Positions 1-64,000 of a stretch of 64,000 nt of DNA are shown one piece after another. A program made the position numbers and the translations under genes. Source of the DNA: Rhodothermales bacterium (GTDB lineage Bacteria > Bacteroidota > Rhodothermia > Rhodothermales > JANQRZ01); NCBI GenBank assembly GCA_039944855.1, contig JBDUXZ010000020.1, positions 186,001 to 250,000 of the forward strand. Reading direction: 5' to 3'. The notes below the pieces were generated by a model. It saw only the letters and a program-made list of their open reading frames with translations. It had not been told where the DNA came from and made no database searches. How positions within the stretch are numbered: the first letter of the stretch is position 1; every line of letters begins with the position of its first letter.

Positions 1-90
1 CGCGTTGGTCCGACTGCCCCGCTGAGTCAGGGCGATGTGCTTCCTTTCACACACATCTGGCTGCGAGAGCCCCCGCAACCCGCGCGCCTG

Positions 91-165
91 TGGGCAGTGA
101 GGGACTCGAACCCCCGACCCCCTCGGTGTAAACGAGGTGCTCTAAACCAACTGAGCTAACCGCCC
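91..165 (-). tRNA. tRNA-Val (anticodon UAC)
   Basis: Read on the minus strand this folds as a full cloverleaf: a 7-bp acceptor stem (GGGCGGT with ACTGCCC), a D arm with TTAGCTCAGTTGG, an anticodon stem CCTCG/CGAGG around the loop TTTACAC, and a T arm with GGTTCGAGTCC. Loop positions 34-36 read TAC, so it decodes GUA valine codons. The 3' CCA is not encoded. It is co-oriented with the tRNA-Gly gene 41 bases upstream and probably shares its transcript. Confidence 0.95.
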
Positions 166-206
166 GGAAACGGGAGTGGCGAGCGACGCGATGGTCGCTC
201 GCCACC

Positions 207-282
207 TGGAGCGGGAAACGGGATTCGAACCCGCGACCCTCAGCTTGGGAAGCTGATGCTCTACCAACTGAGCTATTCCCGC
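207..282 (-). tRNA. tRNA-Gly (anticodon CCC)
   Basis: A minus-strand cloverleaf with acceptor stem GCGGGAA/TTCCCGC, D arm TAGCTCAGTTGGTAGAGCA, anticodon stem TCAGC/GCTGA around the loop TTCCCAA, and T arm GGGTTCGAATCCC. The anticodon CCC reads the GGG glycine codon. Unlike the neighbouring tRNA-Val gene, the discriminator T is followed by an encoded CCA, which is included in the coordinates. Confidence 0.95.
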
Positions 283-321
283 CTGCGAAACGGGGGCAGC
301 ACCCCCGCGAAAGGACGACCA

Positions 322-349
322 ACTTAATCGCATTCTCTGCGAAAGTCAA
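322..349 (-). promoter_or_regulatory. candidate promoter of the tRNA-Gly/tRNA-Val pair
   Basis: On the minus strand, TTGACT is followed after 16 bases by TTAAGT, about 40 bases before the tRNA-Gly 5' end. TTGACT is one base from the sigma-70 -35 consensus; the -10 match is weak. The position directly upstream of a stable-RNA unit is the main support. Confidence 0.4.
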
Positions 350-382
350 CCCGAGCGGCCCCCTCAGCTAGCACCTTGACCT

Positions 383-390
383 ATATTTCT
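383..390 (+). promoter_or_regulatory. candidate promoter element (TATATTTC) of rpmH-rnpA-yidC
   Basis: TATATTTC fits the Bacteroidota -7 pattern TAnnTTTG and is directly preceded by TTGACC. It lies about 97 bases before the rpmH start, which would give a longer leader than at other genes in this window. Confidence 0.3.
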
Positions 391-486
391 ACGCTCTGCC
401 CGCCCCACTGCTACGGCTCTACGCCCGGCTCGTGCGGCGGCGTGTCCAACTTAGTCTTCTGCCTCGCCCAACGCTCGAAAGTTGTC

Positions 487-642
487 ATGAAAAGAACGTA
501 TCAGCCGAGCCGCCGCAAGCGCGCCAACAAGCACGGATACCGCGCACGGATGGCCACCAAGAACGGCCGCAAGCTCCTGGCCCGACGCCGCGCCAAAGGC
601 CGCAAGCGCCTCACCATCAGCGACGCGAAGCCGGGCAAGTAG
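487..642 (+). CDS. rpmH: 50S ribosomal protein L34
   Basis: This 51-residue, very basic protein starts [19 protein letters not shown] and continues with [14 protein letters not shown], the near-invariant L34 sequence, so the identification is secure. L34 is a small protein of the large ribosomal subunit that contacts 23S rRNA. The ATG at the MKRTYQ position is chosen although the frame stays open further upstream, because every L34 begins here. rnpA follows after about 20 bases, the universal arrangement in which the ribosomal protein and the RNase P protein are co-transcribed. Confidence 0.97.
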
Positions 643-662
643 GCCCCGGCCCGCGCGCCCCG

Positions 663-1103
663 ATGCCCGCCGACGACCACGCCCGCCGGAACACCCTCCC
701 CCGCTCCCTCCGCCTCAAGCGGCAGCGCCTCATCCGCGCGCTCTTCGACCGCGACCAGAGCGAGGTTCGGTCGGTCCGTTCGGGCGGCCTCGTCGTACGC
801 TACCGTCTCGCACCACACGACGATGTCGGGCAGCGCGTCCCGCTCCAAGCCGGTTTCACGACCGGCCGGCAGATCGGCTCGAAGCCGGTGCGCAACCGGA
901 TCAAGCGGGTGATGCGCGAGCATTTCCGCGTCCACCGGCACGCGCTGTCCGACCTCTTCGCGTCCCGGCCCAACACGCTGACGCTGATGTTTCTCTACCG
1001 CGGGAAACCGGACGGCGCGGCGGGCGCTATCGCGCGGGACCTCCCTGCGGCGCTCCGCAAAATCGAGGGTGCCTTCGCGCACGCCGATGCACCAGCGGAG
1101 TGA
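663..1103 (+). CDS. rnpA: ribonuclease P protein component
   Basis: A 146-residue basic protein that assists the RNase P RNA in removing 5' leaders from tRNA precursors. The family signature RNR motif is visible as KPVRNRIKRVMREHFR at about residues 74-89, and the N-terminal LPRSLRLKRQRLIRALF resembles the substrate-leader-binding helix. The ATG giving MPADDH is the first plausible start after rpmH. The usual small gene yidD between rnpA and yidC is absent: only 111 bases separate rnpA from yidC. Confidence 0.93.
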   Translation: MPADDHARRNTLPRSLRLKRQRLIRALFDRDQSEVRSVRSGGLVVRYRLAPHDDVGQRVPLQAGFTTGRQIGSKPVRNRIKRVMREHFRVHRHALSDLFASRPNTLTLMFLYRGKPDGAAGAIARDLPAALRKIEGAFAHADAPAE

Positions 1104-1214
1104 GGGCGCGTGAACTTTCCGGGCGAGCGGAACAGCCATTTTGAGGGGCCGTATCGCGCCCGATTCTCCAGAGGTTTTTCGATGCGCACCACGCGCACTT
1201 GTTAGCGAGGGATT

Positions 1215-3035
1215 TTGAATCAGGAACCAGGGCTCGACCGCAGCACCGTCATCGGGATCGTGCTTATCACGATGATCATGGGGGTGTGGCTCGTCTATTT
1301 CAGCCCCCAGCCTCCGGCCGAACCGCCGCAAGACGCTCCGGTCGCGACTGAATCACTGGAAGCGGAGGAGCCTGCAGTCATCGGCCCGCAACAGGCGCAG
1401 CGCTTCCCGCTCGATTCCTCGTTCGCCGCGGCGTCGCAGGGGAGCGAGGAACTGGTCACGGTCTCGAACGGGCTCTATCGCGCGCAGTTTTCGACGAAGG
1501 GCGCGACGCTGCAGTCGTACAAACTCGTCGACTACGACGTCGCCGGGGAGCAGAACGAGCCCGTCGAGATGGTGTCGTCGGAGAACGGCGCGCTCGCGCT
1601 CGCCTTCACCCCGCCGCAGGGGCAGTACGTCGATACCCGCTCGCTCTACTACGAGACGCCAGGCTTCGAGGGCGACTCGCTCGTTGTCAGCGAGGAACCG
1701 CGTGAGCTTGTGTTCGAAGTGGCCGTGCCCGGCGGCACGCTCCGGCAGGTCTACACGTTTACGCCCGATTCGTACGAGGTCGGGATGCGCGTCGAAGAGG
1801 TGGGCACCGACATCCTGACCAGTTCGGGCGGGTACGAAGTGGTATGGGACGGCGGCATCCCCTTCGCCGAGGCCGGCGGAAGCCAAGAAGCGGCAGCGTC
1901 CGGAGCCTACGCCCGGAGCGGCGGCGAAGTCGAGGCCATCGACCTGATGAAGGACGCGAGCGGCTCGCAGCGGCTCAACGGGAACGTGGACTGGGTCGCC
2001 GTCAAGGACAAGTATTTCATCGCCGTCATCCTCCCCGACGAAGCGACGGAAGGGGCTGAGATCGAAGGCGAACGGTTTGGCGAGGTCGGCGACGCGGAGT
2101 TCGCCGAGGACTTCGCGATCCGCCTCCTCATGCCGCCCCCGCGCGGCGAGGCCGACACGTATCGGTTCTACATCGGCCCGATGGAGTTCGACCGGATCGG
2201 GGCGTACGACGCCGGGCTCTACGACGTGGTGGACTACGGTTTCGGCTCGTTCATCACGCGGCCGATCGCGCAGTACATCATCTCGCCCTCGTTCCGTTTT
2301 CTCGGGTCGATCCTCCCGAACTACGGGCTCGTCATCATCCTCTTCGCCTTCGCCGTGAAGATGCTGCTCTACCCGCTCACGAAGGTGTCGTACAAGAACA
2401 CGGCCCGGATGCGGGAGCTGCAGCCGAAGATGGACGTCATCAAGGAGAAGTACGCTGACGACCCGCAGAAGCAGCAGGAGGCGATGATGAAGATGTACCG
2501 TGAGACGGGCGTGAACCCGCTCGCGGGCTGCCTCCCGCTTCTGCTCCAGTACCCGATCATTATCGCGCTCTGGCGCTATTTCCAGAACTCGATCGTGATC
2601 CGGCAGGAGCAGTTCCTGTGGGCGCACGACCTCTCAGCGCCGGACCCCATCCTCAACCTCCCGTTCGAAATCCCGTTCTACGGCAATTTCGTTGCGGGCT
2701 TCACGCTCATCATGGGGCTCGCGATGATCGTGCAGATGAAGGTGGCGATGCCCGCTTCGACGAGTGGGGCGCAGGCGAAGATCATGATGTACTTCCTGCC
2801 TGGCATCCTGTTCGTCGTCTTCAACCGGCTCGCTTCAGGGCTCAGCCTCTATTACCTGACGTTCAACGTGCTCAGCATCGTCCAGCAGCGGATGATCAAC
2901 AAGTCGGTGGAGTCGGGCGAGGACAACGTTGAAGCGGACAAGGGAAAGGGTAAGACGGGCCGGAACGGCCGCGCTCGGCAAAACGGACAGGCTTCCGGCA
3001 AGCGCTCCCGCCGCCCGAAAGGCACGAAGCCGTAG
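1215..3035 (+). CDS. yidC: membrane protein insertase YidC
   Basis: A 606-residue inner-membrane insertase that places Sec-dependent and Sec-independent proteins into the membrane. It has the Gram-negative layout: an N-terminal helix (TVIGIVLITMIMGVWLVYF, residues about 10-28), a large periplasmic beta domain (about 60-340), then the conserved core from about residue 350 with RPIAQYI, ILPNYGLVIILFAFAVK, the hydrophilic hairpin with MRELQPKM, and NPLAGCLPLLLQ. A lysine/arginine-rich tail of about 35 residues ends the protein and may contact ribosomes. Translation is assigned to a TTG preceded by GAGGGA, one of the few clear ribosome-binding sites here. Confidence 0.96.
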   Translation: MNQEPGLDRSTVIGIVLITMIMGVWLVYFSPQPPAEPPQDAPVATESLEAEEPAVIGPQQAQRFPLDSSFAAASQGSEELVTVSNGLYRAQFSTKGATLQSYKLVDYDVAGEQNEPVEMVSSENGALALAFTPPQGQYVDTRSLYYETPGFEGDSLVVSEEPRELVFEVAVPGGTLRQVYTFTPDSYEVGMRVEEVGTDILTSSGGYEVVWDGGIPFAEAGGSQEAAASGAYARSGGEVEAIDLMKDASGSQRLNGNVDWVAVKDKYFIAVILPDEATEGAEIEGERFGEVGDAEFAEDFAIRLLMPPPRGEADTYRFYIGPMEFDRIGAYDAGLYDVVDYGFGSFITRPIAQYIISPSFRFLGSILPNYGLVIILFAFAVKMLLYPLTKVSYKNTARMRELQPKMDVIKEKYADDPQKQQEAMMKMYRETGVNPLAGCLPLLLQYPIIIALWRYFQNSIVIRQEQFLWAHDLSAPDPILNLPFEIPFYGNFVAGFTLIMGLAMIVQMKVAMPASTSGAQAKIMMYFLPGILFVVFNRLASGLSLYYLTFNVLSIVQQRMINKSVESGEDNVEADKGKGKTGRNGRARQNGQASGKRSRRPKGTKP

Positions 3036-3110
3036 TCACTGACGCAGGCGCCACCGAACGCCGAACGTCTTCCCTCGCTGCGCGGTGGCCTCCCCTCTCA
3101 CGATGCGCCC

Positions 3111-4526
3111 ATGCCGCGCTCCGACAGCGAAACGATAGCCGCCATCGCCACGGCGCGGGGCCGCGCTGCGCTCGCGATTGTGCGTGTCTCCGGCCCTGAA
3201 GCGGTGCCCCTCGCCGACCGGCTCTTCGACGCGAAGGACCTCCGGGAGCAAGACAGCCACACGGCACACGTCGGGTTCTTCACGACGCCCGCAGGGGATC
3301 GGATCGACCAGGTCGTCGTGACGCTGTTCCTCGCTCCCCGCTCGGCGACGGGAGAGGACGTGGTGGAAGTGACTTGCCACGGTGGCGACGTGGCCCCGCA
3401 GCTCGTCCTCCAGTCGCTGCTCGATGCAGGTGCACGTCTCGCTCGCCCTGGCGAGTTCACCGAGCGCGCGTTCCTCAACGGAAAGCTCGATCTCGCGCAG
3501 GCCGAAGCTGTTGCCGACCTGATCCACGCGCAATCGTCGCTCGCGCACCGTGTCTCGCTCAACCACTTGCAGGGGCACTACTCCGCCGCCGTCGCCGACG
3601 TCCGACAGGAGCTGCTACAAACATGCGCGCTCGTCGAACTCGAACTCGACTTCGCTGAGGAAGACGTCGAGTTCGCCGACAAGGCGCGCTTGGTGGGCTT
3701 GCTCGACCGGACGGAAACGCTACTCACGCAGTTGCTCGGCTCATACCGATACGGAGCGCTCATCCGAGACGGCGTGCGTGTCGTGATCGGCGGCCGTCCG
3801 AACGCGGGTAAGTCCACGCTCCTCAACGTCCTCGTTGGACGCGACCGGGCGATTGTCAGCCCCGAGCCCGGCACCACGCGTGACGAGATCGAAGCGGAAG
3901 CGGAGTTGGGCGGTCTGACGTTCCGGTTCGTAGACACGGCCGGCCTCCGCGATGCCGCCGACCTCATCGAGGCGGAAGGGGTGCGCCGTGCCTATTCCGC
4001 CATCGACCACAGTGACGCCCTGCTCTACGTCGTCGACTCCACTCGAGGCCTCGACGATGAAGAGCGGGCCTGGCTCGAACGTTTCACCGTGAAACACGAT
4101 GAGGCGAACACCCGCTCGTCTCGGCCGAGCCTGCCCGTATTGCTGGTCAATAACAAAGAGGATCTCGCCGGTACGGTCACTGCTCTATCTAGCCCGCTCC
4201 CGACGCTCTCGCTTTCGGCCGTGAACGCGGCGAGCGACCCCGCTCTGTTGCACCCTCTCCGTTCGTGGCTGGTCAACACCGTCACAGCCGACCTCACAAC
4301 TCCCGAAGCCTCTCCGGTCGTCGTCAACCAGCGCCATCGCCAGCACCTGGCGCGCGCGCTTGATGCCGTGGAGAATGCGAAGTCGGTTTTGAACTCGGGG
4401 TTCGGTGGCGACACACTCGCGCTCGACCTCCGCGCTGCCTTGGTCGAGTTGGGATCCATCACCGGGGAGATCACGAACGAGGACGTGCTGGGCACCATTT
4501 TCTCTCAGTTCTGTATTGGGAAGTGA
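3111..4526 (+). CDS. mnmE: tRNA uridine-5-carboxymethylaminomethyl modification GTPase MnmE
   Basis: This 471-residue GTPase works with MnmG to install cmnm5 at wobble U34 of certain tRNAs. The N-terminal domain (DTIAAIATA-like start, GRAALAIVRVSG) binds the formyl-folate donor. The G domain has the P-loop GRPNAGKST at about residues 226-234, DTAG near 276 and the specificity motif NKED near 347. The protein ends in FCIGK, the diagnostic C-terminal motif with the essential cysteine. It precedes mnmG, its functional partner. A parS-like near-palindrome lies within the coding sequence. Confidence 0.96.
   Translation: MPRSDSETIAAIATARGRAALAIVRVSGPEAVPLADRLFDAKDLREQDSHTAHVGFFTTPAGDRIDQVVVTLFLAPRSATGEDVVEVTCHGGDVAPQLVLQSLLDAGARLARPGEFTERAFLNGKLDLAQAEAVADLIHAQSSLAHRVSLNHLQGHYSAAVADVRQELLQTCALVELELDFAEEDVEFADKARLVGLLDRTETLLTQLLGSYRYGALIRDGVRVVIGGRPNAGKSTLLNVLVGRDRAIVSPEPGTTRDEIEAEAELGGLTFRFVDTAGLRDAADLIEAEGVRRAYSAIDHSDALLYVVDSTRGLDDEERAWLERFTVKHDEANTRSSRPSLPVLLVNNKEDLAGTVTALSSPLPTLSLSAVNAASDPALLHPLRSWLVNTVTADLTTPEASPVVVNQRHRQHLARALDAVENAKSVLNSGFGGDTLALDLRAALVELGSITGEITNEDVLGTIFSQFCIGK
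4080..4098. other. parS-like near-palindrome with an extra central base (copy 1)
   Basis: CGTTTCACCGTGAAACACG is two parS half-sites (GTTTCAC and GTGAAAC) separated by one additional base. It lies inside mnmE, where it encodes RFTVKH, so coding constraint alone could explain it. The same 19-mer, differing only at the centre base, recurs just after mnmE. Confidence 0.4.
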
Positions 4527-4531
4527 GTTCT

Positions 4532-4550
4532 CGTTTCACGGTGAAACACG
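4532..4550. other. parS-like near-palindrome with an extra central base (copy 2)
   Basis: CGTTTCACGGTGAAACACG matches copy 1 in 18 of 19 bases and sits in the mnmE-mnmG gap, six bases after the mnmE stop, where no coding constraint applies. The inserted centre base would change half-site phasing relative to true parS, so it may be bound by ParB weakly or by a related protein. Confidence 0.45.
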
Positions 4551-4613
4551 CCGTAGTCCTCTTTTTTAAAGTTAGGAAATTCATCTCCAATACGTCTTTA
4601 ACGCTGCAACGTT

Positions 4614-6548
4614 ATGGCTGAAATTGATTCGTATGACGTGATCGTGGTGGGCGGTGGACATGCGGGAGCGGAAGCTGCGCACGCTGCCGGCCGAATGGGG
4701 GCCCGGACGTTGCTCATTACGATGAGCATCGAAGCGCTCGGGCGCATGTCGTGTAATCCCGCCATCGGAGGGATCGGGAAAGGGCAGATCGTCCGTGAGA
4801 TCGATGCGCTCGGCGGACTTATGGGACGCGTCACCGATCGTACGGGCATCCAGTTCCGGATGCTGAACCGGAGCAAAGGACCCGCGGTTTGGAGCCCGCG
4901 CGCTCAGAGTGACCGCACGGCCTACTCTCTCGCCGTCCGCGAGGAGTTGGAGTCTACCCCTGCGTTGCGCTTTCGTCAGGATATGGTGACCGATGTCCTC
5001 GTCGACGACGGACGCGTGACGGGCGTCAGAACGCAGACGGGGCAGACCTTCCATGCTCGCTCAGTCATTCTCACAAGCGGCACGTTTCTCAATGGGACTA
5101 TCCACATCGGTGAACGACAGCATGGGGGGGGGCGTGCAGGGGAGCGCGCCGCTACGGGTATCAGTGCGAGCCTCGAACGACTCGGTTTCGAAGTCGGCCG
5201 TTTAAAAACGGGGACACCACCACGAGTCGACGGCCGCACGATCGACTACACCGGGCTCAGTGAGCAAAAAGGGGACGATGAACTCGTCCCCTTTTCCTAC
5301 ATGACGGATCGCCTCCCGGCAGAACAGCGGTCTTGCTGGCTGACCTACACGAACCCGAAGGTCCATGAACTCCTTCGCACGGGGTTCGACCAGAGTCCCA
5401 TGTTCGCCGGTCGCATTCAGGGACAGGGCCCCCGATACTGCCCGTCGATCGAAGACAAAATTGACCGCTTCGCTGACAAGGACCAGCACCAACTCTTCCT
5501 AGAGCCTGAGGGGTTGAACACGTACGAGATTTACGTCAACGGTTTTTCTACTTCATTGCCGGAAGAGGTCCAGCTAGCTGCGCTTCGCCAGGTCGCAGGG
5601 ATGGAGCGCGTCCATATGCTTCGGCCGGGATACGCGATCGAGTACGACTATTTCCCGCCGCATCAACTCCGCTATAGCCTCGAAACGAAGCGAGTCGAAG
5701 GGTTGTTCTTTGCAGGACAGATCAACGGAACCACGGGGTACGAGGAAGCGGCAGCGCAGGGGCTGCTCGCCGGCATCAACGCCGTTCAGCGACTGCGAGA
5801 GGCCGAGCCGATTGTGTTGCAGCGCTCTCAAGCCTACATCGGCGTGCTCGTCGATGACCTGGTCGCGAAAGGCACCGATGAACCATACCGGATGTTTACT
5901 TCGCGCGCTGAACACCGCCTGCTTCTCCGCCAGGACAATGCTGATCAACGGTTGACTCCGCTCGGCTACGAGCTTGGTCTTGCTTCGGCGTCACGGAGGG
6001 ATCGACTCCAGCGCAAGCAGCAGGCTCTCGACGCTACCCTCGAAAACCTTCAAGCCACTACCGTGGCACCGCACGATGTGAACGGCTACCTGGAACACGT
6101 AGGCACGACTCCCATCGCCGAGCCCGTGCGTCTCGCGCGGCTCGTAACCCGGCCCCAGGTGCAACTTGATGCGTTGCTCCGCGCTACGGGCCACGAGACA
6201 CTCGCCCCCCCCTTCGAAAGCGCCGACTCCCTCCTCCATAGCGCCGAGACGATTTTGAAGTATGCAGGATACCTTGACCGAGAATTAGAGATGGTAGAGA
6301 AGATGCACCGAATGGAATCGTGGCGCCTTCCCTCGGATGCCATCTACGATGCCATTGACAGCATCACCCTCGAAGCACGAGAGAAGCTGAAGCGCATCCG
6401 CCCCGACACCCTCGGTCAGGCCTCACGCATCAGCGGCGTCAGTCCTGCTGACATCTCTGCGCTGATGATCTTACTCAAGAGTGGCCGACTACCCTCTCCC
6501 CCCAATTCCGTTTCACGTGAAACGCCCCGCGCGACTCCTTCGAAATGA
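4614..6548 (+). CDS. mnmG: tRNA uridine-5-carboxymethylaminomethyl modification enzyme MnmG
   Basis: A 644-residue FAD- and NADH-dependent partner of MnmE. The N-terminal dinucleotide-binding motif [11 protein letters not shown] is at residues 11-21. The conserved [12 protein letters not shown] (near 46), [20 protein letters not shown] and EYDYFPP motifs all match the GidA family. The C-terminal helical region with YAGYLDRE and ALMILLKSG mediates MnmE binding. Its stop codon overlaps the rsmG start by four bases (ATGA), indicating translational coupling. A consensus parS site lies in its last codons. Confidence 0.97.
6509..6524. promoter_or_regulatory. parS centromere-like site (ParB target)
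   Basis: CGTTTCACGTGAAACG is a perfect 16-bp palindrome carrying the parS core GTTTCACGTGAAAC, in which only the outermost pair differs from the classical TGTTTCACGTGAAACA. It lies at the end of mnmG. parA and parB are not in the window, but the whole segment is origin-proximal, as expected for parS. Confidence 0.75.
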
Positions 6549-7180
6549 GTTCATCACCTCCATTCATTACGGCCGACCAACGGCGACAACTCGAGCATCT
6601 CTCTTCTCTGGCGCAATCGCTGAACTCGAAAATCAATCTCTACTCAGCCGCGAGTGCTCGAGCCTTTTGGGGTCGGCACATCGAGCACAGCCTCACACTT
6701 GCCACTAAGTCATTCCCCCCGCAGGCCCGGGTTGTTGACTGGGGGACAGGAGGCGGAATGCCCGGATTGCCGCTAGCCATCCTTTTCCCTCAGACCAAAT
6801 TTGTGCTCGTCGACGCTGTGCGCAAGAAGATCCAAGCTGTCGAGACCATGGCACGGCGCCTAAGCCTCCAAAATGTCGAGACGTGGCACGGACGAGCAGA
6901 AGCGTGGGAGGGAAGCGCGACCCATAGTGTTTCACGTGCAACAGCGCCGCTGATAACGTTGTGGGAGTGGCACGAACGTGTTGCGACCGAGCACGCTGTC
7001 GGAAGCCTACACGTGTGGCGACCCGGATTGATCTGTTTAAAAGGTGGAGACTTACATCAGGAGATCGCCGACCTGACGAAGGTCCACGAAGGAGTAGAGA
7101 TCGTTACGACGCCACTGGCGGACACAAGGGCTCGGGACGACTTCGAGGAGAAGGTCATCGTAGAGGTTTATAGACACTAG
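6545..7180 (+). CDS. rsmG: 16S rRNA (guanine-527-N7)-methyltransferase RsmG
   Basis: A 211-residue SAM-dependent enzyme that methylates N7 of G527 in 16S rRNA. The SAM-binding glycine motif [15 protein letters not shown] is at about residues 64-78, followed by [14 protein letters not shown] and the RA(T)APL region typical of GidB. It is the last gene of the rpmH-to-rsmG run and overlaps mnmG by four bases. The familiar next genes parA and parB are not here: an outer-membrane protein gene faces it from the opposite strand 32 bases away. Confidence 0.94.
6928..6943. promoter_or_regulatory. parS centromere-like site inside rsmG
   Basis: TGTTTCACGTGCAACA matches the bacterial parS consensus TGTTNCACGTGAAACA exactly when read on the other strand, where N is G. 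It lies inside rsmG, about 400 bases from the preceding site; clustered parS sites help ParB nucleate spreading. Confidence 0.75.
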
Positions 7181-7212
7181 CGAGGAGCAAACCGTAAAGG
7201 ATGAGTACCCTG

Positions 7213-7866
7213 TCAACGTAGATGAACCCCTACAAACAGGACAAACGACTGATTGTAGATGCTTCTACTTTCAGATCCGCTTACCTCTCGATTTAGCACG
7301 TTACCAAGCCCCCGATTGTATCGGACTCCAACGAGACCTTCCGTTCCAGCGAGGGAGCCTGTAATATCACTCCCTAATGTGAACCCGTACTCCGGCGATC
7401 CAAACTGATCAGATTCCTGAGACCCTTGAAGCCCATCGATCACGATGCGCTCTGACAACTCGAAGCTGATCGTCGGACCCAAATAGAAGGACAGAGACGC
7501 TTGCGATGTGAATGAGAGGGTGTACTTGATGAGAACGGGCACATCGAGGTAAGTCAGTTCCAAGCGTGCGGAAACGAGATCTCCATCGCCAGGCTCGTCG
7601 GCAATGGCGACAGCGGCACGCTCCGTGGTGAAGCCCTTCTGCGCATAAAGGAGCTCGGGCTGCACCGAAAGGCTGTGACGAAGCGGGATCGTACCGAACA
7701 GGCCAGCGGCGAAACCTACGCGAGACCCGAAATCGTCTTCAGCACGAATGTCGCCACCGATGTTAGCTACGCTCAGGCCGATACGAAACCCTACCACATC
7801 CTGAGCCTCACTGACCGAGGTGAATGCTAAGAACGCGAAGCAGAACGTCAGGAAGCGGCAAATCAT
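7213..7866 (-). CDS. outer-membrane beta-barrel protein, PorT-like
   Basis: A 217-residue protein with a cleavable signal peptide (MICRFLTFCFAFLAFTSVSEAQ) followed by alternating short strands with glycine and aromatic residues: FRIGLSVANIGGD, VGFAAGLFGTIPLRHSLSVQPELLYAQKGF, LDVPVLIKYTL, FYLGPTISFEL and VGVRYNRGLGNV. This is the pattern of the small eight-stranded porin-family barrels common in Bacteroidota. The function is unknown; such barrels can be structural, adhesive or gliding/secretion related. It is convergent with rsmG and divergent from the ATP-grasp gene. Confidence 0.75.
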   Translation of the reverse strand: MICRFLTFCFAFLAFTSVSEAQDVVGFRIGLSVANIGGDIRAEDDFGSRVGFAAGLFGTIPLRHSLSVQPELLYAQKGFTTERAAVAIADEPGDGDLVSARLELTYLDVPVLIKYTLSFTSQASLSFYLGPTISFELSERIVIDGLQGSQESDQFGSPEYGFTLGSDITGSLAGTEGLVGVRYNRGLGNVLNREVSGSESRSIYNQSFVLFVGVHLR

Positions 7867-8208
7867 AGGAGAACGGGAGGCGTGCGCTTTGCGTCATCGC
7901 CAGGGAGGAAGAGGCGAGTCGCAGACGTGGCTATGTGAGAAAACAGAGCGTGAATGGTGGATGCGCGCTTGGATAGCACAAGGGTACTGGAGAAGGCCGA
8001 AACGAGTAAGTCAAAAAAACGCACCTGACTGCGTCGCCGACGGCACACACGGCTAGCAAAATGACCGGGGGTAGCGTCTCTAAGGGGAGAAACGCTGTAG
8101 GGGATTGACCGACACCGGGAGAGGGGAGCAGAGGGCGAGGCCCAAGATGCGGAGGGACTATGTTGTTTTCATAGTGGTTTCTGCCTTTCCCACCTTGCCT
8201 TGCCGACC
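7867..8208. other. intergenic region between divergent genes
   Basis: These 342 bases separate divergently transcribed genes, so both promoters should lie here. I see an imperfect hairpin at about 8073-8095 (AGCGT and ACGCT arms) and a relatively AT-rich patch at 8160-8180, but no convincing gene or RNA. Confidence 0.4.
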
Positions 8209-9801
8209 ATGCTACGGCCTCACATCTCCCTTGAGTGCCTCAACGTCGGGGTGCAAAAACTCATTACTGAGTGGCCGCGACCCGGCTCACCGTCGGAACG
8301 GCAACGATTCGCGCAGTTGCAGGAGGCGTTCCCGAAACAGTTCCAAGAGGTCTTCCCCGATCCACACAGGGCACGGACCGTCGTCGTCATCCCAAGCCTC
8401 TCGTTGCCGCCGGAGGAGTTGAAAAAGATATCTGGGGTGAATCATTACGAAGAGCGAATGCTCTTCACGCTCATGCTGCTCCGCATGCCGCGGACGCGGC
8501 TGATCTTCATCACGAGCGAGCCCATCGCCCCCGGCATCATCGACTATTACCTCCAGCTTCTCCCCGGCGTGCCGAGCGTGCATGCGCAAGAACGACTCAC
8601 CTTCTGGGCATGCCACGACGCATCGCCGATTCCGCTCGCGCAAAAAGTGCTCGACCGGCCCCGCCTGATTCAGCGGATCCGTCACGGTATCGTAGACCCC
8701 AGCGCGGCACACCTCACCTGCTTCAACGCAACGGAGAGGGAGCGAACGCTCGCTGTCCGGCTCGGCATCCCGCTATACGCCTGCGACCCCGACCTCCATC
8801 ACCTCGGAACGAAGAGTGGGAGCCGCGAGGTTTTTCGGGAAGCGGGGATCCCCTTCCCCGACGGGTTCGAAAACCTCCGAGACCTAGCCGATGTGACAGA
8901 CGCACTGACGGAATTGAAACGCCGGCACCCTGCACTCCGACGCGCGGTGGTAAAGCTGGACGAAGGGTTCAGCGGCGAGGGCAATGCCGTCTTCACGTAC
9001 GGCGACGATGCGCCAGAGGGGGCCGCGCTCCACGCGTGGGTACAGGATCGGCTCCCAGAACGGCTTCGTTTCGAGGCCGCCAGCGAAACGATAGAACGAT
9101 ACGGGAGCGCCTTCGAGGAGATGGGCGGCGTCGTGGAGCTATTCGTAGAGGGTGCCGTGAAAGCCTCCCCTTCGGCGCAGTGCCGCGTGGACCCGCTGCA
9201 CAAACCCGTCGTGATCTCGACGCACGACCAGGTTCTCGGCGGGCCGACGGGACAGGTTTTCCTCGGCTGCACCTTCCCCGCTGCCGAACCCTACAGGATG
9301 GAGGTTCAACACTATGGGTGCCGCGTTGCAGAAATTCTAGCGCGCCGAGGGGCCTTAGGACGCTTCAGTGTGGACTTTGTCTCTGTCGAGAGCCAAGAGG
9401 GATGGGACCATTACGCTATCGAGATCAATCTCCGCAAGGGAGGGACAACGCATCCCTACCTCATGTTGGAGTTTCTCACGGACGGGCACTACGATGCGGA
9501 CACCGGGTGCTTCCTCACCCTCGACGATCAACCCCGTTACTACTACGCCTCCGACAACCTCGTGAGTGAGCGCTACCGTGGGTTGATCCCGCGCGACCTC
9601 GTCGAGATCGCGGTCTACCATGGCCTCCACTTCCACGGGGCGATGCAACAGGGCGTCGTGTTCCACCTCATCGGCGCGCTCTCGGAGTTCGGGAAGCTCG
9701 GCGTGCTGTGCATCGGCGACAGCCCGGAGACGGCCCGGCGGTACTACGACGACACGGTCCGCGTGCTCGACCTGGAGACGAGCGGGAACGCCCCGCCGTA
9801 A
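8209..9801 (+). CDS. ATP-grasp protein related to the peptide ligase Pgm1
   Basis: A 530-residue protein of the ATP-grasp superfamily, enzymes that activate a carboxylate as acyl-phosphate and couple it to an amine. The N-terminal third contains LIFITSEPIAPGIIDYYLQLL and a nucleotide-binding-like segment. The ATP-grasp core has VVKLDEGFSGEGNAVF, RFSVDFV and the metal-binding segment AIEINLRKGGTTHP. The C-terminal part (GVVFHLIGALSEFGKLGV, IGDSPE) matches the C-terminal domain of Pgm1-type ligases. The ATG is preferred over an in-frame TTG nine bases upstream. It stands alone with no peptide precursor next to it, so the substrate is unknown. Confidence 0.75.
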   Translation: MLRPHISLECLNVGVQKLITEWPRPGSPSERQRFAQLQEAFPKQFQEVFPDPHRARTVVVIPSLSLPPEELKKISGVNHYEERMLFTLMLLRMPRTRLIFITSEPIAPGIIDYYLQLLPGVPSVHAQERLTFWACHDASPIPLAQKVLDRPRLIQRIRHGIVDPSAAHLTCFNATERERTLAVRLGIPLYACDPDLHHLGTKSGSREVFREAGIPFPDGFENLRDLADVTDALTELKRRHPALRRAVVKLDEGFSGEGNAVFTYGDDAPEGAALHAWVQDRLPERLRFEAASETIERYGSAFEEMGGVVELFVEGAVKASPSAQCRVDPLHKPVVISTHDQVLGGPTGQVFLGCTFPAAEPYRMEVQHYGCRVAEILARRGALGRFSVDFVSVESQEGWDHYAIEINLRKGGTTHPYLMLEFLTDGHYDADTGCFLTLDDQPRYYYASDNLVSERYRGLIPRDLVEIAVYHGLHFHGAMQQGVVFHLIGALSEFGKLGVLCIGDSPETARRYYDDTVRVLDLETSGNAPP

Positions 9802-9905
9802 TGGAAGGGATTCCCCGGCACAGGGCCGACGCGGAGGGACGATACTTTCCGTGCCCGTAGGGGATGCAGCACGCCCCACTTTCCCACCCGACTCTTCCGT
9901 TCGCT

Positions 9906-11183
9906 ATGCGCATCGTTCAGGCCGCCGAAGCCGTCTCCGTCATCAAGTCCCGCGACCGCGTCTTCATCCACACCGCGGTCGCCGCGCCGCAAAGGCTAAT
10001 CGAGGCCATGACGGCGCGCGCCTCGGAGCTCCGCAGCGTCGAGGTCGTCCACCTCCACACGGAAGGCCCCGCGCCCTACGCCGCGCCGGAGCTAGGGACG
10101 AGCTTCCGCACGCGGGCGTTCTTCATCGGGGCGAACGTGCGCGACGCAATCGCGAACGGCGAAGCCGACTACATCCCCGTCTTCCTCAGCGAGGTCCCGA
10201 ACCTGTTCAAGCACGGCATCCTCCCCCTCGACGTGGCCCTCGTGCAGGTCTCCCCGCCGGACTCCCACGGCTTCTGCACGCTCGGCGTGTCAGTGGACGC
10301 CTCCCACGAAGCCGTGAAGCAGGCCCCGCTCGTCATCGCCGAGATCAACCCGAACATGCCGCGCACGCACGGCGACGGCTTCGTGCACGTGGACGACATC
10401 GACTACGCCGTCGAGGTGGACTACCCGCTCCCCGAGCACGCCCGGCCCGAACTGTCCGACGCCGAAATCGCCATCGGCCGCCACTGCGCCGGGCTCGTCG
10501 AGGACGGCGCCACGCTGCAGATGGGCATCGGCGCGATCCCCGACGCCGTGCTCGCCGCGCTGACGAGCCACCGCGACCTCGGCATCCACACGGAGATGTT
10601 CTCCGACGGCGTGATCGACCTCGTCGAACGCGGCGTGGTGACGGGCGCGAAGAAGCGCGTGCACCCCGGCAAGCTGGTCTCCTCGTTCCTCATGGGCACG
10701 CGCAAGCTCTACGACTTCGTCGATGACAACCCGCAGGTGGTGATGCTAGGCGCGGACTACGTCAACGACACCGCCGTCATCCGCCGCAATCCGAAGGTGA
10801 CGGCCATCAACAGCGCCATCGAAGTGGATCTCACCGGGCAGGTCGTGGCCGATTCGATTGGAACGCGGATGTTCTCCGGCGTCGGTGGACAGATGGACTT
10901 CATCCGTGGCGCCTCGCTCTCGCCCGGCGGCAAGCCGATCATCGCTCTCCCCTCGACGACAAACAAGGGCCACACGCGGATCACAGCGATGCTCCACCCC
11001 GGCGGCGGCGTGGTGACGACGCGGGCGCACGTCCACTACGTCGTTACCGAGTACGGCGTGGCGAACCTCTACGGGAAGAGCCTCCGCGAGCGAGCCCGTG
11101 CGCTCATCAGCATCGCGGACCCGGCGCACCGCGAGGCGCTCGAAGAAGCTGCCATCGAGCGGTTCAAGCACCTGCCGGACTGA
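9906..11183 (+). CDS. acetyl-CoA hydrolase/transferase family protein (CoA-transferase)
   Basis: A 425-residue family I CoA-transferase resembling 4-hydroxybutyrate or acetate CoA-transferases, which move CoA between carboxylic acids through a glutamyl-CoA intermediate. Visible family motifs are MGIGAIPDAVLA near residue 207, INSAIEVDLTGQV near 300 (containing the likely catalytic glutamate), GGQMDFIRGA, and VTEYGVANLYGKS near 381. The ATG giving MRIVQAAEAV is chosen over an upstream in-frame start because homologous enzymes begin close to this segment. The acid substrate cannot be told from sequence. Confidence 0.87.
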   Translation: MRIVQAAEAVSVIKSRDRVFIHTAVAAPQRLIEAMTARASELRSVEVVHLHTEGPAPYAAPELGTSFRTRAFFIGANVRDAIANGEADYIPVFLSEVPNLFKHGILPLDVALVQVSPPDSHGFCTLGVSVDASHEAVKQAPLVIAEINPNMPRTHGDGFVHVDDIDYAVEVDYPLPEHARPELSDAEIAIGRHCAGLVEDGATLQMGIGAIPDAVLAALTSHRDLGIHTEMFSDGVIDLVERGVVTGAKKRVHPGKLVSSFLMGTRKLYDFVDDNPQVVMLGADYVNDTAVIRRNPKVTAINSAIEVDLTGQVVADSIGTRMFSGVGGQMDFIRGASLSPGGKPIIALPSTTNKGHTRITAMLHPGGGVVTTRAHVHYVVTEYGVANLYGKSLRERARALISIADPAHREALEEAAIERFKHLPD

Positions 11184-11244
11184 GGATTCATGCGGGACGG
11201 ATGACGAGCGGCGTAGCTTCCGACGTCACGCCGCCCCGTCTCGC

Positions 11245-12387
11245 ATGCACATCGCCTACGCCACTGACCAACTCTTGCCGCGCACTGCGACGGACGCAGA
11301 GCAGCTGATGGCGACGGTCTCCGCGCTCGGCCGGTGCGGCGCGGTGGTGGAGGTACTCATGCCTGCCCACGCGTGGCGCCCTCCCCCGACGCCCGAGGTT
11401 CTCGCCCAGTTTTACGAGGTCACGCCGAGCTTCGCCGTCGCGCCGATTCGGGGTGCGGTTCCCACGTTTCGCGGGCTCGAAAAGGTGGTGCACGGTGCCG
11501 CTGCGGTGCGCAGCCAATCGGCGAGTGCGGCCGACGTGCTCTACACCCGCAACCTCCCGACCGTCCACGCCGCACTGCGCTGGGGACGCGCGCCCGTCGT
11601 TTATGAGACGTACCGTCCGTGGCCGGACCAGCGCCCGCGTAGCGCCCCCTCGTTCCGCCGGATGTTCGAGCACCCGCGTTTCCTCGGTGCCGTGCTCCAC
11701 TCCGACCTCGCTGCCGAGAGCTACCGGCGGATCGGCGCGACCGACGACCAGTTGCTCGTCGCGCACAACGGGTACGATCCAGCCCGGATCGAGCCCATCC
11801 TCAGCCGAGCGGAGGCGCGAGCGCAAACGGGCCTGCCTCCCGACCGGCCGACGGTCACGTATGCCGGGCACATCTCGCTCGACAAAGGGCTCGGCCTCGT
11901 GCTCGATCTCGCCGAAGCCCTGTCTGGCGTGCAATTCGTCCTCGTCGGGTCGAAGGGCGAGGGGCCGGTGGAGCGCCGCGCCGCTGCGATGGGGAATGTG
12001 ACCGTTGTGGCGTGGCAGCGGTTCTCGGAGACGGTGCCGTACCTCTACGCCGCCGACGTACTCCTCATTCCCCCGACGCGCGGCCCGCTCGAAGCCGTCG
12101 GCAACACCGTGCTGCCGATGAAGACGTTCCTCTACATGGCGACGGAGCGACCCATCCTCGGCCCCGCCACGCGCGACCTCACCGAAGTGCTGGCCGACGG
12201 AGTGTCCGCCCGCCTCCTCCCCCCCGACGACGTTGGCTCCGCCATCGCTGCCCTCCGCGATCTCCTGTCGGACGACGCCCTCCAGCGCCGGCTCGCGGCG
12301 GCGGCGAGGGCGAACGTGCAGACGTGGGACGAACGCGCCGCGCGCGTGCTCGCGTTCGTCGAGGCGCGGCTGAAGACCCCAGCGTAG
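11245..12387 (+). CDS. glycosyltransferase, GT4-like
   Basis: A 380-residue GT-B fold enzyme that probably transfers a nucleotide-activated sugar to a surface glycan. The acceptor-side domain starts MHIAYATDQLLPRTATDAEQL. The donor side includes PTVTYAGHISLDKGLGLVLDLAEAL, FVLVGSKGEGP and YLYAADVLLIPPTR, matching the glycosyltransferase group 1 pattern. It faces the flippase gene with a single base between stop codons and belongs to a cluster of envelope-polysaccharide genes. Confidence 0.8.
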   Translation: MHIAYATDQLLPRTATDAEQLMATVSALGRCGAVVEVLMPAHAWRPPPTPEVLAQFYEVTPSFAVAPIRGAVPTFRGLEKVVHGAAAVRSQSASAADVLYTRNLPTVHAALRWGRAPVVYETYRPWPDQRPRSAPSFRRMFEHPRFLGAVLHSDLAAESYRRIGATDDQLLVAHNGYDPARIEPILSRAEARAQTGLPPDRPTVTYAGHISLDKGLGLVLDLAEALSGVQFVLVGSKGEGPVERRAAAMGNVTVVAWQRFSETVPYLYAADVLLIPPTRGPLEAVGNTVLPMKTFLYMATERPILGPATRDLTEVLADGVSARLLPPDDVGSAIAALRDLLSDDALQRRLAAAARANVQTWDERAARVLAFVEARLKTPA

Positions 12388-12388
12388 C

Positions 12389-13888
12389 TCACGGCTCGGC
12401 GGCCGGCTCCGCCGCAGGCGGCGGGCCGACGGGCGGCCCGGCCCGGCCCGGCAGCGCCCACAGCACGAGGCCATAGGCCGCCACGCTCGCTAGCCCGATT
12501 CCGATCCGCGCAGCCGGTGCGAGATCGTTGAAAGGCAGCGCAGACCCAGCCGCGAGCACCACGCCGAGCCCAACGAGCCCGGCCACATGGGGACGATACA
12601 CCTCGCGGAGTTGCATCGGCACGCCGACGATCCGGCTGGCCTGCGTGACCTCTAAGGCGGCGAGCGCGAGGGCACCGAGCGCCGAGGCCGCCGCCGCCCC
12701 AGCCATCCCGAAACGGGGGATGAGGACGAAGTTCATCCCTACGTTCACGACGCCGATCGTGGCGCTGTTGATCAGGTTGAGCCGGGAGTGCCCCGTCATC
12801 ACGACCACGTTCCCCGCCAGCCCGAACCCGTTGATGAGGTACGGAACGGGTAGCAACCACAGCATGAACGCCACCGTCCCGTCGTAGCCGGGGTAAAAGA
12901 TGCGGAGGAGATCCGCGTGAAGCGTGGCGACGAGGAGGATGGCCGGGACGGCGAGCGTGGCGGTCCACCGCGCCGTCGAGGAGTAGACACGACCCAACGT
13001 CGCTAGATCGCCCTGCGCATAGAGCCGTGAGATCTGTGGGGCGAGCGCCCCGGAGAACGCGAGCTTGACCTGCCGGAGTTCGCGGACAACGCCCGATCCC
13101 GCCCCATACACCCCGACAGCGGCCGCGCTCGCCCCGAGCGCGCCGAGCATCAGCACGTCGATCCCGGTCAGGAATCGGTTCAGCGTCATGTTCAGATTTT
13201 GCGGGAGGGCGAACCCCAGCAGTTCGCGGTTGAGCCGGAAGCGCCGGAGCGCGCGGCCGAGCGGGCGCCATTCGAACTCTCGCCCGTAGATCCCGATCGC
13301 TGCGAGGCCGGACAGCACCTGCGACAGCACCCACGCGATCACAAGCCCCTCGACGGTCGGCAGCGTGCTGTGGATCAGGAAGGCCGCGCCGAAAAGGGTG
13401 AGCGGCTTGAGCCCGCCGGCGATGAACGCGTCGTACCGCATGATGCGGAGCCCCTGCGTAGCGGCGAGCACGACGCGCTCGAAGGCCATCAGGGGCAGCA
13501 CGAGGGCCATCACGCGCACGGCTGGTGCGAGCTCGGCCCCGAAGTCGTACGTAGCCTGGAGAGCCGGAGCCCCCAGCGCCTGCGCCCCGGCCACGATCAC
13601 GAGCGCGCCGCCCAGGCTGAAACCAAACGCGTTCGCGAGGGCGTCGTATAGCTTCTCTCGATCCTCTTCCGCGTAGCGTGCGACGTAGCGCACCGCCGCA
13701 TCGCGGAAGCCCGACGTCAGCAGCGCCACGGCGATCTCGACGAGCGCCGCCGCCGATACGTACACCCCAAACACCTCGGCCCCGTAGAGCCGTGTAACGA
13801 CGAGGAGAAACGCCGGGCCCGCGATCTTCCCCGCGATCCCGAGGAAGTTGACGAGCGCGCCCCGCTGGAGCTCCTTCTCGATGCTCAT
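12389..13888 (-). CDS. polysaccharide flippase, Wzx/MATE-like
   Basis: A 499-residue polytopic membrane protein with about 12-14 predicted helices and the typical Wzx N-terminus (GALVNFLGIAGKIAGPAFLLVVTRLYGAE). It also shows SGFRDAAVRYVARYAEED and FALPQNLNMTLNRFLTGIDVLMLG, a pattern of PST-type exporters. It would move undecaprenyl-linked glycan units across the inner membrane. It lies six bases downstream of a GT4 gene on the same strand, so the two form an operon. A proline/alanine-rich tail of about 20 residues ends the protein. Confidence 0.87.
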   Translation of the reverse strand: MSIEKELQRGALVNFLGIAGKIAGPAFLLVVTRLYGAEVFGVYVSAAALVEIAVALLTSGFRDAAVRYVARYAEEDREKLYDALANAFGFSLGGALVIVAGAQALGAPALQATYDFGAELAPAVRVMALVLPLMAFERVVLAATQGLRIMRYDAFIAGGLKPLTLFGAAFLIHSTLPTVEGLVIAWVLSQVLSGLAAIGIYGREFEWRPLGRALRRFRLNRELLGFALPQNLNMTLNRFLTGIDVLMLGALGASAAAVGVYGAGSGVVRELRQVKLAFSGALAPQISRLYAQGDLATLGRVYSSTARWTATLAVPAILLVATLHADLLRIFYPGYDGTVAFMLWLLPVPYLINGFGLAGNVVVMTGHSRLNLINSATIGVVNVGMNFVLIPRFGMAGAAAASALGALALAALEVTQASRIVGVPMQLREVYRPHVAGLVGLGVVLAAGSALPFNDLAPAARIGIGLASVAAYGLVLWALPGRAGPPVGPPPAAEPAAEP

Positions 13889-13894
13889 CGCCCG

Positions 13895-15028
13895 TCAGCG
13901 CCGGACGGCGTCGTAGTGCGCTTCCAGTTCCGCCACCTGCTTGTGGAGGTCAAACTCGCGCTCCATCTTCGCACGCCCCGCCTTGCCCATCGCACGACGA
14001 AGCTCGGCATCGTCGAGGAGGGCGATGAGCCGGTCGGCGAGGGCGGGTACGTTGCGTTCGGGCACGAGGAACCCGGTCTCGCCGTCCTCGACGAGTTGGG
14101 GGATGCCGGCGTGGACGGTGCTCAGCACGGGGAGCTCGGACGCGCTCGCCTCCCGAATCGTGATCGGGCTCCCCTCGCGGTCGTGATCGCGTGCGACGAC
14201 GCTCGGTGCCATCAGCACATCGGCCGTTCGCATGAGGGCGGCGACCTCCGCCGCCGCGAGCACCCCGGGAAAATCGACGTCTGCTCCCAAGCCCGCCTCC
14301 GCGACGAATCGGTGCAGCATGGATTTCAACTCGCCCCCGCCCGCGACCGTCAGACGCGCCGCGCGCCCCTGGCGGCGCGCTTCGGCGAACGCGCGGAGGC
14401 CGTAGATCAACCCCTTCTTCTCGGTGAACCGCCCGACCATCACGACGTGAGGCGGACCAACGCTCCGCTCACCCCCCCCGTCGAACTTCGTGAGGTCGAT
14501 GCCGAGGTGGTGCAGCTTCACAGCCTGAGGCCGACCGCTGAGGTCGGCGAGCAACTCCTGCAACTCCAGGCTGACGGCGAGCATGAGATCGGCCTGCTGG
14601 AAGATGGAGGGCGCGCGGAGCACGTAGCGCCAGCGCCGGGGCTCGTAGCGTTGGCTCCCGAGGAGCGCGGCCACATCGTTCCCGTGGAACGTTACGACGA
14701 GGGGGAGCTTGTGCCTCCGCGCGTAGGGCAGCGCATAGACGGCGCCGGTACCGAAGTGGGCGTGGATCAGCGCGTAGTCGTGCTGTTCGAAGTGGCGGTG
14801 GAAGGGCGGCCACGTCCCGAGCCGCTCGTAAAGCCCGCTTTGGACCGGCCCGCCGGGCGTGTGGATGCGCGCGGGGTCGTACGGGAAGCGATCCGCGTTC
14901 AGCCGCTCCTTACAGAAGACGTCAGCGACGTAGCGCGTGTGCGCGCAGACCTCGTCGTGGACGAACGTCTGCGAGTACGGGAGGAACGAGGTCGAAAAAA
15001 GGGCGAACGGCGTGGGAGGGACGGCCAT
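13895..15028 (-). CDS. glycosyltransferase family 4 protein
   Basis: A 377-residue GT-B enzyme. The N-terminal domain has IHAHFGTGAVYALPYARR and VVTFHGNDVAALLG, resembling colanic-acid-type glycosyltransferases. The C-terminal donor domain has VMVGRFTEKKGLIYGLRAFAE, TVAGGGELKSML, and the EX7E-like segment GSPITIREASASELPVLST followed by GIPQLVEDGETGFLVP. It is the first gene of a two-gene operon with the flippase. TAGCTTGA, about 35 bases upstream, fits the recurring promoter element of this window. Confidence 0.9.
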   Translation of the reverse strand: MAVPPTPFALFSTSFLPYSQTFVHDEVCAHTRYVADVFCKERLNADRFPYDPARIHTPGGPVQSGLYERLGTWPPFHRHFEQHDYALIHAHFGTGAVYALPYARRHKLPLVVTFHGNDVAALLGSQRYEPRRWRYVLRAPSIFQQADLMLAVSLELQELLADLSGRPQAVKLHHLGIDLTKFDGGGERSVGPPHVVMVGRFTEKKGLIYGLRAFAEARRQGRAARLTVAGGGELKSMLHRFVAEAGLGADVDFPGVLAAAEVAALMRTADVLMAPSVVARDHDREGSPITIREASASELPVLSTVHAGIPQLVEDGETGFLVPERNVPALADRLIALLDDAELRRAMGKAGRAKMEREFDLHKQVAELEAHYDAVRR

Positions 15029-15122
15029 AAGTTCGATCTGCCATGAGGTCTGGCGGAGCCATCAAGCTACCGCCACCAGCAAAGCCTCTCAAATGAAGGT
15101 TTGACCGCAGCCGCGCCGCCGT

Positions 15123-16310
15123 ATGAACGTCCTCGTCTGGGCCACGACCTTCGGTGCCGACCTCTGGAGCCTCGCCCGATACCTCGACCAGCGGCCCGAC
15201 TGCACCGTCCGCGTCGTCCTCGACGACCCGGCGACGTTCCGGCGCGAAGGCGTGGCGCACCTCTTCCCACTCGACCGTACGAAGCTCATCAAGCGGCGTC
15301 CGTGGCACCGATTCGTCGGGGTGCCGGGGTTCCGGCCAGACATCACGGTGATGGATAACCGCGTGCCGCTGCGTGCGCCCTCCCCCGCCGGGCTGATGCT
15401 GTGGCACGGCTTCGGCTGGCGCGGCCCGAACAACGCCGACGGGGACTTCGCATGGCTCCACCACTCCATCCGCTCGGCCTTCGGCGATGCGCGCGTTCCG
15501 AACCCGCGCTTCCGCTGGCAGTGCTTCGGGCCGTGGGATCTGGGGCACCGCACGGCCGTCAGCGGCTTCGCGCCCGAGAACTGCCGGCTCATCGGCGCCG
15601 TCAGCCATGACGACCTCCGCATCCCGCTCGACCGCGCGCTCGCGCAGCCGTTTTACCCCTTCGATCTGAAGCGCAAAACGGTCCTCCTCGCGCCGACGTG
15701 GCACTACGGCGAGGTCTTCGCCCACTGGGGCACCGACGCCGACCTCTTCGACCGTCTGCTCGCCCACCTCCACCGCCGCGAAGCGAACGTCATCCTCCGC
15801 CTCCACGACTCGTTCCGCTTCCCCCGTCCGTACCGTCGGTTTCTGGACGACCTCGCGCGGCGCTATCCGAACGTCCTCCTCAAGTTCAAAGACCGTCATC
15901 CCGACAACTTCCTCGACCTGCAGGTCGCCGACGTGCTCGTCACCAACTTCTCGTCGATCGCGAACCTGTTCTACGCCACGCTACGGCCGACCGTCCACGT
16001 CTACCCCGTCGCGAGCGCAGACGAAGCGTTCATGGAGCGGCAGTACACCGTGTTCGGCGTCCGCGAGAAGCCCGTCGAATCTGCCCGTTTCATCTGGAAG
16101 CTGCCGCCGGAGGACAACGGCGGCCTCCTCGCCCACGACTTCGACGAGATGATGACGCAGATCGACCGGGGGCTCGACGAGCCGGACTGCTGCCGCGACC
16201 GCGCGCAGGACTTCCTCGACCGGCACATGCTCGGCGCAGACGGAGGGAATGCCGAGCGCGCGTGGGCCGTGATGCAAGAGGTGGTGACCACGGCACAGGC
16301 CGCCCGGTAA
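15123..16310 (+). CDS. CDP-glycerol glycerophosphotransferase-like protein (TagB/TarF family)
   Basis: A 395-residue protein resembling the teichoic-acid polymer enzymes that transfer polyol-phosphate from a CDP-polyol. Visible features are LMLWHGFGWRG near residue 92, the VLLAPTWHYGE motif after about residue 185, VILRLHDSF, and the C-terminal DVLVTNFSSIANLFYATLRPTVHVYP, which matches the family's D-x-x-x-T-D/N-x-S-S donor-site segment. In a Gram-negative envelope locus it more likely phosphodecorates a surface glycan than builds teichoic acid. The next two genes make inositol-phosphate and probably CDP-inositol, a possible donor. Confidence 0.72.
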   Translation: MNVLVWATTFGADLWSLARYLDQRPDCTVRVVLDDPATFRREGVAHLFPLDRTKLIKRRPWHRFVGVPGFRPDITVMDNRVPLRAPSPAGLMLWHGFGWRGPNNADGDFAWLHHSIRSAFGDARVPNPRFRWQCFGPWDLGHRTAVSGFAPENCRLIGAVSHDDLRIPLDRALAQPFYPFDLKRKTVLLAPTWHYGEVFAHWGTDADLFDRLLAHLHRREANVILRLHDSFRFPRPYRRFLDDLARRYPNVLLKFKDRHPDNFLDLQVADVLVTNFSSIANLFYATLRPTVHVYPVASADEAFMERQYTVFGVREKPVESARFIWKLPPEDNGGLLAHDFDEMMTQIDRGLDEPDCCRDRAQDFLDRHMLGADGGNAERAWAVMQEVVTTAQAAR

Positions 16311-16371
16311 GCGACGTCGTGAGGATGGGCTGAATTGCACACGCGGCGGGATACCCCTTTCGCGACACCGG

Positions 16372-16379
16372 TATATTCG
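16372..16379 (+). promoter_or_regulatory. candidate promoter element (TATATTCG) of the inositol-phosphate operon
   Basis: TATATTCG lies about 43 bases before the chosen GTG start of the synthase gene and fits the TAnnTT element seen before many genes here. Its position argues against the in-frame TTG further upstream being the start. Confidence 0.4.
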
Positions 16380-16421
16380 GCCGATTTACCCCACGGCATT
16401 CTCTCTCCAACCGCTGCCTCC

Positions 16422-17753
16422 GTGCCCAACACCCTCCCCGCCCACGACGGCAAACTCCTCGTCCTCCTCCCCGGAATGGGCGCCGTCGCCACCACGTTCA
16501 TCGCCGGCGTCGAAGCCGTGCGGCGTGGCACCGCGCAGCCCTTCGGCTCGCTCTCGCAGATGCAGACGATCCGCCTCGGCAAGCGCTCCGAGAACCGGAA
16601 CCCGCTCATCCGCGACTTCCTCCCCCTCGCCCCGCTCGACGACCTCGTCTTCGCTGGGTGGGACCCGATCCCGGACGACGTGTACGACGCCGCCGTGCGC
16701 GCCGGCGTGCTCGACGACCGCGACCTCGCCGAGATGGCGGACTTCCTCCACGGCATCGAGCCGATGACCGCGGCGTTCGACCAGCAGTACGTCAAGCGGC
16801 TCGACGGTACGCACGTCAAGCAGGGCGAGACGAAGTGGGACCTCGCCGAGCAGCTCCGCGCCGACATCCGGGCGAAGAAAGAGGAGACCGGTGCCACGCG
16901 CGCCGTGATGGTGTGGTGCGGCTCGACGGAGGTCTACCTCTCCCCCGCTCCCTGCCACATGAGCCCCGAGGCCTTCGAGCAGGGCATGAAGGACAACGAC
17001 CCGGCGATCGCGCCGAGCCAGCTCTACGCCTACGCCGCGATCATGGAGGACGTGCCGTACGCGAACGGCGCCCCCAACCTTTCGGCCGATTTCCCCGCGC
17101 TCGAACAGCTCGCGGAGCAGCGCGGCGTGCCGATCACGGGCAAGGACTTCAAGACCGGGCAGACGATGATGAAGACGATCCTCGCCCCCGGCCTCAAAGC
17201 CCGCATGCTCGGCGTCAACGGCTGGTTCTCGACCAACATCCTCGGCAACCGCGATGGCGAAATCCTCGACGACGTGGACTCGTTCCGCTCCAAAGAGGTC
17301 ACGAAGGCCGGCGTGCTCGACACCATCTTCCAGCCCGAAACCTACCCCTCGCTCTACGGCGACCTCTACCACAAAGTCCGCATCAACTACTACCCGCCGC
17401 ACGGCGACGCGAAGGAGGGCTGGGACAACATCGACATCTTCGGCTGGCTCGGCTACAAGATGCAGATCAAGGTCAACTTCCTCTGCCGCGACTCGATCCT
17501 CGCCGCGCCGATCGTGCTCGACCTCGCGCTCTTCCTCGACCTCGCGGGTCGCGCCGGCCGCTCGGGCATCCAAGAGTGGCTCTCGTTCTACTTCAAGAGC
17601 CCGCACACGCCCTCCGGCCACGTGCAGGAGCACGACCTCTTCATCCAGCACTTCCGGCTGAAGAACACGCTCCGCGTGATGGGCGGCGAAGAGCCGATCA
17701 CCCACCTCTCCGAGCACTTCGAGGAGCACACCGAGATTGAGGAAGCAGAGTGA
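16422..17753 (+). CDS. ino1: inositol-3-phosphate synthase
   Basis: A 443-residue NAD-dependent enzyme that converts glucose-6-phosphate to inositol-phosphate, the only de novo route to inositol. The dinucleotide-binding GMGAVATTFIAGV is near residue 17. The conserved VMVWCGSTEVY, KDFKTGQTMMKT, NGWFSTNILGNRDG and YYPPHGDAKEGWDNID segments mark the myo-inositol-phosphate synthase family. The GTG giving VPNTLPAHDG is preferred because the longer frame would start upstream of the promoter-like TATATTCG. The stop overlaps the next start by four bases, so the synthase and cytidylyltransferase are translationally coupled. Confidence 0.93.
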   Translation: MPNTLPAHDGKLLVLLPGMGAVATTFIAGVEAVRRGTAQPFGSLSQMQTIRLGKRSENRNPLIRDFLPLAPLDDLVFAGWDPIPDDVYDAAVRAGVLDDRDLAEMADFLHGIEPMTAAFDQQYVKRLDGTHVKQGETKWDLAEQLRADIRAKKEETGATRAVMVWCGSTEVYLSPAPCHMSPEAFEQGMKDNDPAIAPSQLYAYAAIMEDVPYANGAPNLSADFPALEQLAEQRGVPITGKDFKTGQTMMKTILAPGLKARMLGVNGWFSTNILGNRDGEILDDVDSFRSKEVTKAGVLDTIFQPETYPSLYGDLYHKVRINYYPPHGDAKEGWDNIDIFGWLGYKMQIKVNFLCRDSILAAPIVLDLALFLDLAGRAGRSGIQEWLSFYFKSPHTPSGHVQEHDLFIQHFRLKNTLRVMGGEEPITHLSEHFEEHTEIEEAE

Positions 17754-18490
17754 CGGCCGGAGCGGGACGCACCGCCGTCGTCCTCGCCGCGGGCTTCGGC
17801 TCGCGGCTGGCGGGGACGAGCGATGCGACAGCACTCAAGCCGCTGACGCCCGTCGCCGGCGTCCCGCTCCTGCTCCGTACGTTCCGCAGCCTCGAAGCCG
17901 CGGGCTGCGACCGGATCGTCGTCGTCGTCGGGCACGGGGCAGACGAGGTGCGGGAGGCCGCCGAGTCCGTGTATGAAGGCGGCGCCGACGTGCGCTTCGT
18001 CGTCAACGAGCGCTACGACCTCGCAAATGGCGTCTCCGTCCTCGCCGCGCGTGACGAGGTGGACGGAGACTTCCTCCTCACGATGGCCGACCACGTCTTC
18101 AGCGACGACGTGATGCGGCTCGCGGGGGCGCACACGCCGCCCGCGCACGGCGCGACCCTCCTCGTGGACTACGACATCGCCGGCGTCTTCGACCTCGACG
18201 ACGCGACGAAGGTGCGCGAACGAGACGGCCACATCATCTCCATCGGCAAGCAGATCACCGACTACAACTGCATCGACACCGGTCTCTTCGTTTGCTCCCC
18301 CGCGCTGATGACCGCACTCGCCGAGGTTTACGCCGAGCGCGGCGACGCCTCGCTCTCCGACGGGATCCAGCGTTTCGCCGCTGCCGGCCGGATGAGCGTA
18401 CTCGACATCGGCGACGGCTTCTGGCAGGATGTGGACACCCCCGAGATGCTCGCCGAGGCAGAACGTCGACTCCGTGCGGTCGAGGGGTAG
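17750..18490 (+). CDS. inositol-1-phosphate cytidylyltransferase-like nucleotidyltransferase
   Basis: A 246-residue nucleotidyltransferase. The signature AVVLAAGFGSRLAG at residues 9-22 is followed by KPLTPVAGVPLLLRTFRSLEAAG, VVVVGHGADEV, NERYDLANGVSVL and LLTMADHVFS, closely resembling the cytidylyltransferase domain that makes CDP-inositol. The coupled inositol-phosphate synthase supports this substrate. It lacks the membrane CDP-alcohol phosphotransferase domain fused to it in di-inositol-phosphate producers. In Rhodothermus marinus CDP-inositol is known to donate the head group of inositol phospholipids, so the same role is likely here, though other sugar-phosphate substrates remain possible. 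Confidence 0.75.
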   Translation: MTAGAGRTAVVLAAGFGSRLAGTSDATALKPLTPVAGVPLLLRTFRSLEAAGCDRIVVVVGHGADEVREAAESVYEGGADVRFVVNERYDLANGVSVLAARDEVDGDFLLTMADHVFSDDVMRLAGAHTPPAHGATLLVDYDIAGVFDLDDATKVRERDGHIISIGKQITDYNCIDTGLFVCSPALMTALAEVYAERGDASLSDGIQRFAAAGRMSVLDIGDGFWQDVDTPEMLAEAERRLRAVEG

Positions 18491-18499
18491 TGTGCTACC

Positions 18500-19576
18500 T
18501 CACTTCACGAGGAAGTAGTCGTAGACAATGCGCCCGCGCTGGTTCGTCGTGCCGCGCCCGCGGAAGACGACAACCTCGCCGCCGATGTACCGCTTGACGA
18601 CGGCTTTCTGGATGCCACCGAGCTCTTCGAGCGCGGAGAACGTCTGCTGGTCGCGCTCGCGGTTGAGGATCGTCTGCCCGCCGCCATCGTAACGAACCGC
18701 GAGTTGGTTCGGCACCGCCACGCCGAGGCTCCGCCGCGTCGAGACGACCTGCAGCGATTCAGGCTTGCGGAGTTGGAAGCGGCCGTTCTTCCGCACGGCG
18801 GCGAACCCGATAACCCGGTCCTGGTAGCGCGACGCCGGCGTGATGAAGTGGCCCACCTCCATGTCGCCGCTGTGCTGCACGAACCGGTACGCGCTGCGCA
18901 CGAGCTTCGTCGGGAAGTCGCTCTGGAACGTGTGGTCCATGTAGGCGGTGCCCGATACCCGTTTCGCCACGCCATCGATCGTCACGGTGCCGGCGACGCG
19001 GGCGTACGGAATGTGGATGAACATCCCGATCCGATCCGAGCCGAGCCGGAATATGCCATCGCCCCACGTCAGTCCAGACGCGATGTCGGAGAAGGTGAGG
19101 TCCACGGCGTACTCGACGCCTTCCTTCCCGGCCTCGAAATGGACGCGGTGGCGCTGCGGGAGTGCGCCTTCGGCGTAGATGTTCGGGTGGACCTGCAGCC
19201 TGCTCGTGCCGGGCGAGAATTTTAGGTCCGCCGCGTCGTACTGCTTCGGGGCGCGGTACGTCCGGCCGTCGAAACCGGAGATCGAAAACTCGGCGCCGGA
19301 GACGGGAGACATGAGGCTCCCGAGGTACGCCTGCGAGAGACTCATCGTCGCCTGCATCCCATCGTTCAAGAGGAAGGTGTACGACCACACTTCGTTGTAA
19401 GCACTGCCCTCGGCGCGGTGCGGACGGAAGTCATCCACCGTCACCGCGCGCACCCCGCCCTCCGGCACCGCGACGCGCTCGTCGACGGGTGTTGGAGCAG
19501 CTAACGGGCTTTGCGGGATCGCAAGCAAGGCAAACAGCAGACAAACCACTACACCCAATGCGTTGTACTTATTCAT
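18500..19576 (-). CDS. secreted lipocalin-like (AttH/CrtC/Svf1-type) protein, function unknown
   Basis: A 358-residue protein with signal peptide MNKYNALGVVVCLLFALLAIP. The mature part looks like two beta-barrel halves. The first contains EVWSYTFLLNDGMQATMSLS. The second contains GTAYMDHTFQSDFPTKLVRS, whose invariant-looking D-H after a glycine turn is reminiscent of AttH/CrtC hydratase-like lipocalins. No catalytic claim can be made. The ATG before the signal peptide is used; in-frame starts exist up to about 60 bases upstream. It lies downstream of the RND exporter gene on the same strand. Confidence 0.5.
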   Translation of the reverse strand: MNKYNALGVVVCLLFALLAIPQSPLAAPTPVDERVAVPEGGVRAVTVDDFRPHRAEGSAYNEVWSYTFLLNDGMQATMSLSQAYLGSLMSPVSGAEFSISGFDGRTYRAPKQYDAADLKFSPGTSRLQVHPNIYAEGALPQRHRVHFEAGKEGVEYAVDLTFSDIASGLTWGDGIFRLGSDRIGMFIHIPYARVAGTVTIDGVAKRVSGTAYMDHTFQSDFPTKLVRSAYRFVQHSGDMEVGHFITPASRYQDRVIGFAAVRKNGRFQLRKPESLQVVSTRRSLGVAVPNQLAVRYDGGGQTILNRERDQQTFSALEELGGIQKAVVKRYIGGEVVVFRGRGTTNQRGRIVYDYFLVK

Positions 19577-19626
19577 TCTACCCATTTTGCTTGACGAGAT
19601 CTTAACAGTCATTAGCTCGGGTCTGT

Positions 19627-19641
19627 GTGATTTCAAATCAC
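19627..19641. promoter_or_regulatory. short dyad (GTGATTT-C-AAATCAC)
   Basis: A 7-bp perfect inverted repeat around one base, in the short gap between the RND gene stop and the lipocalin-like gene. It resembles a CRP/FNR half-site pair (TGTGA and TCACG), but the spacing is one base too long for canonical CRP. It is probably an operator or part of a terminator. Confidence 0.35.
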
Positions 19642-19645
19642 GTTT

Positions 19646-22132
19646 TCAAGGAGTCGTTGCTGGCTCAACCGCCTCACGATCTTCCATCCACTGCAGCAAG
19701 GCCGGGAGGAAGAGGAGCGCGGCGAGGAGCGTCGCGCCGATCCCGATGAGGGCGAGGAGTCCGATCGAGCGGAGGCCGGGGTGGAACGAGAGCAGGAGGC
19801 CGGAGAACCCGATCATCGTCGTGAGCGCTCCCATCGTGACATGCTCGCCGGTGGAGCGGAGGACGTAGCGGAGCGAGCCCGGCCCCTCCTCCCGATAACG
19901 GTGGACGAGGTGCACCCCGCAGTCGTTGCCGATGCCGAGCACGGCCGGGAGCACGACGAGGTTGTAGAACGTGAGGGAGACGCCGGCTAGTACCATCAGC
20001 CCGAGCATCCAGAGGACGCCGACGACGAGCGGCACGAGCGCGAGGAGCGCCCACTTGACGGAGCGGAAGACGAGGAACATGAGCAGCGCGATCAGTGCAA
20101 AGGTGATGCCGACCATCAGCGGCGCCTCGGCGAGCATCAGCCGCAGCATCTCTGCCGCGACGATCGACGTCGACCCGGCGTAGTACGTCTCTCCCTCCAC
20201 CTCCACGACGCCGACCTCGTCGGAGAAGGCCATCGAGAGGCGGGCGTCTTCGGAGAGCGAGCCGCGCGGGTACACGATGACGAAGTTGCCGACCTCGCCC
20301 GACTTCGACGTGAACGTCTGCTTGAGTTCGTCGGGTACGTCGGCGAGGGCAATCGGCGCGGTCGTGCTCGCGGCGCGGCGGACGCGAGCGATCTCGCCGG
20401 TCGTGTCCGCCGCGAGGAACGGGTCGTCCGTGAGTTCGCGGATCTCGGCGATCCAGTCGAGCTTGGCGCGGGCGGCCTCCGGCGTCGTCGGAAACCGCTC
20501 CTGCAGGCTCTCGACGGCGAGGATCAGCGTGTCCTCGCCGGCCCGGCGCCGCAGTTCCACGACGAGCGGCTCCACGTCGGACGCGTCGTCCACGACGATG
20601 TACGCCGGGTTGCGACGGTTGCTCGACGGGTAGACGCCGGAGAGCCGGTCGGCGCGGTCGTAGTAGTCGCGGTACTCGGGCTCCAAACTGCTGAAGTTGT
20701 ACTCGAACCGCTCCTGCGGCAGCGCGAAGAGCGACAGCACGACGGCGACGAGGCTCGCGGCGAGGATCGTCCGCGCGGCCGGGAACGGCCGCGGATCGGC
20801 CGCCACGACGGGCTCGTCGTCGTGCGCTTCGAGGCGGAGCAGCCCGAACCGCTCGCTGAGGATGAGGAGCGCCGGGAGGACGAGCAGCATCGCGAAGAGG
20901 GCGAACACGATCCCGAGGCCGCCGATGAACCCGAACTCGCTGAAGCCACGGAAGTCAGCGATCGTGAGCGCGAAGAGGGCGATCGCCGTCGTCGCGGCGC
21001 TGACGGCGACGGCCTGCCCGGTCGAGACGAACGTCATTTCGGCGGCGTCGGCGGGGCTCAGCCCGTGCCCGCGCTCTTCCGTATAGCGCGCGTAGAAGTG
21101 GATGCCGTAGTCGATTCCGAGCCCGAAGAGGACGAGCGCGAGTGTCGACGTCATCAGGTTCAGCGCGCCGAACACGGCGCCCGCGATCCCGAACGTCCAC
21201 GCCAGACTCATCAGGAGGGGGATGCCGATGAGCCCCGCCGTCACCGGCAGCCGGGCGAGTTCGCTGAGTACGACGCGCCGCGTCCGTCCGCGAACCTGGA
21301 GCGCTTTGTACAGGAAGTAGAGCACGACGAAGAGCAGCACGGCGGCGGCACCGAGCCCGAAGCTGCTCTGCACGTCGTTCGTGATCGCCTCGATTTCGAT
21401 CTGCTGCCGGAGGAGGCGGCCGGCCGTCGTGACCTCCATCTGCGGATCGAACTGCGCGGGCTGCACCGCTGCCACGAGCGAGTCGAGCTGCCGGTACGTG
21501 TCGCGAATGAAGCCGATGTTGGTCTGCGCGCCGCTCGGATAGAACCGGAGGGCGAGCACGGTCGAGTCGGGCGAGACGGCATACTCGCGCGGCTGCAGGT
21601 CGCGGAGGCCTTCCAACCCTCCCGCGTCCGACTCCTCTTCGTCGAGCCCGAGGTCGTCGTCGAGGTCGACGAAGAACGGATTGGCTTCGAGCCGCGCCTC
21701 CTCGGCCGTGTCTTCGAGGAAATACTGGAGCTGGTCCAATTCCTCGTCGGAGGCGAAATAGAGCGCGTTCTGCGCGAGGAATGTCGTGTCCTTCCGAAAG
21801 TCGACGCGGGTGAAGACGGGCTCGCCGCGCCACTGAAGGGCAAGGGCCTGCGGGATTAGCGCCTCGGCGAAGCGCTTGTTCGCCGCGAACGACGGGCTTT
21901 CGATGGCGACGTCGACGGGCGTTTCCGAGCCGACGGTGGCGCGGAGCCGCTCGAGCGCCTGCACGCTCACGTAGTCGTCGGGCAGCAGGTTCGCGAGGTC
22001 CGTGTCGATCTTCAGCCGCGTCGCGGACACGAGCCCGAGCGCGGCGAGCACGAGCGCGACGGCGACGACGGCGAACGGGCTCCGCACGATCGCGTGGATG
22101 AGGGGGCGGAGGGACTCGAAAAGACGTTCCAC
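19646..22132 (-). CDS. RND-superfamily exporter, MMPL/HpnN-like
   Basis: An 828-residue polytopic transporter with the two-fold RND layout: an N-terminal helix, a large extracytoplasmic loop (about residues 35-240), a block of about five helices including LFGLGIDYGIHFYARYTEERG, a second loop, and a second block with GIGNDCGVHLVHRYREEG. Those GxxxD-x-G-x-H segments are the conserved family D motifs. Such proteins export lipids or hydrophobic compounds (mycolate precursors, hopanoids). The start is a GTG. It lies upstream of the lipocalin-like secreted protein, which could bind an exported lipid. Confidence 0.88.
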   Translation of the reverse strand: MERLFESLRPLIHAIVRSPFAVVAVALVLAALGLVSATRLKIDTDLANLLPDDYVSVQALERLRATVGSETPVDVAIESPSFAANKRFAEALIPQALALQWRGEPVFTRVDFRKDTTFLAQNALYFASDEELDQLQYFLEDTAEEARLEANPFFVDLDDDLGLDEEESDAGGLEGLRDLQPREYAVSPDSTVLALRFYPSGAQTNIGFIRDTYRQLDSLVAAVQPAQFDPQMEVTTAGRLLRQQIEIEAITNDVQSSFGLGAAAVLLFVVLYFLYKALQVRGRTRRVVLSELARLPVTAGLIGIPLLMSLAWTFGIAGAVFGALNLMTSTLALVLFGLGIDYGIHFYARYTEERGHGLSPADAAEMTFVSTGQAVAVSAATTAIALFALTIADFRGFSEFGFIGGLGIVFALFAMLLVLPALLILSERFGLLRLEAHDDEPVVAADPRPFPAARTILAASLVAVVLSLFALPQERFEYNFSSLEPEYRDYYDRADRLSGVYPSSNRRNPAYIVVDDASDVEPLVVELRRRAGEDTLILAVESLQERFPTTPEAARAKLDWIAEIRELTDDPFLAADTTGEIARVRRAASTTAPIALADVPDELKQTFTSKSGEVGNFVIVYPRGSLSEDARLSMAFSDEVGVVEVEGETYYAGSTSIVAAEMLRLMLAEAPLMVGITFALIALLMFLVFRSVKWALLALVPLVVGVLWMLGLMVLAGVSLTFYNLVVLPAVLGIGNDCGVHLVHRYREEGPGSLRYVLRSTGEHVTMGALTTMIGFSGLLLSFHPGLRSIGLLALIGIGATLLAALLFLPALLQWMEDREAVEPATTP

Positions 22133-22160
22133 GAAGGCAGGGGCGGGATCGGGGGTGAGG

Positions 22161-22168
22161 GAAGCGTA
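22161..22168 (-). promoter_or_regulatory. candidate promoter element (TACGCTTC) of the RND exporter gene
   Basis: TACGCTTC on the minus strand, about 30 bases before the GTG start. The identical octamer precedes recF at almost the same distance. Confidence 0.35.
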
Positions 22169-22340
22169 ACGTAGCCGACGCCGAGGCGCGCGAGGTCACA
22201 TGAAACGATAGCGAACGCGAGGGTAACGGGGCACATCCGGCGCGGATTCCCCGCACGGCGCCTGCCCGCCGCGCTCCGTGAACCGGCCGCGCGGCGAAGG
22301 GTACACGGCTCCCAACGCCCTTCGCCCCCTCCGAGTCCCG

Positions 22341-22766
22341 ATGTCCACACCCGAATCCGACCCCGCCGGCCCGATCGTGCTGTTCGACGGCGTGTGCAAT
22401 CTCTGCGACGCAGCCGTCACCTTCATCATCGACCGCGACGCCGACGCCGTCTTCCGGTTCGCCTCGCTCCAATCGGAGGTCGGGCAGCGGCTGACGCAGC
22501 GATTCGGCATCGAAAACGAGGACACCGTCGTGCTCGTCGAAGACGGCCGGTGCTACGTCCGCTCGACGGCGGCGCTGCGCATCGCCCGGCGGCTCGACGG
22601 GGCGTGGCCGCTCCTCGCGGCCCTGCTCGCCATGCCGAGGCCGCTGCGGGACGCGGCGTACCGATTCATCGCGCGCCACCGCTACCGCTGGTTCGGCACC
22701 CACGACGCCTGTCGCGTCCCGACCCCCGCATTGCGCTCCCGATTCCTCGAGTACGATCTACCATGA
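22341..22766 (+). CDS. DCC-family thiol-disulfide oxidoreductase-like protein (DUF393)
   Basis: A 141-residue protein whose IVLFDGVCNLCDAAVTFIIDRD segment carries the DxxCxxC motif that names the DCC family. The DADAVFRFASLQSEVGQRL that follows and the VLVEDGRCYVRSTAALRIARRL segment are typical. It has a thioredoxin-like fold; the redox partner is unknown. The stop overlaps the ATG of the following membrane protein gene by four bases, so the two are coupled. Confidence 0.85.
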   Translation: MSTPESDPAGPIVLFDGVCNLCDAAVTFIIDRDADAVFRFASLQSEVGQRLTQRFGIENEDTVVLVEDGRCYVRSTAALRIARRLDGAWPLLAALLAMPRPLRDAAYRFIARHRYRWFGTHDACRVPTPALRSRFLEYDLP

Positions 22767-23587
22767 CGCACCGCTCGGACCGTGTTGTTCTGCTGCGCGA
22801 CGCGCCGAAGGAAGGCGTGTGGGAGGGAGACGTCGGAACCGTCGTCCGGCGCACCGACGAGCGTATCGACGTCGAGTTCATCGACCGGGAGGGCGAAGCT
22901 GTGATCCTGTCTCTCGGACTGGAGGACGTGCAAACCGTCGCCGGCGCCCGGCTCAGTAAAATGATAGGGATAGGGATCGCTCTCGGGCTGTTGGTTCTGT
23001 GGCTCTCATTGCCCCTCCTATTCCCTGGAGACACGTTCTACCGGATTTTGTACACGTCACTCATAGCAGTCGTTGTCGTGATGCTGGCCGTCCTGTTGGT
23101 CTGGCAACCCATCCGAGCACTGCGTCGACGTCGCTTGCTACGCGACGGCCAAGAGCAGATCGACCCCTCGCTCCGCGCTTACGTCACGTCCGACCTCTCG
23201 TGGGAGAACGCCGCTATGGCTCCCGCCCCTGTCTCCGACGCGCTTTCGTCCTTCCGATTCCTCGTCGATGACGAGGGGTTCGATCCTGCTCTGATCGAAC
23301 CAGACGCACAATCACTCCATTTCCGACGGCGCGAGATCGCCGTCAACGTAGGGGCCTTGCTGGGGCCGGAAGGCATAGAGGCGGGCATCCAGATCGTGCT
23401 CTTCCACTCGCCGCACTCGTACCGGCCTGTCGCGGCGAGAGTGTTCGGAAGTCTGAGCGACGAGTTGGGGGACGGGTTCCGCGGTGCCGCCTTCTTCCTC
23501 CGAATGAATCTCGACCGGCTCATCGGGGAGCTCCACGAGGAAGCCGCTTCAGCGCAGCCGGAGTATCTTTCTAAACGCGAACGCTGA
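22763..23587 (+). CDS. DUF4926-domain membrane protein with an uncharacterised C-terminal domain
   Basis: A 274-residue protein with three parts. Residues 1-60 (RVVLLRDAPKEGVWEGDVGTV and VEFIDREGEAV) look like DUF4926, a small SH3-like fold usually found as a stand-alone protein. Residues about 72-120 form two transmembrane helices. The cytoplasmic C-terminal 150 residues (FRFLVDDEGFDPALIEPDAQ, NVGALLGPEGIEAGIQIVLF) match no family I recognise. It is translationally coupled to the upstream DCC-family protein, which suggests a joint role. Confidence 0.6.
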   Translation: MTHRSDRVVLLRDAPKEGVWEGDVGTVVRRTDERIDVEFIDREGEAVILSLGLEDVQTVAGARLSKMIGIGIALGLLVLWLSLPLLFPGDTFYRILYTSLIAVVVVMLAVLLVWQPIRALRRRRLLRDGQEQIDPSLRAYVTSDLSWENAAMAPAPVSDALSSFRFLVDDEGFDPALIEPDAQSLHFRRREIAVNVGALLGPEGIEAGIQIVLFHSPHSYRPVAARVFGSLSDELGDGFRGAAFFLRMNLDRLIGELHEEAASAQPEYLSKRER

Positions 23588-23608
23588 CCCCTTCCTCCGA
23601 GCTTATCC

Positions 23609-24034
23609 ATGCCCAAGCACACCTACGACTCCATCCAAGTCGGCGACACGTTCGAGTGGAGCCGCACCGTCAGCGCCGACGACGTGCGCGCCTTCGCCGA
23701 CGTTTCCGGCGACGACAACCCCCTCCACCTCGACCCCGAATACGCCGCCACGACGCCGTTCGGGCAGCCCATCGTCCACGGCGCGTTCCTGCTCGGGATC
23801 GTATCGAAAGTGCTCGGCCGGGACTATCCGGGCCCCGGCAGCGTCGCCGTCGCGCTCTCTGCGAAGTTCCTACGCCCCATCCCCGTCGGCTCCGAGATCA
23901 AGCTGGAAGTGAAGGTTGCCGAGAAGATCGAGCGGTACGGGCACGTCCGCGCGAAGGTGTACGTCTACAACGAAGCGGGGAAGATGGCGCTCGGCGGCGA
24001 GGCCGTGATCATCCCGCCGAAGGGCGAGGGCTAA
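23609..24034 (+). CDS. MaoC-like (R)-specific enoyl-CoA hydratase
   Basis: A 141-residue hot-dog fold protein. ADVSGDDNPLHLDPEYA contains the D-x4-H active-site pattern of (R)-specific hydratases (Asp and His), followed by TPFGQPIVHGAFLLG, the MaoC hydratase signature. It would hydrate trans-2-enoyl-CoA to (R)-3-hydroxyacyl-CoA, either in fatty-acid turnover or as a PhaJ-type supplier for polyhydroxyalkanoate. No other genes of such a pathway are nearby. TATCTTTC at 23564, about 40 bases upstream, may be its promoter element. Confidence 0.88.
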   Translation: MPKHTYDSIQVGDTFEWSRTVSADDVRAFADVSGDDNPLHLDPEYAATTPFGQPIVHGAFLLGIVSKVLGRDYPGPGSVAVALSAKFLRPIPVGSEIKLEVKVAEKIERYGHVRAKVYVYNEAGKMALGGEAVIIPPKGEG

Positions 24035-24047
24035 ACCGAAGAACGGA

Positions 24048-24090
24048 AGAGCCGAGGAGACGAAGCGGTGCTTTCCTCGTCTCCTCGGCT
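24048..24090. terminator. hairpin between convergent genes
   Basis: A 15-bp perfect stem (GAGCCGAGGAGACGA with its complement) around a 13-base loop, lying between the MaoC-like gene and the oppositely oriented M48 gene. No U-tract follows on either strand, so termination is inferred from the convergent position. The purine-rich arm resembles a sequence after the phosphoribosyltransferase gene near 51.2 kb. Confidence 0.55.
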
Positions 24091-24107
24091 CATAGCCTCC
24101 CCGTCTC

Positions 24108-25607
24108 CTAATTCCGCGGCAGCTTCAACGCCGTGCCCGCCGGAATCGTCTCGTTGAGTTGGACGTTGTTCATAATCGCGAGCGTGTTCTCGTCGAGCCC
24201 GATGGGCGAGGGACGGCCGCGCAGGAATGACTGGAACGACCCCGCCCGATCTACCTGCACCACGTCGAGCCGGACGGGCTGGCGGTTGAGGTACTCCCGA
24301 TTCGTGAGGCGCTCGAAGCTGCGGAATGTCGAGAGGAACTCGTCGCGGTACTGGCTGAAGGTGTTCGCGCCGGTGAGGCCCATGAAGCGATAGACGGTGC
24401 CGCCATACTCGATGAAGTAGGCCGCGATCGCGAGTTCGCCCTGCTGCGTGTTGGCCGTTCCGCTGATGGCGTAGGCCTGGTTGCCGTTCACCGTCGTCGC
24501 CTCCTGGCTCGACAGGTTAAAGCCTTGCTGGCCGGCGAAGGCGCGCGCCGCGGCCTGCGGCGAGTCCTCCGGCGCGAACGTGAACTCCATCACCGCCCGT
24601 CCGTTCGGCTCGGCGATCTGCACCGCCGCCGCGCCGTTCAGGACCTGCCAGCCGTTCGGGTAGTCGAACGAGAAGGCGAGGTCGGGGTGGTAGAACATCC
24701 CGTTCTCGGTGAAGCCCTGCCGTGGATTGCTGCCGAGCACGATGCCCTCGATCTGCTGGAGGTAGGGCTGGGCGTTGACTTCGGTGCCCTGCGGATCGTA
24801 CTGCGCGGCGAGTTGGGGGATCGTCTGCTCGCGCTCGCCGGGATCGGGATGGGTGGAGAGGAAGGACGGGAGGCTGCCGCCGCTCTGCTCGCCGAGCCGG
24901 CTTAGCGAGCGGAAAAACTTGGCTCCTTCGGCGGCGTCGTACCCGGCGAACTCGGAATAGGCGACGCCCGCACGGTCGGCCTCGCGCTCGGCGTCGCGGC
25001 TGTAGCTGAGCGTGAGGAGCTGGAGCCCGGTGCCGCCGTAGTTGAGGATGCCCTCAGCCACGTTCCCGCCGCCGACGACCCCGCCGAGCACGGCGGCCCC
25101 GAGGAGCCCGAGCTGGCCGAGCTGGGCATTCGCCGCACGCTGCGACGAGTGCCGGGCGAGCACGTGCCCCGCCTCGTGCCCGAGCACGACAGCGAGTTGG
25201 GCCTCGTTTTCGAGAAACGCCAGCAGCCCGCGCGTGACGTAGGTGTAGCCGCCCGGGAGGGCGAACGCATTCACCACGTCACTGTCGAGCACCTGGAAAT
25301 AAAACGGGGTGTTGCGGATCTCGGCGGGCGTGCTCGCCTCGCCGTAGGCGCTCGTCCGCAGCACGGCCTGCCCGATGCGGTCGACGTAGGCCGCGAGCTG
25401 CGGGTCGTCGTAGAGCCCGTACTGCGCGATGATCTGCTGGTTAGCGTCGGTGCCGAGCTGCACCTCTTCCTGCCAGCTGTACGCCCCGCGCGTCGTCTCG
25501 CCGGTGACGAGGTTCGTGGTCTGCGTGCCGCAGCCGGAGAGGGAGAAGCCGAGCGGGCTCAGCAGGAACAGCGCGAGGAGGGAGAAAACGCGGTAATGTG
25601 GGAGCAT
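24108..25607 (-). CDS. M48-family zinc metalloprotease lipoprotein
   Basis: A 499-residue lipoprotein: signal peptide with lipobox LSGC near residues 23-26. The catalytic HEAGH is at about residues 141-145, and the downstream glutamate is in the READRAG segment (SRDAEREADRAG), as in BepA/LoiP-type periplasmic proteases that police outer-membrane assembly. After the protease domain come a DUF-like beta region (YPNGWQVLNGAAAVQIAEPNG) and a C-terminal segment ending IPAGTALKLPRN, similar to the end of a LysM-like repeat. It is followed by no partner gene; recF lies upstream, 48 bases away, on the same strand. Confidence 0.9.
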   Translation of the reverse strand: MLPHYRVFSLLALFLLSPLGFSLSGCGTQTTNLVTGETTRGAYSWQEEVQLGTDANQQIIAQYGLYDDPQLAAYVDRIGQAVLRTSAYGEASTPAEIRNTPFYFQVLDSDVVNAFALPGGYTYVTRGLLAFLENEAQLAVVLGHEAGHVLARHSSQRAANAQLGQLGLLGAAVLGGVVGGGNVAEGILNYGGTGLQLLTLSYSRDAEREADRAGVAYSEFAGYDAAEGAKFFRSLSRLGEQSGGSLPSFLSTHPDPGEREQTIPQLAAQYDPQGTEVNAQPYLQQIEGIVLGSNPRQGFTENGMFYHPDLAFSFDYPNGWQVLNGAAAVQIAEPNGRAVMEFTFAPEDSPQAAARAFAGQQGFNLSSQEATTVNGNQAYAISGTANTQQGELAIAAYFIEYGGTVYRFMGLTGANTFSQYRDEFLSTFRSFERLTNREYLNRQPVRLDVVQVDRAGSFQSFLRGRPSPIGLDENTLAIMNNVQLNETIPAGTALKLPRN

Positions 25608-25655
25608 GGTCGTCGTAAGAGATGGGATCGGAGAAGGGAGGGCGAGGCGGGCTCG

Positions 25656-26813
25656 CTACAGCGCCGCGTGGTCGGCGGGCTCGGATATGGTACCGTGTAC
25701 GACGTAGAGCGCCGCGTGCTCCGGCTCGGTGAAATCGACGGCCGCGTCGAACGGTTCGCGGCGCGCGGCGGTGACGAGGCTCTGCCCGATCGTGTCGGAC
25801 TGGAGGAGACGGAGGAAGACGTCGGAGCGGTGCGGGTCAAGGTCGCCGAAGACGTCGTCGAGCAGGAGGAGCGGCGTCTCGCTCAGCCGGTCGCGGAGGT
25901 AGAAGTACTTCGCCAGCTTGAGCGCCATCCCGAACGTGCGGTGCTGGCCCTGCGAAGCGTAGGGGCGGACTTCGAAGTCGTTGAGCCGGAAGACGAGTTC
26001 GTCGCGGTGCGGGCCGGCGAGCGTTCGCCCGCGCTCGCGTTCGCGGCGGGCGAGGCGGGCGAGCACCTGCCGGAACGCCTCGGCGATGTCGGCCTCCGTC
26101 ATCCCCTCCTCCAGCGCCACGGCCGTCTCGTATTCGATGCTCGGCCGCTCGCCGACGGCTTCCATGCTGGCGTAAGCCTCGGCCAGAAACGCGTCGAAGT
26201 CGTGGATGAAGCGGCGGCGGCGCTCGATGATCCGCGCGCCGAGCCCGATCAGTTCCTCGTCCCACGCCTGCTGCGAGGCGGGGTCCACGGGCGAGCGCGC
26301 GCGGCGCTGCGCGAAGAGGAGCGCGTTGCGCTGCTTCAGCGCGCGGCGGTACTTGAGCAGGTCGTCGAGGTAGACCGGCTTCGCCTGGCTCAGCGTGTTG
26401 TCGAGAAACTTGCGGCGTTCGTCCGGCCCGCCCGCCGTGAGCGCCCCGTCGGCCGGCGAGAACACGACGACGGGCAGCATCCCGACGACCTCGGACAGCC
26501 GCTCCAGCGGGGCCTTGTTGACGAAGATCCGCTTGCCCTCCTCGGGGACGTAGACGAGCCGCCCCGTCAGTTCCGGCCGCTGCTCGCCCTCGAACCGGCC
26601 CTCGACCTCGAAGAACGGGCAGCCCTGCCGGAGCGCGTGCGTGTCCTGCGACGTGAGGAAGCTCTTGCTGAGGCAGAGGTAATGGATCGCTTCGAGCAGG
26701 TTCGTCTTGCCCGACCCGTTGGGCCCGTAGATCAGGTTCACGCCGGGCGCGAACGCGACCTCCGTCTCGGAGTGGGCGCGGAAGGAGAGCAGACGGAGCG
26801 AGCGGAGGCGCAT
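25656..26813 (-). CDS. recF: DNA replication/repair ATPase RecF
   Basis: A 385-residue SMC-like ATPase that loads RecA at single-strand gaps together with RecO and RecR. The Walker A motif GPNGSGKTN is at residues 30-38, the ABC signature region TLAGPHRDEL is present, and the Walker B segment LLLLDDVFGDLD lies near the C-terminus. The ATG giving MRLRSLRLLSFRAH is chosen: RecF proteins begin a few residues before this beta strand, and the 22-residue upstream extension is low complexity. recF is usually in the dnaA-dnaN-recF run, but no dnaA or dnaN is adjacent. Confidence 0.95.
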   Translation of the reverse strand: MRLRSLRLLSFRAHSETEVAFAPGVNLIYGPNGSGKTNLLEAIHYLCLSKSFLTSQDTHALRQGCPFFEVEGRFEGEQRPELTGRLVYVPEEGKRIFVNKAPLERLSEVVGMLPVVVFSPADGALTAGGPDERRKFLDNTLSQAKPVYLDDLLKYRRALKQRNALLFAQRRARSPVDPASQQAWDEELIGLGARIIERRRRFIHDFDAFLAEAYASMEAVGERPSIEYETAVALEEGMTEADIAEAFRQVLARLARRERERGRTLAGPHRDELVFRLNDFEVRPYASQGQHRTFGMALKLAKYFYLRDRLSETPLLLLDDVFGDLDPHRSDVFLRLLQSDTIGQSLVTAARREPFDAAVDFTEPEHAALYVVHGTISEPADHAAL

Positions 26814-26836
26814 GCGGAAGGCAGGAGTCGGAGCGA

Positions 26837-26844
26837 GAAGCGTA
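26837..26844 (-). promoter_or_regulatory. candidate promoter element (TACGCTTC) of recF
   Basis: TACGCTTC, 24 bases before the recF ATG, the same octamer as before the RND exporter gene. It supports the shorter recF start. Confidence 0.35.
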
Positions 26845-27024
26845 GCTGATACCGCCGCTCCCGCGCCCGGTTCGGACAAGCACGAATAGCGCGCGGAGGC
26901 GGGTCACCCGGCTTGACGGGTAATGCATTTCGACGCATTTTGCGTCGGCTGAGCAGTGCATACGTCTATCGAGACGGACCACCAAGCGGCGCGATTCGGG
27001 ATCACAGAGTTAAACGGAGGAGAT

Positions 27025-29685
27025 ATGCGGTGCCTGTGGCTCATCGGTTTGCTGATGTCGTTCCTACCCGCTCAGGCGCAGCCCTCCTGCGAGGCCCTCT
27101 TCGGGCGCGCCCAGCAAGCGCTCGAATCCTTCCAGCCCCGTTCGGCTGACTCCGCTGCCACGGCCACAATGCGGGCGACGTTGCAGCGGGCGCGCGCCTG
27201 CTTCGCCGCCCACCCCGCGCTCGACAGCACGGCCGCGAACCACTTCGCCCAGACCTATGGGCTCGACGTGCGGGTCCTCTGGGAGACGGGCCGCCCCGAC
27301 GAGGCCGCCGCCCTAACCGAAGTGTTCCTCGGCGGTCCCCACCTGCGGGCCGACTCGGCCGGCGTCCGCTACATGCTTCAGTGGCGCGGCTTCCTCCTCG
27401 ACCAGCGTGGCGACTTTGAGGCGGGAGCGCAGACCTGGGCTCAACTCCTCGACTACATGCCTTCCGCCTCTGCGTCCAAACGCACTGAGCTCTGGCTGAC
27501 GCTGGCGTCGAACTATAGCTGGCTCGGCTGGTGGGACGATGCCCTCGCTATCTACCAATCGGTGCAGCAGGAACTGGGCGGCACGCCCGATCTCGGACCC
27601 GACCTGCGCGCCCACCTGGGCCGTGCGTTCTCGAATGAAGCGAAGCTGCGACTCCAGCAGCGCCACCTCCCCGGCAACCTCGCGCGCGGGCTCGACGCGG
27701 CTCGCGAAGCCACACGGTTGCTCCAGTTGGGCGAGTCGTCGCGGGAGCAGCACCACCGCGTGTTCGCCTACAACACGCTCTCCGAGGCATTTCTCGCTGA
27801 TGGGCGGCTCGATTCTGCGCTCGTAGCGGCCCGGATGGCGACTGACCTCGCGGGTCGGCTGGAGCGGCCCACGCCGAGCGCCGAGATTGCCAGCTGGGAA
27901 GCTGTCGGCCGCGTCCTGTTGCGGCAGGAGCGCTACCCCGAGGCGCGGGCGGCCTTCGAGCGAGCCCTCGCTATCAGCGACGAGACGGACGTGGGCGGGA
28001 CGCGCATGGCGGTGCTCGACGGCCTGACGACCACGGCCATGCACGCCGGCAACTACGAGCGCGCCGACTCCCTCTCCGCCCAAGTGCTGCACCTCGTCGA
28101 GGCAGACCGGACGGTAACGGGAAGAGGAACAGGGAAGAGCCGCGCGAACATCTGGTATCCGTACTACCTATCGCGCGTGGGCCTTCTCCTCCGCCAGCAG
28201 CGGAACGAAGAGGCGTTTCTCACCCTCGACAACGCGCGAGCACGTGGCCTCCGCGACCTCCGCCGCCGGCGGTTCAGCGAGCTTTCCCCCGCCGTCCACC
28301 CGGTGGCCGATAGTCTGGCCTCGGTACTCGCGGACCTGCATGACCAACTCGCCGAGCCGGGGCTCCGCCAGGCCGATATCGTGCGACTCCGGGGTCGTGT
28401 GAGCGATGTAGAAGCGCAGAAGACGGCGCTTTATGGCGAGGCCCCCATCTCCGAGCATCCGAGTCTCGCTCCGATCCAATCCACGCTCGCAGAGCGGGAG
28501 CAGGTGCTCGTGACCTACTACCTCGGCTCCCCGCCGCACGCTTTCGTGCTGCGCCCCGACACCCTCCTCGCCGTCCCGCTCGACCCGTCGCTCGACGCCG
28601 ACCGCATCCGATCGCTGATGCAGGCGGTGAGCCCGCAGTGGAACCAGGCCGCCGGGCCGATCGAACTGGCGAACGCCTCGTTCGAGCTCGCGCCGCTGAA
28701 GACGCTCTACGACCTCCTCTTCGCCCCGATCGCGCCGCACATTCCCGAGGGCGCCGCGCTCGTCGTCGTGCCCGAGGGGCCGCTCGCGCAGTTCCCCTTC
28801 GGCCTCCTCCTGGAGCGCGACCCCGGCCGCTTCCAGTTCAGCGACGCCCCGTTCCTCCTCTGCCGCCACCCCATCTCGACGGAGCTCGCCGCGGCCCTCC
28901 TCCTCGACGAAGCGAACCCCGCGACCGCGTCCGACCTCGTCGCGTTCGGGCGCAGCGTGTTCGGCGGCATCGATCTGGAGTCGCCGCTCCGCTCGGTGTA
29001 CGAGAGCGCACCGCCGCCCGACCTCCCGAGCGTGGAGCGCGAGCTGCACCACTTCGGACGCCGCTTCCCCTCTGCCCTCGTTGCCCTCGACGGCGCGGCG
29101 ACGGAGTCCAGCCTGTACCGCTCGCTCGGCAGCGCGCGGCTGCTCCACCTCGCTTCCCACGCCTTCGTCGCCGAGAGCGACCCGCTCAACAGCTACATCC
29201 AGCTCACCGCCGATCCCGACAGCACGGAGGACGGGCGGCTCTACCTCTACGAGCTGCTGAGCCGACCGCTCAATGCCTCCCTCGTCGTGCTGAGCGGGTG
29301 CCGGACGGCGCGGGGGCGCGACCTCAGCGGCGAGGGCTCGCTCGGGCTCCACTACGCCGTCCGCGCCGCCGGAGCGAGCAGCAGCCTCGGCACGCTCTGG
29401 CGCGTCGACGACGCCGCAACGGTCGAGCTCATGGACCTTTTCTACGACCACCTCGCGCGCGGCGAGCGCAAAGACGTCGCCCTCCAGCGCGCGCAGATCG
29501 ACTATCTTGACCAGCACGACGGGCTCCGCAACAGCCCGTTCTTCTGGGCCGCGCCCGTGCTCTACGGCAACCCCGCGCCCATCGACCTCCCCTCCTCCCC
29601 CTCTTCGTGGTGGTGGCTCGCCGGCGGAGGCCTGCTCCTCCTCGCCCTTCTGCTGCCGCGCTTGCGGCGCGCTGCCTCGCCCTGA
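27025..29685 (+). CDS. secreted TPR-CHAT protein with a C-terminal membrane anchor
   Basis: An 886-residue protein starting after an unusually good ribosome-binding site (GGAGGAG). It has a signal peptide (MRCLWLIGLLMSFLPAQAQ), then TPR-like helical repeats to about residue 450 (for example AVGRVLLRQERYPEARAAFERALAI). A charged helical linker follows, then a CHAT domain (about 540-850), a caspase-related fold. The catalytic dyad is visible: His712 in LHLASHAFV and Cys759 in VVLSGCRTARG. A hydrophobic segment (WWWLAGGGLLLLALLL) and basic residues end the protein. The layout implies a periplasmic protease or scaffold; the substrate is unknown. Confidence 0.85.
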   Translation: MRCLWLIGLLMSFLPAQAQPSCEALFGRAQQALESFQPRSADSAATATMRATLQRARACFAAHPALDSTAANHFAQTYGLDVRVLWETGRPDEAAALTEVFLGGPHLRADSAGVRYMLQWRGFLLDQRGDFEAGAQTWAQLLDYMPSASASKRTELWLTLASNYSWLGWWDDALAIYQSVQQELGGTPDLGPDLRAHLGRAFSNEAKLRLQQRHLPGNLARGLDAAREATRLLQLGESSREQHHRVFAYNTLSEAFLADGRLDSALVAARMATDLAGRLERPTPSAEIASWEAVGRVLLRQERYPEARAAFERALAISDETDVGGTRMAVLDGLTTTAMHAGNYERADSLSAQVLHLVEADRTVTGRGTGKSRANIWYPYYLSRVGLLLRQQRNEEAFLTLDNARARGLRDLRRRRFSELSPAVHPVADSLASVLADLHDQLAEPGLRQADIVRLRGRVSDVEAQKTALYGEAPISEHPSLAPIQSTLAEREQVLVTYYLGSPPHAFVLRPDTLLAVPLDPSLDADRIRSLMQAVSPQWNQAAGPIELANASFELAPLKTLYDLLFAPIAPHIPEGAALVVVPEGPLAQFPFGLLLERDPGRFQFSDAPFLLCRHPISTELAAALLLDEANPATASDLVAFGRSVFGGIDLESPLRSVYESAPPPDLPSVERELHHFGRRFPSALVALDGAATESSLYRSLGSARLLHLASHAFVAESDPLNSYIQLTADPDSTEDGRLYLYELLSRPLNASLVVLSGCRTARGRDLSGEGSLGLHYAVRAAGASSSLGTLWRVDDAATVELMDLFYDHLARGERKDVALQRAQIDYLDQHDGLRNSPFFWAAPVLYGNPAPIDLPSSPSSWWWLAGGGLLLLALLLPRLRRAASP

Positions 29686-29692
29686 CTTCCCC

Positions 29693-30625
29693 ATGGCCGA
29701 ATCCGATCTCTTCCGCGAACTCCAATCGTTGACCACGGAAAAGCGGAACCCGCGCTCGATGCGGATCGATGCGGCCTCGACCGAGGAGATCCTCCGCATC
29801 ATCAACGACGAAGACGCCGGTGTCGTCCCCGCCGTTCGCGCCGAGTTGGAGTACATCGCCGAGGCCGTCGAGATCGTGGTCGACGCGTTCAAAAAGGGCG
29901 GAAGGCTGATCTACGTCGGGGCTGGGACGAGCGGCCGGCTCGGCGTGCTCGACGCCGCCGAGTGCCCGCCGACGTTCGGCTCGCCGCCGGAACTCGTGCA
30001 GGGGCTGATCGCGGGCGGGAAGGCCGCGATGTTCCGCGCGCAGGAAGGCGCCGAGGACCACGAGTCGAACGGGCGCGAGGCGCTCATCGAAGCCGGCGTG
30101 ACGGCGGACGACGTGGTGTGTGGGATCGCGGCGAGCCGGCGGACGCCGTACGTCGTCGGCGCGGTGAAGTACGCTCGTGAGATCGGGTGCAAGACCCTCT
30201 TCGTCACCTGCAACCCGCGCGACCAGTTCGACCTCCACGAGTACGTGGACGTGGCGATCTGCGCGGCGGTCGGGCCGGAAGTCATCATGGGCTCGACGCG
30301 GATGAAGAGCGGGACGGCGCAGAAGCTCGTGCTCAACATGATTACGACGGCGGCGTTCGTGCGGATGGGGAAGGTTTACGAGAACATGATGATCGACCTC
30401 CAGATGACGAACGAGAAGCTGAAGGAGCGCTCGAAGAAGATCGTCATGACGGCGACGGGCGTCGACTACGTCGAGGCGCAGCGTGCGCTCGACGCGGCGG
30501 ACGGGCACGTCAAGACCGCCCTCGTGATCCTCCTCGCGGATGTGGACGCTGACGCAGCGCGGGAGCGGCTCGAACGCGCGGGCGGCTTCGTGCGTCAGGC
30601 TATCGCTGGGGAAACAGCACCTTAG
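29693..30625 (+). CDS. murQ: N-acetylmuramic acid 6-phosphate etherase
   Basis: A 310-residue SIS-domain enzyme that cleaves the lactyl ether of MurNAc-6-phosphate to give GlcNAc-6-phosphate and D-lactate in peptidoglycan recycling. The family signature [24 protein letters not shown]-like segment is present ([18 protein letters not shown]), followed by [15 protein letters not shown] and [17 protein letters not shown]. It starts seven bases after the CHAT gene and may be co-transcribed with it. No anhydro-MurNAc kinase is adjacent. Confidence 0.95.
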   Translation: [310 protein letters not shown]

Positions 30626-30634
30626 CAAACGCCT

Positions 30635-30652
30635 CGGTTTCACGTGAAACCG
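30635..30652. promoter_or_regulatory. parS centromere-like site
   Basis: CGGTTTCACGTGAAACCG is a perfect 18-bp palindrome with the parS core, in the murQ-mfd gap where no coding constraint applies. It is the third consensus core in the window and the closest to the candidate origin. Confidence 0.75.
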
Positions 30653-30704
30653 ATACGGACGCGCGGACCCGTCGGCGCGTGACGACGTTCATCGGAGACG
30701 CCAC

Positions 30705-30729
30705 AGGGGCGCACATTCCGTGCGCCCCT
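30705..30729. terminator. GGGGCGCAC hairpin after murQ
   Basis: A 10-bp perfect stem (AGGGGCGCAC and GTGCGCCCCT) with loop ATTCC, downstream of murQ and before mfd. It lacks a U-tract. The arm shares AGGGGCGCA with the hairpin near 54.8 kb, suggesting a dispersed repeat family. It covers an in-frame GTG that could be mistaken for the mfd start. Confidence 0.5.
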
Positions 30730-30755
30730 CCCCTCTCTATTCCGCACCGCTGCCC

Positions 30756-33700
30756 GTGTCGCTCCTCACGCTCCGTTCGCGCGTCGCCGCCGCGCCGTTC
30801 TTCCTGCAACTCCGCAAAGAGGCCGCCGCCCTCGCCCCCGGCGACCGGCTCCGGCTCAAAGGCACCGTCGGCTCCCTCCCCGCCTTCGCCCTCGCCGACC
30901 TCGTCGAGCACGGCGCGACGCCGCTGTGCTGCCTCCTCGCCGAGCCGGAGTCGGCGGCGTACCTCCAGAGCGACCTCGAACAGCTCCTCGGCGAAGACCG
31001 CGAAGTGCTGCTGTTTCCGCCGAGCGGGCAGAAGCCGTATGACCGCGAGCAGATGGCCGAGAACGCCGCGCTGATCCAGCGCGCGGATGCGCTGCAAAGG
31101 CTCGAAGAGGGGTTCAATGGCATCGTCGTGACGAGCGTGACGGCGGTGGCCGAACTCGTCGCGCCGCCCGAGACCGTGGCGCAGGAGACGCTGACGGTGC
31201 GCGTCGGCGACGAAGTCGGGCCGGAGGCGCTGATGGAGCGGTTCATAGAGCAGGGATTCGAGGCCGTCGAGTTCGTCGCGCTCCCGGGCGAGCTCGCGCT
31301 CCGCGGTGGCATCCTCGACATCTACCCCTTCGCCGGCGACTACCCCGTCCGCATCGAGTTCTTCGGCGACGAGATCGACTCCATCCGCGAGTTCGACCCG
31401 CAGACGCAGCGCTCGGTGAGCCGGATGACATCCGCGCGCGTCGTCCCCAACCTCGGCGCAGCGGCGTACGACGACGTGGCCCACGTCGCCCTCCTCGACT
31501 ACTTCCCCGATTCGACCCTCTTCGCTCTCTTCGACGAGGCTCGCCTCGACGACCGCGCCGACACGTTTCACACCGAAGCGACGGAGGCCTTCGCCACGCT
31601 CGACGACCCCGACGCGCCCGAGCCGGACCGGCTTTACCTCGCCGGCGATCAGCTCCGCGAGCGGCTCGCCCGCCGTCCGCGCCTCCTTTTCGGCACGTTC
31701 TCGCACGATGCCGAGCGGGCGCTGTCGCTCGAAGCGCAGCCGCAGCCCGACTTCAACAGCGATGTCCGCCGGCTCCGCACCCACCTCGCCGAACTGAAAG
31801 AGCGGGGCTTCGAAGCGTACATCCTCTGCGACAGCCAGGGCCAGCGCGCCCGCCTCCGCGAGCTACTCGGCGACGAAGACCACGAGCCCGACGCCGTGCT
31901 CACCGTCGAGTCGATGCACGAGGGGTTCGTCCTCCCCGAAGAGCGGCTCGCGGTCTACACCGACCACCAGGTCTTCCACCGCTACCACCGGCCGACGGCG
32001 AGGAAGCGCCGCCGCGTCAAAGGCGGCCTCTCCCTCCGCGACATCGCCGGCCTCACGCCGGGCGACTTCGTCGTCCACGTCGACTACGGCATCGGGAAGT
32101 TCGCCGGGCTCAACAAGATCACTGTCCGCGACAAAAAGCAGGAGGCCGTCCGCGTGCTGTTTCTCGGCGGCGACGAGCTGTTCGTCAACGTCAACGCGCT
32201 CCACAAGCTGCACAAGTACACCGGCAAAGAGGGCCACCAGCCGAAGCTCACGAAGCTCGGCAGCGGGCAGTGGGAGCGCGCGAAGGGCCGGACGAAGAAG
32301 CGCGTCAAAGACATCGCCCGTGACCTCGTGCAGATCTACGCGAAGCGGAAGGCGAGCTCGGGCTACGGCTTCGCGCCCGACTCGGTGTGGCAGCGCGAGA
32401 TGGAGGCGTCGTTCCGGTGGGAGGACACGCCCGACCAGGCCCTCGCCGCGAGCGCGGTGAAGGAGGACATGGAGCAGCCGATCCCGATGGACCGGCTCGT
32501 CTGCGGCGACGTCGGCTTCGGCAAGACGGAGATCGCGATCCGCGCTGCGTTCAAGGCCGTGCAGGACGGCAAGCAGGTCGCCGTGCTCGTCCCGACGACG
32601 ATCCTCGCGCTCCAGCACTTCGAGACGTTCACCGAGCGGCTTGCCCGGTTTCCGGTCAAAATCTCCCAGCTTTCGCGGTTCGTCCCGGCCGCCGAGCAGA
32701 AGGAGGTGCTCGCCGGGATGAAGAGCGGCGACGTGGACATCGTGATCGGGACACAGCGGCTCGCCGGCAAAAAGGTCGAGTTCAAGCGCCTCGGCCTGCT
32801 CGTAATCGACGAGGAGCAGCGGTTCGGGGTCGCGGTGAAGGAGCGGCTGCGGAAGATGCGCTCCGAAGTCGACACGCTCACGCTGACGGCCACGCCGATC
32901 CCGCGCACGCTCCAGTTCTCACTCCTCGGCGTCCGCGACCTCTCGACGATCAACACGCCGCCACCGAACCGGCAGCCCGTCGTCACCGAGATCCACACGT
33001 TCGACCGCGACCTCATCCGCGACGCGATCCTCTACGAGTTCAACCGCGGCGGGCAGGTCTTCTTCGTCCACAACCGCGTCCGCACGATCGAGGAGATGGC
33101 GATGATGATCCGCGCGATCGTGCCCGACGTGCGCGTCAAAGTCGCCCACGGGCAGATGAAGCCGACCGAGCTCGAAAACGTGATGCACGACTTCATCCAG
33201 CACAAGTTCGACGTGCTCGTCGCCACGAGCATCGTCGAGAGCGGGATCGACGTGGCAAACGCGAATACGATGATCATCGACCGCGCCGACCGCTTCGGGC
33301 TCTCCGACCTCCACCAGCTACGCGGGCGCGTCGGGCGGAGCGACCGGAAGGCGTTCTGCTACCTCATGGTGCCGTCGGTCCACACGCTCACGCGCGAGGC
33401 GCGGATGCGGCTCCAGGCCGTCGAGGAGTTCTCCGAGCTCGGCAGCGGTTTCAACATCGCCATGCGTGACCTCGACATCCGCGGCGCCGGGGCGATGCTC
33501 GGGGCCGAGCAGAGCGGGTTCATCGAGGATCTAGGCTACGAGACCTACCACCGGATTCTGGAGGAGGCCGTGCAGGAGCTCCGCCACGAGGAGTTCAGCG
33601 ACCTGTTCAAGGGCGAGGCCGCCCCGCCCGCTGGCGAGTCGACGGTCGATGTGGAGGAAGACGCACTCATCCCCGGCCACTACGTCTCGAACAACACCGA

Positions 33701-34103
33701 GCGGATGAACCTCTACCGCCGCCTCGCCGACCTCGGCGAGCCCGACGAACTCGCCGCGTTCCGGCAGGAATTGGGCGACCGCTTCGGTCCGATCCCGCCT
33801 GAGGTGGACACCCTCCTGATGGCGGCTGAGATCAAAACGGCGGCGCAGGCCCTCCGCCTCCCCCGCGTCCAGTTCAAAAACCAGCGCCTCTTTCTCGACG
33901 TGCCCTCGCAGGACGCCGACCCGTACTTCTACGAGACGGCCTTCCACCCCCTGCTCGAACGCCTCGCCGCGCTCGACCGGCGCTACGTGCTCAAAGAGAC
34001 AAAAGGCGGCCGGCTCCGCGCGATCGTGCAGGACGTCCCCGACCTCCCGACGGCGAAGCGGCTGCTGGAACAGCTCCGGCCGCTCGAAGCCATCGCCGCC
34101 TGA
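30756..34103 (+). CDS. mfd: transcription-repair coupling factor Mfd
   Basis: A 1115-residue DNA translocase that removes stalled RNA polymerase from lesions and recruits UvrA. The UvrB-like N-terminal domain (GDRLRLKGTVGSLPAFAL; FPPSGQKPYDR) is followed by the RNAP-interaction domain (GLTPGDFVVHVDYGIGKFAGL). Then comes the helicase motor with Walker A GDVGFGKTE, DEEQRFGV and TATPIPRTLQFSLLG, the translocation RG segment, and the C-terminal regulatory domain. The GTG giving VSLLTLRSR is chosen because the upstream GTG lies inside a hairpin. The end is five bases from the convergent WYL gene. Confidence 0.95.
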   Translation: MSLLTLRSRVAAAPFFLQLRKEAAALAPGDRLRLKGTVGSLPAFALADLVEHGATPLCCLLAEPESAAYLQSDLEQLLGEDREVLLFPPSGQKPYDREQMAENAALIQRADALQRLEEGFNGIVVTSVTAVAELVAPPETVAQETLTVRVGDEVGPEALMERFIEQGFEAVEFVALPGELALRGGILDIYPFAGDYPVRIEFFGDEIDSIREFDPQTQRSVSRMTSARVVPNLGAAAYDDVAHVALLDYFPDSTLFALFDEARLDDRADTFHTEATEAFATLDDPDAPEPDRLYLAGDQLRERLARRPRLLFGTFSHDAERALSLEAQPQPDFNSDVRRLRTHLAELKERGFEAYILCDSQGQRARLRELLGDEDHEPDAVLTVESMHEGFVLPEERLAVYTDHQVFHRYHRPTARKRRRVKGGLSLRDIAGLTPGDFVVHVDYGIGKFAGLNKITVRDKKQEAVRVLFLGGDELFVNVNALHKLHKYTGKEGHQPKLTKLGSGQWERAKGRTKKRVKDIARDLVQIYAKRKASSGYGFAPDSVWQREMEASFRWEDTPDQALAASAVKEDMEQPIPMDRLVCGDVGFGKTEIAIRAAFKAVQDGKQVAVLVPTTILALQHFETFTERLARFPVKISQLSRFVPAAEQKEVLAGMKSGDVDIVIGTQRLAGKKVEFKRLGLLVIDEEQRFGVAVKERLRKMRSEVDTLTLTATPIPRTLQFSLLGVRDLSTINTPPPNRQPVVTEIHTFDRDLIRDAILYEFNRGGQVFFVHNRVRTIEEMAMMIRAIVPDVRVKVAHGQMKPTELENVMHDFIQHKFDVLVATSIVESGIDVANANTMIIDRADRFGLSDLHQLRGRVGRSDRKAFCYLMVPSVHTLTREARMRLQAVEEFSELGSGFNIAMRDLDIRGAGAMLGAEQSGFIEDLGYETYHRILEEAVQELRHEEFSDLFKGEAAPPAGESTVDVEEDALIPGHYVSNNTERMNLYRRLADLGEPDELAAFRQELGDRFGPIPPEVDTLLMAAEIKTAAQALRLPRVQFKNQRLFLDVPSQDADPYFYETAFHPLLERLAALDRRYVLKETKGGRLRAIVQDVPDLPTAKRLLEQLRPLEAIAA

Positions 34104-34108
34104 CACGC

Positions 34109-35107
34109 TCACGCTTCGAGCGGGACCTCATCGTAATGCCGGGCGATGCTTTCGGCGCGCTCGCGGAGGTTGTCGCGCAGTGCCGGCGGCTCTAGGGCTT
34201 CTGCGTCGGTGCCGTAGCGGAGCAGCCAGCGCGCGATGTAATCGACGTTCTCGAAGTAGAACGTGACCTGCACGCCGTCGTCCGTCTGGATCTCTTCCTC
34301 GATCTCGGCCGGGATGCTGCGCTTCGCCCAGCGGTAGGTGCGCGGGTGGAAACGGAGGACGATCCGCTCGTTACGCGGATTCGAGCCCTTCTCCTTCAGG
34401 TACGCTTCGAGGTCGAAGTCGGCCGGCCGTTTGAACGTGTCAGTCATCATCCGCATCTTCCGAATCCGGTCCAGCCGGAAGTTGCGCACGTCTTTGCGGA
34501 GGTGGTCGTAGGCGATCAGGTTCCACGAGTCGGAGTAATACACGAGCCCGAGCGGGTCCACCTTCCGCTTCGTGAGTTCGTCGCGGCTGGCGACGTAGTA
34601 CTGCATGAAGATACTCTGCTGCTTCGCCACGGCCTCGCTGAGGTCGTACCACCGCCCCTCCTCGTCGTGTCCCCCCTGCCCCGGATCGAGGTTGCGGATG
34701 TACGGCGCGATCACCGTGTTGTCCTGCAGCCGGTCGATGTAGTCGCGGACGGACTCGGGGAGGACGGAGCGGATCTTCAGGCCCACCTCGTCGGCGTCGG
34801 CGCGAAGCGAGAGGTCGGGCTGGAGCTTAGTGAAGGCCGTCCCCACGAGGAGCGTCGCCGCTTCGCGAGCGGTGAACATCAGGGGCGGGAGCTGATACCC
34901 CTCGAGGATCTCGTACCCCCCGCCTTCCGCGTACGTCAGCGGGACGCCGGACTCGCCGAGGGTGCGGAGGTCGCGGAAGATCGTGCGCCGGCTGACCACA
35001 AAGTGCTCGGCGAGGTCGCGCGAGGTCATGTTGGGGCGGTTCTGCAGAAGGAGAACCAGCGCGAACAGCCGTTCGGTTTTGTTGAGCGTGCGGTCGGCTT
35101 GGGACAT
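34109..35107 (-). CDS. WYL-domain transcriptional regulator
   Basis: A 332-residue regulator. An N-terminal helix-turn-helix (MTSRDLAEHFVVSRRTIFRDLRTLG, residues about 27-51) is followed by the winged segment GVPLTYAEGGGYEILEGY. The WYL domain is at about 160-240: the usual WYL triad reads WNL in SWNLIAYDHLRKDVRNFRLDRI. A WCX-like C-terminal extension follows. WYL domains sense nucleic acids or nucleotides and control phage defence, DNA damage and other genes. No obvious target gene or defence system is adjacent. Confidence 0.9.
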   Translation of the reverse strand: MSQADRTLNKTERLFALVLLLQNRPNMTSRDLAEHFVVSRRTIFRDLRTLGESGVPLTYAEGGGYEILEGYQLPPLMFTAREAATLLVGTAFTKLQPDLSLRADADEVGLKIRSVLPESVRDYIDRLQDNTVIAPYIRNLDPGQGGHDEEGRWYDLSEAVAKQQSIFMQYYVASRDELTKRKVDPLGLVYYSDSWNLIAYDHLRKDVRNFRLDRIRKMRMMTDTFKRPADFDLEAYLKEKGSNPRNERIVLRFHPRTYRWAKRSIPAEIEEEIQTDDGVQVTFYFENVDYIARWLLRYGTDAEALEPPALRDNLRERAESIARHYDEVPLEA

Positions 35108-36404
35108 GCGGCAGCGTAGGTTTCCGGGGTGGGGTGACAGAGATATGTCAACGCTTGAGCCCAGCGGCAGTTCGCCTACATCGAGCGATCACGTGCACTT
35201 TTTCGCGCGCGATGCTCGACCGCCGCCGCTCAGCAGATTGGTGCGGAAGCTCCCTCTGCAATCTCCCCGTTCGTAGACTCTACGGAACAGGACTCTCTCC
35301 CCTCCCCGTGCGGTTGCGACTCTCCCCTAAATCCCGACGCAACATCCTCCGGATCGTTCCCTTCGGAGTGATCTGGTTCGCCACGGACCAGGTGTTTCTG
35401 ATCTCGAACTACGCCGCCACTGAAAGCTTCAACGATGTCCCGGACACCGCTATCAAGCTCGACATCGGGATCTACGTCTTCGCCAGCCTCGCCGTCGCCG
35501 CTGTGGGGTGCCTCGTCGGTGCCGTCGAGTTGCTCTACCTCAACCGGCGGCTGAGCACGCTGAGCCTGGGTGCGAAGCTCATCGCCAAAACGCTGTTCTA
35601 CGCTGTACTCCTGACGGCGGTCATCCTCATCACCTTCCCCATTGCCGCGGCGATGGAGATGGATACGAGCCTGAGTGACCCCCGTGTCTGGGAGCGGCTC
35701 CAGGGCTTCCTCATCAGCAAGGCGAGCCTGAGCACGGGCGTGCAACTCACCGCCTCCCTCGTGGCGTCGCTGTTCTACGCTGAGATCAGCGAGCACATGG
35801 GACCGCACGTGCTGAGGAACTTCCTGACGGGCCGCTACCACACTCCCAAAGAGGAGCGGCGGGTATTCCTCTTCTCCGACATGAAGTCGTCGACACGCAT
35901 CGCCGAGCGGCTTGGGCACGCCCGCTACTTCGTGCTGCTCCGGGCCTACTACGACGCTCTCGGCGACGCGATTGTCGAGCACGGCGGCGAGGTCTACCAG
36001 TACATCGGGGACGAGATCGTCGTGTCGTGGCCCGAAGAGATCGGGCTCAGCGATGGCAATTGCATCCGCTGCGTCCTGCAGATGAAGCGGGATCTGCACG
36101 AGCGAGCCGACTGGTTCGAAGAGCGCTTCGGGGTCGTCCCGGATTTCAAGGCCGGCCTGCAGGTCGGCGACGTGACGACGGGGGAAATCGGGGCGCTCAA
36201 AAAGGAGATCGTGTTCACCGGCGACGTGCTGAATCAGACCGCCCGGATCCAGGCGCTGTGCACCAAGCACGGCGTCGACGTGCTCGTGGGCGACGCGCTG
36301 AGAGCCCGCCTCGACGCCGACGACGCGTGGGCCTTCCGCTCGTTGGGGGAGCAGGTCCTGCGCGGCAAGGCACGCCCCGTGGAACTGTTTGCTTTAGAGC
36401 CGGA

Positions 36405-37967
<1,563 letters not shown>

Positions 37968-38314
37968 CGGCGCGGGGGTTGGGTGAGGCCGCGAATGTAG
38001 CGACGGCCTTCCCACACCTGAAAGCCCCACCCGCCTGTTTCCGCTCGTCCTGTCCCGAACGACCCTTCCAAAACCGATCAGAAGCCGCTCTGCGTGGCAC
38101 GCCGCGGAGGCACCGTGACGCTACCGGGGCAGGTAGGCGGCGAAGCCCGGCGTCAGCGTGAAGCGCCGGGTTCAGGCCCAGAGCCGCTGACGCGCCGCGC
38201 GGGCTTCCCAGGACCCGAATACGAATAAGACATCGAACAAGAGCAGGAACCGCATGGCGTTGAGCGCCACTTCTGCACCGTACGCTCCTTGCTTTGCTCC
38301 GTAACGCGCCCGCC
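37968..38314. other. intergenic region, possible degraded coding sequence
   Basis: These 347 bases lie between glsA (stop) and abgT (start), both leftward. Most of it shows no clear gene. On the minus strand, 38172-38252 could encode a 27-residue hydrophobic peptide MRFLLLFDVLFVFGSWEARA..., and further on the frame RRFTLTPGFAAYLPR ends in a stop at about 38119. Both look protein-like but are in different frames, as in a decayed gene. A hairpin with arms CCCGGCG and CGCCGGG is near 38150-38170. Confidence 0.3.
37992..37999 (-). promoter_or_regulatory. candidate promoter element (TACATTCG) of the AbgT gene
   Basis: TACATTCG on the minus strand, 25 bases upstream of the chosen ATG, matching the TAnnTT pattern. 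Confidence 0.35.
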
Positions 38315-39226
38315 TCAGAAGATCGACGTGCCGGTCTTGGTGGTCAGCAGTTCGAGAGCCATCGTGCCGGCGAGCGAGTTCCCCTTCGTTCCCAACCCGG
38401 GCGACCACACGGCCGCAACGAAGGAGCCGGGCAGCACGGCGACGATCCCACCGCCGACGCCGCTCTTCGCAGGAAGGCCCACGCGGTACGCGAAGTCGCC
38501 AGCCTCGTCGTACACGCCACAGGTGAGCATGACGGCGTTGAGGCGCTTGACTTGGCGCGGCGCCACGATCAGCACCCCGTCGGGGGAATGCCCGCCCGTG
38601 GCGAGGAACGTGAAGGCCCGGCACAGCGCGGTGGTGCTCATGGTCAGGGAGCACAGCAGGCAGTAAGCCTCCATCACGCGCTCGGGATCCTCGCGCAGCA
38701 CCCCGAACGACTTCAGGAAGTAGGCGAGCGCCCGGTTGCCATCGCCGCTCGCGTATTCGGCCTCCGCCACGGCGTGGTCGTAGTCGAGCGACGGATCGGC
38801 CGCGGCCTCGCGGACGAAGGCAAGGAAGGGGTCGGTGCCGGTCGGGACCGCGTCGAGGACGGTATCGACCACCACGAGCGCGCCCGCGTTGATCATCGGG
38901 TTGCGCGGGCGGCCCCGTTCAGCTTCGAGTTGGACGAGCGAGTTAAAGGCCGTGCCGGAGGGCTCGCGCCCCACCCGCTCCCAGACCGCATCGCCGACGA
39001 GCCGCATCGCGAGGCCGAGGCTGAGCACCTTCGCGATGCTCTGGATAGAGAACGACCGGTCGGCGTCGCCGACGGCGTGCACGGCCCCGCCGACCGTGCG
39101 CAGCGTCATGCCGAAGCGCTCGCGGGGCACCGCCGCGAGGGGGGCGATGTAGTCCGCCACCCGGCCCTCAGTTAGCAGCGGGCGGCACTCCTCCTCGATC
39201 TCGGCCAGGATCCGCGCGTAGTCCAT
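38315..39226 (-). CDS. glsA: glutaminase A
   Basis: A 303-residue serine-dependent beta-lactamase-fold enzyme that hydrolyses L-glutamine to glutamate and ammonia. The catalytic pair is in FSIQSIAKVL (Ser63-x-x-Lys66). Other family motifs are GREPSGTAFNSLVQLE, RPRNPMINAGALVV, YASGDGNRALAYFL, and the C-terminal GLPAKSGVGGGIVAVLPG. The ATG (MDYARI) is preferred to an in-frame GTG two codons upstream. TACCTTGC, about 30 bases upstream, may be the promoter element. No transporter for glutamine is adjacent. Confidence 0.95.
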   Translation of the reverse strand: MDYARILAEIEEECRPLLTEGRVADYIAPLAAVPRERFGMTLRTVGGAVHAVGDADRSFSIQSIAKVLSLGLAMRLVGDAVWERVGREPSGTAFNSLVQLEAERGRPRNPMINAGALVVVDTVLDAVPTGTDPFLAFVREAAADPSLDYDHAVAEAEYASGDGNRALAYFLKSFGVLREDPERVMEAYCLLCSLTMSTTALCRAFTFLATGGHSPDGVLIVAPRQVKRLNAVMLTCGVYDEAGDFAYRVGLPAKSGVGGGIVAVLPGSFVAAVWSPGLGTKGNSLAGTMALELLTTKTGTSIF

Positions 39227-39256
39227 GGGCACTCGCTCACCTCCGTGTTGGGGTAC

Positions 39257-39264
39257 GCAAGGTA
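39257..39264 (-). promoter_or_regulatory. candidate promoter element (TACCTTGC) of glsA
   Basis: TACCTTGC on the minus strand, about 30 bases before the glsA ATG, close to the Bacteroidota TAnnTTTG. Confidence 0.35.
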
Positions 39265-39325
39265 CCTACGCCTAGCAACGGAGTGGCGCTTCAGCCGCGC
39301 CGGGACGGAAGGGTTCTGCCGCCCG

Positions 39326-39793
39326 CTATGGATGGAGCACGTAGACCCGCCGACTTGTGCCTGCACCGATCAGCGCGCCCCATATCGCCGACATGGCCGA
39401 AATGCCCACCACATACTGAGCCCCGCTATCGGGGCTGAGTATCGAATCATCCCCCTCGGACAGGGCCGCTACCGCTAAGAGGCCTCCGATTCCAGCACCA
39501 AGAACTGCTCCCTTGAGGACGCCCCCAGCCCCCTCGTGCCGCGTAACCCGGACGACTTCGCTCGTCGGCACCGCGCGGCGAGCGGGCGGGCTGTGCCACG
39601 CGGTCGAGTCGGACCGAACGAACAACACCCGCCCCTCCTCGCGTGTGCCGTCGGCGAGTTCTACCGTGGCGTGGCGCCCGCGGAGTTGCTCGTCGAGGTG
39701 GTCGAAATCGCTGGGCACCGCGCGGCTAACGCTATGCGTAGCGGCGCAGCCTGAAATGAGAAGGGCTAGGAGCAGAAGGAAGCCGAGTCTCAT
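39326..39793 (-). CDS. small lipoprotein, function unknown
   Basis: A 155-residue predicted lipoprotein (MRLGFLLLLALLISGCAATHS, lipobox ISGC with the acylated cysteine near residue 16). After the signal peptide, RGRHATVELADGTREEGRVLFVRSD looks like an Sm-like or SH3-like beta-barrel. A glycine-rich hydrophobic segment (GGVLKGAVLGAGIGGLLAVAAL) follows and may insert in the membrane. I do not recognise the family. A second unrelated lipoprotein gene lies just upstream on the same strand. Confidence 0.6.
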   Translation of the reverse strand: MRLGFLLLLALLISGCAATHSVSRAVPSDFDHLDEQLRGRHATVELADGTREEGRVLFVRSDSTAWHSPPARRAVPTSEVVRVTRHEGAGGVLKGAVLGAGIGGLLAVAALSEGDDSILSPDSGAQYVVGISAMSAIWGALIGAGTSRRVYVLHP

Positions 39794-39935
39794 GCAAGCG
39801 TAAGGCAGCAGAACAGAGTTGCCGTTCAGCCGCCGACGCGGCGAGACGGTGGAGCGGGCAAAGTAGAAGCTGCCGGTGAGGGAGGCAAGGTCGTGGAGCG
39901 GCAGGTCGGCCTGCGACGGCGGGTTCTGCCGCGCT

Positions 39936-40439
39936 TCACCCTTCCGTGAGCGGCGCCCACTCTAGCCCTTGAGGGACACGCAACGGGGCCACGTGGTAGG
40001 GGTCGAAATAGAGCCGCAGGGTGTCACTCGTCCCAACGGGCGTGAGCAGGTACGAATCCACGATGACGACGCCCTCCGGTCTTGGGGGGCCCTGAGGTGC
40101 GGGCTGTGCCGAGGAGGAGTCCGGGGCTACGGTATACATCGATGTTCGCGTCACCACTTCTAGCGGCTGACCGTCCTTCCGAAGGCGCGCGATCATCTCC
40201 GAGGAGGCCTGTATCCCTTTGAAAGGGCCGTAGCGCCCGATCCGGATGGCGTCCTCAGGCTTGCGTCCGTAGGCCTCGTTCTGCGCGGGCTCTACGTCAG
40301 CGAAGAGTTCGGCGTACTCCGTAAGTGTAAGAGGCTCCCTCGGCCAATCGAACCCGCCCTGCGACGCTGAGCACGCCGCGAGCAGAAGGAAGGCGAGGAG
40401 CAGGGATTGCTTCACGAAGTCGATCCGGACGGGAGGCAT
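39936..40439 (-). CDS. lipoprotein, function unknown
   Basis: A 167-residue protein with a lipoprotein signal peptide (SLLLAFLLLAACSASQ; cysteine near residue 23). The mature part contains PLTLTEYAELFADVEPAQNEAYG and DAIRIGRYGPFKGIQ, and ends with a beta-rich segment and RLYFDPYHVAPLRVPQG. It has no recognised domain. The first few residues (MPPVRIDFVK) precede the hydrophobic core, so a later start is possible. The 230 bases upstream, towards ychF, show nothing further. Confidence 0.5.
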   Translation of the reverse strand: MPPVRIDFVKQSLLLAFLLLAACSASQGGFDWPREPLTLTEYAELFADVEPAQNEAYGRKPEDAIRIGRYGPFKGIQASSEMIARLRKDGQPLEVVTRTSMYTVAPDSSSAQPAPQGPPRPEGVVIVDSYLLTPVGTSDTLRLYFDPYHVAPLRVPQGLEWAPLTEG

Positions 40440-40673
40440 GCGGCAGAACTACTACTTCAGGGGAGTGGACGCCGCATAATACACCGGGACGGGGACTCCT
40501 CCTGCAACCCCGTCGCCTAATCCCCCCTCCCGGACATTATCCTACACCGCCGTCGCGTAAACGACGGGGTACGGCGCTTTCCGTGCGTAGTTGAACGGAG
40601 CGGCCCGATCCTCGGCCTTCCTCCTCGACAACGTTCGGTCAACGCGCTCACGCTCACCTGTTCCGCCTACCAC

Positions 40674-41771
40674 TCAGACGTTAAAGCGAAATAGCAGCAC
40701 GTCGCCGTCGGCCACGACGTACTCTTTGCCCTCGCTCCGCAGCGCGCCCGCCTCGCGCACGGCGGCCTCCGTGCCGTGCTTGTCGTAGTCGGCGAACTTG
40801 ATGGTCTCGGCGCGGATGAAGCCCTTCTCGAAGTCGGTGTGGATGACGCCGGCGGCCTGTGGCGCCTTCGTCCCGCGCGCGATCGTCCACGCCCTCGACT
40901 CCTTCGGCCCGGCGGTGAAGTACGTGATGAGCCCGAGGAGGTCGTACGCCTCGCGGATCAGCCGGTGGAGGCCCGGCTCGGTCTGCCCGGCCTCGGACAG
41001 AAACTCCGCCCGCTCCTCCGGGTCGAGCTCGGCGAGCTGCGCCTCGAACTCGGCCGAGACGACGACGACGCCGGCCCCCTCGGCCGCTGCGATCTCGCGG
41101 ACCGTGTCGACGTAGGCGTTCCCGTCAGGCAATTCGTGCTCGCCGACGTTCGCGGCGTAGAGCACGGGTTTGGCCGTGAGCAGAAAGACGTCGCGCAGCA
41201 TCCGCGCCTCGTCGTCGTTCTGCAGTTCGAGCGTGCGTGCGGGCTTGCCGTCGCCGATGTGCTGGTGCAGACGCTGGTAAAACACGACCTCCTTCTGCGC
41301 ATCTTTGTTGCCCGTCTTCGCCATCTTCTGCGAACGCTCGACCCGCTTCTCGGCCGTATCCAAATCCTTCAGCAGCAGTTCCGTCTCGATGATCTCGATG
41401 TCACGCGCCGGATCGACCGAGCCCGCGACGTGGACGACGTTCGGGTCCTCGAAGCAGCGGACGACGTGGGCGATCGCGTCGACTTCGCGGATGTGGGCGA
41501 GGAACTGGTTGCCGAGCCCCTCCCCCTTCGACGCACCGGCGACGAGGCCCGCAATGTCGACGAACTCGATCGTCGCCGGGAGCGTCTGCGCGGACTTCGC
41601 CAGCTCGGCCAGCCGGTCCAGCCGCGGGTCCGGCACGCCGACGACGCCGACGTTCGGCTCGATCGTGCAGAAGGGGTAGTTGGCGGCCTCGGCGCCGGCC
41701 TCGCTGAGCGCGTTGAACAGCGTGGACTTGCCGACGTTGGGGAGGCCGACGATGCCGACTCGGAGCGCCAT
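40674..41771 (-). CDS. ychF: redox-regulated ATPase YchF
   Basis: A 365-residue OBG-family P-loop protein that prefers ATP and binds ribosomes. The N-terminus [21 protein letters not shown] has the G1 motif at about residues 9-16. [34 protein letters not shown] and the C-terminal TGS-like domain ([21 protein letters not shown]) match YchF throughout, and the length is that of the family. An upstream in-frame extension of 36 codons is rejected because it precedes the universally conserved start. Confidence 0.96.
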
Positions 41772-41866
41772 GGGGATGCGGGGTGGGGAGAATAAATCGG
41801 GACGGGAATCTGCACGATGCAGCCCGCAGTCTACGGCGCGATGCGCGGCGGTGTCCCGCCCGCCGC

Positions 41867-41874
41867 TATCTTCA
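41867..41874 (+). promoter_or_regulatory. candidate promoter element (TATCTTCA)
   Basis: TATCTTCA, 24 bases before the ATG of the exported protein gene, fitting the recurrent TAnnTT pattern. Confidence 0.35.
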
Positions 41875-41898
41875 ACCATTCCTCAGACACTGCCCCCT

Positions 41899-42420
41899 AT
41901 GCCCGCCCGCTCCGCCGTTCTCGCCGCTGCGCTCGTCCTCGCCTTCGCGGCCGAGATTCCGGCGGCGCACGCCCAGTTCGCGACGCCGACGTTGCCCTTC
42001 GTCCAGGTCGGAGTGGGTGGCACGCCGGGCGTGGGCGTGCAGGCCGGGTTCGCGAGCCCCGCGCTCACCGTGCTCACGCAGGAAGCCTCGTTCTACGCCG
42101 ACTACGCGCCGCGCTTCGTGGGCTCGGACGGGCGGCTGCTCGTGGCCCTCGGGCTCGGCGGGAGCGTCCGCGTCCTCCGCGTGCTCACCGTCGTGACGGA
42201 CCTCGACGCGGGGCCGTACGACCTCGACGTGGGCTTCCGCTTCGGGCCGAGCTTCTTCTTCTCGTTCTTCGAGGAGACGGCGGCCAGCAAAGCGCGCTCG
42301 TTCCGCCTCTTCGCCGAGCCGTTCGCCCGCGGCTCCATCCGGTTCGACCGCCGCGTCGTCTACGTCGAGATCGGCACGCAACCGTCGCACCTCCGCGCTG
42401 GCCTGCTCCTCGGGCTGTGA
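41899..42420 (+). CDS. exported beta-rich protein, probably outer-membrane associated
   Basis: A 173-residue protein with signal peptide [26 protein letters not shown]. The mature part alternates hydrophobic and polar residues with glycines (FVQVGVGGTPGVGVQAGFASPAL, LVALGLGGSVRVLRVLTVVTDLDAGPYDLDVGFRFGP), like a small beta-barrel. It ends in RAGLLLGL. No specific family is recognised. It diverges from ychF and is convergent with the phosphatase gene 16 bases away. Confidence 0.6.
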   Translation: MPARSAVLAAALVLAFAAEIPAAHAQFATPTLPFVQVGVGGTPGVGVQAGFASPALTVLTQEASFYADYAPRFVGSDGRLLVALGLGGSVRVLRVLTVVTDLDAGPYDLDVGFRFGPSFFFSFFEETAASKARSFRLFAEPFARGSIRFDRRVVYVEIGTQPSHLRAGLLLGL

Positions 42421-42436
42421 CGACGCGGAGCGCCCG

Positions 42437-43105
42437 TCACCCCACGTAGTCGACCTGCACGAAGTCGCGCTCGGGGAGGACTACGGCCGTCAGCTTGCCG
42501 AATTCTGGGTGGCTGGCGTAGACGCAGCCCGTGTCGATGCAGATCAGGTCCGGCTCGTCGACGGGCGACGGCTGCGGGGTGTGGCCGCAGACGACGGGCT
42601 TCTCCCAATCGCGGTCGCGGACGGCGAGGTGCTCGCGGGTCCAGAGGAACGTCTCGGCCGTCTCGTGCTGGAGGTTGTACGCGACGGGGTAGTACGGCTT
42701 GAGCCCGGCGTGGACGAAGCAGAAATCCGCCGTGTCGAGGTAGAGCCGGGTCCGTCGGAGGAACGCGTGGTGCGAGGCCGGGATGATGTGCTCGCCGTTC
42801 TCGTAGCTCGCGAGCGTTTCGAGCCCGCCGTTGATCCGCCACAGCTGGATGTCGCCCCGGTCGATGAAGTCGAGCATCATCTGATCGTGGTTGCCGCGCA
42901 GGAACGAGCAGCGCGGGCCGGTCTCGTCGGTGCTCGCCGTCTCCATCTCGATGAGGCGGTCGATGACGCCCTTCGAGTCCGGCCCGCGGTCGGTGTAGTC
43001 GCCGACGAAGATCAGGTGGTCGTCCAGCGTCGGCGCGAGGCGCTCCAGAAGCGCTTCGAGGGAACGGACGCAGCCGTGGATGTCACCGATGGCAATGAGG
43101 CTCAT
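42437..43105 (-). CDS. PPP-type metallophosphoesterase (serine/threonine phosphatase-like)
   Basis: A 222-residue metallophosphatase with the canonical metal-site motifs in order: GDIHG (residues 7-11), GDYTDRG (about 35-41) and GNHD (about 71-74). HAGL and a late CGHT(PQPSP) supply the remaining histidines. The resemblance to small bacterial PPP enzymes (protein phosphatase or Ap4A hydrolase-like) is clear; the substrate is not. It is co-oriented with nusB, 48 bases downstream of it. Confidence 0.9.
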   Translation of the reverse strand: MSLIAIGDIHGCVRSLEALLERLAPTLDDHLIFVGDYTDRGPDSKGVIDRLIEMETASTDETGPRCSFLRGNHDQMMLDFIDRGDIQLWRINGGLETLASYENGEHIIPASHHAFLRRTRLYLDTADFCFVHAGLKPYYPVAYNLQHETAETFLWTREHLAVRDRDWEKPVVCGHTPQPSPVDEPDLICIDTGCVYASHPEFGKLTAVVLPERDFVQVDYVG

Positions 43106-43153
43106 ACGGGCGTAGCGAGAGGCCGGTGGAGTCGAGGATACGAAGGCCGCGCC

Positions 43154-43636
43154 TTACACCGACGGGGCGTGGGAAGACCCGGACGGCGGCGTGATGTCAA
43201 CGAGGCCTCGGCCCGTCTTGCGCAGCCGCCCCTCGTCCTTGAGCGTCGTGAGCACCGCATCGAGGATGCCGTTGAGGAACGTCCCGCTTTGCTCGGTGCT
43301 GAACTGCTTCGCCACTTCGATGGCTTCGTTGATCGACACCTTCGGCGGGATATCCTCGAAGTAGAGCAGTTCCGTAATCGCCTGCCGCAGCGTCAACCGG
43401 TCGACCGTCGCGATGCGGTTGAGCCCCCAGTTCTTGGCATGCGCCTCGATGAGTTCGTCGGTCTCCTCCTCGTGGTCGAGCGTGGCGAGGAACAGCCGCT
43501 CGGCGAAGCGGAGCGCGGGCCCTTCGAAGTGCGGCTGGAGCAGGTGCTTGACGATGTGCCCGACGCCGTCCCCGCTCAATTCGCGGGCGTACAACGCCTG
43601 CATGACTCGGGCTCGGACTTCGCGGCGGCTGCTCAT
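43154..43636 (-). CDS. nusB: transcription antitermination protein NusB
   Basis: A 160-residue all-helical protein that binds boxA RNA with NusE/S10 in rRNA antitermination. It starts with RREVRARVMQALYARELSG, the typical NusB N-terminus, and ends with the conserved IPPKVSINEAIEVAKQFSTEQSGTFLNGILDAVL segment. It is divergent from comEC. Confidence 0.94.
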   Translation of the reverse strand: MSSRREVRARVMQALYARELSGDGVGHIVKHLLQPHFEGPALRFAERLFLATLDHEEETDELIEAHAKNWGLNRIATVDRLTLRQAITELLYFEDIPPKVSINEAIEVAKQFSTEQSGTFLNGILDAVLTTLKDEGRLRKTGRGLVDITPPSGSSHAPSV

Positions 43637-43802
43637 GGTTAGAGAAAGAACGGGGGGATGGATTGGAATAGCTCATGCTACGACGCATTTATCGGCTAGT
43701 GCCGCCGCAGCCTTTCAATTCGCTCAAGCTACACAAGCCCTTCCCTAGTTACGAACACGCGGGCCGCCGGGTCTATCCCGAACACACGCCGCCCCGCCCG
43801 CC

Positions 43803-46289
43803 ATGCCGCCGCCCCCTCGCCCCGACCGACCGATCCGCTGGCGTGCTCGGCCGGCGCTCCTCGTGGCGGGCTGCTTCGCAGCGGGGATCGTAGCGGCCCG
43901 CTTCGCCCCGGCCGTCGGGTTTTGGGAATGGGTCGGGGTCGCCGGAGCCGCGGCGCTCGTGACCGTGGTCGCCACGGTGGGGAGCCGGGCGCGACTCGTG
44001 TCGCTCGCTGGGCTGATCGCGACGGTCGGTCTCGGCGTGGCGATTACGGCGCTGGGCGGGGCGCATCTCGCCGCGTGGCAGCAGCTTCCGAGCGATCACG
44101 TCGCCCACCTCGCCGCCCGTGTTGCCGACCCCGTCGTGCTCACCGGCACTGTCGCCGACCACCCCGTCGTGACCGAGCGCGGCGTCCGCTTCACGCTCGC
44201 CGCCGACTCCGCCGCGCCGACGGACGTGCTCTATCCCGTCCGAGGCCGCGTGCAGGTCTCCCTCTGGCACCCACGCCGCGACGACGAGCCTCGGATCGAC
44301 TACCCGCTCGTCCGCGCCGGCTACCGCGTCGAGGTTGCCGGCGCGCTCCGCCCCCTCGCGCCCCGCCGTAATCCGGCCGACTTCGACTACGGCGCATATC
44401 TCGCCCGGCGCGGCACACACGCCACGCTCGCCGGCTACGACTCGACGACGCTCACCATACTTGCCGCCGATCCCGGCCCGCTCGACCGCACCGCGAACGC
44501 CGTCCGCGCCCACGTCGAAGTCACCCTCGCCCGCCACATCCGGGACGACGAGCCGCGCGCCGTCCTCTCCGCCCTCCTCCTCGCCGACCGCAGCGAGATC
44601 GACCGCGCCACCCGCGATGCGTTCGCGCTGACTGGGCTGATGCATCTGCTCGCGATCTCCGGCCTCCACGTCCTCCTCGTCGGGATGGCGCTCTACGCAT
44701 TCCTCAAGCCGACGCTCCACCGGCTCCGCTGGTCGTGGCGGCGGGTCGAGATCGTGCGGACCGCGCTGACGCTCGGGTTGCTCGGGCTCTACGTCCTCAC
44801 GACGGGCGCGCCGCCGTCGGCCGTGCGAGCCCTCGTGATGGCCGCGCTGCTCATCGTCGGGGCTGCGACGGAGCGGGCACCGAACACGCTCAACGCGCTC
44901 GGCGTGGCTGCCCTCGTGCTCCTGTTCGTGCGGCCGACGTTCCTGTTCGACGTCGGCTTCCAACTCTCGTTCGCCGCCGTCGGGGCGATCGTGACGCTGG
45001 TGCCGGTGCTCGAAAGCTGGCTACCGGCCGTGTGGACGGGAGGGAGAATCCGGCGATGGACCGTAAACATGACGCTCGTCTCGCTCGCCGCCACGCTCGG
45101 GACGATGCCGGTCCTCCTCTTCCACTTCGGCCGCGTCCCCCTCGCCGGACTCCTGCTCAACCTCGCCGCAATCCCGGCGACGACGCTCACGCTCGGCGGC
45201 GGGCTCTTCACCGTCCTCGCCTCCCCCCTCCCGCCCCTCGCCGATGTCTTCGGCGCGGCGGCTGAGGGCGGCGCTCTCGTGCTCCTCTGGCTCAGCCGGA
45301 CCGGTGCCGAGTGGCTGGCGTGGACGAGCGTCGGCGGCTTCGTCCGCAACGCGTGGTTCATCAGCGCCCTCGCGGCGGGGCTCGCCGCGCTCGCCCTCTG
45401 GCCGCGGCCCCGTCCCCGCTGGCGCCTCGTCGCCGTTGCCGGCGCGCTTACGGTCATCGGTGTGTGGCAACCCGTGTGGAGCGGCGCGACGCAGCCGCGA
45501 CTGGATGTGTTGTTCTTCGACGTCGGGCAGGGCGACGCCGCGCTCCTCACGCTTCCCAACGGACGCCGCGTGCTCGTCGATGCCGGGCTCCGCGACCCGT
45601 ACACGGACCAGGGCGAGCGGACGATCCTCCCCCACCTCGTCCGCGAAAACATCGACCGACTCGACGCCGTGATCGTGACGCATCCGCACGCGGACCACCT
45701 CGGCGGGCTTCCGGCGATCCTGCGCGCGATCCCTACTGCACAGGTTGTCCACAACGGGCATAACTATTCCTCGGAGCTGTATGCCGAGACCGTCGCCCTC
45801 GTGGCCGAACGCGGCGTCCGCAGCCGCGCCGTCACGTCCGGCGATACGCTCGCGCTCGATCCGACAGTACGCCTCCAGATCCTTGGCCCCTCCGCCTCGC
45901 CCGGACCCGGCGACGAAGCGAACGAAGGCTCGGTCGTGCTCCGCGTGAGCTACGGTGCCACGTCGTTCCTCCTCACCGGCGACGCCGAAGCGGATGCCGA
46001 AGCCGACCTCCTCGCCCGCTACGGCGACCTGCTGCAAAGCGACGTGGTGAAAGTCGGCCACCACGGGAGCCGGACGAGCAGCACGGCCCCGTTCGTGACG
46101 GCCGTGGTCGGCGGGCAGACGCCGCTCGCCGTCGTGTCGGTCGCCGAGCGCAACGTCTACGGGCTCCCCAACGCCGAGGTGCTGGACCGCTGGGAGCACG
46201 CCGGGGCGACGGTGCTGCAAACGTCGAAAGAAGGTGCCGTCTGGCTCCGCTCCGATGGGAAGACCGTCAAGCGCTTGGACTGGCGCTGA
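43803..46289 (+). CDS. comEC: DNA internalization competence protein ComEC/Rec2
   Basis: An 828-residue membrane protein forming the inner-membrane DNA channel of natural transformation. It has N-terminal helices, a DUF4131-like soluble domain, the Competence domain with HLLAISGLHVLLVGM and several helices, and a C-terminal metallo-beta-lactamase domain. The latter has FFDVGQGDAALLTLPNG and the metal-binding THPHADHLGG (residues about 622-631), LLTGDAEADAE, and VGHHGSRTSS. The domain order and length are those of full ComEC. Other competence genes are not nearby. It indicates that the organism may be naturally transformable. Confidence 0.95.
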   Translation: MPPPPRPDRPIRWRARPALLVAGCFAAGIVAARFAPAVGFWEWVGVAGAAALVTVVATVGSRARLVSLAGLIATVGLGVAITALGGAHLAAWQQLPSDHVAHLAARVADPVVLTGTVADHPVVTERGVRFTLAADSAAPTDVLYPVRGRVQVSLWHPRRDDEPRIDYPLVRAGYRVEVAGALRPLAPRRNPADFDYGAYLARRGTHATLAGYDSTTLTILAADPGPLDRTANAVRAHVEVTLARHIRDDEPRAVLSALLLADRSEIDRATRDAFALTGLMHLLAISGLHVLLVGMALYAFLKPTLHRLRWSWRRVEIVRTALTLGLLGLYVLTTGAPPSAVRALVMAALLIVGAATERAPNTLNALGVAALVLLFVRPTFLFDVGFQLSFAAVGAIVTLVPVLESWLPAVWTGGRIRRWTVNMTLVSLAATLGTMPVLLFHFGRVPLAGLLLNLAAIPATTLTLGGGLFTVLASPLPPLADVFGAAAEGGALVLLWLSRTGAEWLAWTSVGGFVRNAWFISALAAGLAALALWPRPRPRWRLVAVAGALTVIGVWQPVWSGATQPRLDVLFFDVGQGDAALLTLPNGRRVLVDAGLRDPYTDQGERTILPHLVRENIDRLDAVIVTHPHADHLGGLPAILRAIPTAQVVHNGHNYSSELYAETVALVAERGVRSRAVTSGDTLALDPTVRLQILGPSASPGPGDEANEGSVVLRVSYGATSFLLTGDAEADAEADLLARYGDLLQSDVVKVGHHGSRTSSTAPFVTAVVGGQTPLAVVSVAERNVYGLPNAEVLDRWEHAGATVLQTSKEGAVWLRSDGKTVKRLDWR

Positions 46290-46322
46290 CCGCGTCGGTG
46301 CCCTGCAGCAAAGCTCAAGGAA

Positions 46323-46353
46323 GTGTCATCCTGAGCGAATGCGAAGGATCTTG
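46323..46353. repeat. dispersed intergenic repeat (TGTCATCCTGAGCG... GAAGGATCTTG)
   Basis: TGTCATCCTGAGCGAATGCGAAGGATCTTG matches a short motif I know as very common in intergenic DNA of many bacteria. It lies between convergent comEC and the stress-protein gene. Its function is unknown. Confidence 0.5.
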
Positions 46354-46399
46354 ACGCTACCCCCCTCGCTGTCTGTGCTCGTCGCGGACCCCCACGTGT

Positions 46400-46420
46400 C
46401 CTCCCCCTCCGAGGGGGAGG
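46400..46420. terminator. CCTCCCCCT/AGGGGGAGG hairpin between convergent genes
   Basis: A 9-bp perfect stem with a three-base loop (CCG) between comEC and the opposing stress-protein gene. There is no U-tract; its place at a convergent junction suggests a bidirectional terminator or a REP-like element. Confidence 0.45.
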
Positions 46421-46449
46421 GACTCATCCTCTAGCGTTTCTGCACCGCC

Positions 46450-47310
46450 TCAGTGGTAGAGGAAGAGCGGGATCTCGGCGTTGTCGATCAGCCCGCTCGC
46501 CGTCGAGCCGAAGAGGAATTCTTTCAGGCCGGACTGCGAGTGGGCGCCCGCCACGATGAGGTCGGCGCGGCTGCGGGTGGCGTGGTCGAGCAGCCGACTC
46601 TTCGCCTGCCCGCCGGGCAGGCTCGTCCCCTCGACGGAGGTGAACCCGTGGGCTTGGAGGTAGGACTTCGCGAGCGAGAGCATCAGTTCGGACTCGGCCG
46701 TCGCCTCCTCCCCATCGCCCTCGCGCACGTTGACGACCTCGACGGCGAGGTGCTCCGTGTCGAACGGGCTCAGCTCGGCGAACTTCTGCATCGCGCGCGC
46801 CGCGCTCACGCTCCGGTCGTAGGCGACGAGCACGCGACGGATCGGGCGGTACTCGGACTCGACGACGAGCGTGGCGGCGGCGCCTTTCTCCACGACCTCG
46901 TCCATCGTCCGCGTTCGCTTGTCGCGCTGCGGATAAAAGAAGTGCGACTCGTGCCCGGCAATCAGCAGGTCGTGGTACTTCATGTCCTCGACGATCCGCT
47001 CGAACGGGACGCCCTCCTCGACGTGGTCGGCCCCGTGGGGGATGCCTTCGCGGTCGAGCTCCTCAGCGAAGCGGCGGAGGAGGTGGTGCGCTTGAGCGCG
47101 GGCCTCGTCCGAGAGTGCGTGTTGGAGCTTCTCTGCATAATACATCGCGCCCACGCCAGCGCCGGAAGCCTGGGAGCGGATCCCTTCGCGGTCGACGATG
47201 GCGAGGCCCGTCACCGACGCGCCGGAGCGGTGAGCGATCTCGATCGCGTAGCGGGTTGCGACGGAGGTGTCGGTGTCGAAGTCGAGGGCGACGAGGATGC
47301 GCTTGAGCAT
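46450..47310 (-). CDS. tandem universal stress protein (UspA family)
   Basis: A 286-residue protein made of two Usp domains, each about 140 residues. The first begins MLKRILVALDFDTDTSVATRYAIEIAH; the second begins RPIRRVLVAYDRSVSAARAMQKF and carries the ATP-binding GAHSQSGLKEFLFGSTASGL (G-x2-G-x9-GS). The first domain has a poorer G-x2-G motif (GHESHFFYPQRDKR), so nucleotide binding may be confined to the second. It is the gene immediately left of the candidate origin and reads away from it. TACCTTTA at 47343 may be its promoter element. Confidence 0.9.
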   Translation of the reverse strand: MLKRILVALDFDTDTSVATRYAIEIAHRSGASVTGLAIVDREGIRSQASGAGVGAMYYAEKLQHALSDEARAQAHHLLRRFAEELDREGIPHGADHVEEGVPFERIVEDMKYHDLLIAGHESHFFYPQRDKRTRTMDEVVEKGAAATLVVESEYRPIRRVLVAYDRSVSAARAMQKFAELSPFDTEHLAVEVVNVREGDGEEATAESELMLSLAKSYLQAHGFTSVEGTSLPGGQAKSRLLDHATRSRADLIVAGAHSQSGLKEFLFGSTASGLIDNAEIPLFLYH

Positions 47311-47342
47311 AAGGAAGAGGAGGCAAGATGTGGGCGGACGAC

Positions 47343-47350
47343 TAAAGGTA
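47343..47350 (-). promoter_or_regulatory. candidate promoter element (TACCTTTA) of the stress-protein gene
   Basis: TACCTTTA on the minus strand, 33 bases before the start codon. Confidence 0.35.
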
Positions 47351-47429
47351 CATCGGGGGCATCAGAGACACTATGCCACCGATTGGTATAGGCTGATATA
47401 AGAGGAGCCCCTCGTTCATCCACACTGCC

Positions 47430-47472
47430 TAATTAAATAAAGTATTGAATAAGTAAAAAGGTATAGTAGTAG
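47430..47472. other. AT-rich DNA unwinding element with TAG triplets
   Basis: Forty-three bases of about 80% A+T in an otherwise strongly GC-rich window. They end with three consecutive TAG triplets (47464-47472), followed after AGGC by two head-to-tail DnaA boxes. This matches the layout of DnaA-trios, which let DnaA load on single-stranded DNA. No other tract of this composition occurs in the window. Confidence 0.7.
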
Positions 47473-47834
47473 AGGCTGTGGACATGTGGACAAGCCGGTC
47501 GGAAGAGGCCGTTGTGGATAGACGTGCATAAGCGCCGAGTTATCCGCGGTACTGTCCACAAACGGCCCGCCGGCCGAAGCCGCGACAGTCCCCGTCCGGT
47601 GCGATCTCGCGACGTTGTCCACTTCTCCACGCCTGTCCACAACTAGGGGAATCCCCTACCCACACCCCGTCCACAACCCGGAGCCTGTGGACGACGGTTG
47701 GATAACCCGTGGAGAGATCGTCCTTGACAGCGTGGCGATTTTGACAGGGCGGAGCGGCGTCGGCGTTGTCCCCGACGCGTCCACGGTTGTCCACACCGTT
47801 CTCCACACGGTGGAAAAAGTCCCCGTTTTGCACA
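47430..47834. other. candidate chromosomal replication origin oriC
   Basis: A gene-free block with a dense set of DnaA boxes. Perfect high-GC boxes (TTGTCCACA) are at 47485 (reverse) and 47787. One-mismatch boxes include 47477 (reverse), 47513 (CTATCCACA, reverse), 47552, 47615, 47633, 47686 (reverse), 47799 (TTCTCCACA), and TTTTGCACA at 47826 fits the E. coli pattern. Weaker matches lie at 47540, 47667, 47697 and 47766. An AT-rich tract adjoins the first boxes. Genes to the right run rightward; most just to the left run leftward, as expected at an origin. Confidence 0.88.
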
Positions 47835-47945
47835 CCACGCGCTGCCGAAGCCGCGTTCGGTCGGAAGGGGAAAACCCTCGCCCGATCAGTCCGTTGAACT
47901 CCGCCCCCGTCCCTCGATGCCGATTCGTTGATGCCGACTCGTTTC

Positions 47946-48608
47946 ATGCGCACCGTGCTCTGCCTGCTCCTCGTCCTCGCGTTCGCTGCCGAGGCGCCCG
48001 CTCAGTCCAGCCGTCACGACGTCACGATCGCCCGCGTGAAGTACGGCGGCGGCGGTGACTGGTACAGCGGCGAGGGGTCGCTCCCCAACCTCCTCGCCTT
48101 CGTGCGGACGAACACGCTGCTCGACGTGGCACCCGAAGAAGACATCGTCGAACTGACGAGCGACAAGCTCTTCCAGTACCCGTACCTCTATCTCAACGGG
48201 CACGGCACGGTCCGCTTCACCGCGCGTGAGGCCGAGCGGCTTCGGCGCTACCTCGTCGGCGGCGGCTTCCTCCACATCAACGACGACTACGGGCTCGATC
48301 AGACGATCCGGCAGGAGATGAAGAAAGTCTTCCCCGAGCAGGAGTTCGTCGCCGTCCCGTTCGAGCATGAGGTCTACCACGCGCACTTCCAGTTCCCCAA
48401 CGGCCTCCCCAAAGTGCACGAGCACGACGGCAAGCCGGCGCAGGGACTCGGGTTGTTCCACGAGGGGCGGCTAGTCGTGTTCTATTCGTACGAGAGCGAC
48501 ATCGGCGACGGGTGGGAGCCGGAGGGCGTGCATAACAACCCACCCGAGAAGCGGCAGGCGGCGCTCCGGATGGGAACGAACCTGCTCGTTTACGCGATGA
48601 CACGCTAG
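47946..48608 (+). CDS. DUF4159 domain-containing exported protein
   Basis: A 220-residue protein with signal peptide [20 protein letters not shown]. The mature part matches DUF4159: [17 protein letters not shown]-like start, [49 protein letters not shown], and a [24 protein letters not shown] end. The domain resembles a glutamine-amidotransferase-like (ThuA-like) fold without proven activity and often accompanies MoxR-ATPase gene clusters, which are not seen here. An ATG 15 bases earlier is also possible. It is the first gene to the right of the candidate origin. Confidence 0.87.
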
Positions 48609-48637
48609 CAACTCCCCTGCCTCTCTCCTTCTCCCCT

Positions 48638-48964
48638 ATGCGTTTGATTCTCTTCGTTGCCCTCGTCGTCGTGCTCGCCGTCACGAACCCCGGCCCGGAC
48701 GAGTTCGCCGAGTTCGCCGAAGACAACGTCGCCGAGCAGATCGGGACGATGGCGGAGGCGATGCCCGCAGGTGGACTCCTCGGCGACCTCGGAGCGATGG
48801 CGGCCGGTCGCCTCGTCCGCCGCTTCGCCGACCGCGACAACTACCTCGTCGCGAGCGTGTATACCTTAGACTTCGACGGGCGCGCGCGCGAAGGCGAGGA
48901 GTGGAAGTTCATCGGCATCGCCACCCTCTTCTTCGAGATCCAACGCCCCGCCAGCCTCGACTGA
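48638..48964 (+). CDS. small DUF4359-like exported or membrane-anchored protein
   Basis: A 108-residue protein with a hydrophobic start ([23 protein letters not shown]) followed by [14 protein letters not shown]. The [11 protein letters not shown] segment resembles DUF4359, in which N-P is followed by an acidic helix. The C-terminal half ([32 protein letters not shown]) is predicted beta strands. The function is unknown. It follows the DUF4159 gene after 29 bases and probably shares its transcript. Confidence 0.6.
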
Positions 48965-49041
48965 TCGCGCCCCGGTCCCCAACGCGCCTGTACAGACGCG
49001 ACACGCCGCGTCTCTACCTACCACTTCGCTCTTCGCTCTCC

Positions 49042-50352
49042 ATGCACGACGACCTCCGCACGCAAGACCCCGACCTCTACTCCATCATCCAGCGCGAAAT
49101 CGACCGGCAGAACGACGGGCTCGAACTCATCGCCTCGGAGAACTTCGTCTCGCTCGCCGTGCTGCAGGCGATGGGCACGCCGCTGACGAACAAGTACGCC
49201 GAAGGCCGGCCCGGCAAGCGCTACTACGGCGGGTGTGAGATCGTCGACGAGGCCGAAGTGCTCGCGCAGGAGCGAGCGAAGAAGCTCTTCGGCGCCGACT
49301 GGGTGAACGTGCAGCCGCACTCCGGCGCCACGGCCAACCACGCCATCTACCTCGCCCTCATGGAGCCCGGCGACCGCCTCCTCGGGCTCGACCTCGCCCA
49401 CGGCGGCCACCTCACGCACGGCTCCCCCGTCAACTTCTCCGGCATCCTCTACGACGCCCACTTCTACGGCGTCGAGCGCGATGGCGAGCTCGCCGGACGG
49501 ATCGATATGGAGAAGGTGCGGGCGAAAGCGCGCGACGTGCAGCCGAAGATGATCTCCGTCGGTGCCAGCGCTTACAGCCGTGACTTCGACTATCCGGCGT
49601 TCCGCGCGATCGCCGACGAGGTGGGCGCGATCCTGTGGGTGGACATGGCCCACACCGCCGGCCTCATCGCCGTCGACCTGCTGAGCGACCCGCTCCCCCA
49701 CGCCCACGTCGTCTCGACGACGACGCACAAGACGCTGCGCGGGCCGCGCGGCGGGATGCTTCTCGTCGGGAAGGACGCCGAGAACCCGCTCGGGAAGACG
49801 TGGAAGAGCGGGAAGCCGAAGATGATGAGTGAACTGCTCGACTCGGCCGTCTTCCCCGGCGTGATCGGCGGGCCGCTGATGCACGTGATCGCGTCGAAAG
49901 CCGTTGCCTTCGGCGAGGCGCTCGAACCGTCGTTCAAAGACTACGGCCGGCGCGTGATCGCGAACGCCGCGGCGATGGCCGACGCCTTCGTCGAGCGCGG
50001 CTACGACGTCGTCAGCGGCGGCACCGACAACCACCTCCTCCTCATCGACCTGCGCAGCAAGGGGCTCACCGGCAAAGAGGCCGAGGCTCTCCTCGGTGAG
50101 GCCGACATCACCGTCAACAAGAATATGGTCCCGTTCGACCCGGAGAGCCCGTTCGTCACGAGCGGCATCCGGCTCGGCACGCCGGCCGTCACCACGCGCG
50201 GGCTCGGGCCCGACGCCGTGCGCGAGGTCGTCGGGCTCATCGACCGCGTCCTCTCGAAGCGGGAGAGTGAGGGCACGCGCGAGATGGTCCGCCGCGAGGT
50301 GTTCGTGATGAGCGAGCGGTTCCCGCTCTACGGCCACAGCGTGCTGGCGTGA
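49042..50352 (+). CDS. glyA: serine hydroxymethyltransferase
   Basis: A 436-residue PLP enzyme that interconverts serine and glycine with transfer of a one-carbon unit to tetrahydrofolate. [14 protein letters not shown] and [18 protein letters not shown] are near the N-terminus. [14 protein letters not shown] and AYSRDFDYP follow, and the PLP lysine is K230 in [16 protein letters not shown]. The length and all motifs are standard. The ATG giving [10 protein letters not shown] is chosen over an upstream in-frame start that is not conserved. Confidence 0.96.
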
Positions 50353-50577
50353 TTTGTGATGCGGTCCAGGCGGGAAGAGGAAGTCCTTCCCACTCGGTGT
50401 TTGGCGGCGGGCGGTGCTCCGCTGTACGTTCCATTCGGAGCCGCTCGTTTTCAGAATCTCTCGGCGTAGGCTGTTGGAACGAATGCCGGGGGGGACGGTT
50501 TTTTACGAGCGCCCCCCGCGCGTGCTTAGTTTGTGCTCTTTGTGATTCCGGCTCGGGCCGGCGTTCTCTTCCCTCCC

Positions 50578-51186
50578 ATGGCAAACGATTTTAGCTCGGT
50601 CCCGGAATCGGCCCTCGCGCGGCTGGGGCACCAGCTCTACCAGCGGGCCCTCGTCCGGCGCGACCAGGAGCCGATCACCGACCCGCGCGGGCAGCCCATC
50701 GGCTGGCTGCTCGACACGCGCATCCCGATGCTGGAGGGAGAGATCTTCGATGAGATCGGCGAGGTCCTCGCCGAGCGGCTCCAGTCCCGCTCCGTCTTCC
50801 AGGTCGCCGGCTTCGGCTACGGCTCGTTCCCGATCGTGTGCTCCGTGCTCGGCGCGGACACCGAGGCGACGTTCCGGGGCGGGTTCATCCGCGAGCGGCG
50901 GAAGGCGTACGGCCGCCGCCGCCTCGTCGAAGGCCCCCTCGACCGCAGCGAGCCCGTCGTGCTCGTGGACGACATCCTCAACAGCGGGCGCAGCGCGGCC
51001 CGCGCGATCGCCCTCCTCCGCAGCGACGGGTTCGAAGTGCCCGGCGTGCTGACCCTCTTCAACTTCACGTGGAGCGGCGGCAAGAGCCGGCTCGAAGGCG
51101 AGGGGCTGTGGGTGGAGAGCCTGCTGGAGCTCAACCTCCGCGAGAGCGCCCGCGCCGCGGCCTCCTCCGGCGACGCACGCCGCTGA
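50578..51186 (+). CDS. orotate phosphoribosyltransferase-like protein
   Basis: A 202-residue type I phosphoribosyltransferase. The PRPP-binding motif VVLVDDILNSGRSA lies near residues 123-136, preceded by FRGGFIRERRKAYGRRRLVEGP, which resembles the flexible loop of orotate phosphoribosyltransferase (lysine/arginine-rich, then a glycine). It would attach a pyrimidine or similar base to PRPP. No other pyrimidine genes adjoin it, so whether it is PyrE itself or a paralogue cannot be decided. Confidence 0.75.
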   Translation: MANDFSSVPESALARLGHQLYQRALVRRDQEPITDPRGQPIGWLLDTRIPMLEGEIFDEIGEVLAERLQSRSVFQVAGFGYGSFPIVCSVLGADTEATFRGGFIRERRKAYGRRRLVEGPLDRSEPVVLVDDILNSGRSAARAIALLRSDGFEVPGVLTLFNFTWSGGKSRLEGEGLWVESLLELNLRESARAAASSGDARR

Positions 51187-51190
51187 GTTA

Positions 51191-51285
51191 TTAGGAGCGG
51201 AAGAGCGGAGGAGAGAAAGAGCGGAGGAGGTCTGAGATCGACCGCCGCCATCTTCCGATCTTCCCCCTTCCGTTCTTCCTCACCC
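51191..51285. repeat. purine-rich/pyrimidine-rich imperfect inverted repeat
   Basis: GGAAGAGCGGAGGAGAG and related units form a purine-rich half, followed by a pyrimidine-rich half (ATCTTCCCCCTTCCGTTCTTCC) able to pair imperfectly with it. A similar unit (GGAAGAGCCGAGGAGACGAA) forms the hairpin near 24.05 kb. It may be a terminator after the phosphoribosyltransferase gene or a dispersed repeat. Confidence 0.4.
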
Positions 51286-51294
51286 TGGACCCCC

Positions 51295-52221
51295 TTGCTC
51301 GACCTCAAATCCAAGCTGACGCGCTTCCGCAAGCCCGGCCTTCCGTCCGGCGACGGAGCCCCGGCCCACGGCGTCGCCGACGGCATCGCCGCCGAGATGG
51401 GCTTCCTCGACCACCTCGAGGAAATGCGCTGGCGGATCTTCAAGGCGCTCGGCGCCCTGATCGTCACCTCCATCCTCTGCCTGTTCTTCGCCGATTGGGT
51501 GATCGACTCGCTCCTGATGGCGCCGACGCGCGTGGACTTCTTCATGTACCGGCTCTTCGGCGTGGACGCGACGGAGTTGGTGTTGCAAAACCGGACGATC
51601 ACCGGGCAGTTCTTCGCCTATTTCGGGACCGTCCTCGCCGTCGGCTTCATCCTCGCGATGCCGCTCGTGCTCTACCAAGTCTGGGCGTTCGTCGAGCCGG
51701 GGCTCTACGCGCACGAGAAGCAAGGGCTGCGGTTCATCGCCGTCTTCGCCACGTTCTTCTTCGTGCTCGGCGTGTCGTTCGGCTACCTCATCCTCACGCC
51801 GCTCGCGCTCCAGTTCTTCGCGAACTTCCAGATCTCCGAGCAGATCATCAACGAGTTCGACATCACGAAGTACTTCTCGATGGTGCTGATGTGGACGTTC
51901 GGCGCGGGCGCGCTCTTCGAGATGCCCGTCGTGGTGTACTTCCTCGCCAGCCTCGGGATCGTGACGGCGGCGAAGATGCGGGCCTACCGGAAGTACGCCC
52001 TCATCATCATCCTCATCGTCGCCGCCTTCTTCACGCCGCCGGACCCGATGAGCCAGCTCATCATGGCGTTCCCCCTCCTCGGGCTCTACGAGGCGTCGAT
52101 CTTCATCACCGCCGTCGTCGAGCGGCGGCGGCTGAAGGAGGAGGCGAAGCGCCGCCGCCAGGAGGAGAAGGAGGAGGCGGAGCGCGTCCGCGCGGAGGCG
52201 AAGAAGCGCCTTGACGGGTGA
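51295..52221 (+). CDS. tatC: Sec-independent protein translocase TatC
   Basis: A 308-residue membrane protein that recognises twin-arginine signal peptides. The core starts at MGFLDHLEEMRWRIFKALGALI and shows six predicted helices, with GQFFAYFGTVLAVGFILAMPLVLYQVWAFVEPGL and GAGALFEMPVVVYFLASLGIV as family hallmarks. About 40 residues precede this core and about 40 charged residues (EAKRRRQEEKEEAERVRAEAKKR) follow it. The assigned TTG start is therefore uncertain: initiation nearer to the core is possible. No tatA is adjacent. Confidence 0.93.
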   Translation: MLDLKSKLTRFRKPGLPSGDGAPAHGVADGIAAEMGFLDHLEEMRWRIFKALGALIVTSILCLFFADWVIDSLLMAPTRVDFFMYRLFGVDATELVLQNRTITGQFFAYFGTVLAVGFILAMPLVLYQVWAFVEPGLYAHEKQGLRFIAVFATFFFVLGVSFGYLILTPLALQFFANFQISEQIINEFDITKYFSMVLMWTFGAGALFEMPVVVYFLASLGIVTAAKMRAYRKYALIIILIVAAFFTPPDPMSQLIMAFPLLGLYEASIFITAVVERRRLKEEAKRRRQEEKEEAERVRAEAKKRLDG

Positions 52222-52308
52222 GCGCCGATGTCGTTTCGTGTATACGCCGGCGCGCCCCCGCCGCGTTCGTTCTGAGTCGCCGAACCTAAGAAGCCGAAGA
52301 GGTCCCGC

Positions 52309-53973
52309 ATGAAACGCTCGCTCCGCACCGCCGCCCCTGCCGTCATCGTCGCCCTCGGGCTCGGCCTGCTCGCGGGCTTCTTCATGCCGCGCGACGACGA
52401 CTTCTTCGCCCTCAAGAAGAACTTCACCATCTTTGGCAAGCTCTACGAGGAGCTCGCTACGGGCTACGTCGACGACCTCGACTCCGAGCAGCTCATGCGG
52501 ACGGGCATCGACGCGATGCTCCAGACGCTCGACCCGTACACCGTCTTCATCGACGAGGCGGACAATGAGGACATCGAGATCCTCACGCGCGGGCGCTACG
52601 GCGGCGTCGGCCTCACGGTGGGGCAGCGCGGCGGGAAGACCGTCGTGCTCCAGCCCGTCGAGGGCGCGAGCGCGTTCGAGCAGGGCGTCCGCACCGGCGA
52701 CGTCATTACGAACATCGCCGGCATTCCGACCGACGACCTCGAGTCGGACGAGATCCGTGACCTCCTCCGTGGCGACCCCGGCACGACGGTTGAGATCCGC
52801 GTCGAGCGCGAGGGCGAGCCAGAGCCGCTCGACTTCCGCCTCACGCGCTCCGAGGTCCAGCTCAAAAATGTCACGTACGCGGAGTACGTCGGCAATCCCG
52901 CCGACGGCGTCGGCTACGTCAAGCTCGAACGGTTCTCGCGCGACGCGGCCGAGGAAGTCGCGGCGGCGATCCAAAAGCTCTACAGCGAGGGCCCGCTGAA
53001 CGCGCTCGTGCTCGACCTCCGCGGCAACCCCGGCGGCTTGCTCGAAGCGGCCGTCGACATCTCCGGCCACTTCCTCCCGCAGGGCTCCGTCATCGTCTCG
53101 ACGCGTGGCCGGCAGCCCGAGAGCGAGCGGGTCTACCGTAGCCGCGCCGCCCCCGTCGCGCTCGACGTCCCCCTCGCCGTCCTCGTCGACGGCGGCAGCG
53201 CCTCGGCCTCGGAGATCGTCGCCGGTGCGATTCAGGACCACGACCGCGGCATCGTCGTCGGCGAGCGGACGTTCGGGAAGGGGCTCGTGCAGATCATCCG
53301 CGGCCTCCCGTACCACACCTCGCTCAAGATGACGACGGCGAAGTACTACACCCCGAGCGGCCGGTGCATCCAGGCCGTCGAGTACTCCCGCGACGAGGTC
53401 GGCGGCCGCGCCGTCGAAGTCGCCGACTCGCTGCGCCGCGCGTACACGACGGTCGGCGGCCGGCCGGTCTACGACGGTAAGGGGATCGAGCCGGACATCG
53501 AAGCCAGCCTCGGCGAGATGAGCGAGCTGGAGGCGGCGCTCGTCCGGCAGGCCGCGTTCTTCCTCTTCGCCAACCGCTACGCGGCCACGCACGAGGCCGA
53601 GGGCGACGCGTTCTCCGTCAGCGACGCCGACCTCCGCGCGTTCCACGACTGGCTCGCCACGCAGGACTTCACGTACCGCACGCGGGCCGAGCAGGCGCTC
53701 GACGGCCTCGCCGAGAACCTCGACGGCGCGGGCTACGACGAGACCGCCGACGAGATCGAGGAGCTCCGCCGCGAGCTGTGGGAGGAGAAGGAACTCGACT
53801 TCGAGCGGCACGCGCCCCGGTTGAAAGAGCGGCTCCGCCGCGAGATCCTCGCCCGCTACCTCGGCGAGAGCGCGCAGATCGAGGCCTCGTTCCGCGACGA
53901 CTACCAGTTCAACCGCGCTAGAGAACTGCTCGCCGATGCCTCGTCGTATCGCGGCGTGCTGAGCGCCGAGTGA
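52309..53973 (+). CDS. C-terminal processing protease (S41 family, CtpA/Prc-like)
   Basis: A 554-residue S41 serine protease anchored or secreted through an N-terminal hydrophobic segment (AAPAVIVALGLGLLAGFF). The helical N-terminal part holds DPYTVFIDEADNEDI. A PDZ domain (about residues 95-180) follows with GVGLTVGQRGGKTVVLQPVEGASAFEQGV. The catalytic core has LRGNPGGLLEAAVDIS, VDGGSASASEIVAGAI with the nucleophilic serine, and ERTFGKGLVQ with the catalytic lysine. An extra C-terminal helical region of about 130 residues follows. Such enzymes trim or degrade periplasmic and membrane proteins. Confidence 0.93.
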   Translation: MKRSLRTAAPAVIVALGLGLLAGFFMPRDDDFFALKKNFTIFGKLYEELATGYVDDLDSEQLMRTGIDAMLQTLDPYTVFIDEADNEDIEILTRGRYGGVGLTVGQRGGKTVVLQPVEGASAFEQGVRTGDVITNIAGIPTDDLESDEIRDLLRGDPGTTVEIRVEREGEPEPLDFRLTRSEVQLKNVTYAEYVGNPADGVGYVKLERFSRDAAEEVAAAIQKLYSEGPLNALVLDLRGNPGGLLEAAVDISGHFLPQGSVIVSTRGRQPESERVYRSRAAPVALDVPLAVLVDGGSASASEIVAGAIQDHDRGIVVGERTFGKGLVQIIRGLPYHTSLKMTTAKYYTPSGRCIQAVEYSRDEVGGRAVEVADSLRRAYTTVGGRPVYDGKGIEPDIEASLGEMSELEAALVRQAAFFLFANRYAATHEAEGDAFSVSDADLRAFHDWLATQDFTYRTRAEQALDGLAENLDGAGYDETADEIEELRRELWEEKELDFERHAPRLKERLRREILARYLGESAQIEASFRDDYQFNRARELLADASSYRGVLSAE

Positions 53974-54011
53974 GGGCGGTGCCCGCCCCTCCACCGATCA
54001 CGAGCGGAGCT

Positions 54012-54743
54012 ATGCGAACCGTCTGGGTGGGGCTCGCGCTGCTGATTCTCGTCCCGGTCCTGAGCGGGTGCAAGGCGCTGCTCTACACTCCGAGCACGCA
54101 CGTCGTGCCAATGTTCGAGCGGAGCGGTCAGGTTCAGGCTGCGGTCAGCCTCAAGCAGGACGCAGGCTTCGACGTTCAGGTCGCAGGTTCGCCGCTGCCC
54201 CACATCGTACTGTTTACTACCGGCACCGCCGCCCTCAACGTGCTTGATAGATACCAGCAGCGCTATGGAGAGCTTGGCGGTGGATTCTATGCCGTGATCC
54301 CGTACGAGATGACGCTCGAACTCTTGGCTGGGAAGGGGCGGGGACGGGCGAGGGGGCAGGGGGAGCAGTTGGTGTCGTCCGATGACATTTTCCCGGTGAT
54401 CGAGTCCTACTCGTACGAAGCAGCGTACCGACGGACGTTTGCCCAGGTCAACATCGGCAAGCGAACCGATGGTGGAGCCCTGCTCGTGGGTGGTGCGCTC
54501 CGCTTTTCGTGGGTGCACTTCGACGATTTCGAGACGGATCCGGAAGACCTCGTCCGGGAGGTGCGCGCGGTCTACGCCGAACCGGCCCTGTTCTTTCGAG
54601 CGCGCGTGAACCGGTTCGTGGATTTGGAAGGGCAGCTCGGTTCCAGCTATGCCCTGCGAGAGGAGGAACAGGCACTGTTCGGGAAAGTGGAGCGGTACGG
54701 CAGTGTCGGCATCCGGCTTCATCTCGGGCGGCCGTCGATCTAG
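54012..54743 (+). CDS. predicted lipoprotein with beta-rich domain, function unknown
   Basis: A 243-residue protein with lipobox LSGC (MRTVWVGLALLILVPVLSGCKALL; cysteine near residue 20). The rest is beta-rich, with GQVQAAVSLKQDAGFDVQVAGSPL, SYSYEAAYRRTFAQVNIGKRTDGGALLVGGALRFSWVHF and a final VERYGSVGIRLHLGRPSI, the last like an outer-membrane barrel end. It may be a lipid-anchored barrel similar to other Bacteroidota outer-membrane proteins. The family is not recognised. A terminator-like hairpin lies 36 bases after it. Confidence 0.6.
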   Translation: MRTVWVGLALLILVPVLSGCKALLYTPSTHVVPMFERSGQVQAAVSLKQDAGFDVQVAGSPLPHIVLFTTGTAALNVLDRYQQRYGELGGGFYAVIPYEMTLELLAGKGRGRARGQGEQLVSSDDIFPVIESYSYEAAYRRTFAQVNIGKRTDGGALLVGGALRFSWVHFDDFETDPEDLVREVRAVYAEPALFFRARVNRFVDLEGQLGSSYALREEEQALFGKVERYGSVGIRLHLGRPSI

Positions 54744-54778
54744 TCCCGCTGACGGCGGACACCGTATCTTCGCACCCG

Positions 54779-54814
54779 GTAGGGGCGCAGCGCGCTGCGC
54801 CCCTACGTTTTTTT
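54779..54814 (+). terminator. intrinsic terminator (14-bp stem and U-tract)
   Basis: GTAGGGGCGCAGCG and CGCTGCGCCCCTAC form a perfect 28-base inverted repeat without a spacer, followed by G and seven T residues: the strongest intrinsic terminator structure in the window. It is placed after the lipoprotein gene. TATCTTCG at 54765 just before it resembles a promoter element, so the hairpin might instead lie at the 5' end of the next transcript. Confidence 0.8.
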
Positions 54815-54838
54815 CGAGCCGCATCACCTCCGTACCAC

Positions 54839-55672
54839 ATGGACCCGGTCAATATCCTGATTCTCGGCACGGCGGGGCTCGTCGGCGGGTTCGTGGCGGG
54901 GCTGCTCGGCGTGGGCGGCGGGATCATCTTCGCGCCCGTTCTGCTCTTCTTCTACCAGGCGACGGGCGTCCCGGCCGACCTCGTGGTGCCGCTCACGGCA
55001 GGGTCGAGCCTGTTCTGCACCCTCATGGCAGCGCTCTCGGGGACGTACTCACAGGTCAAGCTCGGCATGGTGCGGACCCGCGTGGTATGGATCGCGGGGC
55101 TCTTCGCCGCCGTCGCCGTTACACTGACGACCCTCTTCGTGACGACGCAGCCGTGGTACGACCAGCAGGTCTTCGGGCTCGTGTTGGCGGTGATCCTGCT
55201 GCTGGCCGTCGTGCGGATGCTGCGGAAGCGGACGACGGGTGGTGAGCCCATCGAGATGCGCGGCGAGGCGGACCGGGTGCCAGTGCCCGCGCTTGCGGTG
55301 GCAGGTGCGGCGGCGGGCACCGTAGCGAGCGCGGCGGGCGTCGGCGGTGGCATCGTGATGGTCCCGGTCTACAACCAACTCCTCCGCCTCCCGCTCAAAG
55401 AAGCCGCTGCCACCTCGATGGCGACGATCGTGCTGATCTCGCTGAGTGGCGTGGCGATTTATGTGCTCAGCGGGCTCGGCGCAGGCACGCCCACGACGGC
55501 GCTGGGCTACGTCGATTTCGGGCAGGCCGTGTGGCTGGCCCTCCCCGCGATCCTGACGGCCCGGCTGGGCGTGAAGGTCGCCTCGCGCGTCAACGTGCTG
55601 GCGATCCGCTGGGGGTTCGCGGCCCTGGCCACCGTCGTCGCGGTGCGGCTGATCTGGCGCGCGATCGGCTGA
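54839..55672 (+). CDS. TSUP-family transporter (TauE/SafE)
   Basis: A 277-residue polytopic protein with about eight helices. Both family repeats are visible: GLVGGFVAGLLGVGGGIIFAPVLLFF at the N-terminus and AVAGAAAGTVASAAGVGGGIVMVPVYN in the second half. TSUP proteins transport sulfite, sulfoacetate or other small organic anions. The substrate is unknown, and no sulfur-metabolism gene is next to it. Confidence 0.9.
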   Translation: MDPVNILILGTAGLVGGFVAGLLGVGGGIIFAPVLLFFYQATGVPADLVVPLTAGSSLFCTLMAALSGTYSQVKLGMVRTRVVWIAGLFAAVAVTLTTLFVTTQPWYDQQVFGLVLAVILLLAVVRMLRKRTTGGEPIEMRGEADRVPVPALAVAGAAAGTVASAAGVGGGIVMVPVYNQLLRLPLKEAAATSMATIVLISLSGVAIYVLSGLGAGTPTTALGYVDFGQAVWLALPAILTARLGVKVASRVNVLAIRWGFAALATVVAVRLIWRAIG

Positions 55673-55726
55673 TCGCTGCCACGTAGATTCCCCGCCGAAC
55701 GCTCCCTCCGATATAGAACTCCGCCC

Positions 55727-56992
55727 GTGCGCCCGCTGCTCGCTACCTGGAAACGGTACCCGTTCATCGGCCTGCTCGCCGCGCTCAGCGTGGCGGTGAT
55801 TCCGGCTTCGCTGGCGTGGACGACGGCGCGCGTCTTCGTCCTCGTCGTGACGGGCGAGATGGGATTCGTCACCGACTTCTCGTATTACTACGAAGCGGCG
55901 GAGCGCTTCGTCCGCGACCCGCTCACGCTCTACCCTGACCCGTTCGGATTCATGTACCCGCCGCTGAGCGTGCTGCTGTTCCTGCCGCTCCTCGCGCTCC
56001 CGGTGCCCGCGTCGTTCCTGCTCTCGGTCGTCGGGATCGCCGTGCTCGCGGCGGCGTGCGTCGAGCTTACGATTCGGCTCTACGAACGGGCCCGGGACGA
56101 GCGCATCGGCACCCCGCTCCGGGTGACGCTGCTGCTGATCGGGTTCGCGACGGCGCCGGTGTTCCACAACCTGAAGTACGGGCAGGTGAACGTGCTCGTG
56201 CTCTTCCTCGGCCTCGTCTTTCTGTGGCTGCTGCAGCGGGACCGCCCGCTCGCGGCGGCGCTCGTGCTCAGCGTCGGGTTCTGGCTCAAGCTGTATCCCC
56301 TCGCGCTCTGCCTCATCGGGCTCCGGCGCGGGTGGGCCGCACGCGGCGCGGTCGGACTCGTGCTCGGCATCGTCGTGGCGCCGCTCGTGCTGCTGCCGTT
56401 CGTGCCGGCGGAGCTATACCGACAGTACGTGTTCGACCTCCTCCCGTACTGGTCGGGCGTGACGAACACGCACGCGCTCAATCAGTCCATCACCGGAGTG
56501 CTGGAGCACATCCAGCTTCCGCTCGATACCTATCTCCTCTCGCGGGACACGCCGGTCGGGGGATTTGCGAACGCGGTCAATGCGGTCGTTCTCCTGGGCG
56601 GGCTCGGCGGGCTCTACGGGGCGTACTTCCTCGGGCGGCTGCGCTACGAAGTGGTGGGCGTCGCCGTCCTCGCGGTGCTGCCCGTCGTGTCGGCGCTCGG
56701 GTGGGAGCATACCTACGTCCTCGCGCTCCCGCTCTACCTCTACGCGCTGCTCGAAGTCCGGGATCGCGGGCCGGCAGCACAGGCGTTCGTCGCGCTTGCC
56801 GTATTGGTTTTTATGATCCCGAAGCCGCCGGAGCCAGCGATGGTGTGGACGTTTGCGCACTGGCCCCGCCTGCTCGTGGACGTGTTCTACGCCCGTTTCC
56901 TGATCGTCACACTCGTGCTGCTCGGCGTGGTGCCGGTGTGGATGCGGACGCGGCGCGCGACGGCCGAAACGCAGCGCGCCCCGGCAGCCTGA
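55727..56992 (+). CDS. GT87-family membrane glycosyltransferase (DUF2029)
   Basis: A 421-residue protein with about ten transmembrane helices. Segments typical of the GT87/DUF2029 family (polyprenyl-phosphate-mannose dependent mannosyltransferases) are visible: TDFSYYYEAAERFVRDPLTLYPDPFGFMYPPLSVLLF with the conserved YPP, HNLKYGQVNVLVLFLGLV, FWLKLYPLALCLIG and NQSITGVLEH. It probably mannosylates a lipid or surface glycan from the periplasmic side. The start is a GTG; TAGATTCC at 55684 is a candidate promoter element. Confidence 0.85.
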   Translation: MRPLLATWKRYPFIGLLAALSVAVIPASLAWTTARVFVLVVTGEMGFVTDFSYYYEAAERFVRDPLTLYPDPFGFMYPPLSVLLFLPLLALPVPASFLLSVVGIAVLAAACVELTIRLYERARDERIGTPLRVTLLLIGFATAPVFHNLKYGQVNVLVLFLGLVFLWLLQRDRPLAAALVLSVGFWLKLYPLALCLIGLRRGWAARGAVGLVLGIVVAPLVLLPFVPAELYRQYVFDLLPYWSGVTNTHALNQSITGVLEHIQLPLDTYLLSRDTPVGGFANAVNAVVLLGGLGGLYGAYFLGRLRYEVVGVAVLAVLPVVSALGWEHTYVLALPLYLYALLEVRDRGPAAQAFVALAVLVFMIPKPPEPAMVWTFAHWPRLLVDVFYARFLIVTLVLLGVVPVWMRTRRATAETQRAPAA

Positions 56993-57030
56993 GCCGCCGG
57001 GGCGCGGAGCAACGGAGTCGGCAAGAGCGG

Positions 57031-57249
57031 TTAGCTCATGTCGCCGGAGTTGCGCACGATGAACGTGACCTTGCAGTTCGTGCGGTAGAGGTAGGAACCG
57101 TCGTCCTGCACAAAGATCTCCATATCCTTGATCCAGACGTGCTTGACGTCCTTGACGGTCTTGGCGACTTCCTTGATCGCGTTGAGCGCAGCGTCGTCGA
57201 AGCTCGTCTTCGATTCGGAGCTGATTTCGATTACTTTGGCGATAGCCAT
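57031..57249 (-). CDS. dodecin family flavin-binding protein
   Basis: A 72-residue protein, MAIAKVIEISSESKTSFDD... with AIKEVAKTVKDVKHVWIKDMEIFV and NCKVTFIV, the dodecin pattern of one helix on a three-stranded sheet. Dodecins form hollow dodecamers that store riboflavin or FMN; the tryptophan in VKHVWIKD corresponds to the flavin-stacking residue. The ATG at MAIAKV is the family start; a longer in-frame extension is spurious. It diverges from the methyltransferase gene, with their starts 17 bases apart. Confidence 0.93.
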   Translation of the reverse strand: MAIAKVIEISSESKTSFDDAALNAIKEVAKTVKDVKHVWIKDMEIFVQDDGSYLYRTNCKVTFIVRNSGDMS

Positions 57250-57266
57250 GAGGGGTGCGGGTTGAA

Positions 57267-57995
57267 ATGAGTGAACGGAGAAAGGCGGTGAGGAGCGACG
57301 CCGGCGCAGAGCAACGGGCACGGCATCCTCGGAATAGACCTTCTACGACCGAGGCTCGCGCCGGGGTCCGCGCCGGGCTCGCCGCGCGGTGGTTCGCGTG
57401 GCTCCTCTCGCACGGCGAGGGGTTCGACCGCGACCTCTACGGCGAAAGGAAACGCGCCCTCCTCGGCGGGCTGAGCGGCACCGTCGTCGAGATCGGGCCG
57501 GGCGCGGGCGTGAACCTGCCGTACTACGCGGCCGGCGTTCGCTGGATCGGCGTCGAGCCGAACGTCCACTTCCACGAGCGACTGCGCCGGGCGGCGGAAC
57601 GTCACGGAATCGAAGCCGATGTGCTCGGCGGCGTCGCCGAGCATCTCCCGGTGCCGGACGCGAGCGCCGACGCCGTCGTCTCGACCCTCGTGCTCTGTTC
57701 AGTGACGGACCTCGACGCCGCGCTCGCCGAAGTCCGGCGCGTGCTGAAGCCGGGCGGGCGGTTCGTCTTCGTCGAGCACGTCGCCGCGCCGGAGGGCTCC
57801 CTCCTCCGTCGCGTGCAGCGCATCGTCAAGCCCGCGTGGGGCGTCATCGCCGACGGCTGCCGACCGGACCGCGAGACGGGCCACGTCATCGAACGGGCCG
57901 GCTTCGCCGACGTGCAGATCGAGCGGTTCGACGCGGCGATGCCGCTGCCGGTCGTCCGTCCGCACATCGCGGGGACGGCGCGGCGGGCGGGGTAG
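57267..57995 (+). CDS. SAM-dependent class I methyltransferase (Methyltransf_11 type)
   Basis: A 242-residue methyltransferase. An arginine-rich N-terminus of about 30 residues precedes ARWFAWLLSHGEGFDRDLYGERKRALLGGL. The SAM motif TVVEIGPGAGVNLPYY, the acidic VEPNVHFHERL and VVSTLVLCSVTDLDAALAEVRRVLKPGG follow. The family resembles METTL7-like and phospholipid/quinone methyltransferases; the substrate is unknown. The 3' end overlaps by 110 bases the convergent membrane-protein gene. Confidence 0.85.
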   Translation: MSERRKAVRSDAGAEQRARHPRNRPSTTEARAGVRAGLAARWFAWLLSHGEGFDRDLYGERKRALLGGLSGTVVEIGPGAGVNLPYYAAGVRWIGVEPNVHFHERLRRAAERHGIEADVLGGVAEHLPVPDASADAVVSTLVLCSVTDLDAALAEVRRVLKPGGRFVFVEHVAAPEGSLLRRVQRIVKPAWGVIADGCRPDRETGHVIERAGFADVQIERFDAAMPLPVVRPHIAGTARRAG

Positions 57996-59187
57996 GCCGC
58001 CGCGCGACGAGCATGCGGAGGACGGCGAGGATTGGGCCGAACGCGAGGAGCGCGGCGAGGCTCCACACCCACGCGCCGCCCCACGGCGCCGGCCACAGCG
58101 GCGTGAGCGGGACGAGCGAAGCGAGGAGGGCCGCGACGGCAAAAGCGAACGCCCGGCGTCCGCGCGTGACGCCGCCGCCCCACGTCGCCCGCGCCGCCGC
58201 GACGAGCCCGACGCTGACGAATCCGAGCAGCCCGAGGTGGAGGTAGAGAATCCGAAACGCCGGCACTGCCGTCCAGCCCGCCCCCACGAGGCTCGCCGCG
58301 CCGAGGCCGAGCGCTTTGAGCGCGAGCGCGCCCAGCGCGAACCGCCACAGCCCATCCGCCCCTCGCCACAGCGCCGCGACGAGCAGCCCGAGCCCCGCGC
58401 TCAGCAACAGCCCGCCCGCCCGCGCCAGCAACTCGACGGTTGGGGGAACGAGCGACGGCGCCATCCCGAGCGCGAACGTGAACGGCACGCCGACCGCGAC
58501 GAGCCGAATCCCCCACATCGCCCGTCGATCGTCGGACTTCGCCTCCGCCGCCGCGAGGCCGAGCACGCCGAGGCCGAACCAGCCCTCGGAGAACACGTCG
58601 AGGAAAAGGTGCGTGAGCGCCGCCTTCAGGGCGTGGCTCTCGACGCCCGTCGCCTGGAGGAGCGGCAGGCCCCACGCGCCGAGCGTGGCGAAGACGAGAA
58701 AGAAGAGGGCGAGGTCGAACAGCCGGAGCGCGAGGGACGACGGGGCGCCGCGCCGCGCCCGCACGTAGAGCACGACGAAGCCGTACCACGCCAGCACGTT
58801 GAAGCCCGCTGCCATCACCGAGAGCGGCAGCCGCATTCCGCCCACGAACGCCGGCGCGTAGCCGAACAGCAGGAACGGCGGATACGCCACGAGCGCCGTC
58901 GCGAACGCCGCGCCCACGGCGATGCCTGCGCCCCGCATCGGCCGCGCGCCGAGGCTCGGGAGCCGGTGCGCGATGAGCGCCATCAGCGCCGGCGTCACCC
59001 AGCCGAAGTACATCGCGTGCGAGTGTGCGTGCCGCACGTTCCCGAGATCGAGCCCGAACACGACGCCGTGGGCGACGGCGAAGCGGAAGAACGCGCCCGT
59101 CAGCCCGGCGAGGACGAAGAACGCGAGCGCCCCGCGCCACGCCCACCGGAGCGAATACCCCTCGGCCGGGCGCTCGGCGTCACGCAT
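57886..59187 (-). CDS. polytopic membrane protein with a His-rich helix, last gene of the cupin/haemoglobin operon
   Basis: A 433-residue protein with about 12 transmembrane helices. LGNVRHAHSHAMYFGWVTPALMALIAHRL contains several histidines in one helix, recalling heme-copper oxidase subunit I-like membrane proteins found with nitrite/NO genes, though no full Cu-B motif is seen. It overlaps the haemoglobin gene by eight bases, so they are coupled. The last 35 residues are proline/arginine-rich and overlap the opposite methyltransferase gene, so this tail may not be conserved. Confidence 0.65.
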   Translation of the reverse strand: MRDAERPAEGYSLRWAWRGALAFFVLAGLTGAFFRFAVAHGVVFGLDLGNVRHAHSHAMYFGWVTPALMALIAHRLPSLGARPMRGAGIAVGAAFATALVAYPPFLLFGYAPAFVGGMRLPLSVMAAGFNVLAWYGFVVLYVRARRGAPSSLALRLFDLALFFLVFATLGAWGLPLLQATGVESHALKAALTHLFLDVFSEGWFGLGVLGLAAAEAKSDDRRAMWGIRLVAVGVPFTFALGMAPSLVPPTVELLARAGGLLLSAGLGLLVAALWRGADGLWRFALGALALKALGLGAASLVGAGWTAVPAFRILYLHLGLLGFVSVGLVAAARATWGGGVTRGRRAFAFAVAALLASLVPLTPLWPAPWGGAWVWSLAALLAFGPILAVLRMLVARRPTPPAAPSPRCADGRPAAASPRRTARSARRRSRPVR

Positions 59188-59581
59188 CGGACCGGGCCGA
59201 GCGGGCCGATGCGTCGGACGCGCCCCAGAGCCCGAGCTTCACCTGAAAAATCGTCGCGATCTGCGTCGCCTTCGCCTTCATCGTGTCGGCGTGCGGGCCG
59301 TGGAAGTAGGCGTCGATGGTGGCGTGGAAGCGCTCGACCCAGCGCGTGAAGTGGTACTCGGTTAGCCCCTCCAGCCGGAGGTGGGCGTCGAACGGCCGGC
59401 CCCGGTACGTCCCCGTCTGAAACACGACGGACGACCAGAAGGCGTACATCTTCGGGAGATGCGCCGGCATGTCGAGCCCTTCGAAGAACCGGCCGAGCCA
59501 GAGGTCGCGGTCGATGGCATCGTAGAACGCATCGACGACGACGCGCACGTCCTGTTCGGTCTGGATGTCGGGAAGCTGCAT
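59180..59581 (-). CDS. group III truncated haemoglobin
   Basis: A 133-residue globin. DVRVVVDAFYDAIDRDLWLGRFFEGL is followed by HLPKMYAFWSSVVFQTGTYRGRPFDAHL. The proximal-histidine segment GLTEYHFTRWVERFHATID is typical of group III trHb, which bind O2, CO or NO and are thought to act in NO detoxification or oxygen-linked metabolism. It sits between a cupin gene (11 bases upstream) and the coupled membrane protein, suggesting an NO or redox role for the operon. Confidence 0.9.
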   Translation of the reverse strand: MQLPDIQTEQDVRVVVDAFYDAIDRDLWLGRFFEGLDMPAHLPKMYAFWSSVVFQTGTYRGRPFDAHLRLEGLTEYHFTRWVERFHATIDAYFHGPHADTMKAKATQIATIFQVKLGLWGASDASARSARSDA

Positions 59582-59592
59582 GGCGGCGTGGC

Positions 59593-59919
59593 CTAGGCGC
59601 GAAGCATGACGAGGAGGAGGCGCACGTTGGCGGGCGCGTGGACGGCGTGGGGGACATTCGCCGGCAGCCGGATCGTCGCGCCGGCACCGACCGTGTGCGC
59701 TTCGCCGTCGATTGTGATGCGCGCCGTCCCATCGGTCACGACGATGAGCGCATCGAACGGCGCCGTGTGCTCGCTCAGCCCCTCGCCCTCGGCGAAGGCG
59801 AAGAGCGTGACGGAACCGGCTTTGTTCTTGAGCAGCATCCGGCTGACGATGCTACCCGGCTGGAACACGGCGAGGTCGGCGAGCGGCTGGGCGGTGGGAG
59901 TGTCGGCGAGGGCAGGCAT
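59593..59919 (-). CDS. cupin domain protein
   Basis: A 108-residue single cupin domain. The metal-site segment has FAEGEGLSEHTAPFDALIVVTDG (cupin motif 1, with one histidine and a glutamate), then ATIRLPANVPHAVHAPANVRLLLVML (motif 2 with a second histidine). It is the first gene of a three-gene minus-strand operon with the haemoglobin and the membrane protein. Its promoter carries the operator-like sequence shared with the TonB receptor gene. Confidence 0.85.
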   Translation of the reverse strand: MPALADTPTAQPLADLAVFQPGSIVSRMLLKNKAGSVTLFAFAEGEGLSEHTAPFDALIVVTDGTARITIDGEAHTVGAGATIRLPANVPHAVHAPANVRLLLVMLRA

Positions 59920-59936
59920 GGATATGAACGCTTATT

Positions 59937-59959
59937 GAGACTTGTTGGTCCTAAATGTA
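59937..59959 (-). promoter_or_regulatory. promoter and putative Rrf2 operator of the cupin operon
   Basis: The plus strand reads GAGACTTGTTGGTCCTAAATGTA, a dyad (AGAC and GTCCT arms) with the nonamer GTCCTAAAT that recurs before the TonB receptor gene. On the minus strand TACATTTA (a TAnnTT element), preceded by TTG 20 bases earlier, would be the promoter, 33 bases before the ATG. A repressor bound to the dyad would cover the start site. Confidence 0.55.
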
Positions 59960-60146
59960 GAATCGCTTCGCCCGCCGCGCAAGCGCCGATCCCGACCTCG
60001 CGCGCGCTTCACGATCCCTGTGCGCCTCGTTCACAGTCGGCACGGCAGCGTGGATATGACCGAAAGGGGAGAGCCATGCGTTGCTCCAAACGGAAACGAG
60101 GCGTATCGTAGCGCTCCTCTCCGTGCTCGTCACAACGACTAATTCT

Positions 60147-61196
60147 ATGGAAGCCCCCACCGTCCGCACCCAGGTCAAGGACTACTACGGCCAGACGTTG
60201 CAGTCCACCGCCGACCTCCGCACGAGCGCATGCTGCACGGACGAGGCCCTGCCCGCCCACCACAAAGCCATCCTCGCCGACATCGCCGACGAAGTCCTCG
60301 CACGGTTTTACGGCTGCGGCTCGCCCCTCCCGCCTGCGCTCGACGGCTGCACCGTGCTTGACCTCGGCTGCGGGACGGGCCGCGACGCGTTCCTCGCCGC
60401 CGCGCTTGTCGGGCCGGCGGGCCGCGTGATCGGGATCGACATGACGGAGGAACAGCTCGCCGTGGCGCAGCGCTACGAGGCGGAGCAGGCCGCGCAGTTC
60501 GGCTTCGACGCGCCGAACACGTCGTTCCGGCTCGGCGACATCGAGGACCTCACCGCGGCAGGCATCGAAGACGAGAGCGTGGACGTGGTGATCTCGAACT
60601 GCGTCATCAACCTCGCGACGGACAAGCAGGCCGTGTTCGCCGAGATCTTCCGCGTGCTCAAGCCCGGCGGCGAGCTCTACTTCTCGGACGTCTTCGCCGA
60701 CCGCCGCATCCCCTCCGATGTCGCGGCCGACCCCGTGCTCTACGGCGAATGCCTCGGCGGCGCGCTCTACATCGAGGACTTCCGCCGGATGATGCAGGCC
60801 GTCGGCTGTGCCGATTACCGCGTCGTCACGCAGCGCCCGCTCACCGTCGACGACCCGGCGCTTGCCGCGAAGCTCGGCAACATCCGGTTCTCGTCGGTCA
60901 CGGTGCGGGCGTTCAAGCTCGCCTCGCTCGAAGACCGCTGTGAGGACTTCGGGCAGGTGGCGACCTACGACGGCACGATCCCCGAGCACCCCCACGCCTT
61001 CGCGCTCGACGATCACCACGTCTTCGAGACCGGGCGGCCGATGCTCATCTGCGGCAACTCTGCGGCGATGGTGGAGGAGACCCGCTACGGCCGCCACTTC
61101 CGCGTCGTCGGCGACCGCTCGGTCCACTACGGCCTGTTCGACTGTGCCCCGGCCCCGGCGAGCGTGGCCGGCGAGGCCTCCGGCGGGTGCTGCTAA
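60147..61196 (+). CDS. arsM: arsenite methyltransferase-like protein (ArsM)
   Basis: A 349-residue SAM-dependent methyltransferase that would convert As(III) to methylated, partly volatile species. The SAM motif [20 protein letters not shown] is at about 70-89. The three cysteines used to bind arsenite in ArsM are visible: the CC pair at 29-30 in RTSACC, C152 in ISNCVINL and C202 in GECLGGALY. The C-terminus ends GGCC (residues 346-349), possibly another metal site. It has its own upstream region and opposes the metal/NO genes; no arsR or ars transport gene is seen here. Confidence 0.88.
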
Positions 61197-61264
61197 ACCG
61201 GCCGCTCGCGCGCCAGCCGCCAGTACATCAGCACGGCCATGACGAGGACGAGCGGGGCGATGCG

Positions 61265-61609
61265 CTACGCGAGGGCGATGCGGTCGTCCATTTCGTCGGC
61301 GATGCGCTCGGTGAGGTCGCGGTACTTCCGGGGGACGCGGAGCGCGATCTCGGTGGCGTGGTCGCCGGGGATGGTCTTCAGGAGCTCGACTTTCTCGGGC
61401 TTGATGCGGAGGCGATCGCGGAAGAGCCCCCGCGTGAAGCGCACCGACTCCAGCGCCGACGGCGCCACCTTCACGGTCTGCCGGTCGCGGTCCGTGAGGC
61501 CGAGGACGGCCGACTCTACTTCGATGATGAGGAACTCGTCGTCGAGGTACGCGAAGCCCTTGACTTCGCGCAGCCCGACGTCAGGCAGGCTGAACGGGAT
61601 GCGGTTCAT
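61265..61609 (-). CDS. conserved-looking hypothetical protein, beta-rich
   Basis: A 114-residue protein (MNRIPFSLPDVGLREVKGFAYLDDEF...) with a beta-rich N-terminal half, VRFTRGLFRDRLRIKPEKVELL, and a C-terminal helix KYRDLTERIADEMDDRI. It ends at a TAG, but the same frame continues open to a second TAG at 61193-61195 and would add [23 protein letters not shown], a plausible membrane anchor. The reading frame thus may be a nonsense variant or a read-through gene. The function is unknown. Confidence 0.55.
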   Translation of the reverse strand: MNRIPFSLPDVGLREVKGFAYLDDEFLIIEVESAVLGLTDRDRQTVKVAPSALESVRFTRGLFRDRLRIKPEKVELLKTIPGDHATEIALRVPRKYRDLTERIADEMDDRIALA

Positions 61610-61720
61610 AAAGCGAGGGGAAGGAGCAGGAGGGGCGCACAGCAACGGACGATTTTCGGCTTGCCGAGTTGCAGCCAGGAGCGCTACATCCGTCTATAAC
61701 GAACGCCAAAACATACGCAT

Positions 61721-61757
61721 GCCGTCCTCCCTCGGTACGCTACCGAAAGAGGACGGC
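61721..61757 (-). terminator. hairpin downstream of the TonB receptor gene
   Basis: Nested stems GCCGTCCTC/GAGGACGGC and CGGTA/TACCG around CGC, 40 bases after the TonB gene stop on the minus strand. The sequence beyond it has only a weak U-run (TTTT), so termination is probable but not certain. Confidence 0.5.
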
Positions 61758-61797
61758 GTAGGGCTGCCCCCCGGACAGGGTAGGCGGGATGCAGGGG

Positions 61798-63759
61798 CTA
61801 GCGGACGAGGTGGAGGCGGAGGCGGAGCAGTCGGCCCGGCTCGTAGACCGGGAGCCCGGCCGAGAACGGATCGCGGCGGTACGCGAGGTGTTGGTAGTAC
61901 AGCGCGTCGGTGAGGTTGACGGCTTCGAGCGCGAGCGTGACCCCGCCGACCTCGTACGTGAGCCCGGCGTCGAACCGCAGCCACGCCGGGGACGCCGTCT
62001 CGCCGACGGCACTCGCCACGCGGTTCTGCGTGGTGGCGGCCTCCGCCGAGACGGACGCGGTGAGGCCGAGCCAGCGCGGGCTCGTCGCCGTCGCGCCGAC
62101 GGTGAGCGGCAGCATCTCCGCGAGCGGCTCGTCGCGGTCGAGGTTGTGGCCCCACGTCGTCGAGGCGTCGAGGGCGAGGTGCGCCCACTCGGCGCGGGCG
62201 TCGAAGCCTACGAGGAGGGCCTCCGCGTTCGCGTACGTGACGAAGCGGTCCATGCCGAGCGATGAGGGAACGAGGGTGACGGCGTCGTGAACGTACGCGG
62301 CGAAGGCGTTGAGGCGCAGCCGTCGGGTGGTGAGCGCGCTGCGGACGGCCGCCTTCACCGGCTGCGCGAGCGTGGGGTTGGCGCTCCACGAGGGCGTCCC
62401 CATCGCCCGCCGGACGCCGACGAAGAGCCGTTCCGGCGCGGGCGCTTCCGACGCGACCTCCGCTGTCAGCCCGGCCGTGGCGTTACGGCCGAGCGGCGCG
62501 GCGTAGCCCGCGCTCAGCCCGAAGGGGATCGCCCAGCGAACGGCTACGGCGTTGGGGTAGAGCACGCGGAAAAAGGCGAGGCGCTCGGCATCTCCGACGG
62601 CGGTGCGGGTGAGCCCGAGCTTCGCGCCGAACGCGAGCCGGCCGACCTCGACCTCGTGCGCGAGTGCGACGGCCGCGAGGCGGACGTCCGGGACGATGTG
62701 CTGCTGCATCGGCATCGCCATCCCATCGCCCATCGGCGGCATCGTCATGGTGTTCCACGCATCCCAGCGGCGGACGTACGCCTCATACGTCGTCGCGCCG
62801 TCGTGCCCGTCGCCGATGAGGCCGATCGTGAGGTTGGTGGCGTCGGTCTCCATCGGCATCCTTTCCGAAGCCGTGCGGAGGCCGTTGTCCATGAGGTGGC
62901 GCGTCCGGTTCACGTAGAGCTTGTGCCCGCGCCATCCGAGGTGCGCGCTCGCCATCCGGTTGTCGCGCTCGTCCATCATGAGGAAGGGGAACGGGAGGTC
63001 GCGCGTGAGCGCGAGCGACGCCCCGTAGCGCCAGTCCCCACGCTCGCCCTGTGCCGACGCCTCGGCGAGGGTGTAGGCGATATCGGCGTCGGCGTAGCCG
63101 TAGCGCGCACCGAACGAGCGGCCGGCTCCGTCGGAGTAGGACTGGGCGCGGACGAGGCGAGCCGTGGCGCGGTGGCCGGCCCGCTCCGCCGAGAGCGCGG
63201 CGTCGGTGTTCATCCCGTCGGCGCCGGTCTGGGTGAGGCCGAAGCGTAGTCGCCCCGCCTCCGACGGCCGGGCGCGCGTAAACGACACGGACCCACCGAG
63301 CCCGCCCTGCACCGTCGCCGTGCTTCGGTCCACGCGGACATCGGCTACTTCGAGCGGGTTCACGCGGGAAGCGGGCGGGTCCATCCGGTTCGGGCACGAG
63401 CTCGGATACCGCTCACCATCGACGACGACCGCCACGTCGGCCCCGGCGAATCCGTCGAGGACGAAGTCACCGCCGAGCGGGACGCCCCGGCGGACGAGGC
63501 GCAGCCCGCCCCTCCGAAGGGCATCGTGGAGCGCCGTCTTCTCCACCGCGGCGTCGGTCTCGCTCAGCCGGAGCCGCTCGACCCCGACCGAGAGCGGGGC
63601 GAGCTGGTACGTCCACCCGGCCTCTTCGAAGAGGGTGGTGTCCACGCCCGCTGCGCCGGACGCCGGGCGGACGACGAAGAGGGTGTCGTGCTGGGCTGCG
63701 GCCGGCGCGGCCACGGCGAGAAGTCCGAGGAGGGCGGCGAGGAAGCGGGGGTGAGTCAT
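61798..63759 (-). CDS. TonB-dependent copper receptor, OprC/NosA-like
   Basis: A 653-residue outer-membrane receptor with signal peptide MTHPRFLAALLGLLAVAAPAAAQ, a plug domain (about 45-170) and a barrel. The plug contains YPSSCPNRMDPPASRVNPLEV; a C-x3-M followed by DPP is the copper-site signature of OprC-type receptors. A Met-rich barrel loop (MTMPPMGDGMAMPMQQ) provides further soft-metal ligands. The end LRLRLHLVR is barrel-like. It lies next to an Rrf2 regulator gene and, further off, ArsM and haemoglobin genes. The promoter overlaps a putative Rrf2 operator. Confidence 0.85.
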   Translation of the reverse strand: MTHPRFLAALLGLLAVAAPAAAQHDTLFVVRPASGAAGVDTTLFEEAGWTYQLAPLSVGVERLRLSETDAAVEKTALHDALRRGGLRLVRRGVPLGGDFVLDGFAGADVAVVVDGERYPSSCPNRMDPPASRVNPLEVADVRVDRSTATVQGGLGGSVSFTRARPSEAGRLRFGLTQTGADGMNTDAALSAERAGHRATARLVRAQSYSDGAGRSFGARYGYADADIAYTLAEASAQGERGDWRYGASLALTRDLPFPFLMMDERDNRMASAHLGWRGHKLYVNRTRHLMDNGLRTASERMPMETDATNLTIGLIGDGHDGATTYEAYVRRWDAWNTMTMPPMGDGMAMPMQQHIVPDVRLAAVALAHEVEVGRLAFGAKLGLTRTAVGDAERLAFFRVLYPNAVAVRWAIPFGLSAGYAAPLGRNATAGLTAEVASEAPAPERLFVGVRRAMGTPSWSANPTLAQPVKAAVRSALTTRRLRLNAFAAYVHDAVTLVPSSLGMDRFVTYANAEALLVGFDARAEWAHLALDASTTWGHNLDRDEPLAEMLPLTVGATATSPRWLGLTASVSAEAATTQNRVASAVGETASPAWLRFDAGLTYEVGGVTLALEAVNLTDALYYQHLAYRRDPFSAGLPVYEPGRLLRLRLHLVR

Positions 63760-63766
63760 GGTGTTG

Positions 63767-63789
63767 GGGACATTTTTGTCCTAAATAAG
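63767..63789 (-). promoter_or_regulatory. putative Rrf2 operator of the TonB receptor gene
   Basis: GGACATTTTTGTCC (63768-63781) is a perfect dyad with arms GGACA and TGTCC, followed by TAAATAAG. The composite GTCCTAAAT is identical to that before the cupin operon, and the bases on the far side also agree (G-x-GAC). It lies 8 bases before the ATG. Confidence 0.6.
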
Positions 63790-63823
63790 AAGGGGCCGAG
63801 TCCGGTGGCACGGCGAAGGGGGA

Positions 63824-64000
63824 TCACGCGAGGTCGGAGCGGAGCAGGGCGAGGCGGAAGTCGCCCTCGCTCATCCGCTCGGCCATCTCGGCGAGGCTCA
63901 CGTGGTCGAACATCCGGTGGATGCGGTCGCGGGCCGGCGCCCACTGTTCGTGGAGCGGGCACGGCTTCCGTTCGCCGCAGCCCGGCAGTCCGAGCACGCA
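63824..64000 (-). CDS. Rrf2-family transcriptional regulator (C-terminal part)
   Basis: The last 58 codons of a gene that continues beyond the window. CVLGLPGCGERKPCPLHEQW shows the three cysteines and C-x5-6-C spacing with PCPLH of Rrf2 regulators (IscR, NsrR), which bind an iron-sulfur cluster. RIHRMFDHVSLAEMAERM follows, and the protein ends in SDLA. By position it would be expressed upstream of the TonB receptor gene and probably controls it. NsrR-type NO sensing would suit the haemoglobin operon nearby. Confidence 0.8.
   Translation of the reverse strand, partial: CVLGLPGCGERKPCPLHEQWAPARDRIHRMFDHVSLAEMAERMSEGDFRLALLRSDLA

Follow-up and report, generated by a model that had tools for sequence, protein, structure and literature searches.

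The gene described here raises the question of what an ATP-grasp ligase joins, and under which circumstances, when it is related to peptide ligases but stands apart from any recognisable peptide partner. It lies in a 64,000-nucleotide stretch of DNA from a Rhodothermales bacterium (contig JBDUXZ010000020.1, positions 186,001 to 250,000), referred to below as the window. The initial annotation had presented it as a solitary Pgm1-like ligase whose substrate might be a housekeeping or envelope molecule. The gene and its parts are as follows, in window coordinates.

8209..9801, plus strand: the ligase ORF, with ATG start, 530 amino acids and stop; ATP-grasp carboxylate-amine ligase of the BesA branch
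8797..9456, plus strand: ATP-grasp core, about residues 197-416 (best stretch to Pfam PF24923, 197-261; the far limit at about residue 416 is our choice)
9595..9750, plus strand: PGM1_C domain (Pfam PF18105), residues 463-514
9652-9705, plus strand: C-terminal motif GVVFHLIGALSEFGKLGV, residues 482-499, inside PGM1_C

The ORF is intact over its 530 residues and includes the PGM1_C tail. A TTG at 8200, three codons upstream of the ATG, is an alternative start, and most relatives align to the protein only from about residue 22 onward. The presence of an ATP-grasp core and of the C-terminal motif was confirmed, with scores of 66.6 bits for ATP-grasp_IQCH (PF24923; cut-off 27) and 52.7 bits for PGM1_C (cut-off 22.5). 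Both families were matched by all 24 rows of an alignment of close relatives that includes the ligase and has a mean identity per column of 65%, and for these reasons we do not regard the gene as a chance ORF. PreAtp-grasp (PF18604) scored 17.3 bits in the ligase, with a cut-off of 27.5, and matched 10 of the 24 rows at E<=0.01, while ATP-grasp_3 matched 15 (best E 1.2e-6). The ligase is the sole match in its own genome (4.6 Mb, 41 contigs), and it very probably joins an acid and an amine using ATP.

Seven residues (K202, K249, E310, D389, E405, N407 and R409) were invariant in all 28 rows of a wider alignment, which added four distant rows to the 24 close ones, one of the four being a Streptomyces cattleyicolor sequence that reads as BesA. 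The residues HDQ at 339-341 were likewise identical in 28/28. We take the seven residues to be the ATP- and magnesium-binding positions of ATP-grasp enzymes. Immediately after R409, residues 410-414 are KGGTT in every close row and KVGPS in BesA; the RKGGTT of the 24 orthologues is nearly always followed by HP, where BesA has RKVGPSHV. The natural reading of these sequences is that the gene encodes a working ligase that would have a substrate pocket of its own. The C-terminal motif had been called diagnostic, and as a mark of peptide ligation we could not uphold it. Residues 482-499 are well conserved across an orthologue group that lacks a peptide partner, and BesA differs within them at four positions (F485 to L, S492 to N, K496 to F and G498 to E). 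The motif thus marks the family and not peptide ligation.

Comparison with characterised proteins placed the ligase on one branch of this family. A phmmer search against solved structures returned BesA (8yi6, E 2.1e-41) and no other convincing match. A profile of the 28 rows also reached PGM1 (E 1.2e-4), but because those rows held BesA and three distant sequences the profile was rebuilt from the 24 close rows, without BesA. The rebuilt profile found BesA at E 1.5e-57 and did not find PGM1 at E<=1; the four other matches listed were short, to POB3-type chains, and were taken for chance. In NCBIfam the sole match was the BesA equivalog NF042917, at 151.5 bits far below its cut-off of 750, which places the ligase outside that equivalog. 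An AlphaFold2 model of middling quality, built from four sequences (mean pLDDT 65.6, pTM 0.67, weakest at residues 242-319), gave the same order: Foldseek and VIA-align both placed BesA first, the latter with Z 31.4 over 392 residues at rmsd 4.0. PGM1 followed at Z 24.5 (366 residues, 14% identity) and the structure 8ynd at 24.3, with the next family, PurK, at 18.3. The ligase therefore belongs to the known PGM1/BesA ATP-grasp family and, as judged by sequence and predicted fold, is nearer to BesA than to PGM1. The label "Pgm1-like" fits the fold family but misplaces the nearest branch.

BesA is the L-propargylglycine--L-glutamate ligase of Streptomyces cattleyicolor (PDB 8yi6; NCBIfam NF042917). 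It is homologous to the ligase over nearly the full length, at about 27-32% identity, and besides being the best match by sequence and fold it has the same invariant residues. It differs in the RKGGTTHP and GKLG blocks and in that the ligase group is spread more widely, and the scanned genes of the window, set against the make-up of the bes cluster, included no recognisable further bes gene. The low identity, the score of 151.5 against 750 bits and the RKVGPSHV in place of the RKGGTT block mean that the glutamate of BesA is not transferable to the ligase. PGM1, the pheganomycin peptide ligase (PDB 3wvq, 3wvr), shares the fold and the PGM1_C domain but is remote in sequence, and no precursor peptide was found beside the ligase. 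The direction of chemistry given in the initial annotation, an amino acid-like nucleophile added to a ribosomal peptide, has to be reversed: in the passages of PMC8359417 that describe it (see also PMC8939145), PGM1 acylates the peptide, joining the N-terminus of the precursor to substituted acetic acids.

Three further relatives deserve mention. The structure 8ynd, a Streptomyces ATP-grasp peptide ligase, shares the fold. A Robbsia andropogonis protein with the database name "Peptide ligase PGM1-related protein" (WP_320534214.1) is of the same family at 29.6% identity; its gene has neighbours of biosynthetic type (SIS-domain, SDR, aldehyde dehydrogenase and amidinotransferase genes), whereas no such set recurs in the group of the window ligase. 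The third is the ATP-grasp domain of IQCH, as PF24923 was matched by all 24 rows with a best E of 1.2e-26. This Pfam family is named for IQCH, a eukaryotic protein, and the likeness here is one to the Pfam model alone; the ligase is possibly a bacterial relative of that protein. Among the papers listed by literature searches there was none combining IQCH and ATP-grasp, none combining 8YND and ATP-grasp and none on this ligase group, and BesA does not occur in the consulted text of PMC12123629.

The genes around the ligase in the window are the following.

6545..7180, plus strand: rsmG (Pfam GidB), the end of an mnmE-mnmG-rsmG block
7213..7866, minus strand: outer-membrane beta-barrel gene (Pfam OMP_b-brl_2), between rsmG and the ligase
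9864..11183, plus strand: acetyl-CoA hydrolase/CoA-transferase (Pfam, NCBIfam), 62 nt downstream of the ligase
12389-13888, minus strand: polysaccharide flippase-type gene, downstream of the ligase
19646-22132, minus strand: MMPL protein gene, downstream of the ligase

The statement that no transporter is nearby holds in part: the flippase-type and MMPL genes do lie downstream, but we saw no sign that either belongs with the ligase. No sigma-70-type promoter was predicted in 7850-9900 by a model that may not suit this phylum. An FNR-like box with one mismatch was present at 10797, inside the downstream gene, and as a single site in the window it is within chance (1.68 expected) and was set aside. 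Farther along (15123-18490), genes for a CDP-glycerol-type transferase, a myo-inositol-1-phosphate synthase and a nucleotidyltransferase stand in a row and perhaps form an inositol-lipid or inositol-polymer pathway. ARAGORN reported a tRNA-Ala (cgc) at 20332-20411, which is absent from the Rfam results, lies opposite the MMPL gene with which it overlaps, and is probably false.

We compared these surroundings with those of homologues, 69 loci in all. Four of them are distant (30-41% identity), some two dozen are 42-47% identical, and one genome (G464) supplied two. The window's neighbours, four genes on each side, were unmatched at the other loci, at 25 of which a separate comparison gave the same result; this includes the CoA-transferase. 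No gene family travels generally with the ligase. The commonest one in the whole fetched stretches (mean 380 amino acids) occurred at 14 loci in scattered positions. Others recurred less often: a dihydroorotate-dehydrogenase-like gene at 7 loci, genes for a universal stress protein (Usp) and a LuxR-type response regulator at 6 each, CcoI, pyruvate:ferredoxin oxidoreductase and a glucose/sorbosone dehydrogenase-like protein at 5 each, glycine dehydrogenase and MsrA at 4 each, and BipA and gamma-glutamyltranspeptidase at 3 each. A shared operon was rejected, since none recurs, and no shared biosynthetic cluster was found among the 69 loci.

The same loci were searched for a short partner gene. 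Among 553 intergenic ORFs (18-110 amino acids, within 3 kb, 65 of the 69 loci, with a filter for sequence complexity), four families were shared between ligases less than 85% identical, and these were one zinc-ribbon gene (Zn_ribbon_8) and frames overlapping it, all in one group of four loci. The mask for this test was every called ORF of at least 120 amino acids, some of them probably spurious, and the test was therefore repeated with the mask restricted to the ligase and to those genes for which another locus has a homologue. Among the resulting 2385 ORFs (15-110 amino acids, 68 of the 69 loci) the same four families appeared together with one weak pair (L056, L104). An earlier, looser test took in 1643 ORFs of 20-110 amino acids within 1.2 kb at the 69 loci; among the matches listed, inspection by eye showed what looked like stretches of low complexity or alternative frames of conserved genes, together with the zinc-ribbon gene in four loci, L148 included. 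Very short ORFs can hardly reach the E-value used, and both main tests begin at 15 amino acids or above. In the range of 15-110 amino acids no precursor-like ORF recurs at these neighbourhoods, and a RiPP partner was rejected. In the related genomes of the zinc-ribbon group (L143, L144, L146, L148), that gene is conserved on the opposite strand just upstream of the ligase, with an S9 peptidase nearby and, in three of them, a transglutaminase-like gene.

These results support the description of a solitary ligase with no precursor peptide (none among the ORFs of 18-110 or 15-110 amino acids) and no RiPP-type partner beside it or its relatives at the 69 loci; beyond the one small group, neither a conserved short ORF nor a cluster accompanies the homologues. 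That the ligase has no genomic context at all was true of most homologue loci but not of part of its own order, where it lies in a setting of cbb3 oxidase and Usp genes.

In that order the ligase was found in 20 of 114 genomes, its own included, the others being 52-69% identical, and a PGM1_C search of 113 order genomes returned the same 20 and no paralogue. As the other 94 genomes, some of them incomplete, gave no match, "housekeeping" is too strong a word for its substrate. Of 395 genomes drawn from the phylum, 9 contained the ligase, 7 of them from the same order. The phylum is probably Bacteroidota by sequence comparison also, since one of its genomes (L047) has a block of genes up to 82% identical to that of a Chitinophagaceae MAG (L024). 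Named relatives come from MAGs titled Acidimicrobiia, Bacteroidetes, Deltaproteobacteria and Chitinophagaceae, in which misplaced contigs are possible, and a Gemmatirosa homologue is 59.7% identical. For the Acidimicrobiia MAG, matches at E<=0.001 occurred in 32 of 138 genomes of its order and in 51 of 396 drawn from its phylum; some were 57-65% identical, more were 34-48%, and a few were fragments. The genome of this MAG (G464) holds two ligases, L102 and L152, 44% and 60% identical to that of the window and in separate clades. Phage records gave no ligase match, and no viral contig with a ligase was confirmed. In a quick tree of 69 rows, whose outgroup rows are long-branched and of unsure placement, the grouping mostly followed lineage: 17 of the order's 20 members fell together (SH-aLRT 93), and three of one family (f14) grouped with other members of the phylum.

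The tree also defined the window protein's own clade, which it shares with four loci (L027, L028, L029 and L038; SH-aLRT 99). In these four, and in L037 from one further family, the ligase lies in or beside an island of cbb3, FixG and CcoI genes (Cco and Fix names were assigned by us from Pfam domains), and the island loci carry Usp, PPK2 or CHAD genes. Their gene orders are as follows.

L027: CcoN, a 242-aa gene, CcoP, FixG, Usp, ligase, CHAD, Na/Pi transporter, PPK2, PPK2, CcoI
L028: FixG, Usp, ligase, Usp, CcoI
L038: FixG, ligase, CcoI
L029: ligase, CHAD, Na/Pi, PPK2, PPK2, CcoI (the contig ends before any cbb3 gene)
L037: ligase, three Usp, three other genes, cbb3 genes

The called ligase ORF of L027 overlaps both neighbours by 4 nt. 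A Usp gene also adjoins the ligase in L030, L031 and L032, and 12 of the 20 order loci, the window's among them, are without a cbb3 or Usp context, a rough count as contigs end near the gene.

The same island occurs in the window's genome, on another contig (C37; L153, 2861-16000), with the PPK2 pair and Usp and with identities of 86% for CcoN, 64% for FixG, 71% for Na/Pi and 61% for CcoI, and the 16 kb read there gave no significant ligase or CHAD match. The mnmG locus was sought in eight genomes; one (G044) had no mnmG match and one (G045) a match outside the remaining set of six (L162-L167). In all six, rsmG follows mnmG, and in five a beta-barrel match comes next, but neither the ligase nor the window's CoA-transferase was found after mnmG-rsmG in the stretch read, which is short in L164 and L167. 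Three of these relatives (G032, G042, G046) carry the ligase elsewhere, in the island; in the other three (G033, G047, G048) no ligase was found. Because its own island is without it and relatives lack it after mnmG-rsmG, the window ligase seems to have moved. The simplest account would be that in the lineage of the window it left the island for the mnmG locus, a direction suggested by four loci versus one in the clade.

How strong is the association with stress and low oxygen? Usp matches number 258 in the 20 ligase genomes, and a Usp lies within 3 kb of the ligase in 6 of the 20, where 0.47 would be expected at random with each match counted separately. As the six loci are related and fall in two clades, this is an excess and not a clean test with a valid p-value. 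PPK2 was somewhat commoner in ligase genomes of the order (18/20 versus 59/93 others; Fisher 0.03, nominal, with kinship ignored and three families tried), the two without a match being G030 and G046. In other lineages, other oxygen-related genes recur, pyruvate:ferredoxin oxidoreductase at 5 loci and a dihydroorotate-dehydrogenase-like gene at 7, a hint noted post hoc. The ligase may thus be loosely tied to stress or low-oxygen physiology.

We consider it somewhat better than an even chance that the gene encodes an ATP-grasp ligase of the BesA branch that carries out a one-gene, small-molecule amide step, with a product perhaps made for low-oxygen or stress conditions. In such a step the enzyme would bind ATP-Mg and phosphorylate a small acid at its carboxylate to form an acyl-phosphate; the acid may be an amino acid, for example glutamate. 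Attack by an amine, probably a second amino acid or some small amine, would then give a soluble amide, with ADP and phosphate as the other products. The ligase would act on metabolites already in the cell and not within a gene cluster. Glutamate as the acid is a guess by analogy with BesA. The weakest step is the last, that the amide would serve under low-oxygen, energy-poor or stress conditions, which is proposed because of the cbb3 oxidase, Usp and PPK2/CHAD context in part of the order. A broader proposal, that the solitary BesA-branch ligases of this phylum, the actinobacterial lineage and Gemmatimonadota all make one small amide for low-oxygen or energy-stress physiology, is tentative and on balance doubtful.

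The bond formed by BesA is a gamma bond. It is possible, if rather unlikely, that the ligase is a gamma-glutamyl ligase whose amide, used for storage, detoxification or redox purposes, is later opened by gamma-glutamyltranspeptidase (gamma-GT). BesA, the closest relative of characterised function, is named as a ligase of L-glutamate, and a gamma-GT gene is next downstream of the ligase in L040 and L042. The same holds in the genome of L039 (G094), with gamma-GT at C197:3052-4590 and the ligase at C197:1283-2794, and in L136, from another phylum, gamma-GT is two genes away. These are only 4 of 69 loci, however, three of them from one family (f13). The gamma-GT gene is near-universal in the order (105/113 genomes; 17/20 with the ligase and 88/93 others) and was unmatched in three ligase-bearing genomes (G021, G025, G030), two of which are 97-98% complete. 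GCS2, the usual family of the gamma-glutamyl-ligase type, was rarer in ligase genomes of the order (11/20 versus 77/93 others; Fisher 0.014, nominal, with kinship ignored, three families tried and many matches weak), which would agree with a gamma-glutamyl product, but three GCS2 matches are present in the genome of the window itself.

A RiPP-type peptide ligase like PGM1, with its precursor encoded elsewhere or too short to find, is improbable. The fold shared with PGM1 and 8ynd (Z 24.5 and 24.3) and the PGM1_C tail speak for it, while the orthologue profile misses PGM1 and the neighbourhoods share neither a biosynthetic cluster nor, beyond the zinc-ribbon group, a short ORF.

Ribosomal protein S6 is modified by the ATP-grasp enzyme RimK, and on this precedent the ligase could add an amino acid to a protein, possibly the Usp that adjoins it at six loci and whose ORF overlaps it in L027. 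We think this highly improbable, given that 63 of the 69 loci lack a Usp of this cluster and the names of the closest fold matches refer to substrates that are small molecules or peptides. Almost certainly wrong is a role in the window's envelope-polysaccharide region, decorating a sugar with an amide: glycosyltransferases and the flippase-type gene start 1.4 kb downstream, but these genes are unmatched in sequence at the other loci compared, the ligase seems to have moved here, and the suggested envelope substrate is thereby left without comparative support.

BesA and PGM1, the named members that we met, come from natural-product pathways, and a widely kept lone ligase with an intact active site would offer a direct handle on an undescribed metabolite. 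The growth conditions in which to look for it are indicated by the cbb3, Usp and PPK2 context in part of the order. The Pfam link to IQCH, if confirmed, could open the way to studying a eukaryotic domain in a simple bacterial system. If the one-amide reading is true, these ligases would represent a part of stress or primary metabolism that is run by the type of enzyme whose named examples met here, BesA and PGM1, serve natural-product pathways.

Follow-up and report, generated by a model that had tools for sequence, protein, structure and literature searches.

Where does replication of the chromosome begin in this Rhodothermales genome? The question is raised by a stretch of 64,000 nucleotides (the window; C20:186001-250000, where C20 is a contig of 491,657 bp) in which a first-pass annotation had read a dense array of DnaA boxes as a candidate oriC. 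The gene dnaA, which encodes the initiator, is commonly used to locate the origin, and the annotation had noted that it does not adjoin the array. Our analysis agrees, placing dnaA outside the window, on the left and at a distance of 72 kb from the array. Several marks of an oriC are found at the array (233.6 kb on C20), namely DnaA boxes clustered well above chance, an AT-rich DNA unwinding element next to them, and a single copy per chromosome. The mark of a DnaA-trio unwinding system, three or more trios no farther than 16 nt from a box, is found as well; adjacency to dnaA, the mark of a dnaA-linked oriC, is not. Sequence comparison indicates that positions 47416 to 47834 of the window are very probably the chromosomal replication origin, oriC.

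The array contains ten 9-mers with no more than one mismatch to TTRTCCACA within 392 bp (47416 to 47807). Both perfect TTGTCCACA boxes claimed in the first-pass annotation were recovered, one on each strand, and the weaker boxes that it mentioned correspond to additional two-mismatch sites in the array. Its count of about eight one-mismatch boxes is reached when TTATCCACA is also allowed, which adds the boxes at 47416 and 47513; against TTGTCCACA the number is six. This is the densest box cluster on the contig, where other 500-bp stretches hold at most four boxes (the runner-up with four lies upstream of dnaA, followed by stretches with three). A Poisson model predicts about 1e-15 such clusters on a contig of this length, and none of 60 Markov surrogates of the window yielded more than three boxes per 500 bp. 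The array adjoins the strongest AT-rich tract of the window (28% GC over 60 bp, and 17.5% over 40 bp at 47429). The first-pass annotation had called this tract the only one of its kind; weaker ones occur at 4542 (35%) and 19555 (37%). Separately, the G+C content of positions 4000 to 9000 of the window is 0.55 to 0.61, compared with about 0.68 elsewhere, and this segment is possibly acquired DNA. The features of the locus and of its neighborhood are collected in Table 1.

Table 1. Features of the putative replication origin and its flanking genes (positions in the window)
Feature	Position	Strand	Evidence
oriC (predicted), whole DnaA-box array and unwinding element	47416..47834		10 boxes with ≤1 mismatch; R1 match E 2.8e-18, sole one in genome
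DnaA box TCATCCACA, left of AT-rich tract	47416..47424	+	TCCACAC invariant in three family genomes
AT-rich DNA unwinding element	47425..47463		Lowest G+C of the window; tract likewise placed in homologous loci
DnaA-trios TAGTAGTAG, 3'-GAT-5' x3 reading away from boxes	47464..47472	+	GTAGTAG invariant in 21 aligned loci, which had been chosen partly by that very pattern
Spacer AGGC, 4 nt, trios to first box	47473..47476		3-5 nt long in aligned loci
DnaA box ATGTCCACA, trio-proximal	47477..47485	-	Conserved
DnaA box TTGTCCACA, perfect, 12 nt from trios	47485..47493	-	Conserved
DnaA box CTATCCACA	47513..47521	-	TGTGG core invariant in family
Box-like site TTATCCGCG, two mismatches	47540..47548	+	10 bp GTTATCCGCG invariant in all three family genomes
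DnaA box CTGTCCACA	47552..47560	+	Box scan, family alignment
DnaA box TTGTCCACT	47615..47623	+	Box scan, family alignment
DnaA box CTGTCCACA	47633..47641	+	Box scan, family alignment
DnaA box TCGTCCACA	47686..47694	-	Box scan, family alignment
DnaA box TTGTCCACA, perfect	47787..47795	+	Box scan, family alignment
DnaA box TTCTCCACA	47799..47807	+	Box scan, family alignment
usp (universal stress protein), left oriC neighbor in most families of the order	46450..47310	-	Pfam PF00582 E 2e-25; synteny
comEC/rec2-like competence gene, conserved left neighborhood	43803..46289	+	Pfam PF03772; synteny
nusB, conserved left neighborhood	43154..43636	-	Pfam PF01029; synteny
DUF4159 gene, immediate right neighbor in the window's family only; pgi in most others	47946..48608	+	Pfam PF13709

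The left end of the array has the layout of a basal unwinding system, which consists of DnaA boxes, a short GC-rich gap, and repeated 3'-GAT-5' trios (PMC8287927). From left to right, a box is followed by the AT-rich tract, the trios, the AGGC spacer, two minus-strand boxes, and the remaining array. In published systems, the distance from the trios to the more conserved box is typically 10 to 13 nt, and the upstream one of tandem boxes tends toward the better match (PMC8287927). Here, the trios TAGTAGTAG are separated from the near box by 4 nt, and their distance to the perfect box, 12 nt, falls inside the published peak. The polarity agrees too, since the trios run 3' to 5' on the top strand in the direction leading away from the boxes.

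Comparison of the window's genome with two others of its family (G001, the nearest relative, and G002) placed the element between the same two genes in all three. In the three-way alignment, 84% of the columns within boxes are invariant versus 33% of those in the spacers that follow the trios on the right (Fisher p 2e-22). The two-mismatch site at 47540 is probably a real site despite its poor match to the DnaA box, since GTTATCCGCG is invariant in the family. Another conserved motif, TTGACA near 47724, together with the location between divergent genes, would suit a promoter-regulatory region of usp and the right-hand gene, with DnaA acting as a transcription factor. However, a promoter needs neither trios nor an AT-rich unwinding element, and the element stays in place while the gene on its right varies by family (DUF4159, pgi, or moeA) and the one on its left is sometimes comEC instead of usp. 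We therefore regard a purely regulatory role as extremely improbable.

A search of 114 Rhodothermales genomes with the pattern GTAGTAGN{2,6}TGTGGA returned matches in 44, and among the 30 matches inspected some have an AT-rich tract on one side and a box array on the other while others are chance occurrences. A sequence-only profile (R1; cutoff E <= 0.01), built from 21 loci that are flanked by such a tract and array, matches 93 of the 114 genomes; matches at the 21 training loci are guaranteed by the way R1 was built, and the remaining loci constitute the test. Nearly all of these genomes have a single match, including that of the window; second matches occur in G008, G025, G111, and G113, and in the last three the second match overlaps the first on the opposite strand. 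Families f5 and f15 frequently give a weak match or none, and weaker matches are also found elsewhere in the class.

The genes around the R1 matches are conserved as well. In families that contributed no training sequence (f3, f6, f10, f14, and f15), the matches adjoin usp, pgi, moeA, or comEC. Across all families, usp, pgi, or both stand beside the element in 19 of the 23 loci examined. Two further loci (f10 and one of f13) retain only comEC and its neighbors, and those of f2 and f4 lack the marker genes beside the element. The common gene order is phosphoesterase, nusB, comEC, usp, element, pgi, and moeA. Pfam matches bear out the universal stress protein and DUF4159 genes that the first-pass annotation had named as flanks, the latter taking the place of pgi in the window's family. 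In family f12 and in the Rubrivirga metagenome-assembled genome L126, usp and the element are followed by pgi and then DUF4159, and the arrangement in the window's family is therefore most simply explained by loss of pgi from this place. DUF4159 was rejected as an origin marker for the order, most families having no boxes at this gene. Comparison among genomes thus shows a conserved, single-copy element with recurring gene neighbors. These results uphold the oriC reading of the first-pass annotation through the DnaA-trio element, the conservation of boxes between genomes, the presence of one copy per genome across the order, and the conserved neighbors; two points of the original case for it, the strand orientation on the left side and the predicted skew minimum, are weaker than stated.

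The window's genome has a single dnaA, identified by a profile match at C20:160994-161479 (minus strand). Many genomes of the order encode two full-length dnaA-like genes (G006, G014, G015, G024, G025, G033, G034, and others). Where both the element and dnaA were placed on one contig, they are adjacent in none of the genomes, and their distance ranges from 12 to 409 kb: 12.4 kb in G014, G024, and G033; 23 to 32 kb in G015, G025, G034 (these three have two dnaA genes, the closer of which is counted), G037, G004, and G018; 37 to 47 kb in G022, G036, and G006; 70 kb in G012; 72 kb in the window's genome; 111 kb in G013; 150 kb in G001; 230 kb in G009; and about 400 kb in G039 and G032. The idea that the origin moved away from dnaA in the window's family only was rejected, since R1 locates the origin at a distance from dnaA in every genome that was placed.

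The region upstream of dnaA has boxes of its own, four in the window's genome, and such clusters recur in most families, nearly always in the same orientation and often as pairs 11 bp apart. This AT-rich upstream region with 4 to 6 boxes, its clusters recurring across the order, is what would be expected if the true origin lay beside dnaA and the array served to titrate DnaA or had a regulatory role, as datA and DARS do in Escherichia coli. However, the dnaA-side cluster has fewer boxes than the array, no DnaA-trio run was found upstream of dnaA in the window's genome, and none of the few A-rich runs there in the other genomes examined was placed next to boxes. The full unwinding anatomy sits at the array, and GC skew argues against dnaA in the nearest relative (see below), which leaves an origin at dnaA highly improbable. 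A bipartite or dual system, in which the array unwinds and initiates and the dnaA-linked cluster is a further cis requirement or an occasional start site, would accommodate the conservation of both clusters and the 11-bp spacing that the box pairs upstream of dnaA keep in several families. Yet the element and dnaA are anywhere between 12 and 409 kb apart, and dnaA changes side, so there is no fixed cis arrangement, and autoregulation of dnaA, which the upstream cluster probably serves, explains its boxes. We consider such a system very unlikely. Also very unlikely is a reading in which the two DnaA-box centers conserved in the order are the origin and a trio-less dnaA cluster with a cis-acting role, either as the remnant of a second origin or as a sensor of dosage, and initiation is tuned by how far apart the two lie.

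Two other box arrangements were observed on C20 outside the window. At C20:281916-282052, the 8-mer CGTCCACA, which resembles a DnaA box with two mismatches, is repeated head to tail about 17 times; this repeat was not seen in the examined part of G001 and is possibly a slippage repeat or a DnaA sink. Two perfect TTGTCCACA boxes stand inverted about 97 bp apart at C20:336685-336795 (GGCTTGTCCACAC ... GTGTGGACAAGCC).

GC skew coarsely supports the region of the array as origin and not its exact site. The first-pass annotation had expected a cumulative skew minimum at 47.4 to 47.9 kb; instead, the minimum within the window lies near 54 kb, and the contig as a whole has a shallow basin at about 235 to 300 kb (from 49 kb of the window to past its end), with a change point that is hardly resolved. 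The array is within or at the edge of this flat basin, whose lowest point is 25 to 65 kb to the right, and dnaA (162 kb) lies where the curve is still descending. In G001, skew changes at 208 kb (bootstrap 174 to 246 kb); the positions of the array and dnaA are 168 kb and 318 kb. The array is 40 kb to the left of the change point, just outside the bootstrap interval, and 5.9 log-likelihood units below the best position, whereas dnaA is 28.7 units below it and 23 units worse than the array. Skew clearly rejects dnaA as the origin in G001. The curve is nearly flat from the array to the minimum, perhaps due to near-origin inversions, which are seen in comparing the window's genome with G001. In two single-contig relatives, the sign of the skew changes in the vicinity of the array. 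Sampled segments of G012 change skew sign between 2.39 and 2.54 Mb, with the array at 2.394 Mb; those of G009 change sign somewhere in 0.97 to 1.4 Mb, with the array at 1.155 Mb, an interval that does not separate the array from dnaA. Skew is uninformative in G032.

Gene orientation gave a mixed picture. The flip in gene direction that had been reported at the array holds on the right, where nine of nine conserved open reading frames (ORFs) in the window point rightward; to the left, both directions occur. A strand-bias scan of conserved ORFs had its optimum at 162 kb near dnaA in the window's genome (39 versus 9 at the array) and at about 120 kb in G001 (11 each for the array and dnaA), and it was dropped as an origin locator because of this inconsistency. 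Leading-strand status was preserved in 88 of 117 pairs when the array was taken as origin on both sides versus 59 with dnaA on both, with the best-scoring positions elsewhere.

With the array as oriC, we infer that DnaA binding, melting, and initiation take place there. ATP-DnaA would bind the array and extend from the boxes at 47477 to 47493 along the top strand onto the trios, the AT-rich element would melt, and two helicases would be loaded for bidirectional replication. The initiator would be supplied by the dnaA gene at 72 kb, which has a DnaA-box cluster of its own.

The array offers a precise and testable origin for the whole order, one that would be misplaced by a search next to dnaA, and the R1 profile combined with the marker genes usp, pgi, and comEC provides a means of finding it. 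The series of genomes in which 12 to 409 kb separate dnaA and the origin would be useful for asking whether this distance affects the control of initiation. No published origin for Rhodothermus, Salinibacter, or their relatives was found in the literature searched, which is not proof of absence.

Origins apart from dnaA are already known in other bacteria, as is this type of unwinding element. The oriC of E. coli, between mioC and gidA, is a dnaA-distal origin. Like such origins, the Rhodothermales element is far from dnaA and has its own array and AT-rich element; it differs from E. coli oriC in its neighbors and in a distance to dnaA that varies from 12 to 409 kb within one order. A published account also states that oriC need not lie close to dnaA (PMC10225481). 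In Melioribacter roseus, a member of the wider Bacteroidota/Chlorobi group, the origin was predicted in the dnaA-dnaN intergenic region (PMC3534657); both are predicted DnaA-box arrays associated with a skew transition, here coarsely, but the array described here is 72 kb from dnaA. With the basal unwinding oriC of the Bacillus subtilis type (PMC8287927, PMC6669920), it shares tandem boxes, a short GC spacer, DnaA-trios, and an AT-rich tract in equal polarity. It departs from that type in not being beside dnaA, in the one-base overlap of two boxes (8-bp spacing), and in its neighbors, which are usp/comEC/nusB on one side and pgi/moeA or DUF4159 on the other.
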